40,218 nucleotides of DNA from a virus. The translations under genes were made by a program, and so were the position numbers. Below the pieces are notes generated by a model. That model ran no database searches, was not told the origin of the DNA, and saw only the letters and a list, made by a program, of their open reading frames with translations. This document shows, one piece after another, positions 1 through 40,218 of this stretch. The DNA lies in IMG/VR virus record IMGVR_UViG_3300025809_000041, positions 1 through 40,218 of that record; one strand, 5' to 3'. Position 1 is the first letter of the stretch, and every line of letters begins with the position of its first letter.

Positions 1-204
1 GGCATCCTGTTTGGCTTTAGTAGCCCGTGCCGCAACCCTAGCTTCCTGACGCTTAACCCGCTCTTCCTGCCGCTTCTCTTCATCCTGCTTTTTTAGGCCG
101 TAAGCTAATTCATCTACAAAACCCTGAAAAGGATTTGTCTTCTTTTTGTAGCCGCCTGAAGCTATACCTGCGCGTACTTTTGCAGCCTCTGTCTTAAAGC
201 TCAT
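1..204 (-). CDS. Basic, coiled-coil hypothetical phage protein (5' part only; runs off left edge)
   Basis: The start is the ATG at 204-202 and the frame stays open for 68 codons to the window edge, so the C-terminus is missing. The visible part has a short basic N-terminus and then a highly charged, Lys/Arg/Glu/Gln/Ala-rich stretch from about residue 38 that should form a helix or coiled coil. It overlaps the end of the preceding gene by 11 bases, which suggests translational coupling. The position, downstream of virion genes, suggests a virion-associated or late protein, but I do not recognise a family. High confidence that it is a gene, low on function. Confidence 0.75.
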   Translation of the reverse strand, partial: MSFKTEAAKVRAGIASGGYKKKTNPFQGFVDELAYGLKKQDEEKRQEERVKRQEARVAARATKAKQDA

Positions 205-751
205 CTTTAGGCTCCTCTTCTACCATAGCACCAAGCATAGCCGCCTGTTCATCTTGGGGCGCTGCTATTGTATCAGGTCGGGTCATTAGACCCTCTACAG
301 GAGCCTCCGGGGACGCCTCAGTAGCTGCTTCGTCTGTCTGTGGGGTTGGTTCAGGTTTAGATGCATCCATAAGCCCTATAGAGGCTCTTAGCAGGGTAGG
401 GGTAAGTACAACCCGGTCCTTATCCTCAATCCCCATCTCATACTTAATGCCTACGTCCTTAGCGGCTATCTCAATGTAACGGGCTAAAGGTCCAGCAATC
501 AGGACGGCTAGGTCGATACCTATCTTACCCTTGCTGATGGCCTGTAGAAGAAGCGTGGAGACAACAGTAGTGATGTGGGCGTCTATACCCAACATTGCAT
601 ATACTACTTCAATTTGTTCTGGCTCATCGATCTTATCAATCATGTAGCCTACAGCTTCATCGTAATCGACTAAGTCGGGTGGCCTATGCCAAGAGTAATT
701 TCGGGTATCTGCCGTAAAATTTGCGCCGGGAATAGGAGCCTCAAACCTCAT
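194..751 (-). CDS. Conserved phage hypothetical protein, possibly virion-associated
   Basis: A 185-aa protein. The first 125 residues look globular and begin MRFEAPIPGANFT. They include a hydrophobic, helical middle (about residues 50-95) that looks soluble rather than membrane-spanning. The last 60 residues are Pro/Glu/Ala/Thr-rich and probably disordered. Similar N-termini (acidic, a Pro-Gly motif, then a Trp and Pro-Pro) occur in conserved hypothetical proteins of marine myo- and podoviruses; this is recalled from memory and not checked. It overlaps both neighbours by 11 bases (741-751 and 194-204), so it belongs to a tightly packed late operon. No catalytic motif is visible. Confidence 0.8.
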   Translation of the reverse strand: MRFEAPIPGANFTADTRNYSWHRPPDLVDYDEAVGYMIDKIDEPEQIEVVYAMLGIDAHITTVVSTLLLQAISKGKIGIDLAVLIAGPLARYIEIAAKDVGIKYEMGIEDKDRVVLTPTLLRASIGLMDASKPEPTPQTDEAATEASPEAPVEGLMTRPDTIAAPQDEQAAMLGAMVEEEPKDEL

Positions 752-935
752 CTTCCATCTCCTCTTCCTTAGCCTTCGTGCTATCCGTAGGTTCTTCCAA
801 CAAATCTTCTTCTAATTCGTCAAAATACTCAGGGGTGAAGAACAAGCCTTCTTCACTTATCTGGCTTGTGTTCATGGGCATCTTGCCCTTCATAAACATT
901 TTGATTGATTTCTTGATTGCTTCATCAAACGTCAT
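741..935 (-). CDS. Small acidic hypothetical protein
   Basis: A 64-aa protein with a basic Lys/Met-rich N-terminus (MTFDEAIKKSIKMFMKGKMP) and a strongly acidic Glu/Asp C-terminal half. Its ATG lies inside the last codons of the upstream S74-domain gene (11-base overlap), and its end overlaps the next gene by 11 bases. It has no membrane segment and no motif I can name. Overlaps on both sides and phage-wide gene packing make it a likely real gene. Function unknown. Confidence 0.7.
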   Translation of the reverse strand: MTFDEAIKKSIKMFMKGKMPMNTSQISEEGLFFTPEYFDELEEDLLEEPTDSTKAKEEEMEDEV

Positions 936-3372
936 TGTTAATCATCCCATAATTTACCCGAAGATATCCGTTGTGATCCTCGACTACGGCCTTCGGATGC
1001 GTCTTCTGCACTTCTTGCGCCAGTACTCCAAAGGGAGGGAATTGGTCGGCTCCAACTCGTTTGCCTTCAGCATTCCAATCCCAAGTATAAAAATTAATAC
1101 CTTTTAAAGTGTCGTAATGCTGGATGTTTTCTTTCAGCCTAACGTCTGATGAAGGTAAAAAGTTCTTCAGCCAGCTTGCGCCAGTGCTGGTCCCCAAGAA
1201 AGCGCCACCTAATTGTAGTATGCTATCCATAAATCCGCCGCCGGAAGACTGTCCCGACTGCGCGGTCATCTGTGCGGTCAACAATCTAAGCTCACGCTCC
1301 ATATCGTTGTCGGTAGTCTTCCAGATTAAATCTAGTAGGCTATCTGTGCTATCCCAAAGCCTATTCTGGGCTTCCTGTGTTATGTCGAGGGCTGCTTTTA
1401 CATCTGTTGTATGGGCATCAACCATTATCTGATTATTGGCAGTCTCTACGGTCTGCCGCCACTTAGCATTACTTCTGTCAATTTCATTTTGAAAAGTTAC
1501 ATTAAACTTTTGGCGGTCATTTTTCATGTCCGAATTATACTGCGCAGCGTCATTAGTTTCGCCTGCATTAAACTTCTTTAAGGCATTCATCTCAGATGAG
1601 TTGTGACGCTGTGCAGATACTGCAAGTTCACCCCAAAACTTATTAGCGTCATTTTCATTATCCGCCGTAAACAACCGTTGTGCATTGATAGCGGCAGTAT
1701 TATCGAACAGGGACTGAACATAGGCGGCTCGGTTTATTACCTCTGCCTGTTGATCGTTAGTTAAGTTTTGTAGGTCCATCTGCATAAAGTTTTTGGCGTT
1801 TTGTATTGCCGCCTGTGTCTTAACATCTACGTTGTTCATCTCTAAGTTGGATAAAACATTAGCCTTGTTAATTACGGCTTGCTGACGGTTGTCTAAATTC
1901 TTGATGGTCAGCGTTTGGAAAAAACTTGCGTCCTTCTCGGCCACACCTAGAGTAGCTTCCATAATTGCATTACTAAAAGCTGCCGTTGCCGCAGTACCTG
2001 ATATACCATTGAAGGCTACAGATTTTGAGGCATCGCGGTGCATAGACTGCGCCCAAGCGGGTATAGTAGGGTTGCCGTTAGAGTCTTTGAACTCTTCCGA
2101 TATAATCTTCATTTGACCTAAGACAGTAGCCTTAGAGTCGGTGTAATTACCTTCACCTAGCTTCTGGGCAAACAACTTACCTGATATTGTACTCGTATCA
2201 ATCACAGAACTAATGTCTTGAGAGGCAAAATCATTTAGAGCTTCGCCTAGAACACTGCGTGTGCCGTCTGCATTTACACCAGTGGCCGCACCTTCGATGT
2301 CGGTAATCAGGTCATTGGCATCTACTAATGCATCATCACTTACCGTCCCGTTGACTGCGGTTACCATTTCTTTGTCAGTAAGCTCTATCATCTTGGCGTC
2401 ATAAGTAGCTGTGTCTGGTTGCACTACGTCTGCTACCGTGGCTGCATCGCCCGTAGAAACGGCAGTGTACCCGTCATTTTCACCTAGACTGTATCTCGGA
2501 TCATCAGGGTCAAGAAGTGTACCTTCCGCATCCGCATCGATGGTTGGCATAATATCTGCCAGTTTAAGACCCTTATCATTTAAAAACTTATTAGGGTCTT
2601 CAATGATAGCCTTCATGTCTTCTTGTGACTGTATAACTCCGGCTGCTTTAGCCATCTCTATTACTTCGTCGGAATTGATTTCTACATTACTAGGTGGTTC
2701 TGTGGCGGCGTTATCTTCGGCCTCTGCTAAAAGCGCATCGGCTTCGTCATCATTCCCTTGATCTCGGAGATCTTGGGCCATCGTTGCGTAGCGAGTAGTT
2801 GCTTGGTCATAATCGTCCATGCCGGGATAGTTACCATTTGCATCCTGTGATAATTTATCATAGACCTTACCGTCTATAACCTCAACTTCGTAGGGCATTC
2901 CAAGGAAGTTGTATGAATAAGACATCCCGCCTTCGCCAGCTTTGGTATATATTTGCCGACCACCGATTACACTGCCCTGTTTAATGTCGGCCTCTGGATC
3001 AAGGCCATTTGCCCAGCCCATGAGTTTACCAGCTACAGTAGCCACTGCCGTCACAGGTGACGTAAATCCTAGAATGGAAGCTATTGTGCTTGGGGCTGAA
3101 CCCGTTGGTACAAAGTCGTTATTTTTATTACCTGAAATGTTACCGGAATTTGTATTGATGCTATTCATGGAACCCGTGTAAATGGATTTACCATCGTCAT
3201 CACTACCAAACCCTCCAGAGGAGTTTGCCGCAACTACCTGACCTGCATTATCACCGCTGTCATACGTCAATGTACCGCTTACATATGAAGCGCCATCATT
3301 GGGGGTAAATACGTTTGCTACGCTTTCAGTGAAGCTGTTGCCACCGCCGAAGGTATCTTCCCAAATGCCCAT
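925..3372 (-). CDS. Large virion protein with C-terminal S74-type intramolecular chaperone domain
   Basis: An 815-aa protein. The N-terminal half is Gly/Asp/Asn/Thr-rich, and the middle (about residues 450-680) is Asn/Ala/Gln-rich, helical and coiled-coil-like. The last ~77 residues begin SSDVRLKENI and end with GYLRVNYGMI, the hallmark of the peptidase S74/endosialidase intramolecular chaperone domain. In this family the domain trimerises fibre-like proteins and cleaves itself off using a Ser/Lys pair; the Ser of SSDVRLK (about 741) and a following Lys are present. The start overlaps the Rz1 stop as TAATG at 3372. A fibre, spike or needle-like late virion protein is likely. That the lysis cassette is transcribed just before it is unusual but fits a compact late operon. 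Confidence 0.8.
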   Translation of the reverse strand: MGIWEDTFGGGNSFTESVANVFTPNDGASYVSGTLTYDSGDNAGQVVAANSSGGFGSDDDGKSIYTGSMNSINTNSGNISGNKNNDFVPTGSAPSTIASILGFTSPVTAVATVAGKLMGWANGLDPEADIKQGSVIGGRQIYTKAGEGGMSYSYNFLGMPYEVEVIDGKVYDKLSQDANGNYPGMDDYDQATTRYATMAQDLRDQGNDDEADALLAEAEDNAATEPPSNVEINSDEVIEMAKAAGVIQSQEDMKAIIEDPNKFLNDKGLKLADIMPTIDADAEGTLLDPDDPRYSLGENDGYTAVSTGDAATVADVVQPDTATYDAKMIELTDKEMVTAVNGTVSDDALVDANDLITDIEGAATGVNADGTRSVLGEALNDFASQDISSVIDTSTISGKLFAQKLGEGNYTDSKATVLGQMKIISEEFKDSNGNPTIPAWAQSMHRDASKSVAFNGISGTAATAAFSNAIMEATLGVAEKDASFFQTLTIKNLDNRQQAVINKANVLSNLEMNNVDVKTQAAIQNAKNFMQMDLQNLTNDQQAEVINRAAYVQSLFDNTAAINAQRLFTADNENDANKFWGELAVSAQRHNSSEMNALKKFNAGETNDAAQYNSDMKNDRQKFNVTFQNEIDRSNAKWRQTVETANNQIMVDAHTTDVKAALDITQEAQNRLWDSTDSLLDLIWKTTDNDMERELRLLTAQMTAQSGQSSGGGFMDSILQLGGAFLGTSTGASWLKNFLPSSDVRLKENIQHYDTLKGINFYTWDWNAEGKRVGADQFPPFGVLAQEVQKTHPKAVVEDHNGYLRVNYGMINNDV

Positions 3373-3617
3373 TAGATTTTATCCTTTTCCTCGTTACATC
3401 TACGGATACGATCACGAAGGTAGATGTAGTTTTTGACAGCCTCATCGATTGCCGTAGCCTCGGCGGGAAGACTTTCTAATTCGTCAGCTAATTGGTTGTT
3501 GAACCGCTCATCGTACTGCGCAATTTGGGGGCAGTATATTTCAAGCTGGGTTCTATAAACCGTTTTTGCGCAGCCTGTCAGTAATAGACTTGCGGTCAGT
3601 AAGAGTATCGCTCTCAT
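3372..3617 (-). CDS. Rz1-like outer-membrane spanin lipoprotein (o-spanin)
   Basis: An 81-aa protein starting at the ATG at 3617. It has a classic lipoprotein signal: MRAILLLTASLLLTGC, with LLTG-Cys at residue 16 as the lipobox. After lipidation the mature protein would sit in the outer membrane facing the periplasm and bridge to Rz during lysis. The first 65 bases lie inside the 3' end of the Rz gene in another frame, the overlapping Rz/Rz1 arrangement typical of phage spanins. A longer in-frame ORF to 3671 would add an Arg-rich tail in front of the signal peptide, so I reject that start. The mature part is charged and helical, unlike the Pro-rich lambda Rz1, but the architecture is clear. 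Confidence 0.85.
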   Translation of the reverse strand: MRAILLLTASLLLTGCAKTVYRTQLEIYCPQIAQYDERFNNQLADELESLPAEATAIDEAVKNYIYLRDRIRRCNEEKDKI

Positions 3618-3792
3618 TGTCTGCCATCGCCTTATAAAAATCAGACGCCTTTTTCTGCGCCTGTAGTTCATCAGTCAGAACTTTGTTCTTTTCTTTTGCC
3701 CGTCCTTTGATCTGCCCGAAGACGTAGATAATGGGCAGGGCCAATGCTAAAGTGGCAATGATGTACATCTTAATTTTACCAAAGATGAACAC
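3553..3792 (-). CDS. Rz-like inner-membrane spanin (i-spanin)
   Basis: A 79-aa protein with one N-terminal membrane anchor (about residues 8-26, MYIIATLALALPIIYVFG) followed by a charged, Lys/Glu/Gln-rich periplasmic coiled coil. That is the i-spanin topology: inner-membrane anchor, periplasmic rod, and contact with Rz1 for fusion of inner and outer membranes at lysis. The start is GTG at 3792, overlapping the lysozyme stop as TAGTG. The C-terminal 65 bases overlap the Rz1 gene. At 79 aa it is short for an i-spanin but within the phage range. Function rests on architecture and context. Confidence 0.82.
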   Translation of the reverse strand: MFIFGKIKMYIIATLALALPIIYVFGQIKGRAKEKNKVLTDELQAQKKASDFYKAMADNESDTLTDRKSITDRLRKNGL

Positions 3793-4523
3793 TAGTGGAC
3801 GCCTTCTTTATTATCTTTGAAACGAGCGTATGCAGCCAAAGCGATACCGCCGATTGCACACACCAAGAAGATTGTTTTTAACATAGGGGCGTAAGCTACC
3901 AGACCTTGAATTTGGCCTGCTACCTCGTTCATTGCAGTAGCCGCACCAGCGATCCCGGCCCCCGCCATTGTCTTGGACTTAGCAAGGGATTTAGGAGCCT
4001 CTGCGGTAGGTTTCTGTGGCATCTGCGGCCCACCTTCATCGGAAGGTAGTTGAGCCTCACGGGCGAAGATAGCGGCCTCTGCGGTGCGGCGGCGTGTTAG
4101 ACCACGAAGCGGTGTTAGTTTGCCATCGACACGGGCTTTGTTCCACCGCATAATCTGTTCAGGGCATTCGTCGTACTTTCCAGCGTTCAGGCGTTTCAGC
4201 AAGGTTGATGATCGGAACGCACCACCGCCTAAATTGAATACAAATGAGGTCAAGGAATCATACTGTGATTGAGTCAAAGGTACATTAACGTACTTCTTAA
4301 CAATCTTGCCGTGTTCCTCTAAGTCCTCAATCAGACGCATTTCGGCATATTCTTTAGTCCACTTAACTCCAGAGCGTACCCCTTTGGTCGCCCCAAATCC
4401 GCAAGTCCACTTTCCGCTCGGACAACGGTAGGCGTGTACTAGGCCATCGTCTTTTACTTTGTGCAGACCTTCAAACTTTTTAACTAGTTCTACGCAGTCT
4501 TTTGATACTGTTGTTGGATGCAT
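3792..4523 (-). CDS. GH24 lysozyme (endolysin) with C-terminal membrane segment
   Basis: A 243-aa protein. Residues 5-165 are a glycoside hydrolase 24 muramidase: KKFEG with Glu18 as catalytic acid, AYRCPSGKW with Cys34 and then Thr40 (an E-C-T arrangement like P1/P22-type enzymes), WTCGFGAT in place of the usual WTIGYGHT, and the downstream AFNLGGGAF and RWNKA motifs. It cuts the peptidoglycan glycan strand. Residues 165-243 are an Ala/Gly-rich linker and a strong membrane helix (MLKTIFLVCAIGGIALAAYA) with a charged tail, possibly preceded by a weaker hydrophobic helix. No separate holin gene is visible, so this domain may supply holin-like or membrane-release function (inference). The SD is AGGATAA before the ATG. 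Rz and Rz1 follow directly. Confidence 0.88.
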   Translation of the reverse strand: MHPTTVSKDCVELVKKFEGLHKVKDDGLVHAYRCPSGKWTCGFGATKGVRSGVKWTKEYAEMRLIEDLEEHGKIVKKYVNVPLTQSQYDSLTSFVFNLGGGAFRSSTLLKRLNAGKYDECPEQIMRWNKARVDGKLTPLRGLTRRRTAEAAIFAREAQLPSDEGGPQMPQKPTAEAPKSLAKSKTMAGAGIAGAATAMNEVAGQIQGLVAYAPMLKTIFLVCAIGGIALAAYARFKDNKEGVH

Positions 4524-4526
4524 GAT

Positions 4527-5996
4527 TTATCCTGTTTGTGTGAATGGAGAGGCAAAGCCACTGGCGGGGGTAGGTGACCCCATGCTGGCGTTGCTCCCAG
4601 CTACGTTTTGCACGTTGTTAATTTGTTGCAATGTTTGACGAAGATTTATCACATCGGTGGAAATACTGTTCCCTGCAACATCAGATGTATTTATGTTTAT
4701 GTTACCAAGTTCATCCATGAAGCGCCGGGTGACATTGCCCTGTTGATCAGTACTTGCCTGTGCAAGACGCCCGTTTTCATCGAATGAGTTTCCTAGTAAA
4801 TAAAAATTCCTACTTAACGTAGGGTCAAGTCCTGATTGACCTGCCGCCGATAAAGCAGAATTTCTGGCTTGTATAATTTGACCTGCATCTAGCCCAGCAA
4901 AGCCACTTACAAAACGGCGATCCAGTTCTGCTAATTGTGCAGAAATATCCCTCTGAGCTTGCGCAGAAGAGTTTTCGTAGTCTTGTATATCCTCACGAAT
5001 TTGATCACTTTGATTTGCCTGTGCGGTGAATATATCATTTCTTGAATTTTGAGATATTTCTTGATCATCTTCGTACCTGTCAGTGTATGTGTCAAAACTA
5101 CTCACGAAACCGTCTTGCCCAGACTGAAGGGCTTGCTGATTTTCAAGGGATTGTTGAGCATACAAATCGGCGGAATTTGCCATAGTATCTAAGTTGTCTT
5201 GAAGATCACCTTGCCCTCCAAGGACGTTTGCTTGGGTGTCCGTTAATTGCCCCGAAGTAGTAGCAAATCCATCGGAGATAAGACCCCCCGTCAATTCAAA
5301 GGCGGTGCCTGTCGCTGCAAGGTTAGCAGCACGGGCCGCTTCTGCCTCTTGAAAACCAGTGTTTACCAAATTTTGTACGTTTGAATTGGCAGTATCAACT
5401 GTATCAAATCTACTTCCAACTTCAGCAAAGCCATCCGTGGTGGTTTGATTTAGAGTATTCATCTGATTTGTAGCAGCCGTATTGTACTGCGATAAAAGCC
5501 CTTCAATACTATTAAAACCAGAACTCATAGCCCCGGCTTGGGCCAGACCAGAAGTATCTATTTGCTGAACGATTTGTGCAGGTTGAGAACTAGCGGTGCC
5601 AGACATTATGCCAGAATTATCTGCCGATCCACCGGTCGCATTAGTATATTCACCAGAAGTTGTAGACGAAACATCTGCCGATCCACTTGCGTTGGGATCA
5701 AAAGAGTCGAGCGTACCATTTTTTTGTGCTTTATATGCGTCCTCATACTGCTCAATAGTCATCCCGGTTAAATGACCATAATTATAAGTGTTGGTGGCAG
5801 AGTCGTAGTCGTCTATAATATTCATTGGCTTAATAGAAGCACCGCTTGGTTGCGAAGTATCCGCCGAATTGGAGTAGTATAGACTGTCAAAGCCCCCTCC
5901 GGGTTTAACTAAGTATTCTTGACCTGCGTTTAAAGAACCTTCAGGTAAAGCTTTTATTTCATACCCCGTAACGGGATCAAACCGTTTATCAGCCAT
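4527..5996 (-). CDS. Putative virion structural protein, Gln/Ser/Thr-rich coiled coil
   Basis: A 489-aa protein. The N-terminal ~120 residues are Gly/Ser/Thr/Asp-rich and probably extended. Residues ~150-390 are built of loosely repeated Asn/Gln/Thr/Ala/Asp-rich segments (forms like FNSIEGLLSQYNTAATNQ and GFAEVGSRFDTVD), suggesting a long trimeric or dimeric coiled coil. The C-terminus is Asn/Ser/Gly-rich. There are no Cys residues and no membrane segment. It is the first gene of a promoter-led unit that continues into the lysis genes. Tail-needle, fibre-associated or internal virion roles are all possible. No family recognised. Confidence 0.7.
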   Translation of the reverse strand: MADKRFDPVTGYEIKALPEGSLNAGQEYLVKPGGGFDSLYYSNSADTSQPSGASIKPMNIIDDYDSATNTYNYGHLTGMTIEQYEDAYKAQKNGTLDSFDPNASGSADVSSTTSGEYTNATGGSADNSGIMSGTASSQPAQIVQQIDTSGLAQAGAMSSGFNSIEGLLSQYNTAATNQMNTLNQTTTDGFAEVGSRFDTVDTANSNVQNLVNTGFQEAEAARAANLAATGTAFELTGGLISDGFATTSGQLTDTQANVLGGQGDLQDNLDTMANSADLYAQQSLENQQALQSGQDGFVSSFDTYTDRYEDDQEISQNSRNDIFTAQANQSDQIREDIQDYENSSAQAQRDISAQLAELDRRFVSGFAGLDAGQIIQARNSALSAAGQSGLDPTLSRNFYLLGNSFDENGRLAQASTDQQGNVTRRFMDELGNININTSDVAGNSISTDVINLRQTLQQINNVQNVAGSNASMGSPTPASGFASPFTQTG

Positions 5997-6113
5997 TTTT
6001 AGGCCCCTTCATATAATGTGTAAGATGTGTGAATATGCGTCAGCTATAATTTAGGCTGGGGGGATATTCTGTGAACTAAGTCTAGTTAACTAAGTTCTGT
6101 CTGTTAGTGTGCT

Positions 6114-6142
6114 ATAATAACATTTAATTAGTGTTCTATCAA
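6114..6142 (-). promoter_or_regulatory. Sigma70-type promoter for the structural/lysis block
   Basis: On the minus strand, TTGATA and TATTAT are separated by exactly 17 bases. The predicted start is about 6107, giving a ~110-base leader before the ATG at 5996. It lies in the 245-base gap between the propeller-fibre gene and the 489-aa gene. The same gap holds a perfect 10-bp palindrome, TAGTTAACTA (6083-6092), just downstream of the start, which could be an operator. The rest of the gap is AT-rich with no ORF. A second round of late transcription for lysis genes would fit this position. Confidence 0.6.
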
Positions 6143-6241
6143 GTGTTATAGTAAATTTTTGTGCTTCGATGCTGCACTTCATCCCATACTGCCCTTGTTG
6201 GCAAATATTAAAAAAAATCATTTAGATTCTGCACCTAAGTT

Positions 6242-9200
6242 CTAAACAACCCTTATCTTTAAGTTTTGCGTAGCGTTGGATGTAACCCTGACCGTGCTAC
6301 TATCGGGGAAGTCGTAATCGTAGTCCGTCCCCAGTACAGCACCTTGGTTAAGCGCCTCCGCATCGTAGTTTACACTGACGCCATCACTTGTAGGGATTGA
6401 AGAAGTAGATGTCGTATAAAAGCCGACTGCTAGGTCAAGGCTATCCGTCAAAGTGAAATGGCTTCCATCCGCCACCGCTGCTAGTTGAGTGCTATCCATC
6501 CTGTTAAACTCTGTCTCCGCCAGTGCTTCAGTAAGGGCAGGAATTTCAGCGTTTGTGGTAGCGTTCACCCAATTCTCAGTAGTTGTATATTCAACGCCAG
6601 ATGTTGAGAACTCTGACACTTGAGAGAAGCCGTTAATCGCATACATACGGGTTCCATCAGGCTTAATAGTCATGCCATCAAACTGAATTTTATTATTGAC
6701 ATCATCATCTAGTGCATCGTTTTCATTGGTTGCAATTAGAGTGATGGTTGATGAAAGGTCGTATGCAGTGCTTAAACTATACTCACGATGTTTTGTGCCA
6801 TAGCCAGAGTGCTCGTAGAAAACGTGCAACGTATTCCCGCTGTCTGCCCAGAAGTGGTTTACAACTTTGTTGATGCTATCAGAGATTCCTGGCAAAGTTA
6901 AACTTTGTGTGGGTGTAGTGTTGGTTGAGCTTAATTGATATGATGAAGTCAAAGTGTACTTTTTCATGACTCGGCCTCTATCAAATGTTGTTAGATTAAA
7001 GCCGTTATTTATAAATTGAATAGATGGATCATCATTAAAAGCTGATTCCGTATGGCTATGGCTTGCTGTACTTACAGTCCAAGGCGTTGAACACACATAT
7101 TCAATAATACCGTCAAAGCTAAATTCTTCCCCATAATAGAAACGTGTTCCATCAGGCTTCCAAATTAAACTTGTGGTTGGGTTGCCTGTAAGTGTCTTCG
7201 TGTGAACAAATGTCCCGCTAGACATATCCCACGGAGTGCTTAAATCAAACTGAGAGATACGGGGGGCTGGGCCTCCGCCGCCATCAATGACGTACACCTT
7301 AGTTCCATCAGGCTTAAACTCAATACAGTCAAAGTCCCCAAGGGAACTTGTCCAAGATGCACCCGCTAATGTTACAAAATCTACAGTCGATAGTTTAGTA
7401 GAATTATCGTATGCGTAGTTGCGAGAACCTTCAGCATCGTTGTATTGCCATGTCCCAGAGTTATTTTTAACAATCGGGCGAACACCATCTGTGCCTTTAG
7501 CCACGCTCCATGTCGTATGGTTGTCCGTAGAAACTGCATAGTAGGCATTGCCGCCGTTAAGTGCCTCATCAGCAGTCATGCTGTTTATATCAACCCAGTA
7601 TTGAGTATCGATCTGACCGCCAGAGTTTGTTGTAGCAACTGCATATTGGTTTGTTGTGGAAAAAATATCTTTGGTTTCTAACTCATAGACGTAATGGTTG
7701 TATTGAAAGATAAAGGCTTTAGTCCCATCAGCACTAAATCTAACTTTATAGACGCTAGTTAGATCACCAGAAATATTTCCAGAGCCACTTGTTGTCAGGC
7801 CATCACTATCTCCAACAAGTGTGGCAGATGAAACATCCCAAGCCGTCCCCAAATCAAACACAAGTATAGCAGGGTTGCTGTTGCTGTTGCTTCTAGTCAA
7901 AAGAACAAGTTTAGTGCCATCTGCATTAAAATCTAAAGAGTAGATGTCGCTGCAGTGGGCGCTAAAGCTAACACTTGTGGAAAATGTTCCGCTCGAAGGC
8001 ACATAAGCTGTGCTTAAATTCCACACTGATACATTGCTGTTATTACTTGCAACTACAAATATTTTAGTTCCGTTGGAGCCAAACTGAAAATCTTTCGGAT
8101 CTGCCCCTGCCGCATTAACGTATAAGTCAGACCCTGCCCCGTCATACGTTAAGGTCGTAACATCAAAAGCGGTGGATGCGCTAAACACTCTAATATCATC
8201 GTATATCTGCCCGACCGTAAAAAACTTTGATCCGTCTGGGTTCCACAAAGCGACCTCTGGAACTACATCAATGTCTAAGTTGCTCACTTCTACATAGCTT
8301 ATAGTCGATAAATCATATGGGGTCGTTAGGTCGTAACGATACACCTCATCATTAGTAGCCCCAGCCATGTATATTCTTGAACCATCGTGACTAAAGTTAA
8401 AACCTCTTGCTCCAGAATCTTGACTAGCAAAGTTATATCTCACACCAGTATAAGCTAAGTCACTTACAACATAACCTTCCAAATAACCCGCAACGGATAG
8501 GCCATTGGTAGCATCAACTTCTACGTTCACCATTTCCCAATCGCCAGCAGCAATCGGATAGGACGAAGGCGCTACTTCTTCCGTAAACGTGCCGTCAGTT
8601 GCCGTTACCCAAAGACTGCCACCACCCGTGACTTTGATATTTTTATTAAGTTCATCATTGGGCCAAGTGCCTGTGCTCTTCTCAAGTTTACTTATAGAGA
8701 CCGTGCTATAAAGCTGGTGAACTGTATTAATTTGTCCAGCAAGATATATCCGTGATAAATCAGGAACTACATAGATGGAGCGAGGAAGCGTTTGCAAACT
8801 TGAAATATCAAAATCACTGACAAAAGTAACTGTACTCGTAATGTCGTAAGCTGTAGACAGGGACACTTTAAAGATTCTATCGTTTCCGTAACTGACTCCA
8901 ATTAAAGAATTTCCGTCTTCTGCCCAACCTATACCGCCTTCGTTCTGGCCGCTAATATCTTTGAAACCATCAAAAGACATACCAGAAGAAAGATCGTAAG
9001 CTGTCGTTATAGAATACTGATATATTCTAAAGCTACTGCTCACAGCATAAAACTTCGTGCCATCATCGTTCCACGATATGTCCATAACAGTCGAAACGCC
9101 ATCGCCCGACAGGTTGTAAGATACTGAGCTATAAGTAGCAGATGAAGGGTCAAATTCAGTAGACATATCAAGTTCATATATAATGCCACTCGCCGGACCA

Positions 9201-9823
9201 GCGGCGTATATTTTGTCAGCGCCGCTTGATGCGGTGTAACTTACGTTGAACAAGAAGCAATAAATACCTGAGCCAATTTTTGCATTGAAATCGCTGCTTG
9301 AGTTTAAGGTGGCTGACCCTTGATCGTATGGGGTTGTTAAAGTGTAATGATTGAAAGGCTCCCCATTCAAATCCACCGCATAAAATTCTACCCCGCTTTT
9401 GTAAAACTTAATATTCATAGTTTGTGCAAAATTTGGGTTTAGAGAAAGAGCAGTGCCTACTGTATTGCTTTGGCTGAAGCCCGAAAAATCGTTAACTGTA
9501 ATTTTTGACAGAGATACATTAGTTGCGTAATCATAAATGTTGTAGTTTGATCCTGTAGAGTCTACATCCCACGCACCTTTAGAAGAAAGCCCCGGCTGTG
9601 GAACCTCTTTAGTAACACCTACAACGGGCGCTGGAGACGCAGGATCAGTTAAAGTGATTGTCGCCGTTTCGTCTTGAGCAAAAGACTTAGTAAGCGTGCC
9701 AAGAGTTCCGCCTACGCTGATTGAATTTTCAATCGTCGTTATCGTACTAGCGTCTATTGATGCAATGTTGCTCAACTGTCTGTCGTTGTTAACGACTACT
9801 GTACCGCCTACTTTAATAGCCAT
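6242..9823 (-). CDS. Giant beta-propeller-like tail fibre or receptor-binding protein
   Basis: A 1193-aa protein. I count about 15 copies of a ~45-60-residue repeat with the pattern DGTKFYAV...I.QYSLSTAYDLSS, running from about residue 115 to 1090. The Asp-Gly-(Thr/Ser)-(Lys/Arg) turn and the LSTAYDLSS strand recur in each. This is the signature of tandem YVTN/WD-like beta-propellers, roughly two 7-blade rings. The N-terminus (MAIKVGGTVVVNNDRQLSNI) resembles virion-attachment segments of marine phage fibres. Two non-repeat inserts (about 435-490 and 720-790) interrupt the blades. The SD is AGGAG upstream, before the ATG at 9823. Host-surface binding is the most likely role (inference from position after another fibre gene). 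Confidence 0.75.
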   Translation of the reverse strand: MAIKVGGTVVVNNDRQLSNIASIDASTITTIENSISVGGTLGTLTKSFAQDETATITLTDPASPAPVVGVTKEVPQPGLSSKGAWDVDSTGSNYNIYDYATNVSLSKITVNDFSGFSQSNTVGTALSLNPNFAQTMNIKFYKSGVEFYAVDLNGEPFNHYTLTTPYDQGSATLNSSSDFNAKIGSGIYCFLFNVSYTASSGADKIYAAGPASGIIYELDMSTEFDPSSATYSSVSYNLSGDGVSTVMDISWNDDGTKFYAVSSSFRIYQYSITTAYDLSSGMSFDGFKDISGQNEGGIGWAEDGNSLIGVSYGNDRIFKVSLSTAYDITSTVTFVSDFDISSLQTLPRSIYVVPDLSRIYLAGQINTVHQLYSTVSISKLEKSTGTWPNDELNKNIKVTGGGSLWVTATDGTFTEEVAPSSYPIAAGDWEMVNVEVDATNGLSVAGYLEGYVVSDLAYTGVRYNFASQDSGARGFNFSHDGSRIYMAGATNDEVYRYDLTTPYDLSTISYVEVSNLDIDVVPEVALWNPDGSKFFTVGQIYDDIRVFSASTAFDVTTLTYDGAGSDLYVNAAGADPKDFQFGSNGTKIFVVASNNSNVSVWNLSTAYVPSSGTFSTSVSFSAHCSDIYSLDFNADGTKLVLLTRSNSNSNPAILVFDLGTAWDVSSATLVGDSDGLTTSGSGNISGDLTSVYKVRFSADGTKAFIFQYNHYVYELETKDIFSTTNQYAVATTNSGGQIDTQYWVDINSMTADEALNGGNAYYAVSTDNHTTWSVAKGTDGVRPIVKNNSGTWQYNDAEGSRNYAYDNSTKLSTVDFVTLAGASWTSSLGDFDCIEFKPDGTKVYVIDGGGGPAPRISQFDLSTPWDMSSGTFVHTKTLTGNPTTSLIWKPDGTRFYYGEEFSFDGIIEYVCSTPWTVSTASHSHTESAFNDDPSIQFINNGFNLTTFDRGRVMKKYTLTSSYQLSSTNTTPTQSLTLPGISDSINKVVNHFWADSGNTLHVFYEHSGYGTKHREYSLSTAYDLSSTITLIATNENDALDDDVNNKIQFDGMTIKPDGTRMYAINGFSQVSEFSTSGVEYTTTENWVNATTNAEIPALTEALAETEFNRMDSTQLAAVADGSHFTLTDSLDLAVGFYTTSTSSIPTSDGVSVNYDAEALNQGAVLGTDYDYDFPDSSTVRVTSNATQNLKIRVV

Positions 9824-9838
9824 CCTCGGATACTCCTA

Positions 9839-12157
9839 TTAGCTAATTGTTGCGTTAGTGTTTACGTTGCCGACAACATCAAGGTTGCCGCTTGCGTCCA
9901 GCTTCATCTTGTTCGTTCCGCCTGTGGCGAAATACAAAGACCCGGCGCTTTCAGTGATTGTCCAGCCGCCAATAATTGCATCTGCGCTATATGCTTGCAC
10001 ATCTGTGCCTATGACTAAGCCCAAGTTAGTACGGGCTACGGCGGCATTGTCTAAATCTGATAAATTATTAGTGGAAACCAATGCGTTGCCCGTGTCAAAT
10101 GCTCCAGCATTCCAAGCAGAGCCTGTCCAAACAAACAAACTATTGGATGAAGAGTTCCAATACAGAGCGCCAGTTACGAGCGCATCACCGTCATTGTCTA
10201 ATGTTGGTGCAGAACTCTTTGCGCCCAAGTATCTGTCATCGAAGTTATCATAAGATGCAGCGGCTGCAGCGGCAGAGTTACCTGCATTAGTTTCACTTGT
10301 TGCAGCATTGGTGGCGGATGTAGCCGCATTAGTTGCACTAATTGCCGCCGCTGCGCTGCTACTGGCAGAGGATGTCGCAGATCCTAAGATGCCATCAACA
10401 TAAGCTTTTCGTGTGAGATCATCCGCAGCGGTGGGTGTAGCCGTAGATGTGGCTTTATTAGCACCCAGTACAATGTTACCTGTCATTGTGCCGCCCGACA
10501 GGTTCAGCTTAGTAGCGTCTTGTGTATCAGAGTAAGACTTACTCACAGCATCCTGTGCTGTGGTAGGATCACCTAAACCCGTGATTTTAGACGTACCCAT
10601 CGCAATAGCACCTGACATAGTTCCACCAGACAGGTTGAGTTTGAGAGCGTCTTGAGTGTCTACATATCCTTTGCGAGTGAGCGTATCATCGGTAGCAGGC
10701 GTGGCTGTAGAAGTAGCTTTGTTTGCCCCTAGAATAATGTCACCAGATAGTGTGCCGCCCGATAAGTTGAGCTTCAAGGCGTCTTGAGTATCTACATACC
10801 CTTTGCGAGTAAGCGTATCGTCTGTAGCAGGAGTAGCAGTAGACGTAGCCTTGTTTGAGCCAAGTGTTACGTCACCCGTCATTGTACCACCAGCAAGAGG
10901 TAGCTTAGTCGCAATACTGTTTGTTACAGTGGTAGAGAAGCTAGCATCATCGCCCAGCGCAGCAGCCAGTTCGTTAAGTGTATCAAGGGCAGCAGGAGCA
11001 GCATCAATTACGCTGGCAATACTTGTATCAACAAAGCCTTTTGTGGCGGCATCTGAGTCAGCCGAAGGTGTGCCAAGGCCAGTAATTTTACTGCCACCCA
11101 TAGCGATAGCACCAGACATAGTGCCACCAGATAAGTTGAGCTTTAATGCATCAGCCGTATCAGAGTAGGACTTGCTCACAGCATCAGAAGAGGCGCTGGG
11201 CGTACCAAGGCCAGTAACTGTATTACCACCCATAGTGATGTCACCAGACATCGTACCCCCAGCTTTGTCCAACTTCAGAGCATCCGCTGTGTCTGTGTAT
11301 ATTTTTGTGGCAGCGTGTTGTGCTGAAGTGGGGTCGCTTACATTAAGCAGTGCCGTGCTTGTGAAATCTACTGTACCATCTACTACAAGGTTATTCAGAG
11401 TGGTTGTACCCGAAGAGGCAGTCACGTTACCTGTCAGATCACCAGTAACATCACCTGTGACATTACCCGTTACGTTGCCCGTTACATTACCTGTGACATT
11501 ACCTGTGAGCGCACCAGTGAAGCCTGTGTTGGCTGTAATGGTTGTACCTGTTATAGCCTGTGGAGTTGTACCGCCAATAACTGAACCATCAATAGTACCG
11601 CCATTAATATCTGCGGTAGCTAGGGTGGCTAATCCAGTAGTCTCAGCGGTGGTAAGAGATGTATTACCAAGCACGTTTAGAGTGCCATCGATGTCAGCAT
11701 TTCCCGCAAGATAGAAATCTTTGTAGCGAACTGCGTTAGTACCAATGTCTACCGTGTTGTGAACATTTGGAGCTAGAGATGTACCCGTATTTGCTACTAG
11801 CTCATGCCAGTTTGCTGCATTAGTTGCGTTGGCTGTGCATACAAATATCTGTTTAGATGTAGTATTAATCCAAATCGAACCTACTGCATAACCTTCAGTT
11901 GTGTCATTGGTGGAAATAGGGCTGCTAGAACTAAAGTTGTTTTTACCGCCAACTCCCCCGTGTTCTGGCGGCAGATAGCCAGAAACTGAAGTAGACAATG
12001 CGATAGGCTGCGCATCACCAGCGCCGCCTGTGTGACCGTGGCCTGTGGTGGCATTGAACGCCGCCGCTACTTGGTTAAATTCCGCATTAAGAGGCGGTGC
12101 AGTAATAGGCGAACCATTGATGATTGAACCTGCCGACTGCCGTGTGTAACCTGCCAT
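9839..12157 (-). CDS. Tail fibre with tandem collar-type repeats
   Basis: A 772-aa protein. After an N-terminal segment of about 150 residues there is a short run of TGNVTGNVTG-type repeats (about 220-250), then about seven copies of a ~40-50-residue unit of the form LNLSGGTMSGAIAMG..KITGLG followed by a DAATKGFVDT-like strand, covering about residues 270-590. These are the stalk repeats of phage tail fibres. The DNA is internally repetitive in step with the protein (see repeat entries). An Ala/Ser/Asn-rich helix near 590-640 and a C-terminal globular part follow. The ATG directly follows the stop of the tail protein gene (TAAATG). Highly confident as a fibre. Confidence 0.85.
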   Translation of the reverse strand: MAGYTRQSAGSIINGSPITAPPLNAEFNQVAAAFNATTGHGHTGGAGDAQPIALSTSVSGYLPPEHGGVGGKNNFSSSSPISTNDTTEGYAVGSIWINTTSKQIFVCTANATNAANWHELVANTGTSLAPNVHNTVDIGTNAVRYKDFYLAGNADIDGTLNVLGNTSLTTAETTGLATLATADINGGTIDGSVIGGTTPQAITGTTITANTGFTGALTGNVTGNVTGNVTGNVTGDVTGDLTGNVTASSGTTTLNNLVVDGTVDFTSTALLNVSDPTSAQHAATKIYTDTADALKLDKAGGTMSGDITMGGNTVTGLGTPSASSDAVSKSYSDTADALKLNLSGGTMSGAIAMGGSKITGLGTPSADSDAATKGFVDTSIASVIDAAPAALDTLNELAAALGDDASFSTTVTNSIATKLPLAGGTMTGDVTLGSNKATSTATPATDDTLTRKGYVDTQDALKLNLSGGTLSGDIILGANKATSTATPATDDTLTRKGYVDTQDALKLNLSGGTMSGAIAMGTSKITGLGDPTTAQDAVSKSYSDTQDATKLNLSGGTMTGNIVLGANKATSTATPTAADDLTRKAYVDGILGSATSSASSSAAAAISATNAATSATNAATSETNAGNSAAAAAASYDNFDDRYLGAKSSAPTLDNDGDALVTGALYWNSSSNSLFVWTGSAWNAGAFDTGNALVSTNNLSDLDNAAVARTNLGLVIGTDVQAYSADAIIGGWTITESAGSLYFATGGTNKMKLDASGNLDVVGNVNTNATIS
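10455..11290. repeat. Imperfect long tandem repeats encoding fibre stalk units
   Basis: Seven to eight imperfect copies, spaced about 100-150 bases apart, encode the SGGTMSG...YVDT unit of the fibre. Two adjacent copies (about 10625-10720 and 10768-10845) are nearly identical at DNA level, which suggests recent duplication or gene conversion. Bounds are approximate. Confidence 0.65.
11449..11520. repeat. Short tandem repeat within tail-fibre gene (ACATTACCTGTG-like units)
   Basis: Consecutive 12-base units of the type ACATTACCTGTG or ACGTTGCCCGTT encode T-G-N-V in the fibre stalk. The units differ mainly at third codon positions. Such arrays can change copy number by slippage and so change stalk length. 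Confidence 0.7.
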
Positions 12158-13822
12158 TTATCGTCTCCCTGCCGTCGAAAATTCAAAGACCATTCCTTGT
12201 ACAGAAAAGGATTCTGTCTGCCCAATATTTACAAAAGTGGCCTGTGCAGAGAAACCTGATCCCTGAATGTCGCTGGTCATAATTGGTTTGGATGAACCGC
12301 CGTACAGTACGTTGGTTGCGTTATAACTTATGTTCCTACCGTCATATTGAGTAGGAGCGCCTGACGATGTTTGTGCATATGTTGCGGGTGTAGCTACATT
12401 GCCGTCACCCCAATCATATGTCATCGACAGGAGCATTTCTAACGGGCCTTCCGCCCGAATGAATGTATTGATCTTACGCATTACTTTACGCTGCTCTGTC
12501 TCTCCGAAATCTAAATACGGAGTGGCGTAGATGCTTACGATATCCTCGCCATTAAAGCTTATCCCGTTTTCTTGCTTATAGACTTTGCCATCGTAGTCAC
12601 CGTGGAGAATAAACTCTGTGGTTCCGATATACCCACTTGTGCAACAAGATGCCCTGATGCCCAGAAGTTCACCAAACTCCCAGCCAATAGAACCAGAACT
12701 ATTAGTTAACCCGCCTATAATACCAATGCTATCTGAAACAATTGTAGTACTGTCACCAATGAAATATCTGACTTGAGACTTAGACCTAATCACAACGCCA
12801 TTTAGCGTGGTCATGTCTTCGTTCTTAATAATATCGACTAATGTCGCCTGAATAGGTTTACTTAATGTTTCAAGCTCCACATCTCCTATTCGAGAAGTTG
12901 AAGCGCAAGGACGAAAACCATCAGGTGCGAGGAACATTAGGTCGCCGCCAATTTCCAGTACACTGTCCCTTGCCACGCAGCCTACGTTTGCGGTGACCTG
13001 TGCCAGAGTAAAGTTACCAGAGTTATCTACCCCAATCTTTTTGATTGAGTTGCTGCCGAAGACGAATAAATCATCACGGAATGGTTTAATCTGTACTACA
13101 TCAAAACCAGCGGCGATCTGCCCACCTCCCGCAGCCGAAGTCCAAGTGTATGGGTCGTTAGGGGCGCTGTGAGCTACCGCAGCGGCAGTACCTTCGTGGC
13201 CTGATAAGAAAATGTGGTTCTCAAATACATCGACCAAAGCAGGAGCGTTCAGCGCCTGTGCGCCACCCGCAGTATTGTTTGCAGCATCATACCCACCAGC
13301 GTGAGAAGACTTGATTTCTTTCCAGTTTGCCCCGTTAAATACTATGGCAGGGTTAACCCCGTCTACAAAGACGATGTGATTACCTGTGCCGAAGTTAAAA
13401 GTAGCATGACGCAGCTTATTTACAGTCAGACCGTTCAAGGACATTGGACGAGATACTGAGTGATCTAGTGTATACTTACGCCAGCCGATTGATGCGGTGT
13501 AAAAGTAAAAACTGTAAGTATTAGCTCCAGCATCCTGACGGGCGGCAATGATCTTAGTGGTATTCGTTACGTCTTCTTTAAAGATAGCCAGACCTAAGAC
13601 CTTGCCCTGTCCTGTTGTCTGTCCATCAACCGTCACTTCGCCGTAGTCACTATCAAATTGTGAGTAGCCTTCAATACGACGATAGCCCCCAAAGAGGCCC
13701 GGTTCGTAGTTAACAAGTCGTGTGGCAGAGCCGGGGCTATTATCCGAAAGATCTAAATGATTTTCGTTACTATTCAGACCGCCACTACAAACTAATTTGA
13801 AGGATTGTATTTTATCTGGCAT
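12158..13822 (-). CDS. Tail hub/tail tube-like structural protein (gp10/gp12-like)
   Basis: A 554-aa beta-rich protein starting MPDKIQSFKLVCSGGLNSNENHLDLSD. It continues with a GSATRLVNYEPGLFGGYRRIEGY motif that is common at the N-terminus of podoviral tail-stabilising or tail-tube proteins. The centre has repeated Phe/Val/Asp beta strands with DGVNPAIVFNG and FRDDLFVFGSNSIKKI, suggesting a propeller-like fold. It lies directly after the adaptor gene, with TAG immediately followed by ATG. The order capsid, adaptor, this protein, fibres matches short-tailed phages. It probably forms the tail below the adaptor ring. The precise homologue (P22 gp10 or T7 gp12) is uncertain. Confidence 0.75.
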   Translation of the reverse strand: MPDKIQSFKLVCSGGLNSNENHLDLSDNSPGSATRLVNYEPGLFGGYRRIEGYSQFDSDYGEVTVDGQTTGQGKVLGLAIFKEDVTNTTKIIAARQDAGANTYSFYFYTASIGWRKYTLDHSVSRPMSLNGLTVNKLRHATFNFGTGNHIVFVDGVNPAIVFNGANWKEIKSSHAGGYDAANNTAGGAQALNAPALVDVFENHIFLSGHEGTAAAVAHSAPNDPYTWTSAAGGGQIAAGFDVVQIKPFRDDLFVFGSNSIKKIGVDNSGNFTLAQVTANVGCVARDSVLEIGGDLMFLAPDGFRPCASTSRIGDVELETLSKPIQATLVDIIKNEDMTTLNGVVIRSKSQVRYFIGDSTTIVSDSIGIIGGLTNSSGSIGWEFGELLGIRASCCTSGYIGTTEFILHGDYDGKVYKQENGISFNGEDIVSIYATPYLDFGETEQRKVMRKINTFIRAEGPLEMLLSMTYDWGDGNVATPATYAQTSSGAPTQYDGRNISYNATNVLYGGSSKPIMTSDIQGSGFSAQATFVNIGQTESFSVQGMVFEFSTAGRR

Positions 13823-14512
13823 CTAGAACTTAATCCTAGTGTCTCTAATGGCTACATTGTTATTAATATATAATGTTTGAAGGTCTTTGATGCCCTTCTC
13901 GAAGGCGATATACGCTACCTGTGCGGATTCCACGTTGTCCTTGAACATATACAAATGATAAAGCGCCCCATCGATCAGGACGGTATCATAGCTTTCTGGG
14001 ATGCGGGTGACATCTGTTGCGGTATTGATGTCAGTGTAGTTCAAAAAGTATCTAAACTTTATTGTGAACGCCCGGTTAGGTGAGGGGCTTACGCCATACC
14101 CATTGCCGTGGGAGGGGAATACAAACTCTGGGATATCTCGACCAGATGCGCCTGCGGTATAGTCATCGTCCCGGTAATCCGAATACCATTCGTCCTGTTC
14201 TATGAATTTTAATGTCTTAAAGCCTGTGCGTAAATTATCGTCGGCTTGGATTTGAAAGCTGTTCCAATCAACTACTTTAAAGTATTGTGGCCAAGAGTAT
14301 TCTGTCTGTCCTACAATTAAAGTGTCGGTCTGTTCTGCCGCATTAAAGGGCCAGCCAAACTCTGCTTGATTTATCTTCGTTACAGAAGCCTTGACGGCAT
14401 CTTTAACAAGCGCCTGCACACCTCGAACTGATCCGAAGTCAGCTTCAGCAATCTCCACCTCATTGAGGCGGCGTAGGGTCTGGTTACAAAGATCAATATA
14501 AGTAGATGGCAT
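13823..14512 (-). CDS. Head-to-tail adaptor (P22 gp4 / T7 gp11-like)
   Basis: A 229-aa protein. It opens with MPSTYIDLCNQTLRRLNEVEI, the helical start typical of head-tail connector/adaptor proteins. It then has Trp/Tyr-rich strands (QTEYSWPQYFKVVDWNSFQI) and a C-terminal helix bundle. It would form a dodecameric ring between portal and tail. The ATG at 14512 has an AGGTAG-like SD. It lies just downstream of the capsid gene terminator, so it depends on read-through or on its own weak promoter. Function comes from position and general sequence style. Confidence 0.75.
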   Translation of the reverse strand: MPSTYIDLCNQTLRRLNEVEIAEADFGSVRGVQALVKDAVKASVTKINQAEFGWPFNAAEQTDTLIVGQTEYSWPQYFKVVDWNSFQIQADDNLRTGFKTLKFIEQDEWYSDYRDDDYTAGASGRDIPEFVFPSHGNGYGVSPSPNRAFTIKFRYFLNYTDINTATDVTRIPESYDTVLIDGALYHLYMFKDNVESAQVAYIAFEKGIKDLQTLYINNNVAIRDTRIKF

Positions 14513-14523
14513 AGAGCTACCTT

Positions 14524-14561
14524 AAAAAAAGAGGTAAGGGGCCAGCACTAAGCCAGCCCCT
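14524..14561 (-). terminator. Intrinsic terminator after the capsid gene
   Basis: On the minus strand a 10-bp stem (14552-14561 with 14537-14546, AGGGGCTGGC against GCTGGCCCCT, two G-U pairs, 5-base loop) is followed after ~6 bases by seven Ts (14524-14530). It lies 8 bases past the capsid stop codon and before the adaptor gene. It probably reduces tail-gene transcription relative to capsid. Confidence 0.8.
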
Positions 14562-14568
14562 AAAAGTT

Positions 14569-15627
14569 TTATGCGAGGTTATAGTTCGCTGTGAACAACG
14601 CCTCTGGGCGAAGGATCTTGCGTCCATAGAGGCTCATGCCGCGCACGATGTCCGCGAATGTTGTAGGTGAGCGGAAAGTCTCAGTCTTAGCAATCTGTTG
14701 AGCCGTAGCTACCGCAGATGCGTGACCAGCAACCATCACACCAAAGTTGGTTTCGGAACCCGCAGAAGCGGCTGTACCAGCACCAGTGCCAAGGTATGGA
14801 AGGTTATTGGACTTGTAGATTGAGAACCCACGAAGAGTACCCGGCAGACGGCCATTGCGAAGCTCATCACCGCCACCGAAGTCTGCGTTGATCAGTTTGC
14901 TTGACTCATCCATCAACACTTCAGCAAATACTGGGTCGATTACTACCCAGCGGCCATCTGTGTCTACGTTGGCTTGATCCATTTGCCGTGCAATACGGTT
15001 CAGAATTGCCAATGGAGAAGTGATACCACCAGCACCACCGCCAACGGCGATTGGAATGGATGTTACTTCGCCATCTACGCCAAGGTCACTGCCACCGAAG
15101 TCTGTGATATCCAGCTTGTTAGCAGCCAACATTTCATCATTTCCGGCGTTAGTGTCTGCCTTAGTGCCGTTGACATCCCCGGCTGCTGAACGACGCGCCC
15201 ACGAACCGGGTGTCTTCCAGCCTGACAAGTAGCCCATTACTTCTGCGTCGAAGGTATCGCGCAGACGGTAACCAGCACGGTCACTTGCTAAATCACCAAA
15301 CGACACATGAGAGTGTGCCTCCTCAATATCGTCGATTGCGAACTGGAAGTAGTTAGCTTGATCGACAACCATAGTGAAATCGGTGTCTGTCAAATCTTGT
15401 GTTGCCAGTTGAGTGCCACGCTCATAGGTTGTGATAGTGATATCTGGTTCTTTAATAATTTTCACACTATCTCCAAAGTTGGCGATCTCTCCCGAATAAT
15501 CGGTGTTGGTCACCGACTCTACGACAGACGCCTTGCGGAGTGCCTTCTGAACTTTTTTGGAATAAATTACTGGGCTGAAATTGCCCGAATTGAGGTTAGT
15601 ATAACCTGATGCCTTTGGGAATGCCAT
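14569..15627 (-). CDS. Major capsid protein
   Basis: A 352-aa protein in the place expected for the coat protein, between scaffold and adaptor. The N-terminus (MAFPKASGYTNLNSGNFSPV, then KKVQKALRKASVVESVTNTDY) and the segment GDSVKIIKEPDITITTYERGTQ are typical of the HK97-fold coat proteins of P22-like and marine podoviruses. A C-terminal TAQQIAKTETFRS...VRGMSLYGRKILRPEAL segment corresponds to the coat P-domain end. The SD is a strong AAGGAG, 8 bases before the ATG. It has a dedicated promoter, a ~260-base leader and a terminator immediately downstream, so it can be made in large amounts independently of its neighbours. Confidence 0.9.
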   Translation of the reverse strand: MAFPKASGYTNLNSGNFSPVIYSKKVQKALRKASVVESVTNTDYSGEIANFGDSVKIIKEPDITITTYERGTQLATQDLTDTDFTMVVDQANYFQFAIDDIEEAHSHVSFGDLASDRAGYRLRDTFDAEVMGYLSGWKTPGSWARRSAAGDVNGTKADTNAGNDEMLAANKLDITDFGGSDLGVDGEVTSIPIAVGGGAGGITSPLAILNRIARQMDQANVDTDGRWVVIDPVFAEVLMDESSKLINADFGGGDELRNGRLPGTLRGFSIYKSNNLPYLGTGAGTAASAGSETNFGVMVAGHASAVATAQQIAKTETFRSPTTFADIVRGMSLYGRKILRPEALFTANYNLA

Positions 15628-15677
15628 TTTGGATGCTCCTTGAATGAAATGGCTTGAAATGAACTTCTAAAAATCAA

Positions 15678-15705
15678 TTGACTTGTATTATTAGTTGGCG
15701 ATAAT
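15678..15705 (+). promoter_or_regulatory. Possible plus-strand promoter inside the capsid leader
   Basis: TTGACT and GATAAT are separated by 16 bases on the plus strand, opposite to the capsid transcript. It would produce RNA antisense to the capsid leader that ends near the 15845-15879 hairpin. AT-rich DNA gives such matches by chance, so confidence is low. Confidence 0.3.
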
Positions 15706-15844
15706 GACGCCCAACAAAGTGTTTTATAAATTGAAAATAGAAGCAGCTATAACAGACAATGTAACATCGGTGTCAGGGCATTAAGAGTATCGCCAAAGCG
15801 GGTCAAAACTTGCTGGTGGACCTAGTACTATTATCTGGAGGGTC

Positions 15845-15879
15845 AGGCGTAGGGTGTACTTAATGAGTGTCCTACGCCT
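15845..15879. other. Stable stem-loop in the capsid-gene leader
   Basis: A perfect 9-bp stem (AGGCGTAGG at 15845-15853 with CCTACGCCT at 15871-15879) and a 17-base loop. On the minus strand it would lie within ~45 bases of the predicted 5' end of the capsid mRNA, with no U-tract after it. It is better explained as an mRNA-stabilising 5' structure than as a terminator. The remaining leader (15628-15844) has no ORF but holds short GC-rich complementary patches (GGTC with GACC around 15801-15822). Confidence 0.6.
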
Positions 15880-15895
15880 TAAAATCAATGGTTTC

Positions 15896-15924
15896 ATTAT
15901 AACACAGAGATTTAATTACTGCAA
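15896..15924 (-). promoter_or_regulatory. Strong sigma70-type promoter for the capsid gene
   Basis: On the minus strand TTGCAG and a perfect TATAAT are separated by exactly 17 bases. The predicted start is near 15889, 22 bases beyond the end of the scaffold gene and about 260 bases before the capsid ATG. Confidence 0.7.
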
Positions 15925-15946
15925 TAGTTAATTGCTTAGTTAGGTG

Positions 15947-16720
15947 TTATCGTGCAGCGCCGGAAATGTCATATGAAAAAGTACCCGCTGAAATTGCGGC
16001 GTTGATAGCTTCTTCATTTGCTTCGTATTCACGGTCTGACATTGCCTGTACCATACTCTCAGAGAATGAGGCCTTGCCGCCTATAGTGGGAGCCGAAGAC
16101 GAAGTTCGACCGACTGCTTGAGCCGCCGACTTATTAGTCTTCCGCTTGCCCATATCTGCTTTGTACAGATCAATAGTACGAGAAGCCCAAGTGGCGTCCG
16201 TATTATTCTTATAGACGCTGTCTTGCATTGCAGAGGGCTGCATAGATACCCACTCATGGAACTTTGGATCTTGCCGTATCTGGGCAAAGTCTGGATGCAA
16301 TTGAACTAGCTGTTGCTCTGCCGTCTTTTTATGCAGGCTGCGCTCAAAGTTTTCTACTTTCTTTAGTCGCTGTTCGCCCTGTTCTAGTGCTTCGTTGGCA
16401 CGTTTACGGGCAATGGTATCGACAATCTTAGCCACATCGGGATAGCGATTTGACCAAGCCTCTACCTCTTCGTCAGTCTTTGGAAACCTAATTTGCTGCC
16501 GGGTGGCTGCATCTAGTTGTTTCTTAACTGCGGCTAATTCTTGATCTTTCTGATCTCGCACGTTTTGAATGTGCCGTTGAATATCTTGATAGCGTTTCTT
16601 ATAGCTTTCTTCTTCAGCACTTAATTGCGCCACAGCCTGTGTAGATTGCTGCGCCATTTCTTCGCTGTAGGTCAATTCATCGTCCGCCTCTGGGGCGCGA
16701 GTATACTTTTCTTTTAACAT
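15947..16720 (-). CDS. Scaffolding protein
   Basis: A 257-aa, highly charged, almost wholly helical protein with long Gln/Lys/Glu heptad stretches (about residues 25-135, SYKKRYQDIQRHIQNVRDQK) and a segment LHPDFAQIRQDPKFHEWV that is common in podoviral scaffolds. It directly precedes the capsid gene. It would guide procapsid assembly around the portal and then leave. The SD is AAGGAAA before the ATG at 16720. Position and composition make the assignment strong. Confidence 0.85.
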   Translation of the reverse strand: MLKEKYTRAPEADDELTYSEEMAQQSTQAVAQLSAEEESYKKRYQDIQRHIQNVRDQKDQELAAVKKQLDAATRQQIRFPKTDEEVEAWSNRYPDVAKIVDTIARKRANEALEQGEQRLKKVENFERSLHKKTAEQQLVQLHPDFAQIRQDPKFHEWVSMQPSAMQDSVYKNNTDATWASRTIDLYKADMGKRKTNKSAAQAVGRTSSSAPTIGGKASFSESMVQAMSDREYEANEEAINAAISAGTFSYDISGAAR

Positions 16721-16759
16721 AGGGTTTCCTTATGGGTCCGATAATATTCGGGTATCCAC

Positions 16760-17950
16760 TTAAATTATGAATGCAAATTTCTGTTTTTTAAGCATTCCGG
16801 GGAGTTTTGATGTTGTAGAAACTGGCTCTTCAGTCCCTTCTTCATCGTCTAAAAGGTTGTCTACCTCTACGGTAGCTTCCTCTATGTCCATCTCTTCAGA
16901 TGGCACATCTTCGTCTGCTTCGTGGTAACCTTTACCTTCGCAGTGTTCACACCCAAAGCCGCTACACTCAGGGCAGGGTACTGTATCTTCAGCTTCTTCG
17001 TCGCCTGCGTGTTGAATTAGGCCATCCATTTGCATAGACATAAGACCCATCTCAGCCTCGGACTGCATCATTTGAATATGCTTCAGGCCGTGCCATTTAA
17101 CTACATGGGCAGGTAATACATACTCATCAGTACTTAGCTTTGCATCGATGTCATCACGCACGTTCTCAGCGTGGGAGCCTATTGGAATAGGGTTACCAGA
17201 CACATCGTCGTATCCCATAATGCCGTCCATCATACTGCCATCACAGGAGCCGTCACAGTCTCCTTCGCATCCGCAGGCCATGCCGCCGTGGTACATCTCC
17301 ACGATCTCATCATTATCCATAGCCTTCTGGATGGCTTCGCCTCGGACTTCCTCGTACTTGCTAAGTTTACCGTCCTTGTTTATGTCGGCTTTCTTATTAT
17401 CAAGCTGAAACTTTTTATTTGCCATATCCTTACCCTCTTGTGTGGTTATCCCTTTGTTAGCTGTAGCTAGGCCACCAAGTGCGTACTCTTGGGCATCGCC
17501 ACTAAAGAAACCTACTACGTCATCTTTAATGTCCCCGGCGTGGAACATTGCGTCTTTAATTCGGTCTTTAACGGTAATGTCTGAGCCGTCTTGCGGTGAG
17601 TACATATCGCTCTCGCCAGTGTAGAACTGTTGCTCTGTGAGGTCGGTATTAAAGAGATTTTGAGAACGCCACTTAGAATACTCTGTAGCCGTGTCCTCAT
17701 CTTCAAACATGGGCAGCTTCTCGCCCGTGTACATATCGTATGGGCCATTTTCTTCGTAGTAGGCAAAGAGTTGATTTAAGTCGTATGGCTTGCCGTTAGT
17801 GGGGTCGATTGTTGGAGTAACCAATATTGCATCACCATATTTAAAAGATGATGTTTTTTCAGAGTACGGTTCTTTGTTCTCTGCATTCGTCCAAACAGGC
17901 TTACCGTTACGGGTGGTTACCCCAGCTACTTTTTTTGGCTCTAAGTCCAT
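16760..17950 (-). CDS. Head-assembly-associated protein with EF-hand and CxxC zinc motifs
   Basis: A 396-aa acidic protein next to the scaffold. Residues 189-200 (DINKDGKLSKYE) match the canonical EF-hand calcium loop at every liganding position. Residues ~226-236 carry a Cys/Asp/Gly cluster (CGCEGDCDGSCDGS). Residues 326-337 carry CPECSGFGCEHCEGKG, a DnaJ-like CxxCxG repeat pair that should bind zinc. Between them lies a segment (about 265-315, IDAKLSTDEYVLPAHVVKWHG) that occurs in phage proteins beside the scaffold. The SD is AAGGAAT before the ATG at 17950. The protein is probably involved in procapsid assembly and may need divalent metal. The exact role is unknown. The combined metal sites are unusual for a structural-operon protein. 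Confidence 0.75.
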   Translation of the reverse strand: MDLEPKKVAGVTTRNGKPVWTNAENKEPYSEKTSSFKYGDAILVTPTIDPTNGKPYDLNQLFAYYEENGPYDMYTGEKLPMFEDEDTATEYSKWRSQNLFNTDLTEQQFYTGESDMYSPQDGSDITVKDRIKDAMFHAGDIKDDVVGFFSGDAQEYALGGLATANKGITTQEGKDMANKKFQLDNKKADINKDGKLSKYEEVRGEAIQKAMDNDEIVEMYHGGMACGCEGDCDGSCDGSMMDGIMGYDDVSGNPIPIGSHAENVRDDIDAKLSTDEYVLPAHVVKWHGLKHIQMMQSEAEMGLMSMQMDGLIQHAGDEEAEDTVPCPECSGFGCEHCEGKGYHEADEDVPSEEMDIEEATVEVDNLLDDEEGTEEPVSTTSKLPGMLKKQKFAFII

Positions 17951-17995
17951 AATAAATTCCTTGCAGGATACTAATTAGTGTAGTAATTGAGTGTT

Positions 17996-18205
17996 ATGAG
18001 TGATGAATTGGATATTGAAAATAAAGAGCGCCTAATAGATGAGATCTATAAGGCAGTTAAATATGCATTACCAAATGGAACTTCGGTAAATTCTAAATCT
18101 GAGATTCAAATAGAATTAATAGAAAAGATGTTGGACAATGCATTAGGTACTAACACAACAGGAAAGAAAAGGTTTTATGATTACGACCTTAATGTAGAGC
18201 CGTAA
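17996..18205 (+). CDS. Candidate moron: 69-aa plus-strand gene inside the minus-strand structural operon
   Basis: The only convincing plus-strand ORF in the left 28 kb. It starts at ATG 17996 (an in-frame TTG lies at 17987) and encodes a helical, acidic, soluble protein (MSDELDIENKERLIDEIYKA...) ending YDYDLNVEP. Its 3' end overlaps the end of the convergent 775-aa gene by 17 bases. The DNA is visibly more AT-rich than its neighbours, and it fills a 238-base gap that otherwise holds no minus-strand ORF. Isolated opposite-strand genes in late operons are typical morons (lysogeny or exclusion functions). The SD is weak, and no clear promoter or terminator was found. It may be expressed from the lysogen. 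Function unknown. Confidence 0.6.
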   Translation: MSDELDIENKERLIDEIYKAVKYALPNGTSVNSKSEIQIELIEKMLDNALGTNTTGKKRFYDYDLNVEP

Positions 18206-20516
18206 CTAAACCGCCCTTATTCATCTTATAGCGAACTTCACTAGGTAGTTCCGTACCATCAGAAGCGTTTTTAGGTGTAGGAGCATCTGCTTTCTTCATG
18301 TATTTAACTCCCTTAGCATAAACTCTGTCCCCAATAACTGTTGCTATCTCTGCACTCTCTACAGCCTGACCTGTAGCCATATCTATAAATAGATGAAGGT
18401 TCATTGGATTAGTACCTATCTCCACTACAGTATTGTCCATCTCATTTAAAATATTTCTATCGGCAACATAATTACCATCTACGGACATAGCAGGAAATTT
18501 ACTCTTAGCTTCTGGAGTAGTAGGCGCATATTTTTTAGCTGCAATACCCGCTCTTCCTGACTGACTTACATTGAATTTAACATTTTCCACGGTAGCAGTA
18601 GTCTGATAAGATAGAGCCTTACCGTTGTAATTATTCTTATGTAATGTCTGTAATTTATTCATGCCCGGCATAGCATCTGGTATGTTAGAATTTAGGTTTA
18701 GCCGTATTCCTACTTTTGTACCCGGTTCTACAGGCGAATTAATTAATGCATTTGCTTCGCGTGTACCTGCCGTAGCTCCTTCAGCTAGTTGATCAAGCAT
18801 TTGTAAATCTTCGCTTGTGTAAGACTTTAACAAGGCTCCGTCTTTAGCCGCTGAATTGATACCAATCTCTAGAGGTTCTGCAAAGGCATCTGACATTTGA
18901 GTTACCACGGATGGATCGTTCAGGGGTGGACCACCATTGTGTCCAAGATTATACTGTGTGCGATCCTGACGCATATCAGAGATGTTTCTTCGATAGGCAT
19001 CTCTCTCTGCCAAATCCTGAATTTCTAAATAGCGATTAACCTCCTCAACCATCTGAGCATCAACAGGCTGACTGAAGGTACTGTTCATCTGTAGAGAACG
19101 CTGATCAGAGCCTGCCTTTGTTCCAGCGGCGCGGCGTTGCTCAAAGAAGTCCCGCATTAGTATCTCATATGGTACGGCATCAAGTTCTCCCATATATCCA
19201 TCTGCCCCAGTAGGGCCAACTTGTGAGGAGTAGGTCTTATGCTGACGGACGGGGCCAGTAATTAGGTTACCAGAGGTATCTACTTTGGTAACAGAGGAGC
19301 CTTGCATTGAAGGTGAAGAAAGCAGCCGTGGATCTGTTATTGCTACCCTTGCATCTCCCATTACGGGAAAGCCTTTATTCTTAAATTCAGGGCCATCTAA
19401 CTTTTTCCACATTAGCTGGCGTCGAGTGCCGGGTACTTGTGTAGCTAAATAATCTTTTGCATTCGCACTACGGATGCCGGGGAAATCTGCGTCTACATTA
19501 GCTTTAACCCAACTATCAAAAGCTTTGACATCTTTTGCAGAGATGTCCGATTGATCCATCATCTCCATGACGGTATCACTCATCATAGTGCTAAAATCAC
19601 CGCCTTCGGCAGACATGGACATATGCACTAATCTAGGGTCACCGCCAGCCTCGGCTACTCGTTTTGCTAACTGAGCTTGTTCCCCCATTACATTAGGCAT
19701 TGAGGCAAACGCCCCAGTATCGGGATAACGCATGAAGCCCCGGCCACCTTGTAAATCTACCGGGTTTTCAAATTTATAATCTTTAGCACCGCCTTTAACA
19801 CCCTTTAAGGTTTTACCTGCCGCAGTTCTGTCTGCGATAAGAGGAATTAGGTCTGTGTTTTCTAAATCGTCTATAGATAAAGACTTTTCAGGAACTAGAA
19901 GTCCTTGATCTTCTACATCTACTTCAATGTCTTCTACATAGTTAGGGGCTTTAGTTTTGTAAAATCCTTTAGAACTATTTTGACGTATAGGGTCTAGTTC
20001 TTCCATCTTAGCTTTAGACGGGTCTTTTCGAACAACATCAGCGCCTACACCTTGGCTGTTTGCAGAATTACCTCTACCCCTAATAAATTCTAAGTCGCCA
20101 TCTCGTATTGCTCTGGCAGTGCCTGTTAATTCCCCTGCAAGTTGGCCACTTCTTTCGGCCATCATTTTTGTACCTTGCATGATTGCTTTTTGTGCTGCGT
20201 CACCAGCACCCGGCACTAGACCAATGATCGTGGCAGCGGCCCCTAAGCCTCCCATAGCGCCGATTAGATAGTAGTTAGGGTTTTCCTTAGATAGCTCCTC
20301 ACCAATCATCTGGACGGTCTCATAGCCGCCCTTGATGTCTCCTATGATAGGGGTGAAGTCTAAGGCTACATTGCCTACGTCTTTCCAAGTGATCTCTGGG
20401 ATATCTACTGCAAGTTTTTCTGCTTCCTGTGACGCACCTTCTGCGGTATACCCAAACATAGTTTCGGTCTCTTCAGATACCTCATCCCCACCAAACATAA
20501 ACTCGTACAGACCCAT
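18189..20516 (-). CDS. Large putative virion/ejection protein with N-terminal membrane-active segment
   Basis: A 775-aa protein. Residues ~40-115 contain a segment ALDFTPIIGDIKGGYETVQM...YYLIGAMGGLGAAATIIGLVPGAGDAAQ with two hydrophobic Gly/Ala-rich helices. This resembles the pre-toxin or membrane-active segments seen before effector domains and in large phage-injected proteins (resemblance by eye only). The middle is long, charged and low in motifs. Residues ~590-720 form a beta-rich domain (EPGTKVGIRLNLNSNIPDAM... and VDGNYVADRNI). The start overlaps the upstream stop as TAATG. Its position between portal and scaffold fits an internal virion or ejection protein. I do not recognise an exact family. 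Confidence 0.65.
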   Translation of the reverse strand: MGLYEFMFGGDEVSEETETMFGYTAEGASQEAEKLAVDIPEITWKDVGNVALDFTPIIGDIKGGYETVQMIGEELSKENPNYYLIGAMGGLGAAATIIGLVPGAGDAAQKAIMQGTKMMAERSGQLAGELTGTARAIRDGDLEFIRGRGNSANSQGVGADVVRKDPSKAKMEELDPIRQNSSKGFYKTKAPNYVEDIEVDVEDQGLLVPEKSLSIDDLENTDLIPLIADRTAAGKTLKGVKGGAKDYKFENPVDLQGGRGFMRYPDTGAFASMPNVMGEQAQLAKRVAEAGGDPRLVHMSMSAEGGDFSTMMSDTVMEMMDQSDISAKDVKAFDSWVKANVDADFPGIRSANAKDYLATQVPGTRRQLMWKKLDGPEFKNKGFPVMGDARVAITDPRLLSSPSMQGSSVTKVDTSGNLITGPVRQHKTYSSQVGPTGADGYMGELDAVPYEILMRDFFEQRRAAGTKAGSDQRSLQMNSTFSQPVDAQMVEEVNRYLEIQDLAERDAYRRNISDMRQDRTQYNLGHNGGPPLNDPSVVTQMSDAFAEPLEIGINSAAKDGALLKSYTSEDLQMLDQLAEGATAGTREANALINSPVEPGTKVGIRLNLNSNIPDAMPGMNKLQTLHKNNYNGKALSYQTTATVENVKFNVSQSGRAGIAAKKYAPTTPEAKSKFPAMSVDGNYVADRNILNEMDNTVVEIGTNPMNLHLFIDMATGQAVESAEIATVIGDRVYAKGVKYMKKADAPTPKNASDGTELPSEVRYKMNKGGLVTALH

Positions 20517-20731
20517 TATTCGGCTCCCTTAGTGACTTCATCTCTCAGGGTCTCTATGCGCTTCAATTCCGCTATAGCTCCCTGAATTTCTAATACTCGC
20601 TGGTGATCCTTCGTAGTCTCAAGCAGACCGTGGTAATGTAGGATACGGGCCTTTGCGTAGTCCTTTAATGAGGAGTACTGTTCTCTGTCGTTGACTAGGG
20701 GCAGAAGCTCCCTGAAAAACTGTTTATCCAT
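20516..20731 (-). CDS. Small helical conserved phage protein
   Basis: A 71-aa, entirely helical, charged protein (ELLPLVNDREQYSSLKDYAKARI...IQGAIAELKRIETLRDEV). Similar short proteins sit between portal and internal virion genes in marine podoviruses (from memory). TAATG couplings join it to both neighbours. It has no enzymatic motif and no membrane segment. Possibly a structural accessory or assembly factor. Confidence 0.75.
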   Translation of the reverse strand: MDKQFFRELLPLVNDREQYSSLKDYAKARILHYHGLLETTKDHQRVLEIQGAIAELKRIETLRDEVTKGAE

Positions 20732-21009
20732 TATTTGCCTGTATTTTTAGGGACAGCCTTTGTGCCAAATTGACGGATGTAGGTCATGTCCTCTGCATAG
20801 GCTTCGGCCCAGCGGTTTTCTGTAAATGTGGCGAAGAGTATTAATTGGTCTACGTCTACGCCTAGAACTTCTGTAATTTCCTGTAGGTTAGAAACTTCTT
20901 CGCGCAGACTATCAATTGTGTAGGACTGCTTTGATACCCACCAGACTGCGCCCACTAATTGTACGGCCATAGCTAAGACTAGGGCCAAAGGTAATTTTAC
21001 TTTATCCAT
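20731..21009 (-). CDS. Small membrane protein with periplasmic coiled coil
   Basis: A 92-aa protein. Residues 6-26 are a membrane helix (LPLALVLAMAVQLVGAVWWV), followed by a coiled-coil stretch (SYTIDSLREEVSNLQEITEVL) and a Trp/Tyr-containing C-terminus. The topology resembles an Rz-type or superinfection-exclusion protein, but another Rz/Rz1 pair exists, so the role is open. The start overlaps the preceding 54-aa gene by 8 bases, and the end is coupled by TAATG. Confidence 0.75.
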   Translation of the reverse strand: MDKVKLPLALVLAMAVQLVGAVWWVSKQSYTIDSLREEVSNLQEITEVLGVDVDQLILFATFTENRWAEAYAEDMTYIRQFGTKAVPKNTGK

Positions 21010-21166
21010 TTTTTACCTCAAAACAGTAAAGCGCAATGTTACTTGTTGTTACTAGAACTGTGGCCTTCGAAAGCTCTTGCTCACACTCTTTTTGGGTGGG
21101 GTATTGACCTAACTGGTAATGGGTCACGTTATTGTTAATTAGCTGAAAGAATATGAGTATCCACAT
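21002..21166 (-). CDS. 54-aa small membrane/exported protein, below usual length cut-offs
   Basis: Directly after the portal stop the bases read TAATG, giving an ATG at 21166 and a 54-codon frame that ends in a stop overlapping the next start (8-base overlap). It begins with a hydrophobic segment (MWILIFFQLI) and has two Cys in the C-terminal part (about residues 28 and 48), a pattern shared with the 66-aa protein at 26995-27195. It fills a gap of 156 bases that would otherwise be empty in a tightly packed operon. Likely a small signal-anchored or exported disulfide protein. Function unknown. Confidence 0.7.
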   Translation of the reverse strand: MWILIFFQLINNNVTHYQLGQYPTQKECEQELSKATVLVTTSNIALYCFEVKNG

Positions 21167-23313
21167 TATTGAACTGGGCCTTGAGGAGGTTGCTGTGGTT
21201 GTGGTGCATTACCGCCATTGGCTCCGCCGCCGCCGCCTGTGAAACCTGCTGCGTCTGGTTCAGGTGCTTGGCCGGGGGCTACGTTACCGCCACCGTTTCC
21301 TGTTGGGTCTTGTACGGAGGGAGGTCCGCCTTCAGGGGTTGCTCCTTGTGGAGGTACTGGGGGCTGGGGCATGAGTGCCTGTATCTCGGCCATCATCTTT
21401 TGCTGGATAGCGGCTTCGCGTGGATCGTTTAAGATCTTATCTTCATCGAGGTCCATACTGGAAGCCAACTCACGCAAAATGTAATCGTATTTAACAAACG
21501 GCTGCATCGCAGGGTTAGCTGTCATCTGCATGAACTGTAGAAGTCTCTGGCTACGAACTTCGTTACGCATGAGGCTCTCAGTACCCCGTGCCTTAACGTC
21601 GAGGTCGCCAATAAACTCTTTGTCGAAATTAAATTGCATATTGAAACTGAACAGACTGCGGCCAAGCGGGGCTAGTAAGTAGTCATCTATATTTCTGACA
21701 ACTGCCTTAATGTTCTGAGCGGCAGCCCCCATGAGCATAGACATACCAGAAGCCGTCCTACCTACACCGCCAACGGCTCCTGAACCGTGAGAATAGCTAG
21801 GGATGCCTGTAGCCTCGTCAGCAAGCTGGCGGCTCTTATCAAACATCATCAAAAGCTCTTGGCTTACGTTAGGGAACTTAGTGCCATTAATCGCAGTACC
21901 CGGTTGACCTGACTGCCTCCGAAAGACTTTGCCGGGGTACACAGACATATCCTGTCCCGGTACTAAGTTTGTCTCGTCGATCTCAATTAATAGGTTGCCA
22001 GACAGTGCGCCATTATCCACCGCCATACGCATGAAGCCATTCATCAGCAATTGAGTATCAAGCATATTCTCAGCCACACCAATGCCGAAAAAGCTGTACG
22101 GATTAAGCTCGTATGGCACTGCTAAGTAAGGAATGCGGGTGGGTGTGAACGGATTTAGCACTAAACGAAGGATTTGGCCGTTAGATACCCAGATATTGAC
22201 CTGAATTTCGTCCTGATCCTCTAGTTCTTTAGGTATCTCAATGTCGGCTTCTTCAGCCAATTCTGCGTCCAATATGCCCCAATATTCCAGTACTTCGTAG
22301 CGATCCATAGAAGATGCTACTGAATCGTCTTCTAGGGCGTCCTCCCAGTACTCTCTCTGGTAGTCTGCGCCGTATTCTAAGGCTAATTCAATGCTCTCAG
22401 AGCGGAAGTGGGGCCGTTTCTTTAGTGAACGCATCTGAGTGCGGTTGAGTCGGTGTCGCTGGATGGTAAACTCAGCCTCAGACATATTCCTAGCGTCTGG
22501 ATCGGGGTAGAAGTCCCAAATGCTGACGTATTCCATCTTAGGGATGGTCTCAAACAGTGGATCGTAGTTACCTTCCGCATCCCAGCGTGGATATTCTTTA
22601 TCCATAGCAAATGGACCCTTGAATACGCCTGTACCGAAGAGTGTGGTCTCGAATGCTACTGATCGAAGGTGCTTAGGCGCGTCAGTCTCTTCCAACTGGT
22701 CGTGCATTAGCTTTTCCATCTTCTGGGCGGCACGTTTTGCTGGCTCAAAGGTGATGGAACCCGGTGTTGTCTTACTACCTAGCTCTAATTCGTCTTTTAC
22801 TGGCTCTAGGTTGTCTTTAAACAGGCCTAGCTCCTTAGCAATGTCAGGGCGGACGATAGAAGTTGGTACTTTGTAGTCTACCTTGACCTTTTCCTTAACT
22901 TTTTCGTCTGTCAGGGCGTTTGGATCGTAGGATACGGACTCAGCTAGGTTGTTTGGGAACTGCCGGGACTCAATACCGATAGGAAACTTGCTGCCAGCAA
23001 ACAGAACGTCCACAACTTGGGCATAAGCGGCCAATACTTTCGTCTTAGTTACCTTAATAAAGGCTTTTGACTTCTCTGTGTCGGTAAATTGTACCTCACT
23101 GGAGTAAATACCGCGATAATTTCGGTAAGAGTCCAGCCAACGCTCTTCGTCGGAGTAACGTGCGTCCTTTGCGCGGGTATATTGGCTGTCTACAAAGGCC
23201 ACCGCACCAGAAAAATTGATATTTTCTTGCTCTACATCGCCGTCTTCGTCGAGGGGTACTGCAATATCAGTATCTGTTACGTCTTCTGGTAGTGGTTTTT
23301 CCATCAATGCCAT
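21166..23313 (-). CDS. Portal protein
   Basis: A 715-aa protein directly after the terminase large subunit, the usual place and size for a podoviral (P22/HMO-2011-like) portal. It has the early segment WLDSYRNYRGIY followed by KAFIKVTKTKVLAAYAQVVDVLF. The central segment FTPTRIPYLAVPYELNPYSFFGIGVAENM is a recognisable portal motif. The crown/stem helices contain SYSHGSGAVGGVGRTASGMSML. The C-terminus is a Pro/Gly/Gln-rich disordered tail (about 630-715). It forms the 12-mer DNA gate. It is separated from TerL by 2 bases and coupled to the next 54-aa gene by TAATG. Confidence 0.9.
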   Translation of the reverse strand: MALMEKPLPEDVTDTDIAVPLDEDGDVEQENINFSGAVAFVDSQYTRAKDARYSDEERWLDSYRNYRGIYSSEVQFTDTEKSKAFIKVTKTKVLAAYAQVVDVLFAGSKFPIGIESRQFPNNLAESVSYDPNALTDEKVKEKVKVDYKVPTSIVRPDIAKELGLFKDNLEPVKDELELGSKTTPGSITFEPAKRAAQKMEKLMHDQLEETDAPKHLRSVAFETTLFGTGVFKGPFAMDKEYPRWDAEGNYDPLFETIPKMEYVSIWDFYPDPDARNMSEAEFTIQRHRLNRTQMRSLKKRPHFRSESIELALEYGADYQREYWEDALEDDSVASSMDRYEVLEYWGILDAELAEEADIEIPKELEDQDEIQVNIWVSNGQILRLVLNPFTPTRIPYLAVPYELNPYSFFGIGVAENMLDTQLLMNGFMRMAVDNGALSGNLLIEIDETNLVPGQDMSVYPGKVFRRQSGQPGTAINGTKFPNVSQELLMMFDKSRQLADEATGIPSYSHGSGAVGGVGRTASGMSMLMGAAAQNIKAVVRNIDDYLLAPLGRSLFSFNMQFNFDKEFIGDLDVKARGTESLMRNEVRSQRLLQFMQMTANPAMQPFVKYDYILRELASSMDLDEDKILNDPREAAIQQKMMAEIQALMPQPPVPPQGATPEGGPPSVQDPTGNGGGNVAPGQAPEPDAAGFTGGGGGANGGNAPQPQQPPQGPVQ

Positions 23314-23315
23314 AT

Positions 23316-25187
23316 TTAGTATCCAAATGTTGTGTCTGCGGGACGCCAGACTTGTTGTGGAATGCCTTGGCCCATATCAAAGGGGCTGAATGCTTTAGGT
23401 CGGCTCATCACTGCGTATCTTACACTGTCGTATGCGTGGTCTGAGGCGTAACGGGGGTCGATATCGTCAGAACCTCTAGGGTCCGCTGGTATGACGGGCA
23501 GGTCTGCGATTATCTGGCGGCAAGTATTGAAGAACTGGATGCCCGGTAGGCCTGTATCTTCGTCTATTTTCAGAACTTCGTGGAAGCGGTTCTTTCCTGC
23601 CACCCGTGCGCCGTTAGTTCTGTCGCTAGGACGCCAGCGTGTACCCTGTGCAATCATCTCTTCGGCTATAGATGGGCCTAACTGACCGCGATTATGCCAA
23701 CAACTGGAGTCCAGTACGCCGTAGTCAATACGCTCACCGCCTTCGGCTTCTATAACTGCCTTCGCTAGGTCTCTGCCTGTGTGCTTACTCAGGTATAGTT
23801 CCCGGTAATTGACTAGTGTCCCGTAGCTTGGATCAATAGCAAACCAGTGAACAGCACTATAAGAGCTATATCCGTAGTCACATGAGCGAAACCTACGCCA
23901 ATCAGTCGGTATGTCATACGGCTCAATAACGTGTACTGATGACCTAAACTCTGAAAACGCTGCACCATCTGCAACTGCCCAATCTCCTTCAAGTAACTGC
24001 CTTCTTTGCATCTCAGGTAGAGACAGCAAGTTAGCTTCGTACTGGCCGCCGTCCATCAAGTAGGGATTATCCTTGAGGCTGGCGGGTATAAATCGACGGT
24101 AGAAGAGCGGCTCCCCAGCCTTCTCATGGCCGTCAGGGTAGACCATGTCCTCGCCGCTCTCTAAGTCCCGTGCTACAAACTTCGTATTAGCTGGAGCCGG
24201 GTCGATAAAAGTGCGCTTTACCCATCCATGTCCTGCACCGCCGGGGTTTGTGGTCGCCCTCATGTATATTGGCAGGGTAGGGTCGGTTGTACGAAGCCGA
24301 GATCTCATATAATTCCAAGCAAAATCAGTAGGATACTGAGTCAACTCATCGAATGCTACATAACTAAAGGCCTGACCTTGATAGCGTAAAACATCCTGAT
24401 CTCTCTCTAGGTAGGTTAGCCAGAGTTTGGCCCCGCTAGGAAACGTCCACTGTGATTTCTTCTCTGCCCACTTGGCCCCTTGAAATGCTTTGGGGTATAA
24501 TTCCTGAGACTTCCAGATTAGTTCTCTTAGTTCGTCATTAGTTCGACGTAGTATTAAGCCATTGAAATTACTGTTACTAAAGTAGCGCATAGGGTCTGCG
24601 AGAAGTCCAAAACTTTTTCCTCCTCCGGCTGCGCCGCCAAAAAGTACTTCTCTTTCGCTGGCCGCTAGGAACTCTGTCTGTGGTCCCTCGTTAGGTGCGA
24701 ATACGACTTCCTGCTTCTGCTTCTCGCTCTCGATGATAGAGAAGTCTAGGTTAGAGGTATCTAGCTCCTTAGTGGGCTGTAGCTCATTCAAGGCCTTCTT
24801 CGCCATAGTCAGCCTGCGTTTGGCATCTGTCTGCTTACGCTTGGCGGTGGCCAGTGTCTTCTCAGCCTTTGTCTTGGGCTTACGCTTGCGGTTTTCTTTG
24901 GCAAGCTGCTTCAGACGTTTAGATGGTTTCTCGCTGTCTGGGCCTCTACGGGCCTTCCATATATGTATCAGACCCTGATGAGTAATCCTGTCACCAGTTT
25001 TGGATGTCAGCCACTCAGCCGTCTTACGGGTGGAGTGTCCATCTTCCAGATAGTCTAAGGCCTCTTCTACCATTGTAGCTTTATCTTCGTCAGCTACTAA
25101 AACTAAGGGATCGTGTTCAGATTCCTTGTAGGCGTATGGTATTTTAGCGGTCTTATTAGGTCTGGTCTTATCTAACCAAATGCTCAA
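23316..25187 (-). CDS. Terminase large subunit with an N-terminal basic/HTH-like extension
   Basis: A 623-aa DNA packaging motor. Walker A is GGAAGGGKS (about 184-192), Walker B SYVAFDEL (about 276-282), and the coupling motif RATTNPGG (about 310). The RNase H-fold nuclease shows Asp at CDYGYSS (about 437), LDSSCW (about 493) and DHAYDS (about 583). Residues 1-140 precede the ATPase. About 38-82 resembles a recombinase-type helix-turn-helix (HSTRKTAEWLTSKTG...THQGLIHIWKARRG), and 85-130 is a very basic helix. The extension may bind pac/cos DNA or TerS (inference). ATGA overlap with the small subunit gene. Confidence 0.93.
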   Translation of the reverse strand: MSIWLDKTRPNKTAKIPYAYKESEHDPLVLVADEDKATMVEEALDYLEDGHSTRKTAEWLTSKTGDRITHQGLIHIWKARRGPDSEKPSKRLKQLAKENRKRKPKTKAEKTLATAKRKQTDAKRRLTMAKKALNELQPTKELDTSNLDFSIIESEKQKQEVVFAPNEGPQTEFLAASEREVLFGGAAGGGKSFGLLADPMRYFSNSNFNGLILRRTNDELRELIWKSQELYPKAFQGAKWAEKKSQWTFPSGAKLWLTYLERDQDVLRYQGQAFSYVAFDELTQYPTDFAWNYMRSRLRTTDPTLPIYMRATTNPGGAGHGWVKRTFIDPAPANTKFVARDLESGEDMVYPDGHEKAGEPLFYRRFIPASLKDNPYLMDGGQYEANLLSLPEMQRRQLLEGDWAVADGAAFSEFRSSVHVIEPYDIPTDWRRFRSCDYGYSSYSAVHWFAIDPSYGTLVNYRELYLSKHTGRDLAKAVIEAEGGERIDYGVLDSSCWHNRGQLGPSIAEEMIAQGTRWRPSDRTNGARVAGKNRFHEVLKIDEDTGLPGIQFFNTCRQIIADLPVIPADPRGSDDIDPRYASDHAYDSVRYAVMSRPKAFSPFDMGQGIPQQVWRPADTTFGY

Positions 25188-25558
25188 TCGTCGCTCTTCG
25201 GTGGCAATATAAACATCGCCCCGCCTGTATTCTTAACTTCTACTTGCTCTTTCTTAATGAGGCCTGTGCGGTCCAGTATCTGGGAAGCCGCAGAGATAGA
25301 GTTACGAGCGCCCATAGCACCGGGATCGTCTAATACGTCTACCATACCCCAAGCAGCCTTGGTGCTGTTCATAGCCATAACCATAGCGGCTCTGTCGTTA
25401 ATCTCATCCTTCAGGGCGGCTACGACTACAGTGCTTGAAGTGTTGTCCGCATAGCCAGCGGCCTGCATGGCCTTCTTAATATTGCCTTTGCACTCCTCAG
25501 ACATAAGAGCGTCGAGAAACATTAACTGCTTTTCGGTGTATTCTTTTTCAGTCTTCAT
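25184..25558 (-). CDS. Terminase small subunit
   Basis: A 124-aa protein. Its N-terminal EYTEKQLMFLDALMSEECKGNIKKAM followed by QAAGYADNTS is the helix-turn-helix typical of small terminase subunits. It recognises the packaging site. The start is ATG 25558, overlapping the upstream stop as ATGGGATGA and preceded by GAGG. An in-frame upstream extension to 25615 overlaps the previous gene and is less likely. It ends in an ATGA overlap with the large subunit. Confidence 0.85.
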   Translation of the reverse strand: MKTEKEYTEKQLMFLDALMSEECKGNIKKAMQAAGYADNTSSTVVVAALKDEINDRAAMVMAMNSTKAAWGMVDVLDDPGAMGARNSISAASQILDRTGLIKKEQVEVKNTGGAMFILPPKSDD

Positions 25559-25830
25559 CCCATCGTCCTCATATACACGAAACCTGCACCTATTGAGGCT
25601 GTAAACACGATCCACCAGATCCGCTCAAAGAACTGAAGCTTATGACCTCTGGACGCAGTAAGCTGGTCTAGCTTAACGATACGATCCCAAAGGGCTTTCT
25701 GTTGATCGTCGATATTGTCCATACGCTTAAACACAGTAATCATACGCTCCTCCATTCGGGCGAGAGTAATGACTGCGTTTGAAAGTGCGTCCAATTTGTC
25801 CTCAATTCGGGTGAGGCGATCCTCTGTCAC
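25555..25830 (-). CDS. Coiled-coil protein with C-terminal membrane anchor
   Basis: A 91-aa protein: an N-terminal heptad coiled coil (MTEDRLTRIEDKLDALSNAV through KLDQL) and one C-terminal membrane helix (IWWIVFTASIGAGFVYM). It starts with GTG at 25830 just after the stop of the small basic gene and has a 4-base overlap with TerS. Proteins of this layout beside terminase are frequent in phages. Some are proposed as holin-like or exclusion proteins. I would not assign either. Confidence 0.75.
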   Translation of the reverse strand: MTEDRLTRIEDKLDALSNAVITLARMEERMITVFKRMDNIDDQQKALWDRIVKLDQLTASRGHKLQFFERIWWIVFTASIGAGFVYMRTMG

Positions 25831-25832
25831 GG

Positions 25833-25967
25833 CTAGGTCTTCTTTTTATTCTTTTTGGGCCAGCCAGCCTTCATATCCTTATAAGCTTTAGCACTCACTG
25901 TGCTATTCTTCTTAGAACGGCTAGTGCCATCCTTTTTACGCTTGTTCATATTTCTGACTAAAGACAT
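25833..25967 (-). CDS. 44-aa highly basic small protein
   Basis: ATG at 25967 and stop TAG at 25833 give a Lys/Arg/Ser-rich peptide beginning MSLVRNMNKRKK and containing SKKNSTVSAKAYKDMKAGWP. Short basic proteins of this style (N-K-R-K, then a Tyr, then an aromatic-Pro end) occur near terminase in marine podoviruses (recalled, not checked). It may bind nucleic acid. It is too short for usual ORF calling but fits the gap with a 2-base spacing to the next GTG start. Confidence 0.6.
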   Translation of the reverse strand: MSLVRNMNKRKKDGTSRSKKNSTVSAKAYKDMKAGWPKKNKKKT

Positions 25968-25970
25968 TAG

Positions 25971-26004
25971 ATCACCACTTCTTGCATGACCAATAACAGG
26001 CCGT
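25971..26004. repeat. Direct repeat, copy 1 (duplicated 3' end of the 89-aa gene)
   Basis: Matches 26205-26238 with about 3 mismatches. On the minus strand it encodes a remnant of the C-terminus of the 89-aa protein (KLTACYWSCKKW then stop) preceded by an in-frame stop, so it is a non-functional duplicate of that gene's tail. Confidence 0.75.
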
Positions 26005-26016
26005 TAGTTTTAAGCT

Positions 26017-26199
26017 TCATTTAAAATACCCCAAAAAATACCCCTTATTTACATAAAGTTTCTTCTCTGGTATATTTTTCTTCTTGACCTTTTTATGAGA
26101 AAACCCGGCTGCAAACTCAGCTAGTGCTGCCTTTTGCCTATTTTTGTAGGACTTTGGCGTAAGTGGATTTCCATTCCTATCCAGTCTAACTTCAGCCAT
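26017..26199 (-). CDS. Small basic hypothetical protein flanked by duplicated DNA
   Basis: A 60-aa, Lys-rich protein (MAEVRLDRNGNPLTPKSYKNRQ...). The start is ATG 26199; TTG 26202 is also in frame. It sits between two ~34-base direct repeats (25971-26004 and 26205-26238) that duplicate the 3' end of the upstream 89-aa gene, so this gene looks inserted. The C-terminus has aromatic residues and Lys (KGYFLGYFK). Function unknown. Confidence 0.6.
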   Translation of the reverse strand: MAEVRLDRNGNPLTPKSYKNRQKAALAEFAAGFSHKKVKKKNIPEKKLYVNKGYFLGYFK

Positions 26200-26203
26200 C
26201 AAT

Positions 26204-26473
26204 TCACCACTTCTTACATGACCAATACCGGGCCGTTAGTTTAGATTTAGCCGTGTCGCACTTATGTCTGGCACGGAATGATTTACGGGCTGCGGGATTA
26301 TCTTTGCGGATCTCCATATTAGGGTCTCCGAAGGTAATGTACTTAACCGTGTCACCTTCAACAGCTAGAACTTCAAACTTCTTTGGTCCGCCTCGCCGTG
26401 GCTTATTTACTGCGGTAAAGCTATGACGCTTCTTAGCGGCGGCAATCTTCTCTGACTTAGTTTTACCTGCCAT
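26204..26473 (-). CDS. Small basic conserved phage protein
   Basis: An 89-aa, Lys/Arg-rich protein. A central beta-like stretch (FEVLAVEGDTVKYITFGDPNMEI) leads to a conserved-looking C-terminus, AARKSFRARHKCDTAKSKLTARYWSCKKW, with two Cys. This end is seen in many phage proteins (from memory), but I cannot name a function. The intact end is duplicated downstream. ATG at 26473, 7 bases after the upstream gene's stop. Confidence 0.75.
   Translation of the reverse strand: MAGKTKSEKIAAAKKRHSFTAVNKPRRGGPKKFEVLAVEGDTVKYITFGDPNMEIRKDNPAARKSFRARHKCDTAKSKLTARYWSCKKW
26205..26238. repeat. Direct repeat, copy 2 (intact 3' end of the 89-aa gene)
   Basis: The functional copy encodes KLTARYWSCKKW and the stop of the 89-aa protein. 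Together with copy 1 it brackets the 60-aa gene. Confidence 0.75.
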
Positions 26474-26479
26474 GTGGCC

Positions 26480-26935
26480 TCACATTTTATAGATATAGAA
26501 AAGGTAGGAAGCGCCGATAGCAGAACCAATTATAGCAACCACACCGCCAAAGATGGTTAGGCCTTCGATAAGCTCTTCCCGCTCCTTCAGGCGCTGTCTT
26601 TCTGCCTCTTTACGAGCCTTACGGGCTTGGGCCTGATACTCTACCCAAGAGTCATATAACCCCGGTCTTCCATAGAGCCGCATATGGCTCTCAAGCTGGC
26701 GGCGTTGCTCTTTAATCTTGTCTAGGGCTAAGAAGCTCTCGAAATCGTTAGAGTCCTTACCCATAACCTTATTAAAGATAGACTTCTTATCGCCCTCAGC
26801 CTTGTCCTTAATCTTGTCCTCTGCAGTCAGAAAATCACTTATAGACTTCCCACACTGCGCTAATTCACGACCATTCTGTACAGCGGATTTAATTACCCCG
26901 AAGGCGGCATTAGCCATCGCAATTTCTGCAAGCAT
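26480..26935 (-). CDS. Coiled-coil protein with C-terminal membrane helix
   Basis: A 151-aa protein with an Ala-rich N-terminal helix, a long charged coiled coil (about 70-125, including WVEYQAQARKARKEAERQRLKERE) and one C-terminal membrane helix (LTIFGGVVAIIGSAIGASYLFYIY). The start is ATG 26935 with a strong GGGGGAG SD. Similar proteins occur near the terminase in T7-like marine phages. It may be a membrane-tethered virion or host-takeover protein. Function unknown. Confidence 0.75.
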   Translation of the reverse strand: MLAEIAMANAAFGVIKSAVQNGRELAQCGKSISDFLTAEDKIKDKAEGDKKSIFNKVMGKDSNDFESFLALDKIKEQRRQLESHMRLYGRPGLYDSWVEYQAQARKARKEAERQRLKEREELIEGLTIFGGVVAIIGSAIGASYLFYIYKM

Positions 26936-26994
26936 GGCTCCCCCAGAAAGTATGCTTAATTTAAATAAACTTATTAAAATACGTTAGGCAGGTA

Positions 26995-27195
26995 CTATAA
27001 AGTAGTACCCTTAATCTTAACCTGACTGCAGGAACCAGAAACATAAAAACCTGCAGAAGCTGCCATCCTGTAGCCCTGAGCTACTTTATTCTGGCAATCA
27101 GTAATATTGTAAAAAGAGGTTGGGTAAACCGCTACATTGCACTGACTAATTTCAGTACCCATGCAGACCATTATAACCGCAACCCATGAAGTCAT
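26995..27195 (-). CDS. 66-aa exported Cys-containing protein
   Basis: Starts MTSWVAVIMVCMGTE, a short hydrophobic signal-like segment, followed by a region with three more Cys (about residues 19, 34 and 56) that could form disulfides in the periplasm. TAATG overlap with the preceding gene. Similar in plan to the 54-aa protein at 21002-21166, suggesting two members of one small family in this phage. Function unknown. Confidence 0.7.
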   Translation of the reverse strand: MTSWVAVIMVCMGTEISQCNVAVYPTSFYNITDCQNKVAQGYRMAASAGFYVSGSCSQVKIKGTTL

Positions 27196-27368
27196 TACTT
27201 CTTCTTTCCAGCCATACCGCCGTAGCTATAGCCCGGTTTCTTCATGGCCATTCCACCGCCACCGTATGCTGGCTTCTTTTTCTTAGTAACCATACCGCCC
27301 ATATTTAGGGACGGCATCTTACGTTTCTTGGCTGGGCTTACGTCCGCGCCACACGCTTTAGCTTTCAT
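27195..27368 (-). CDS. 57-aa Lys/Gly/Met-rich basic protein
   Basis: The start is ATG 27368 with GAGGA 8 bases upstream, inside the end of the previous gene. The C-terminal two-thirds alternates Gly-Gly-Met and Lys-Lys blocks (MGGMVTKKKKPAYGGGG). Such low-complexity basic peptides often bind nucleic acid or membranes. TAATG coupling to the next gene. Could be a minor head protein. Unknown. Confidence 0.65.
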   Translation of the reverse strand: MKAKACGADVSPAKKRKMPSLNMGGMVTKKKKPAYGGGGMAMKKPGYSYGGMAGKKK

Positions 27369-27615
27369 CGTCGAAGTCCTCGTCAATAAGTTCTGGAATA
27401 AATCTTCTAGGCTCAAGCGGTATAGCTACTGAGCAATCTTCGGTGGCAAAGTATCGACCATACCCGTCGAACTCTTTAGCTAAGGGATTGGCGTCTAACT
27501 CCGATTGAGTAACCAATCCCTCTTCTACTAACAGTCTCTTGATGTGATCGAACTTTAGCACTCGGCCTGTGCGCTCTTGAATTGCAGCGCGTATATAATA
27601 TAAATTAAACGACAA
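27358..27615 (-). CDS. Hypothetical protein
   Basis: An 85-aa protein, helical in the first half (IRAAIQERTGRVLKFDHIKRLL, DNA-binding-like but not diagnostic) with an acidic C-terminus (DEDFDDES). The start is TTG 27615, supported by AAGGA 9 bases upstream; there is no good ATG. It is the first gene after a likely promoter at 27631-27660. Function unknown. Confidence 0.7.
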   Translation of the reverse strand: MSFNLYYIRAAIQERTGRVLKFDHIKRLLVEEGLVTQSELDANPLAKEFDGYGRYFATEDCSVAIPLEPRRFIPELIDEDFDDES

Positions 27616-27630
27616 TTTTATTTATCCTTC

Positions 27631-27660
27631 ATTTTACCACTTAATGTAACACTTGGTCAA
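27631..27660 (-). promoter_or_regulatory. Promoter for the terminase-proximal operon
   Basis: On the minus strand TTGACC and TAAAAT are separated by 18 bases, with a predicted start ~8 bases before the TTG start codon's SD region. It would drive 27615 leftward. Confidence 0.5.
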
Positions 27661-27693
27661 GGCCTTAATTAAGTGCTTTGCTAACTATTTACA

Positions 27694-27722
27694 TTGACAG
27701 TTAGGTAATTAATGGGTATAAT
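27694..27722 (+). promoter_or_regulatory. Perfect-consensus sigma70 promoter on the plus strand
   Basis: TTGACA, 17 bases, TATAAT: an exact match to the bacterial housekeeping consensus at both hexamers and spacing, and the best promoter seen in the window. It points rightward into a region (27730-28815) where all recognisable genes are on the minus strand. The transcript would begin near 27729, carry a CATACT/AGTATG hairpin (27751-27774) and run antisense to the DUF1127 gene. No plus-strand ORF follows. Confidence 0.65.
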
Positions 27723-27750
27723 GAATTGTCGGTTGAGCGGTATACTATAT

Positions 27751-27774
27751 ACATACTCTAAGTCACCCTAGTAT
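27751..27774 (+). other. Stem-loop just downstream of the plus-strand promoter
   Basis: CATACT (27751-27756) pairs with AGTATG (27769-27774) around a 12-base loop. It lies ~22 bases after the predicted start of the antisense RNA, followed by GGGGG. It could be a small-RNA structure. No U-tract. Confidence 0.35.
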
Positions 27775-27799
27775 GGGGGTAGTTGCCTAAGTAGATTAC

Positions 27800-27994
27800 T
27801 TAAGTAGTCTGCCCGCCAAATACCTTAGAGCTAATTTCTCCACGGGTAATGCCGATATCCCTCAAATCCTTGTCTGTCATATTCTGTAAGATCCAGTAGT
27901 CAGCCCTTTGCTGTTGGGTCTTCTGTAGGCTCTTGAGTAATGCACTCTCGCCTGTGAATGTGTGTACGAGTATTGCAAATAACTTAGTGAACAT
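27800..27994 (-). CDS. DUF1127 (YjiS-like) small protein
   Basis: A 64-aa protein. Residues ~33-55 (DYWILQNMTDKDLRDIGITRGEI) match the DUF1127 core, whose usual form is L..LSD.ELRDIGLTRGDI. In alphaproteobacteria, DUF1127 proteins are small Arg-rich host regulators, some linked to RNA turnover and phosphate or stress responses. A phage copy may mimic or interfere with these (inference). The N-terminus is hydrophobic and helical. Excellent AAGGAG SD before ATG 27994. It has its own promoter with a palindromic operator (28014-28029) and lies under the antisense promoter at 27694. Confidence 0.85.
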   Translation of the reverse strand: MFTKLFAILVHTFTGESALLKSLQKTQQQRADYWILQNMTDKDLRDIGITRGEISSKVFGGQTT

Positions 27995-28013
27995 ATCTAA
28001 TCTCCTTAACTAT

Positions 28014-28029
28014 ATGTGATCACATTATA
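28014..28029 (-). promoter_or_regulatory. Promoter -10 with overlapping palindromic operator for the DUF1127 gene
   Basis: A perfect 12-bp palindrome ATGTGATCACAT (28014-28025) overlaps a TATAAT -10 (minus strand, 28024-28029). The palindrome sits at the predicted start site, where a bound repressor would block transcription. TGTGATCACA also resembles the CRP/FNR half-site pair without a spacer. The -35 is poor, suggesting activator dependence. Confidence 0.5.
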
Positions 28030-28073
28030 ACAATTAGGTGATCTAAGGAGTAGATAGATAAGTGGCATACCCG

Positions 28074-28496
28074 CTATGCTTGTAGGTATTGAATAGCTCT
28101 CTTTAGGTAGTCTACATCATCAGAGAAGCCGCCTAATGCACGGTTGCATCTATGACATAGCCAGCCTCTAAATTCATTAGACTGATGGCAGTGGTCTAAT
28201 ACCCAAGCCCTGTTACGCTTACCGCCAAAGTCTTTAACCTGATCGGTGGTCTTATTGCATATTGGGCAACAGTAGTCTGCCGGGGGTTCGCTCACAGTAG
28301 ACCTAAGCCTGTTTCTAATATGATACATCTCATTCATGCACTTACGGCACTCAGGACGCTTCAGTCCGCCGTTAACAGTACCAAACTCAGACAGAGACTT
28401 CTCAGTAGTACACTTGGTGCATACCTTAGAATCCCCAACTACCTGAGATAGGCTTTCCCAGCCAAAGAGATTAGCTTGTTGGTCGATAGGTAGCAC
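28074..28496 (-). CDS. T4 endonuclease VII-like HNH nuclease
   Basis: A protein of about 140 aa. It has two zinc-type Cys pairs (VCTKC about 26-30 and CRKC about 51-54), then CCPIC, and the endonuclease VII core VLDHCHQ...FRGWLCHRCNRALGGFSDD, where the DHCH and CHRCN motifs are conserved. Family members resolve branched DNA or nick, and in phages they clear recombination or packaging intermediates. The start is uncertain: GTG 28496 or TTG 28499, both inside the end of the preceding gene, with no clear SD, so translation is probably coupled. Confidence 0.88.
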   Translation of the reverse strand: MLPIDQQANLFGWESLSQVVGDSKVCTKCTTEKSLSEFGTVNGGLKRPECRKCMNEMYHIRNRLRSTVSEPPADYCCPICNKTTDQVKDFGGKRNRAWVLDHCHQSNEFRGWLCHRCNRALGGFSDDVDYLKRAIQYLQA

Positions 28497-28815
28497 CAAA
28501 AAGATCAGCTACACTCTGGCCGCTGTCTTCTATCCTCTGTGCTAAGTCCCGTAGCCTTTCTGCTTCTCTATTAAGTTCATTTGCTATGGCATATAACTCA
28601 CCGTAGTCATCTTCTACGTTGTCGAGGATGTCAGTGATTATTTCATAGAAAGGTTTCAAGACAGTCAGCCTGTCTATGTCCCCGACTTCAATAGTAGACT
28701 GCACAAACAGTGTGCCGCTGGTATTTACCTGTAAGTCGTGATCGATGTAGAAGGGTAATCCAGCATCGAACAGTATGCCGTCTGCCCCAGTATCCTCTTC
28801 GGGATGATCTCTCAT
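28471..28815 (-). CDS. Acidic hypothetical protein
   Basis: A 114-aa, Asp/Glu-rich protein with a beta-rich first half and a C-terminal helix (YAIANELNREAERLRDLAQRIEDS). SD AGGA, 7 bases before ATG 28815. It is the first gene after the promoter at 28860-28888, overlapping the nuclease gene by ~26 bases. No family recognised. Confidence 0.75.
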   Translation of the reverse strand: MRDHPEEDTGADGILFDAGLPFYIDHDLQVNTSGTLFVQSTIEVGDIDRLTVLKPFYEIITDILDNVEDDYGELYAIANELNREAERLRDLAQRIEDSGQSVADLFGATYRPTS

Positions 28816-28859
28816 GTGGTGGTCCTAGTCGCTACAACTAGATTGGTACTTGGTGGCTT

Positions 28860-28888
28860 AGTATAGCAATTAGCTAAATACTTTACAA
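28860..28888 (-). promoter_or_regulatory. Sigma70 promoter, extended -10, for the nuclease unit
   Basis: On the minus strand TTGTAA and TATACT are separated by 17 bases, with TGC immediately before the -10 (extended -10). The predicted start is near 28853, ~38 bases before ATG 28815. Confidence 0.6.
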
Positions 28889-29012
28889 GGTGTTTGTATT
28901 CTCCAAAACCACTGTATCTAGTACCTTTACGAATATTGTGTGCCTAGAAGTCGGCTTGGGGCCATTTACAGTTGCAAAATTCCCAAAATAGGCCGTGGTT
29001 GTATACGACACC

Positions 29013-29045
29013 GGGGGGGAGGGGGGTGGCAGTCGCCGGGGGTGG
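29013..29045 (+). other. G-run with potential G-quadruplex
   Basis: The plus strand reads GGGGGGGAGGGGGGTGGC, followed within 12 bases by GGGGGTGG. Three or more G-tracts of at least 3 with short loops are available, so a quadruplex is possible on this strand. Confidence 0.6.
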
Positions 29046-29443
29046 CCGCGATCTCGCTGAGAAAGATTAGATCATAGCAGAATATCTTAGACTGTTGTTT
29101 TTATTGGGTAATACTTAAACCTACCACTGAGCAGTTGGCAGTCGATTGGGTAATTGTTAAAAGATTACAGATATTTAAAAGATGGCGATAAAATTAATTC
29201 TGGCACAATCTGCCACCAGCAAAATTATGTGGGATAAATGTCACGTTATGCCAGCGATCCAGCCAACGCGCAGCGCCTGTTCAGTGTCCTGACGATCACC
29301 TGACGGCAGAGCGAAGGGCGCGATTGTATACCCTCAGCTGTCCACCCCAGCCGTCTGCCATAGCCACCTGCCTCGATGTTCACCCCAGCCGCCCACCTGG
29401 GCCGCCATTCATAATCCACTGCCCTCGATCCATTGCTGGCTGC

Positions 29444-29477
29444 TAACGTCACTGTGTGGCCTTCTCTGAGCCTCTCA
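29444..29477. repeat. 34-base direct repeat, copy 1
   Basis: Shares about 30 of 34 positions with 29574-29607. Core ACGTCACTGT...GGCCTTCTC, then GAGCCTCTCA. Confidence 0.75.
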
Positions 29478-29573
29478 CTAGGTGTTGGCCGCGAATGGCC
29501 CACCCTCTGAGAGCCACGCAGAGCCGCTCTGAGTAGGGTAAACTATTCACTGCACCAATATGCCATCTAGCTA

Positions 29574-29607
29574 TTACGTCACTGTACGGCCTTCTCAGAG
29601 CCTCTCA
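29574..29607. repeat. 34-base direct repeat, copy 2
   Basis: Second copy, start-to-start distance 130 bases. The variable positions are in the middle and at base 2. Confidence 0.75.
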
Positions 29608-29635
29608 GGTGCATCCTACTTTTAACGTCAGGCAC

Positions 29636-29658
29636 AAAAAAACAGGCCCGGAGGCCTG
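29636..29658 (-). terminator. Intrinsic terminator ending the DUF932/DUF2786 operon
   Basis: On the minus strand the stem CAGGCC / GGCCTG (6 bp, loop TCCG) is followed by seven Ts (29636-29642). It lies ~30 bases downstream of the last gene of the module. Confidence 0.85.
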
Positions 29659-29689
29659 CTTGTGTTTGCTGGTGGGTTTTGTTCCTTCC

Positions 29690-29998
29690 TTATGAATATG
29701 CTTCAATATCGTCGTTAGATCGAAAGATTATTTCAGCAGTTTTTCTGTTCAATTTGTGATGCTCCCGCCACGCATCAAAAGAATGTTGGCTGCTTTCCCA
29801 TTGAGTGCCGTCTGCTTTTTCTAGATCACCAAAGACAAATGCATCTAATGTAAAATCATAGAAGCTTTTTAGGATCACTTGAAACTCAACAAAGGTGAAC
29901 GGTGTGACTTTGTTTTTGCCATAGCGTTTAAGATAGCCAACATATTGTAGGTAAACGTCACCACCAATTTCATCAACGTGCGTTTGATTATCTCCCAT
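29690..29998 (-). CDS. Hypothetical protein
   Basis: A 102-aa protein, aromatic-rich (several Phe, Tyr and Trp), beginning MGDNQTHVDEIGGDVYLQY. The C-terminal half has HHKLNRKTAEIIFRSNDD. It is the last gene of the module before a terminator. SD AGAGGG upstream of ATG 29998. No motif recognised. No membrane segment. Confidence 0.7.
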   Translation of the reverse strand: MGDNQTHVDEIGGDVYLQYVGYLKRYGKNKVTPFTFVEFQVILKSFYDFTLDAFVFGDLEKADGTQWESSQHSFDAWREHHKLNRKTAEIIFRSNDDIEAYS

Positions 29999-30001
29999 CC
30001 T

Positions 30002-30235
30002 CTATCCCTCTGGATAAGCTTCTGGATCAGGTTCCGGCAGTTGAAGCAATGTCTCACATAACCTATCGACTGATCCCAGCGTGATGTTGAGTGTCGAGTG
30101 GATCAAGAGCGCAGCCAGTTCCTTCCTTCGATATTCAGGCTGGGTCAGGTTCAGTTCATTGATCAGTTGCTGCATTTCATCGTCTGTCATACCGCCGAAG
30201 GGGCCATGATCAGTGACGTTTAATATGTTAGCCAT
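30002..30235 (-). CDS. Hypothetical protein
   Basis: A 77-aa helical protein (MANILNVTDHGPFGGMTDDEMQ...). It starts at ATG 30235 with a strong AGAGGAGG SD. An upstream extension to 30274 would replace this good SD with an unlikely start. The C-terminus is Pro/Glu-rich. Function unknown. Confidence 0.75.
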   Translation of the reverse strand: MANILNVTDHGPFGGMTDDEMQQLINELNLTQPEYRRKELAALLIHSTLNITLGSVDRLCETLLQLPEPDPEAYPEG

Positions 30236-30236
30236 C

Positions 30237-30419
30237 TCAGTAATCCTCCTCTGGATTGTAATAATCACCATCACCTTGCTGGCGATCGTAGGCCAGTTCT
30301 AGAGCCGTGAATTGCTGCCAATATCTGAAGGTCCACTCTACCGGGATTTGCTTTGTGTCTTTGCCGGGACAGTCCACGAATTGCTCATCACCACATTCAT
30401 CTCTGCAAACTGCTATCAT
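30237..30419 (-). CDS. Hypothetical protein
   Basis: A 60-aa acidic protein with an N-terminal CRDECGDEQFVDCPG Cys pattern that might bind metal. The ATG at 30419 overlaps the stop of the upstream gene (ATGA) and is preceded by GGGAGGG. It continues as a Tyr/Asp/Glu-rich tail. Function unknown. Confidence 0.7.
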   Translation of the reverse strand: MIAVCRDECGDEQFVDCPGKDTKQIPVEWTFRYWQQFTALELAYDRQQGDGDYYNPEEDY

Positions 30420-30748
30420 TGCTTTGCCCTCCCTGCTCTCAGCCGAATGCATAGCTCATTCTCCATAAGGTTTTTTCTTATCTCTTGGTGATTGATCTCA
30501 TCATTGTCCACATCCTTATCCTGTCGATAGTAACAGATCAGACGATTGGTTGCGCCGTACCCTGAGACTAGATCAGCGTCTGAGGTGTTATGAATTGCGT
30601 CTTTCATTTTCTGGGGTGGATCACCTAAAAAGATATGCCCAAGCGTGACTGTTGAGGCCTTCCAGTTGGTGGCAGAATAATCTCCAGACGATGGCCAGCG
30701 ATCAGCGGCAGGTAAAAGGTCCATTCTATTTTTGGTTTGTACTAGCAT
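30416..30748 (-). CDS. Hypothetical protein
   Basis: A 110-aa protein (MLVQTKNRMDLLPAADRWPSS...). The start chosen is ATG 30748, which overlaps the stop of the 36-aa membrane-protein gene (TAATG), with a GGAG SD 9 bases upstream. The in-frame ORF could extend to 30898, but that would overlap two other genes. Charged, with a Tyr/Cys-containing middle and a basic C-terminus. No motif recognised. Confidence 0.65.
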   Translation of the reverse strand: MLVQTKNRMDLLPAADRWPSSGDYSATNWKASTVTLGHIFLGDPPQKMKDAIHNTSDADLVSGYGATNRLICYYRQDKDVDNDEINHQEIRKNLMENELCIRLRAGRAKQ

Positions 30749-30858
30749 TAGATGATGCTCCATTTGATTGCGATGTTTATGAAATTGGCGATGACTAAAA
30801 TCACCACGATGAATTGGACGGCTGCGGTCAGCCGCCCCAGTATTTTGACCGGGTCCAT
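30748..30858 (-). CDS. 36-aa single-pass membrane protein, missed by length cut-offs
   Basis: Starts as TAATG at the stop of the DUF2786 gene (ATG 30858) and ends as TAATG at the next start (30748), so both junctions use the overlap seen throughout this module. The peptide has a short basic start (MDPVKILGRL), a strong membrane helix (AAVQFIVVILVIANFINIAI) and the end KWSII. It fills exactly the 110-base gap between its neighbours. A real small membrane protein is likely. Function unknown. Confidence 0.75.
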   Translation of the reverse strand: MDPVKILGRLTAAVQFIVVILVIANFINIAIKWSII

Positions 30859-31574
30859 TAACCCAGAAGCCTCTGCGATCCACCACCTGTGACCCCACTG
30901 CGTAGGCCTACACGATCAGCGGCAGAGCGCCCGGCAGATAATGCCCCAGCACTACGGCTGGTGGTCTGGCTGCGTCCTGATCTCAGGTTTGGGAAGGCCT
31001 TTCGGTAGGCGATATCGAGCGCCTTGTCTGCCATCACCACCAAGGCCGTGCCGTTTGATCCTGTCGGCTGCTCAACATTCCGGCGGCTCTCATTGTGCAT
31101 GGCCAGTAAGCGAGAGCTTAGGCGGGATGCCATGCCATTCATAAAGCTGGATCGGATTGACCGGGCGTGATGGTAAAATTTCTCCTCATCATAATCTGCG
31201 GAATTTTTATATCTCAAAAACTCTAGCTCCATAGATGACTGAAGCAGACTGATCAGGTAGATGGCATTGTCCACGCAGTGTTGCTGGCCGAAGACTGTAA
31301 CCTTCGATCTGTACCCAACTAGGCGCACCCCAGTGAATACCTGCACCCCGAACAGCGCACCCCAGACAGGGTGCTTCACTTTTTTACCCAATGAGATTTG
31401 ATCTTTGACATATTCAGTCAGGGAGATGTCTAGCTCTGTGAGTGTGCAGTCATATTTCTCTTGGAGCGACTGCATAGCTTTAGCTGCCGCAATTGCTTCA
31501 GCCTCAGTGCATCCGTTCTCTACGGTACGCTGCGAGAATGCTTTCAGTTTTTTTAATATTTCTTGGCGGTTCAT
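30858..31574 (-). CDS. DUF2786-domain protein with DUF7168-like C-terminal region
   Basis: A 238-aa protein. Residues ~1-45 (QEILKKLKAFSQRTVENGCTEAEAIAAAKAMQ...) match DUF2786. The larger remaining region with YDEEKFYHHARSIRSSFMNGMASRLSSRL has the DUF7168 style. The family is common in phages and plasmids, and its function is unknown. The C-terminus is Arg/Ser/Gly-rich and disordered. The start is ATG 31574, which uses the GGAG of the shared leader; ATG 31589 is the upstream alternative, within the leader itself. Confidence 0.8.
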   Translation of the reverse strand: MNRQEILKKLKAFSQRTVENGCTEAEAIAAAKAMQSLQEKYDCTLTELDISLTEYVKDQISLGKKVKHPVWGALFGVQVFTGVRLVGYRSKVTVFGQQHCVDNAIYLISLLQSSMELEFLRYKNSADYDEEKFYHHARSIRSSFMNGMASRLSSRLLAMHNESRRNVEQPTGSNGTALVVMADKALDIAYRKAFPNLRSGRSQTTSRSAGALSAGRSAADRVGLRSGVTGGGSQRLLG

Positions 31575-31576
31575 TT

Positions 31577-31612
31577 GATTGGTCTCCATTGGTTATTTGG
31601 TTGGTTGGTTGT
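31577..31612 (-). promoter_or_regulatory. Shared leader element, copy D (before the DUF2786 gene)
   Basis: On the minus strand a CCAACCAACC run is followed, after a short AAATAA insertion, by CCAATGGAGACCAATC and then the start ATG. GGAG acts as SD 9 bases before ATG 31574. Confidence 0.7.
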
Positions 31613-31632
31613 TGGTATTCAGATCGAGGGTA

Positions 31633-31893
31633 TCAGTAGGCCTCCACATAGACGATTGTGGACGGCTTCAGGAATATCTCCCGGCCAATATCCTCGCTGT
31701 CGGTGCAGGAGTAATTGGCAGGCCCAAAGAAGTCTTTGCGATTGTAATGGTTGCGGATGTATTCAGTAGAGGCCGAAGGTTTACGTTTAAAATATCCACC
31801 CTCTTTAACTTTTCTCAGTTCGACTTTTTTAGTATATCCACCAAAGATATCAGCGGCCATTTCATTTAGTAAATTGAGGTTTGGTTTTGTCAT
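31633..31893 (-). CDS. Hypothetical protein
   Basis: An 86-aa, Lys/Tyr-rich basic protein starting at ATG 31893 with the shared GGAG leader. The first half is helical (PNLNLLNEMAADIFGGYTKKVEL), then it has aromatic residues and a small Cys-containing stretch. An upstream ATG at 31908 adds only leader residues (METNQ). Its transcript would be preceded by a 150-base AT-rich gap. Function unknown. Confidence 0.7.
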   Translation of the reverse strand: MTKPNLNLLNEMAADIFGGYTKKVELRKVKEGGYFKRKPSASTEYIRNHYNRKDFFGPANYSCTDSEDIGREIFLKPSTIVYVEAY

Positions 31894-31895
31894 TT

Positions 31896-31919
31896 GATTG
31901 GTCTCCATTGGTTGGTTGG
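31896..31919 (-). promoter_or_regulatory. Shared leader element, copy C
   Basis: Minus strand CCAACCAACC then AATGGAGACCAATC, ending 2 bases before the ATG. Same layout as copies A and D. Confidence 0.7.
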
Positions 31920-32126
31920 CATTTAGGCACACGGCCTGTGACCCCACACTATAGACTGTGGCGCAATTTAACAACTAATAAAGTGACAAATACAGTTTTA
32001 GCTAAATTACCTAAAAGCGCCTGAGAGCGCCACTGAGTGCGTTAACAGGTTCTGCCATATCTCAGATCAAAAAAGATCGTTTCGGCAATGTACGGCGATT
32101 TTGCTATTTTTGGGGTGATCTAAGAC

Positions 32127-32153
32127 AAAAAAAGACCCCAGCATTTGCCGGGG
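32127..32153 (-). terminator. Intrinsic terminator downstream of the 125-aa gene
   Basis: On the minus strand a 7-bp stem CCCCGGC / GCTGGGG (one G-U pair, loop AAAT) is followed, one base past the stem's GTC, by seven Ts (32127-32133). It separates the 32179-33962 genes from the downstream unit. The ~230-base stretch 31894-32126 otherwise has no gene. Confidence 0.75.
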
Positions 32154-32178
32154 CCAGTTGGGAGAAATTAGTGTCTAA

Positions 32179-32556
32179 TCAGCGGCTGTAAAATTCAGCC
32201 TCAGCCGCTGTTTCAATTCGATCATGGATGGCTACACCTCCAGATGTGTGAGACCCTGACGCAATAGGATGCAGCATAGTTCTTAGCAATTGACCGAACC
32301 GACTGTCAGAAGATCGAGCCAGATTACCTCCAAACATAGTTCCCGTGCGAGGCTGACCCTCGTCATCGAGCGGCACAATTTTGACACTGTTAGGCACATT
32401 GCCGGGAACCAACATAACTGCCGGGACATCCGCAGATGGCTCGAATGGACCTTCGGCATTTACCAAGCACAAGCTGGTGGCGTAGGATGAGACCCCGCCA
32501 TTTGTGCAGTCATAACCATCCAAAAACGGGCGATAAACTTGTATATGCAAACCCAT
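32179..32556 (-). CDS. Conserved hypothetical protein of phages and plasmids
   Basis: A 125-aa protein beginning MGLHIQVYRPFLDGYDCTNGG, with Gly/Pro-rich beta strands (MLVPGNVPNSVKIVPLDDEG). A similar N-terminus is familiar from phage and plasmid proteins encoded next to DUF932, but I cannot name the function. TAATG overlap with the DUF932 gene, and GGAGG SD before ATG 32556. The in-frame extension to 32592 is rejected. Confidence 0.75.
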   Translation of the reverse strand: MGLHIQVYRPFLDGYDCTNGGVSSYATSLCLVNAEGPFEPSADVPAVMLVPGNVPNSVKIVPLDDEGQPRTGTMFGGNLARSSDSRFGQLLRTMLHPIASGSHTSGGVAIHDRIETAAEAEFYSR

Positions 32557-33452
32557 TACGCTGCCTCCAAAAAACGGCTGTCGGACATCCACTTGTTGAC
32601 CTCAAGCTCTCGCGCCATCATCGATGTCGCCTTGGTCTCATTCTTGTTGGCTGTATTCCGCAGGTTGAACCCATTGCGGTCATCTGCATAGGTCGCATAA
32701 TTTGAGAACGCGCTGACTAAAGCAAACTTATTTGCACCGCGCACTTGGACCTCGTCCCGGTACAGTTTGAACATCTTATCGGCCTTGGTCTCGACATTCC
32801 GGCGCTTGGCCTCTGGGTCGGGCTTGGAAGTGTTCAACATACTATCCAACAGACGCTTCACTGTATTGTCCGCCAGCGCAGTCTGAGCAAATTGCTGGAG
32901 CTGTTCTGACTGTAGATAGAAGTCATTCTTTGACTGACGCAGTTGCTTGATGAATGCCTCGACAGAAAACTGTGAGGTATTCCGCCGCCGGACTGTAGAG
33001 TATTCGCCCGACACTTGGCCGTTTAAGCAAAAGAAATCGATATTGCCGAACAGTGTAGTATTTGATCCAGAGCCACCATCTATAGAGTGCAGCGCGATAA
33101 TCCGCTGGGCCAATTTCGTTGTGTGGCCGTTGGTGGTGACGATCTCGCTGGATACCGAAGGAAGCTGAACATCCATCATGGCAAATGCATTGGACCTGCC
33201 ATTCTTGTAACTGATCTTTGCACCTTCGATGTCTTCGGCTGTCAGGTTCTCTTGCACCTGACTGAATACACCCTCGAAAAAGTCACGATGGGAAGCACAG
33301 GTGAACGTGTCACCTACATGGCCGATCACTTCGCCTGTCACTTCGTTGATGACAAATTTGTGCTTCGCCAAGCGCGAGGCCTCAAAGGTTGGGGTGAAGT
33401 CAATATTGGTTGGAAGTTCGAGGGCGTGATTAAAGTTTTGGAAGTCTAACAT
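32556..33452 (-). CDS. DUF932 (phage/plasmid-like) protein
   Basis: A 298-aa protein (start ATG 33452, with AAAGG SD). The pattern FVINEVTGEVIGHVGDTFTCASHRDFFE, a central SNTTLFGNIDFFCLNGQVSG and a C-terminal RNGFNLRNTANKNET fit the DUF932 family, which is frequent in phages and plasmids and has no settled biochemical role. Dense with beta strands. It is the largest gene of the module and carries a variant of the shared leader. The longer form to 33473 adds MIVKGSQ and has no SD. Confidence 0.85.
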   Translation of the reverse strand: MLDFQNFNHALELPTNIDFTPTFEASRLAKHKFVINEVTGEVIGHVGDTFTCASHRDFFEGVFSQVQENLTAEDIEGAKISYKNGRSNAFAMMDVQLPSVSSEIVTTNGHTTKLAQRIIALHSIDGGSGSNTTLFGNIDFFCLNGQVSGEYSTVRRRNTSQFSVEAFIKQLRQSKNDFYLQSEQLQQFAQTALADNTVKRLLDSMLNTSKPDPEAKRRNVETKADKMFKLYRDEVQVRGANKFALVSAFSNYATYADDRNGFNLRNTANKNETKATSMMARELEVNKWMSDSRFLEAA

Positions 33453-33474
33453 TTGTGATCCTTTCACGATCAAA

Positions 33475-33498
33475 GATTGGTCCTGTTGGTTGGTTGGC
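33475..33498 (-). promoter_or_regulatory. Shared leader element, copy B (variant)
   Basis: Minus strand CCAACCAACC followed by AACAGGACCAATC. The GGAG is replaced by CAGG, and the SD (AAAGG) comes ~20 bases later. It is 23 bases upstream of the start ATG. Confidence 0.55.
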
Positions 33499-33570
33499 TA
33501 AGTGAACAAAATTGTTAGGATATCGAGCCAGAGCGATCCGGCCCCATAACATATCAAGAACAGGCGCACC

Positions 33571-33780
33571 TCACGACACTGAGGCGATTAGACCGTCTTT
33601 CATGACGATCTGGCCAAACCATTCGCGTCCATGCCCGGTGATATGTGGGCGGTTGCAGACAGTCAGCTTTCCATTTGCCTGATACTGTGGACCAAACAGG
33701 CTGGTCTCTAAGTATTGTAGGCGCTGGCCAATATGCTCTTTGCAGTTCTTTTTGGTTGGGTAGTTTGCAATCAGTGTCAT
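33571..33780 (-). CDS. Hypothetical protein
   Basis: A 69-aa protein starting MTLIANYPTKKNCKEHIGQRL. The pattern with RPHITGHGREWFGQIVM suggests a small beta-rich fold (resemblance to other phage proteins recalled, no name). TAATG coupling to the preceding gene. Function unknown. Confidence 0.75.
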   Translation of the reverse strand: MTLIANYPTKKNCKEHIGQRLQYLETSLFGPQYQANGKLTVCNRPHITGHGREWFGQIVMKDGLIASVS

Positions 33781-33962
33781 TATGATTGCCCTCCCTTTTT
33801 TAGAACACGAATAAATTGCGGCAGGGACAGTTCGCCCATCTCGCGCTGTTCTTGAAGTGATTGGCTGAAGTATGTGGAAGCAAGCAGCGCATCGATGTCC
33901 GAGGGTGTTTTGCGGTTATGTGTGGCGGCTTCCATTGCTACCAGTTGGTTCATAGTGATCAT
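33780..33962 (-). CDS. Small hypothetical protein, first gene of the leftward early module
   Basis: 60 aa. The start is ATG 33962 with the shared GGAG leader; alternatives are 33977 (upstream) and 33953. Helical, with LASTYFSQSLQEQREMGEL. It is the first gene after the promoter at 34014-34042. Function unknown. Confidence 0.65.
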   Translation of the reverse strand: MITMNQLVAMEAATHNRKTPSDIDALLASTYFSQSLQEQREMGELSLPQFIRVLKKGGQS

Positions 33963-33964
33963 GT

Positions 33965-33986
33965 GATTGGTCTCCATTGGTTGGTT
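33965..33986 (-). promoter_or_regulatory. Shared leader element, copy A
   Basis: Minus strand CCAACCAATGGAGACCAATC, ending just before the ATG at 33962. Same layout as copies C and D but with a shorter CCAACC run. Confidence 0.7.
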
Positions 33987-33988
33987 TT

Positions 33989-34006
33989 AAAAAACGGCCA
34001 AAGCCG
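33989..34006 (-). terminator. Possible attenuator in the leftward early leader
   Basis: Minus strand CGGC-TTTG-GCCG (4-bp stem) followed by six Ts. It is between the promoter start (~34007) and the first gene. The short stem makes it weak, suitable for attenuation rather than complete termination. Confidence 0.4.
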
Positions 34007-34013
34007 CACTAGG

Positions 34014-34042
34014 TGTATATAGATGCCACTTACCAAAATCAA
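34014..34042 (-). promoter_or_regulatory. Leftward early promoter
   Basis: Minus strand TTGATT and TATACA, spacer 17 bases. It is divergent from the rightward early genes. Confidence 0.6.
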
Positions 34043-34188
34043 CTGCTAATATCAAACGTAATACCTGAGTAAAACCGTCAGAGATATTTTAATTAAGCGC
34101 AATTTTTCATATACGCAAGCCACCGCCCAACGTACCAGAAAGAACTTGTATTATATTAATGATACTATTATGCAGTGATGTATGGCGT

Positions 34189-34204
34189 GTTCGCGCGGGG
34201 AAAT
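34189..34204 (+). repeat. 16-base direct repeat, copy 1, upstream of the 67-aa gene
   Basis: GTTCGCGCGGGGAAAT. 15 of 16 bases match 34472-34487. It lies in the region between divergent early promoters. The first copy resembles part of type I-E CRISPR repeats by eye, but no array exists. Confidence 0.7.
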
Positions 34205-34257
34205 TTTCTTTTATCTCCCACTTAATGAAGCAAATAATTAAGAGATACGGAGATACA

Positions 34258-34461
34258 ATGACAACCACACTTAATATAAACACTAAGCAGGCACTAGAAA
34301 TTAGCGAAGCACTTTATGATGCTTTAACTTCAGCGGATAAGCTTAAAAAGGACTATGTCGTTGTATATATGCAAAAATCAAATGCGGCTGTGGCGATGCC
34401 ACATGAGACTGATGTATCGTTCGATAAGTGGGACATACTATTTAAGGTATCTGCTACCTGA
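34258..34461 (+). CDS. Small early protein (67 aa), flanked by direct repeats
   Basis: First rightward early gene. The start is ATG 34258 with AGATACGGAGATACA upstream (GGAG SD); upstream in-frame codons lack an SD. Peptide MTTTLNINTKQALEISEALYDAL... is mostly helical with a beta-like C-terminal half. It has no known motif. Early position, small size and its own terminator are typical of phage regulators, anti-defence or host-takeover proteins (inference only). Confidence 0.75.
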   Translation: MTTTLNINTKQALEISEALYDALTSADKLKKDYVVVYMQKSNAAVAMPHETDVSFDKWDILFKVSAT

Positions 34462-34471
34462 ATATACACCA

Positions 34472-34487
34472 GTTCGCGTGGGGAAAT
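34472..34487 (+). repeat. 16-base direct repeat, copy 2, downstream of the 67-aa gene
   Basis: GTTCGCGTGGGGAAAT, immediately before the terminator. With copy 1 it brackets the gene, 283 bases start to start. Confidence 0.7.
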
Positions 34488-34489
34488 CA

Positions 34490-34512
34490 GACTGCTTCGG
34501 CAGTCTTTTTTT
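34490..34512 (+). terminator. Intrinsic terminator with UUCG tetraloop
   Basis: GACTGC-TTCG-GCAGTC followed by seven Ts. A textbook stable hairpin. Confidence 0.9.
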
Positions 34513-34514
34513 AT

Positions 34515-34572
34515 GCCTGTTAACTTTTACTTGACCGCCTGTTAACTTTTTTGTTAAATGGCCCGGTTAACC
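34515..34572 (+). promoter_or_regulatory. Promoter with operator-like repeats for the integrase/ThyX operon
   Basis: TTGACC (34531) and TTAAAT (34554) are separated by 17 bases. The 14-base sequence GCCTGTTAACTTTT occurs at 34515-34528 and 34537-34550, exactly 22 bases (two helical turns) apart, one copy upstream of -35 and one inside the spacer. A third GTTAAC lies in the palindrome GGTTAACC (34565-34572) after the -10. This arrangement is expected of a repressor-controlled promoter, though no repressor gene is recognised in the window. Confidence 0.65.
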
Positions 34573-34592
34573 AATTAGCAAGGACCAATAAC

Positions 34593-34850
34593 ATGAATTT
34601 TGAATTAGGAAATTGCGTGGAGCCTACACGCAGCATAGCAGAAGTATCTAGCCCATCGGACGTTAAGGTGTGCTTCACTTTGGAAGAGATTAAAGCTCTG
34701 GCGCAGGACTACCATGCACAGAACTTTGAACACGGCGATGACCTTGTCTGCCAGACCACCCGCCACTTAGAATTCCGAAAGCGTGACGTAAACATAATGC
34801 TGAAGATACTCTACGCAATCGAACAGTATGAGGAGATGTCTAATGGCTAA
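34593..34850 (+). CDS. Small early protein upstream of the integrase
   Basis: 85 aa, starting at ATG 34593 with AAGGA 8 bases upstream. The longer TTG start at 34551 overlaps the -10 and is rejected. The first part is acidic (MNFELGNCVEPTRSIAEV), then a helix with LEEIKALAQDYHAQN and a C-terminal helix RKRDVNIMLKILYAIEQYEEM. It overlaps the integrase start by 8 bases and so may be translationally coupled. It could be an excisionase-like partner by position only. Confidence 0.7.
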   Translation: MNFELGNCVEPTRSIAEVSSPSDVKVCFTLEEIKALAQDYHAQNFEHGDDLVCQTTRHLEFRKRDVNIMLKILYAIEQYEEMSNG

Positions 34851-35970
34851 AGCTCCATACGTCAGACCTCGTATGAAAGGTAACACCCGCGTCTATGACA
34901 TCAGGCCCACCGAAGAACTGCTTAGAGCGTTCCCCGATCTTAAACGAGATACTTTTACTGACAGCGCCGAAGCTAACGCCCGTGGATATGAACTAAAACG
35001 TAAGTTTGAGGCGTGGAAGGCAGGCAATGTCGATGATGTATTTGTAGATAAGCGATCAGTCGAGTCTCTGACTGAATACTATAAAAAATCTATGAAGTTT
35101 CAGACTATATCTAGCCCATCTACCAAGCGGTCATACGATGACCATATCAGGCACGTTCTACCTGAACACGTTACTGGTAAACCGTTTGGTAAACTTCATG
35201 TGTTAGACGTTGACTACGAATATGCTAACGCCCTGTGGCTACACATAGCTAATAAGATTAGTACACACAAAGCTAACCACACCTTCAAGGTTCTAAAGAT
35301 CATTTGGAACGAAGCTCTCCGCGCAGGGAAGGTCAAGGCTAACCCGTTTGCATTGGTCAAGCTTCCTCAACTTCCTGTTCGTCGGGTCTTATGGGAATTA
35401 GATCAAATAGACGGGATGATTGAGTACTGTGACGAACAAGGTTTCCCTAGCATGGGTACTATGATCAGGATGTGCTTTGAGTTCTGTCAGCGGCCTGTTG
35501 ATGTACGCACTATGAAGTGGGCCAACATAGATGGGCTTACTGGTGTGTCTAATTTTGTTCAGCAAAAGACAGGCAAGCAGATGCGTATTAAGGTCACCAA
35601 TGCTGTACAAGATCGTCTGCACCTTCACGCCAAGCGTAATTCAGATGACTACATCTTCGCCAACGAAAATACTGGCAAGCCGTTCACGCAGGATAGATGC
35701 AACAAGATCTTCCGAAAGATGGCTGATGGCTACGGTCTACCTGAAGTCGCCTTAGAGGGACAATTCAACAAAGATGGCAGTCAAAAGTATTCGACGATCT
35801 GGATGTCTGACCTGCGGCGCACTGGAGCAACCCATGCAAGCCAATCAGGATGTACTGACAGACAGTTGATGTCCCTTACAGGCCACAAGAACCCTTCGAT
35901 GCTAGTAGTCTATGCAATCGAGGGCGAGACTGAAAGCACCGCAGCTAATACTAAAAGAGGATTACTATAA
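34843..35970 (+). CDS. Tyrosine recombinase/integrase
   Basis: A 375-aa phage integrase with an N-terminal arm domain, a SAM-like core-binding domain (about 70-170) and a catalytic domain. Catalytic residues: Arg217 (CQRPVDV), a Lys in QQKTGKQM (about 242), Arg325 (SDLRRTG; the usual His before DLR is Ser322), His348 (LTGHKN) and Tyr357 (LVVYAIEG). It catalyses integration at attP, which is 850 bases downstream (36822). The start is ATG 34843 with GAGGAG SD; GTG 34828 would overlap more. Its expression depends on the repeat-bearing promoter. Confidence 0.93.
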   Translation: MAKAPYVRPRMKGNTRVYDIRPTEELLRAFPDLKRDTFTDSAEANARGYELKRKFEAWKAGNVDDVFVDKRSVESLTEYYKKSMKFQTISSPSTKRSYDDHIRHVLPEHVTGKPFGKLHVLDVDYEYANALWLHIANKISTHKANHTFKVLKIIWNEALRAGKVKANPFALVKLPQLPVRRVLWELDQIDGMIEYCDEQGFPSMGTMIRMCFEFCQRPVDVRTMKWANIDGLTGVSNFVQQKTGKQMRIKVTNAVQDRLHLHAKRNSDDYIFANENTGKPFTQDRCNKIFRKMADGYGLPEVALEGQFNKDGSQKYSTIWMSDLRRTGATHASQSGCTDRQLMSLTGHKNPSMLVVYAIEGETESTAANTKRGLL

Positions 35971-36720
35971 ATGGGTATAGAACAATTAACTGTAGAGTAT
36001 GTGCGACACACTGGCGACGATCTATCAGTGGTAGATGCGGCGAGGGTAAGTTACGACAAGCAAAGTGTAGCTTTGGGCTACACAGGTTCATCTGATAGTA
36101 ATATGATACCCGTCATCCACGACAGTGATAAAAAACTTATTAAGTACTTAGCTGATCACCAACACTTTAGCCCCTTCAACCACGCATTTGTAACCTTCAG
36201 ATGCACGGCCCCTGTTTTCTGTATCGCCCAACTTCAGAAACATGAGTATATGCCATGGAATCAGGTCAGCCGCAGATATATTGACACCGACCCTGAGTTC
36301 TACACTCCAGACGAATGGCGTGGTAAACCTAAAAACTCAAAGCAAGGGTCCAGCGGTGCGGCAGAGTCCCAGTACTTTCCTAACCTTTACGCTAAAGAGA
36401 TACATGAAAAGTGCTTGGGTGATTACAGGAAAATGATTGCCCAAGGCGTTGCCGCAGAGCAAGCCCGTATGCTGCTTCCTCAGTCGATGTTAAGCTCTTG
36501 GGTATGGTCAGGTAGCCTGAAGGCCGTGAGCAAGATGTGTAAGCTTCGTTGCGCCCACGACACTCAATATGAGAGCCGGGTGGTAGCCAATAAGATCAGC
36601 GAATATATGGAAGAATTGTTCCCAGTATCGTGGGCCGCGCTAATGGGAAAAGAGTATCCTACCATCCGACAAATGACTGTCGAAGAACGCCAACGAGCTA
36701 AAGAGCGGGAGAATCAGTAA
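35971..36720 (+). CDS. thyX: Flavin-dependent thymidylate synthase
   Basis: A 249-aa ThyX. It converts dUMP to dTMP with methylenetetrahydrofolate, FAD and NADPH, supplying dTTP for phage replication. The motif region AQLQKHEYMPWNQVSRRY corresponds to the ThyX signature RHR-x7-S, here KHE-x7-S (Lys90-His91-Glu92 and Ser100). Downstream DYRKMIAQGVAAEQARMLLPQSM is also the family's dUMP/folate region. ATG directly follows the integrase stop, with GAGGA SD. Followed by a strong terminator. The RHR change is common in phage forms but worth noting. Confidence 0.92.
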   Translation: MGIEQLTVEYVRHTGDDLSVVDAARVSYDKQSVALGYTGSSDSNMIPVIHDSDKKLIKYLADHQHFSPFNHAFVTFRCTAPVFCIAQLQKHEYMPWNQVSRRYIDTDPEFYTPDEWRGKPKNSKQGSSGAAESQYFPNLYAKEIHEKCLGDYRKMIAQGVAAEQARMLLPQSMLSSWVWSGSLKAVSKMCKLRCAHDTQYESRVVANKISEYMEELFPVSWAALMGKEYPTIRQMTVEERQRAKERENQ

Positions 36721-36729
36721 GTTACCTTT

Positions 36730-36785
36730 GAAAAAATGGTAGAAATGGCAGACTGCCACTATGTATTCTGCCATGCCATTTTTTC
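36730..36785. terminator. Large bidirectional hairpin terminator
   Basis: GAAAAAATGG and ATGGCAGA on the left (36730-36752) pair with 36767-36785 (18 bp) with an internal loop of 5 against 1 bases and a 14-base apical loop. Runs of six As on the left and six Ts on the right make it work in either direction, though only rightward transcription is obvious. Confidence 0.75.
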
Positions 36786-36821
36786 TACATTACTTAGGTA
36801 AGTGACTGTTATATAAACAAA

Positions 36822-36860
36822 TGGCTCCGGCGGTAGGGATCGAACCTACGACCAATTGAG
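36822..36860 (-). other. attP core: 39-base identity to the 3' end of a tRNA-Asn gene
   Basis: On the minus strand the segment ends in GCCGGAGCCA (acceptor 3' strand, discriminator G and encoded CCA). It contains the complete T-arm GTAGG-TTCGATC-CCTAC and before it ATTGGTC, matching the end of the anticodon stem and variable loop of alphaproteobacterial tRNA-Asn. Upstream of the segment (beyond 36860) the tRNA shape breaks down, so this is not a whole tRNA. Integration here would regenerate the host tRNA. The type (Asn) is judged from the discriminator G and ATTGGTCGTAGG. Confidence 0.82.
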
Positions 36861-37034
36861 TGGTAGGAAGTATTGTATTTAAACGATAAATTAGCGATTA
36901 TTATAAATACCTACTAACTTTAAGTGGCGTGGTAAAACAATTACAAATGCATTTAATTAGGTGTTGACAGGTTTAGTAATCTGTATAAGCTGACGCTGTC
37001 CCTTTGGAGGGGCAGTATAACCAACGGCTAGTAA
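36861..37034. promoter_or_regulatory. Leader between attP and primase, possible weak promoter and hairpin
   Basis: AT-rich. Contains TTGACA at 36964 with TATAAG at 36984 (14-base spacer, too short for a normal promoter) and a 7-bp hairpin CTGTCCC / GGGGCAG (36996-37015) that encloses the only SD-like GGAGG, ~22 bases from the primase ATG. No ORF. Integrase arm sites could be here. Confidence 0.4.
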
Positions 37035-37802
37035 ATGACCTATCAAGAACAACTACAGATAATAAAAGATATACCTATCCAAGAAGGTGTTACAAAAGTA
37101 ATAACCTGCCCATTCTGCTATCAACCAAAGAAGTTAGCTCTATCAAAGATTGATGGTAAGTTAATGTGGAACTGTTACAGAGCCAGTTGCTCTGCCAAAG
37201 GAATTTACACAGGTAAACGTAACCTTCAGGCAGTCAAAAACTATCTAGCAAATGAAGTTAGCATGAAGACTGCTTTTAGAAAGCCTGTACCTTCGATGAC
37301 TACATCAGTCAGAAACCATCAACCAGCCATCGACTACCTAGAAAAGAACAACAGCCTAGAAGCATACGAAAGCGGTTTGGTAGATGTCCGATATGCTCCC
37401 GCCGAAGACAGGGTGTTATTCTGTAGCGCAGAAGGTGCAGTGGGTAGATCACTCAAATCATACGGACCTAAGTGGATTACATATGGATCACTTCCCGAAG
37501 GAATACACATTGGTAAAGGTGATACCGCAGTCTTAGTTGAGGATGCCCCTAGCGCCTGTAGTGTGAGTCGCATCGATGGCTTAGTTGGTGTGGCATTGCT
37601 TGGTACTAATGTTACCCCAGCAATTAAAAATTCTCTGCATTTGTATTCCACAAAATATTTAGTGCTTGACAAGGATGCATCTAAAAAGGCATTACAAATT
37701 AGTAGGGCGCTCGGAACTAAGCTATTAGTAAGACTCACAAGCGAGGATCTAAAGTGCCTATCAGTTAAGAAAATAACTAAGGTACTTAATTGTGATTATT
37801 AG
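37035..37802 (+). CDS. DNA primase (zinc-finger plus TOPRIM-like, T7 gp4 N-terminal type)
   Basis: A 255-aa protein. The zinc ribbon is Cys25/Cys28 (CPFC) and Cys47/Cys52 (NCYRASC). A TOPRIM-like core follows: VLVEDAPSACSV (about 165-176, acidic Glu/Asp) and YLVLDKDASKKA (about 208-219, DxD). It synthesises RNA primers for lagging-strand replication. The T7 gp4 helicase half is a separate gene here (38313). The start is ATG 37035; the SD is unclear. The C-terminal length (255 aa) fits a stand-alone primase. Confidence 0.85.
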   Translation: MTYQEQLQIIKDIPIQEGVTKVITCPFCYQPKKLALSKIDGKLMWNCYRASCSAKGIYTGKRNLQAVKNYLANEVSMKTAFRKPVPSMTTSVRNHQPAIDYLEKNNSLEAYESGLVDVRYAPAEDRVLFCSAEGAVGRSLKSYGPKWITYGSLPEGIHIGKGDTAVLVEDAPSACSVSRIDGLVGVALLGTNVTPAIKNSLHLYSTKYLVLDKDASKKALQISRALGTKLLVRLTSEDLKCLSVKKITKVLNCDY

Positions 37803-37992
37803 AACCAATAATATGTCAGGTGTTATCTATACCTGCGCTCAATATGGGGAGAAGCCATCAAGCTGGCAAAATCCTCATCAGGCTCCCCCTCAATAAACTG
37901 AAATAAAAATATGGGGGCGCAGTCAATCTGCTGCGTGAAAAAATATTCGTCTACGATACCAGTACAGACGTTAAAGCAAAGGGAATGGTACA
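37803..37992. other. Non-coding gap with nested stem-loops
   Basis: 190 bases between primase and the 68-aa gene. GGGGAG (37846-37851) pairs with CTCCCC (37883-37888), and inside it GCCA pairs with TGGC. CGCAG (37918-37922) pairs with CTGCG (37931-37935). A 27-aa ORF at 37813 lacks an SD and is not called. Could be a structured leader or small RNA. Low confidence. Confidence 0.35.
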
Positions 37993-38199
37993 ATGAAGGC
38001 TAGAGGTATAGCAATTTTAGACATGGAAATCGAAGGTGGTTTTCGAGAAGCAGGCATCGAAGAGGATGCACTGGAAAAACTAATCAGAGATTACTGCGCA
38101 AATAACAAGCGCATAGTCCACTACCAAGTGGAACTGCGTGAGAGGCGTGGACCTCCCGGCTCAGTTAATCTATCTAAGATGAAGTTTAGATCAAACTAA
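37993..38199 (+). CDS. Small conserved protein
   Basis: 68 aa, beginning MKARGIAILDMEIEGGFREAG. The pattern with RIVHYQVELRERRG and PGSVNLSKMKFRSN is familiar from phage replication regions (from memory) but has no known function. SD AAAGGGAA before ATG 37993, terminator downstream. Its own unit. Confidence 0.8.
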   Translation: MKARGIAILDMEIEGGFREAGIEEDALEKLIRDYCANNKRIVHYQVELRERRGPPGSVNLSKMKFRSN

Positions 38200-38230
38200 C
38201 GTACAAAATCAAATACTTACAAATTAAATT

Positions 38231-38260
38231 AGCCTCACCTTCTCGGTGGGGCTTTTTTTT
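38231..38260 (+). terminator. Intrinsic terminator after the 68-aa gene
   Basis: AGCCTCACC and GGTGGGGCT form a 9-bp stem (one G-U pair) with a 5-base loop and eight Ts. It separates the 68-aa gene from the helicase, suggesting regulated transcription of replication genes. Confidence 0.85.
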
Positions 38261-38312
38261 GGTTTAAACATTCTATAAGGTGGCGTTATCGAGCAATTTA
38301 AAAGGCCAACTA

Positions 38313-39530
38313 ATGATAGACCAATCACTCATAAAAAGCTGCCTAGATAATGATTTTTACAATCAAAACAAGGCAAAGCTGAGACCAAGTATATTTGACG
38401 ATGCCGTCAAAGACATCTACGAAACAATCGTAACTATGCACGACAAATTTAACAAGGATATTAGTTCGTTGGAGTTGTTTGCATTTTGGAAAGCGCAGAA
38501 CCCAACATCTACTGGTTCGTGGACCGCTGAGATTGAAGAACAGATCAACTGCATAAATAACGCGGAGACCATAGACCCAGAAATAGCAACAGACGTTATA
38601 GAAAACCTATGGCGTCAGCACATCGGTACAGACGTAGCCAACCTTGGTATAATGATGTCCGAAGGTGACACTGGTGCGATGGATAAGCTGGTCACTTTAG
38701 TAGACCGGGTATCAAACGGCTATATGCCAGATGATTTTGGCGAGGATGTGACCGACGATATCTATGAGTTACTTTCAGTTGTAAGCAACGACAACCGATT
38801 CAAATTCAACATAGAGACCTTGAGCCGTCACGTTTACGGTATTGGTCGAGGTGAGTTTGGTGTCATTGCTGCGTATTCAAATGTAGGTAAGACTGCCTTA
38901 GCCATCTCTCTGTGTGCATCACCGGGAGGTTTCTGTCAGCAAAATGCTAAAGTTTGTTATGTGGCAAACGAAGAAGTAGCCAAACGCACTAAGTTGAGAG
39001 CTATACAAGCGTACACTGGAATGACCAAGGACGAAATAGAGTTCGATCCTCACACAGCGCAAGCTCGGTACTCAGGAATAAAGGACCGCCTAGTGTTTGC
39101 TGACGCCCAAGGCTGGGACATCCAGATGCTGGACGCATACTTAAACAAACAACAGTGCGGCGTATGCATCTTGGATATGGCCGATAAGATTGCTCTTACA
39201 CAGCAATTTAATAGTGGTCACGAAAGATTGCGAGAACTGTACTATCGTCTGCGCGAGTTAGCCAAAAAACACAACTGTGCATTGATTGGTCTTAGTCAGG
39301 CCAGTGCAGAGGCAGAGGGTAAGACACGGCTTACTCCCACTATGCTTGAGGGATCGAAGGTAGGTAAGATTGCAGAGACCGACATCTTAATAGGTGCTGG
39401 TAAGATGAACGATGCAGATAACCCGGACGATCCCACACGGTATCTTACTGTGATGAAAAATAAGATCTCCGGCTGGCACGGCACAGTAATTTGTAACCTC
39501 AATGCACAGACCTCTCGCTATGAAGTGTGA
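38313..39530 (+). CDS. DnaB/T7 gp4-type replicative helicase
   Basis: A 405-aa protein (from ATG 38313, SD AAAGG; the GTG at 38280 is a poorer start). The RecA-like core is AAYSNVGKTALAISL (GKT at about 192-194), the Walker B-like region CILDMAD (Asp about 288) and the signature ALIGLSQASAEAEG and EGSKVGKIAETDILIGAG in the arginine-finger region. It unwinds DNA as a hexameric ring. The N-terminal 170 residues lack a primase domain, in line with the separate primase gene. It overlaps the start of the next ORF by 11 bases. Confidence 0.92.
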   Translation: MIDQSLIKSCLDNDFYNQNKAKLRPSIFDDAVKDIYETIVTMHDKFNKDISSLELFAFWKAQNPTSTGSWTAEIEEQINCINNAETIDPEIATDVIENLWRQHIGTDVANLGIMMSEGDTGAMDKLVTLVDRVSNGYMPDDFGEDVTDDIYELLSVVSNDNRFKFNIETLSRHVYGIGRGEFGVIAAYSNVGKTALAISLCASPGGFCQQNAKVCYVANEEVAKRTKLRAIQAYTGMTKDEIEFDPHTAQARYSGIKDRLVFADAQGWDIQMLDAYLNKQQCGVCILDMADKIALTQQFNSGHERLRELYYRLRELAKKHNCALIGLSQASAEAEGKTRLTPTMLEGSKVGKIAETDILIGAGKMNDADNPDDPTRYLTVMKNKISGWHGTVICNLNAQTSRYEV

Positions 39531-39666
39531 TACCTTACCCCCGCAACTTGCGCTGCTTCTATCCGAAGTAGGTGTAATTAATCCCACCCCTAAACAGAAG
39601 CCAGTAGATCGTGACTACTCATTCAAGATGCCTGCGCTTGATGCTAATGGGGAGCCGCCGTTTTGA
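39520..39666 (+). CDS. 48-aa small protein between helicase and polymerase
   Basis: The ATG lies within the helicase stop region (ATGAAGTGTGA), and the stop TGA overlaps the polymerase start. The peptide (MKCDTLPPQLALLLSEVGVI...) has a helix, then a Lys/Asp-rich end. No SD, but both junctions overlap, which favours a coupled gene. Function unknown. Some phages carry a small processivity or helicase-linker protein here, but nothing shows that for this one. Confidence 0.6.
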   Translation: MKCDTLPPQLALLLSEVGVINPTPKQKPVDRDYSFKMPALDANGEPPF

Positions 39667-40218
39667 AGATATTAGTATTAGATTTAGAAACAACGGTAGA
39701 ACGCATCGAAGGCAGAATAGACAACAGCCCAAAGAACCCACGCAACAAGTGTGTGTCGGGTTACTGGGGCTGGCTAGGTGAAGAGACAGTAGATCACGTT
39801 AAGAAAGCTGTCTGGTATCATAAGGACTACGAAGGATGTGATCCTACGGACGAACTGCGAGCGGACTTACTGTCAGCGGATATGATGGTCTGCCACAATA
39901 CGAAGTTCGATGCTGAGTGGCTACAGGAGATGGGGTTCACTTTACCGCCTATCGTGTACGATACCATGATAGTCGAGTACTTACTTGCCAAAGGTCAGCG
40001 TAGGCCGCTCTCTTTAAAAGAGAGTGCCATTAGACGCCAAGTTAAAAGCCTGAAGAAGTCTGAGTTAATTGATGAGATGTTCAGGGACGGCGTAGACTTC
40101 TCAGAGATGCCTCTGGATGTAGTCAACGAATATGCCGAAGCAGATGTCAAAGCTTGCGGAGAGTTATACCTTGCACAACTTCCTATACTTGAGCGTGAGC
40201 ATAATCAGTCACTAAAAA
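39663..40218 (+). CDS. Family A DNA polymerase, 5' part with 3'-5' exonuclease domain (cut by right edge)
   Basis: The start is TTG 39663 with a clear GGGGAG SD 8 bases upstream. The frame is open for 185 codons to the window end. The exonuclease motifs are Exo I DLETT (Asp7/Glu9), Exo II CHNTKFDAEWL (about 78-88) and the Exo III region YAEADVKACGELY (about 159-171). The polymerase domain is outside the window. The exonuclease is the proofreading domain of phage polymerases of the T7/HMO-2011 kind. Confidence 0.93.
   Translation, partial: MKILVLDLETTVERIEGRIDNSPKNPRNKCVSGYWGWLGEETVDHVKKAVWYHKDYEGCDPTDELRADLLSADMMVCHNTKFDAEWLQEMGFTLPPIVYDTMIVEYLLAKGQRRPLSLKESAIRRQVKSLKKSELIDEMFRDGVDFSEMPLDVVNEYAEADVKACGELYLAQLPILEREHNQSLK

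Follow-up and report, generated by a model that had tools for sequence, protein, structure and literature searches.

The repeated leader found before several early genes of an HMO-2011-type phage is best read as a two-part target at which a small RNA (sRNA), encoded by the phage and acting in trans, binds by base pairing, a reading which we put at a probability of about 0.87 on the strength of sequence comparison. The DNA analysed, referred to here as the window, is a linear virus record of 40.2 kb belonging to the HMO-2011-type phages, a dominant and broadly distributed group of marine viruses (PMC9038755). Among isolates it is closest to Roseobacter phage CRP-738 (terminase 88% identical, DUF2786 protein 58%; PMC9038755), while its close IMG/VR relatives include G001 (53.2 kb), G003 (52.2 kb), G002 and G013, the DUF932 proteins of which, where present, are 95-98% identical to that of the window. 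The candidate sRNA, ~75 nt long and previously undescribed, is encoded by these relatives at the site where the early and late operons converge, some 13 kb beyond the point corresponding to the window's end. In the openly accessible literature searched, no regulatory RNA is described for HMO-2011-type phages, and none like this sRNA.

The leader repeat is real, and a ribosome-binding site is not all that it contains: two conserved stretches, AACCAAC and GACCAATC, lie on either side of the Shine-Dalgarno sequence (SD). GGAGACCAATCAmATG occurs exactly three times in the window (33975-33960, 31906-31891 and 31587-31572), where shuffled sequences lead us to expect 0.00 occurrences, and AACCAAC is found five times in the start regions of the window against 0.18 expected (P 1e-6), with none on the antisense strand. 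The original prediction placed four copies on the minus strand, and all four are present there: before the 60-aa gene (AACCAACCAATGGAGACCAATCACATG, 33960..33986, comprising linker complement, SD GGAG, loop complement and the ATG at 33962), upstream of DUF932 (CCAACCAACCAACAGGACCAATC, 33475..33498), before the 86-aa gene (CCAACCAACCAATGGAGACCAATCAAATG, 31891..31919, ATG 31893, with a small hairpin AGGCCGTGTGCCT in front) and before the DUF2786 gene (ACCAACAACCAACCAACCAAATAACCAATGGAGACCAATCAAATG, 31572..31616, ATG 31574). The letters assigned to two of them required correction, since the full CCAACCAACC stands upstream of DUF932, the 86-aa gene and DUF2786, whereas the copy before the 60-aa gene is limited to CCAACCAA; in the DUF932 copy the sequence is AGGACCAATC and not GGAGACCAATC. 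Similarly, the GGAG of the element serves as SD in three copies, as had been proposed, but not in the fourth, for the DUF932 copy lies ~30 nt above another, better SD (GTGAAAGGATCACAAATG) that precedes the ATG in use at 33452. A TTG at 33473 was considered as the DUF932 start and judged unlikely, its SD being degenerate in relatives and another SD preceding the ATG.

One possible explanation for such a repeat is a duplicated ribosome-binding leader and nothing else, that is, an unstructured A/C-rich tract with SD and spacer, which boosts ribosome loading and has been copied between genes. This would be in keeping with the co-orientation of element and genes, with the good spacing of GGAG in three copies and with a (CCAA)n tract predicted to be unpaired at the DUF2786 leader. 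It does not explain why the DUF932 copy retains CCAACC and ACCAATC although its SD has decayed and a different SD is used.

The same comparison with relatives bears on the choice of start codons. The suggestion that starts annotated at METNQM or METNHM are five residues too long is borne out: G001, G002, G003 and G013 either lack the upstream ATG of ATGGAG or have it in another frame (CCAACCAACCAACCGGAGACCAATCAAATG; AATAATCGGAGACCAATCAAATG; CCAATGATCAGGAGACC), and no change is seen among the close relatives in the downstream ATG or its SD, so that the shorter starts are the right ones. For DUF2786 the spurious ATG (METNQ) and the true start at 31574 lie within 31574..31589 on the minus strand, and the corresponding pairs are 31908/31893 for the 86-aa gene and 33977/33962 for the 60-aa gene. 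As a separate observation, the GenBank starts of gp61 (51614) and gp64 (53398) in CRP-738 (L014) also look too long, the former being a spurious ATGGAG with the true ATG at about 51602, the latter a GTG above the hairpin and sRNA site of that gene with the true ATG at about 53329.

The list of four copies was incomplete, for two more occur on the plus strand. A degenerate copy, TTAACCAATTAGCAAGGACCAATAACATG (34567..34595), precedes the divergent 88-aa gene upstream of the integrase, is intact as CCAACCAACAAGGACCAATAACATG in relatives and has a bipartite match to the sRNA, while AACCAACGGCTAGTAA (37019..37034), ahead of the primase ATG at 37035, has the linker complement without the loop complement. 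Directly 5' of the latter site is a hairpin, CTGTCCCT-TTGG-AGGGGCAG (36996..37015, plus strand), the stem of which is also found in CRP-738 with a different loop. A pseudoknot between the UUGG loop of this primase hairpin and CCAA was considered and set aside as not conserved, the loop in CRP-738 being GCGA. More generally, AACCAAC recurs in the leaders of related phages on the sense strand, often right after a hairpin. A sigma70-like promoter for the 60-aa gene (TTGATT-17-TATACA, 34014..34042, minus strand) was picked out by eye, and from it the predicted transcript would start at a GCGGC..GCCG hairpin just above the sRNA site. Between this promoter and the leader, at 33984-34007, there is a terminator-like hairpin, GCGGCTTTGGCCG followed by T6, apparently at the predicted 5' end of the transcript.

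Other features of this region were also noted. Repeated TGTTAAC boxes surround a TTGACC-17-TTAGAT-like promoter of the 88-aa/integrase operon at 34515-34575 and may constitute an operator. A copy of a tRNA 3' end (minus strand CAATTGGTCGTAGGTTCGATCCCTACCGCCGGAGCCA) lies near the integrase at 36800-36860 and is likely the attP core; similar copies exist in CRP-738 (2956) and G010 (7749), and ARAGORN found no full tRNA in the window. The leader of a 68-aa gene (37895-37992) contains two conserved hairpins ending ACAGACGTTAAA..AAAGG, which have no Rfam match and are kept in G001, G002, G003, G009, CRP-3, CRP-212 and CRP-235.

The putative partner of these leaders was recognised as a composite of the same motifs with no gene following it, located where early and late strands converge in G001, G003, G009 and CRP-738 (AACCAACGAACAAGGTGGACCAATC in the last), with a variant composite in the same situation in G010. 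Read on the early strand, at the end of which it sits, the unit consists of a sigma70-type promoter (TTGACC-17-TAnnnT), a hairpin with the loop GAUUGGUC, a linker (GUUGGUU in the window's group) and a GC hairpin followed by a U tract, which together form an intrinsic terminator. In the relatives, at the level of sequence, it is thus an independent gene with its own promoter and terminator, and in 21 of 24 loci it adjoins a homologous late gene. In CRP-738 it lies at 12728-12799 (plus strand), from which an RNA of 65-80 nt is predicted. At least 40 IMG/VR records contain homologues, as do the roseophages CRP-738, CRP-212, CRP-235 and CRP-3. A scan of IMG/VR with a 20-base pattern matched 34 records, all of which have TTGACC, an 8-bp stem (7-8 pairs formed) and a GC-rich terminator stem (in L159 the contig end cuts the terminator off), and 33 of which passed an automatic check of the -35 and -10 elements. 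A covariance model of the sRNA gave 42 matches at E<1e-3, being found in 42 of 43 sources; it has no match in the window, the sequence of which ends before the sRNA locus, and the window's own sRNA is predicted to carry the GUUGGUU linker and the GAUUGGUC loop. At the same convergent site the model matches CRP-212 (E 5e-6) and, weakly, CRP-235 (E 0.015), while CRP-3 was assigned by eye from GAAAAG-UUUGGUCA-CUUUUC-AAGUUAG, UUUGGUCA being the hairpin loop of the CRP-3/-212/-235 group. HMO-2011 and CRP-1 have no sRNA at this site. The Rfam 15 models, at gathering score, do not match the sRNA in L078, L106, L099 and L109, which hold sRNA loci. The U-rich terminator tail is, at most, compatible with Hfq or ProQ.

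The secondary structure of the sRNA is conserved and covaries on the predicted strand. Each of ten distinct sequences forms the complete set of eight stem pairs, six of which have changed on both sides; none of 500 shuffles reached this outcome. In an alignment of 26 distinct rows 99.6% of stem cells are paired, and double changes number 49, where shuffles give 12.0 (again 0/500), although this alignment was fitted to the covariance model, and the ten-sequence test is the cleaner one. The loop core GAUUGGUC and the linker GUUGGUU are unpaired and nearly invariant. Pairing in stem 1 holds for 230 of 232 cells on the sRNA strand against 186 of 232 on the opposite strand, and this asymmetry fixes the transcribed strand. 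These properties bear directly on the proposal that the leader is bound by an RNA-binding (or DNA-binding) protein of phage or host, in which case the sRNA-like locus would be a further site or an antisense copy. The motif is indeed repeated, oriented and gene-proximal, and belongs to the early genes of one module. Nevertheless, the locus is antisense to the leaders and possesses a promoter, a terminator and a strand-specific stem, and a protein site needs neither the complementarity between locus and leaders nor the covariation of stem, linker and leader, such that we consider this explanation very improbable.

The complementarity between the two partners is exact in both parts. The loop GAUUGGUC is the complement of GACCAATC between SD and ATG, and the linker GGUUGG(UU) that of (AA)CCAACC above the SD, the order of the parts being suited to an antiparallel duplex with the SD in between. 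When 54 start regions of the window were cofolded with the sRNA of G001, a relative with a 98% identical DUF932 protein, used because the window stops short of the locus, the four originally reported leaders took ranks 1 (DUF932), 2 (DUF2786), 3 (86-aa) and 4 (60-aa), with energies of -17.5 to -12.7 kcal/mol, the next being -10.5; the primase leader ranked 11, and the 88-aa leader was weak at rank 24. In CRP-738 the stem arm and linker CCUUGUUCGUUGGUU form a 15-nt perfect complement of the 69-aa gene leader AACCAACGAACAAGG. The early or replication genes that have such a site in front number about 4 to 7 in each phage and encode DUF932, DUF2786, the 60-, 86- and 88-aa products and primase, and in other phages integrase or helicase. 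Long-duplex genome scans with RNAduplex were abandoned as too noisy on account of the GC-rich arms, and 7-mer counts against shuffled sRNAs were not discriminating.

The complementarity to these remote ribosome-binding regions is not only above chance but also coevolves. Where the linker differs, it is matched by the phage's own leaders: AAGUUAG by CTAACTT in CRP-3, AGUUAGAAU by ATTCTAACT in CRP-212 and CAAGUUUAG by CTAAACTT in CRP-235, the leader order in all three being linker complement, SD and loop complement TGACCAAA. Examples are ATCTAACTTGGAGACTGACCAATG and three more leaders in CRP-3 (loop UUUGGUCA), CAATTCTAACTGGAGTAAATGACCAAATG and others in CRP-212, TTTAAACTTGAAAAGGAAATGACCAAATG and others in CRP-235, and, in G010 (linker AGUUGGUUAAU, loop UUGGUUACC), ATAACCAACTTTGAGAGGTAACCAAAATG; G009, with few matching leaders, is the weakest case. 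AACCAAC is found in 44 of 556 start regions of GUUGGUU phages versus 0 of 182 others (P 2.5e-6), CTAACT in 11 of 121 start regions of phages with the matching linker versus 8 of 617 others (P 3.6e-5), and TAAACTT in 4 of 61 versus 2 of 677 (P 6e-4). These start regions come from a simple gene caller, GenBank starts alone giving the same contrast at lower counts, and as the genomes inside a linker class are related, the coevolution rests on about four linker variants. The heptamer most enriched at starts is the complement of the phage's own linker in CRP-3 (CTAACTT, P 2e-8) and G010 (TAACCAA), and in CRP-212 TTCTAAC, likewise complementary to its linker, is among the most enriched. The enrichment is confined to the sense strand, antisense counts being near 0; a reversed-sequence control is uninformative for GUUGGUU, which is nearly the same word when reversed. 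HMO-2011 and CRP-1, which are without the sRNA, have no such leaders except one (HMO 1974).

The original prediction held that relatives having the genes without the element would count against it. Taken literally, CRP-3, CRP-212 and CRP-235 are such relatives, yet their genes carry instead a different element matched to their own sRNA. Because the element thus tracks loop and linker class by class, it is not explained by a fixed protein or by a host S1/ribosome enhancer, neither of which is required to covary with the sRNA. For the duplicated ribosome-binding leader, likewise, there is no reason why the parts flanking the SD should change in step with loop and linker across phage classes, and we regard it as improbable. 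Pairing of the sRNA with the leaders is well supported by these comparisons. The earlier proposal of a trans-acting binding site was accordingly right in kind, with the phage sRNA, rather than an RNA-binding protein or a translation enhancer, as the best-supported partner. Since the sRNA explains both halves of the element, nut/boxA, attP/integrase-arm and tRNA D-loop pairing were dropped as accounts of AACCAAC. An exact pattern scan of 85k bacterial and archaeal genomes for the composite gave 10 scattered matches in unrelated taxa, which we read as chance, and a sub-threshold Rfam PsrR1 hit in the window's module, at an intrinsic terminator, was rejected.

How might the pairing act? The linker would pair with AACCAAC above the SD and the loop with GACCAAU(C) between SD and ATG, while part of the 3' arm of the stem (CCUU) could pair with the SD itself. 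From a gene, a structure, matched targets and coevolution, all established at sequence level, we infer an RNA that is transcribed, pairs with its targets inside the cell, occludes the SD and represses translation. The duplex would hide the SD and so repress translation, allowing one RNA to tune or shut off an early-gene regulon, probably as more copies of it accumulate in the course of infection or in the lysogen. The most likely effect would be a coordinated translational repression, and the early or replication functions of the targets point most readily to a coordinated early shut-off or to a brake connected with lysogeny. Alternatively, the sRNA may pair with the mRNAs and activate or stabilise them, or the leaders may be sponges that titrate it from host targets; several leaders have hairpins or hammerhead ribozymes upstream that could undergo remodelling or processing, and many sites per genome could titrate an RNA. 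We think these outcomes rather unlikely, as the pairing covers both sides of the SD, the classical position for repression, and the sites lie close above the starts, as expected of targets.

Type II hammerheads (RF02276; PMC3088659) occur immediately upstream of sRNA sites in leaders of the relatives CRP-212, CRP-3 and G017 (32-38 bits, gathering 37), all on the minus strand (L086 2566-2631 and 1806-1881; L085 1007-1078 and 356-431; L133 2431-2493 and 4284-4346), and a search of the window's leaders gave no match. They are neighbours of the element and distinct from it, and by cleaving themselves they would place the 5' end immediately above the target.

Among known phage RNAs the closest likeness is to c4 of P1/P7, also phage-encoded, with complementary stretches probably in loops, which pairs around the ribosome-binding site of a phage mRNA and differs in specificity by small steps between relatives (heteroimmunity) (PMC12197685). 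Nevertheless, c4 acts on one mRNA (ant) (PMC12197685), whereas about 4 to 7 separate leaders in each phage match the present sRNA, which, unlike c4, has its own promoter and stands as an independent gene at another locus, without an Rfam match. Similarly, sar of P22 and OOP of lambda are short phage RNAs that block a phage mRNA by pairing at or near its start, but these are cis-encoded antisense to one gene (PMC12197685), while the sRNA described here is encoded in trans and has imperfect matches in many genes on both strands. VpdS of phage VP882 resembles it as a phage-encoded trans-acting sRNA influencing phage and host mRNAs, but it is Hfq-dependent and belongs to Vibrio and a different phage group, and PMC12197685 describes for it no conserved leader motif shared by phage genes. 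We therefore file the sRNA as a new family, a variant of phage base-pairing sRNAs which serves many leaders and whose code diverges between lineages.

A broader and tentative possibility, which we hold to be less probable than not, is that one sRNA acts as a master switch of early genes in integrase-bearing HMO-2011-type phages, an RNA repressor for immunity or early shut-off, with a swappable linker/leader code that diverges by lineage in the manner of immunity groups, and with hammerheads trimming some target leaders. The sRNA seed and its targets have changed together in about four variants, providing a natural series of compensatory mutations by which mechanism and specificity are directly testable with existing isolates. 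The modular sRNA/leader code may also find use in tools, and the system as a whole suggests that early genes or lysogeny in integrase-bearing phages are subject to control at the level of RNA.
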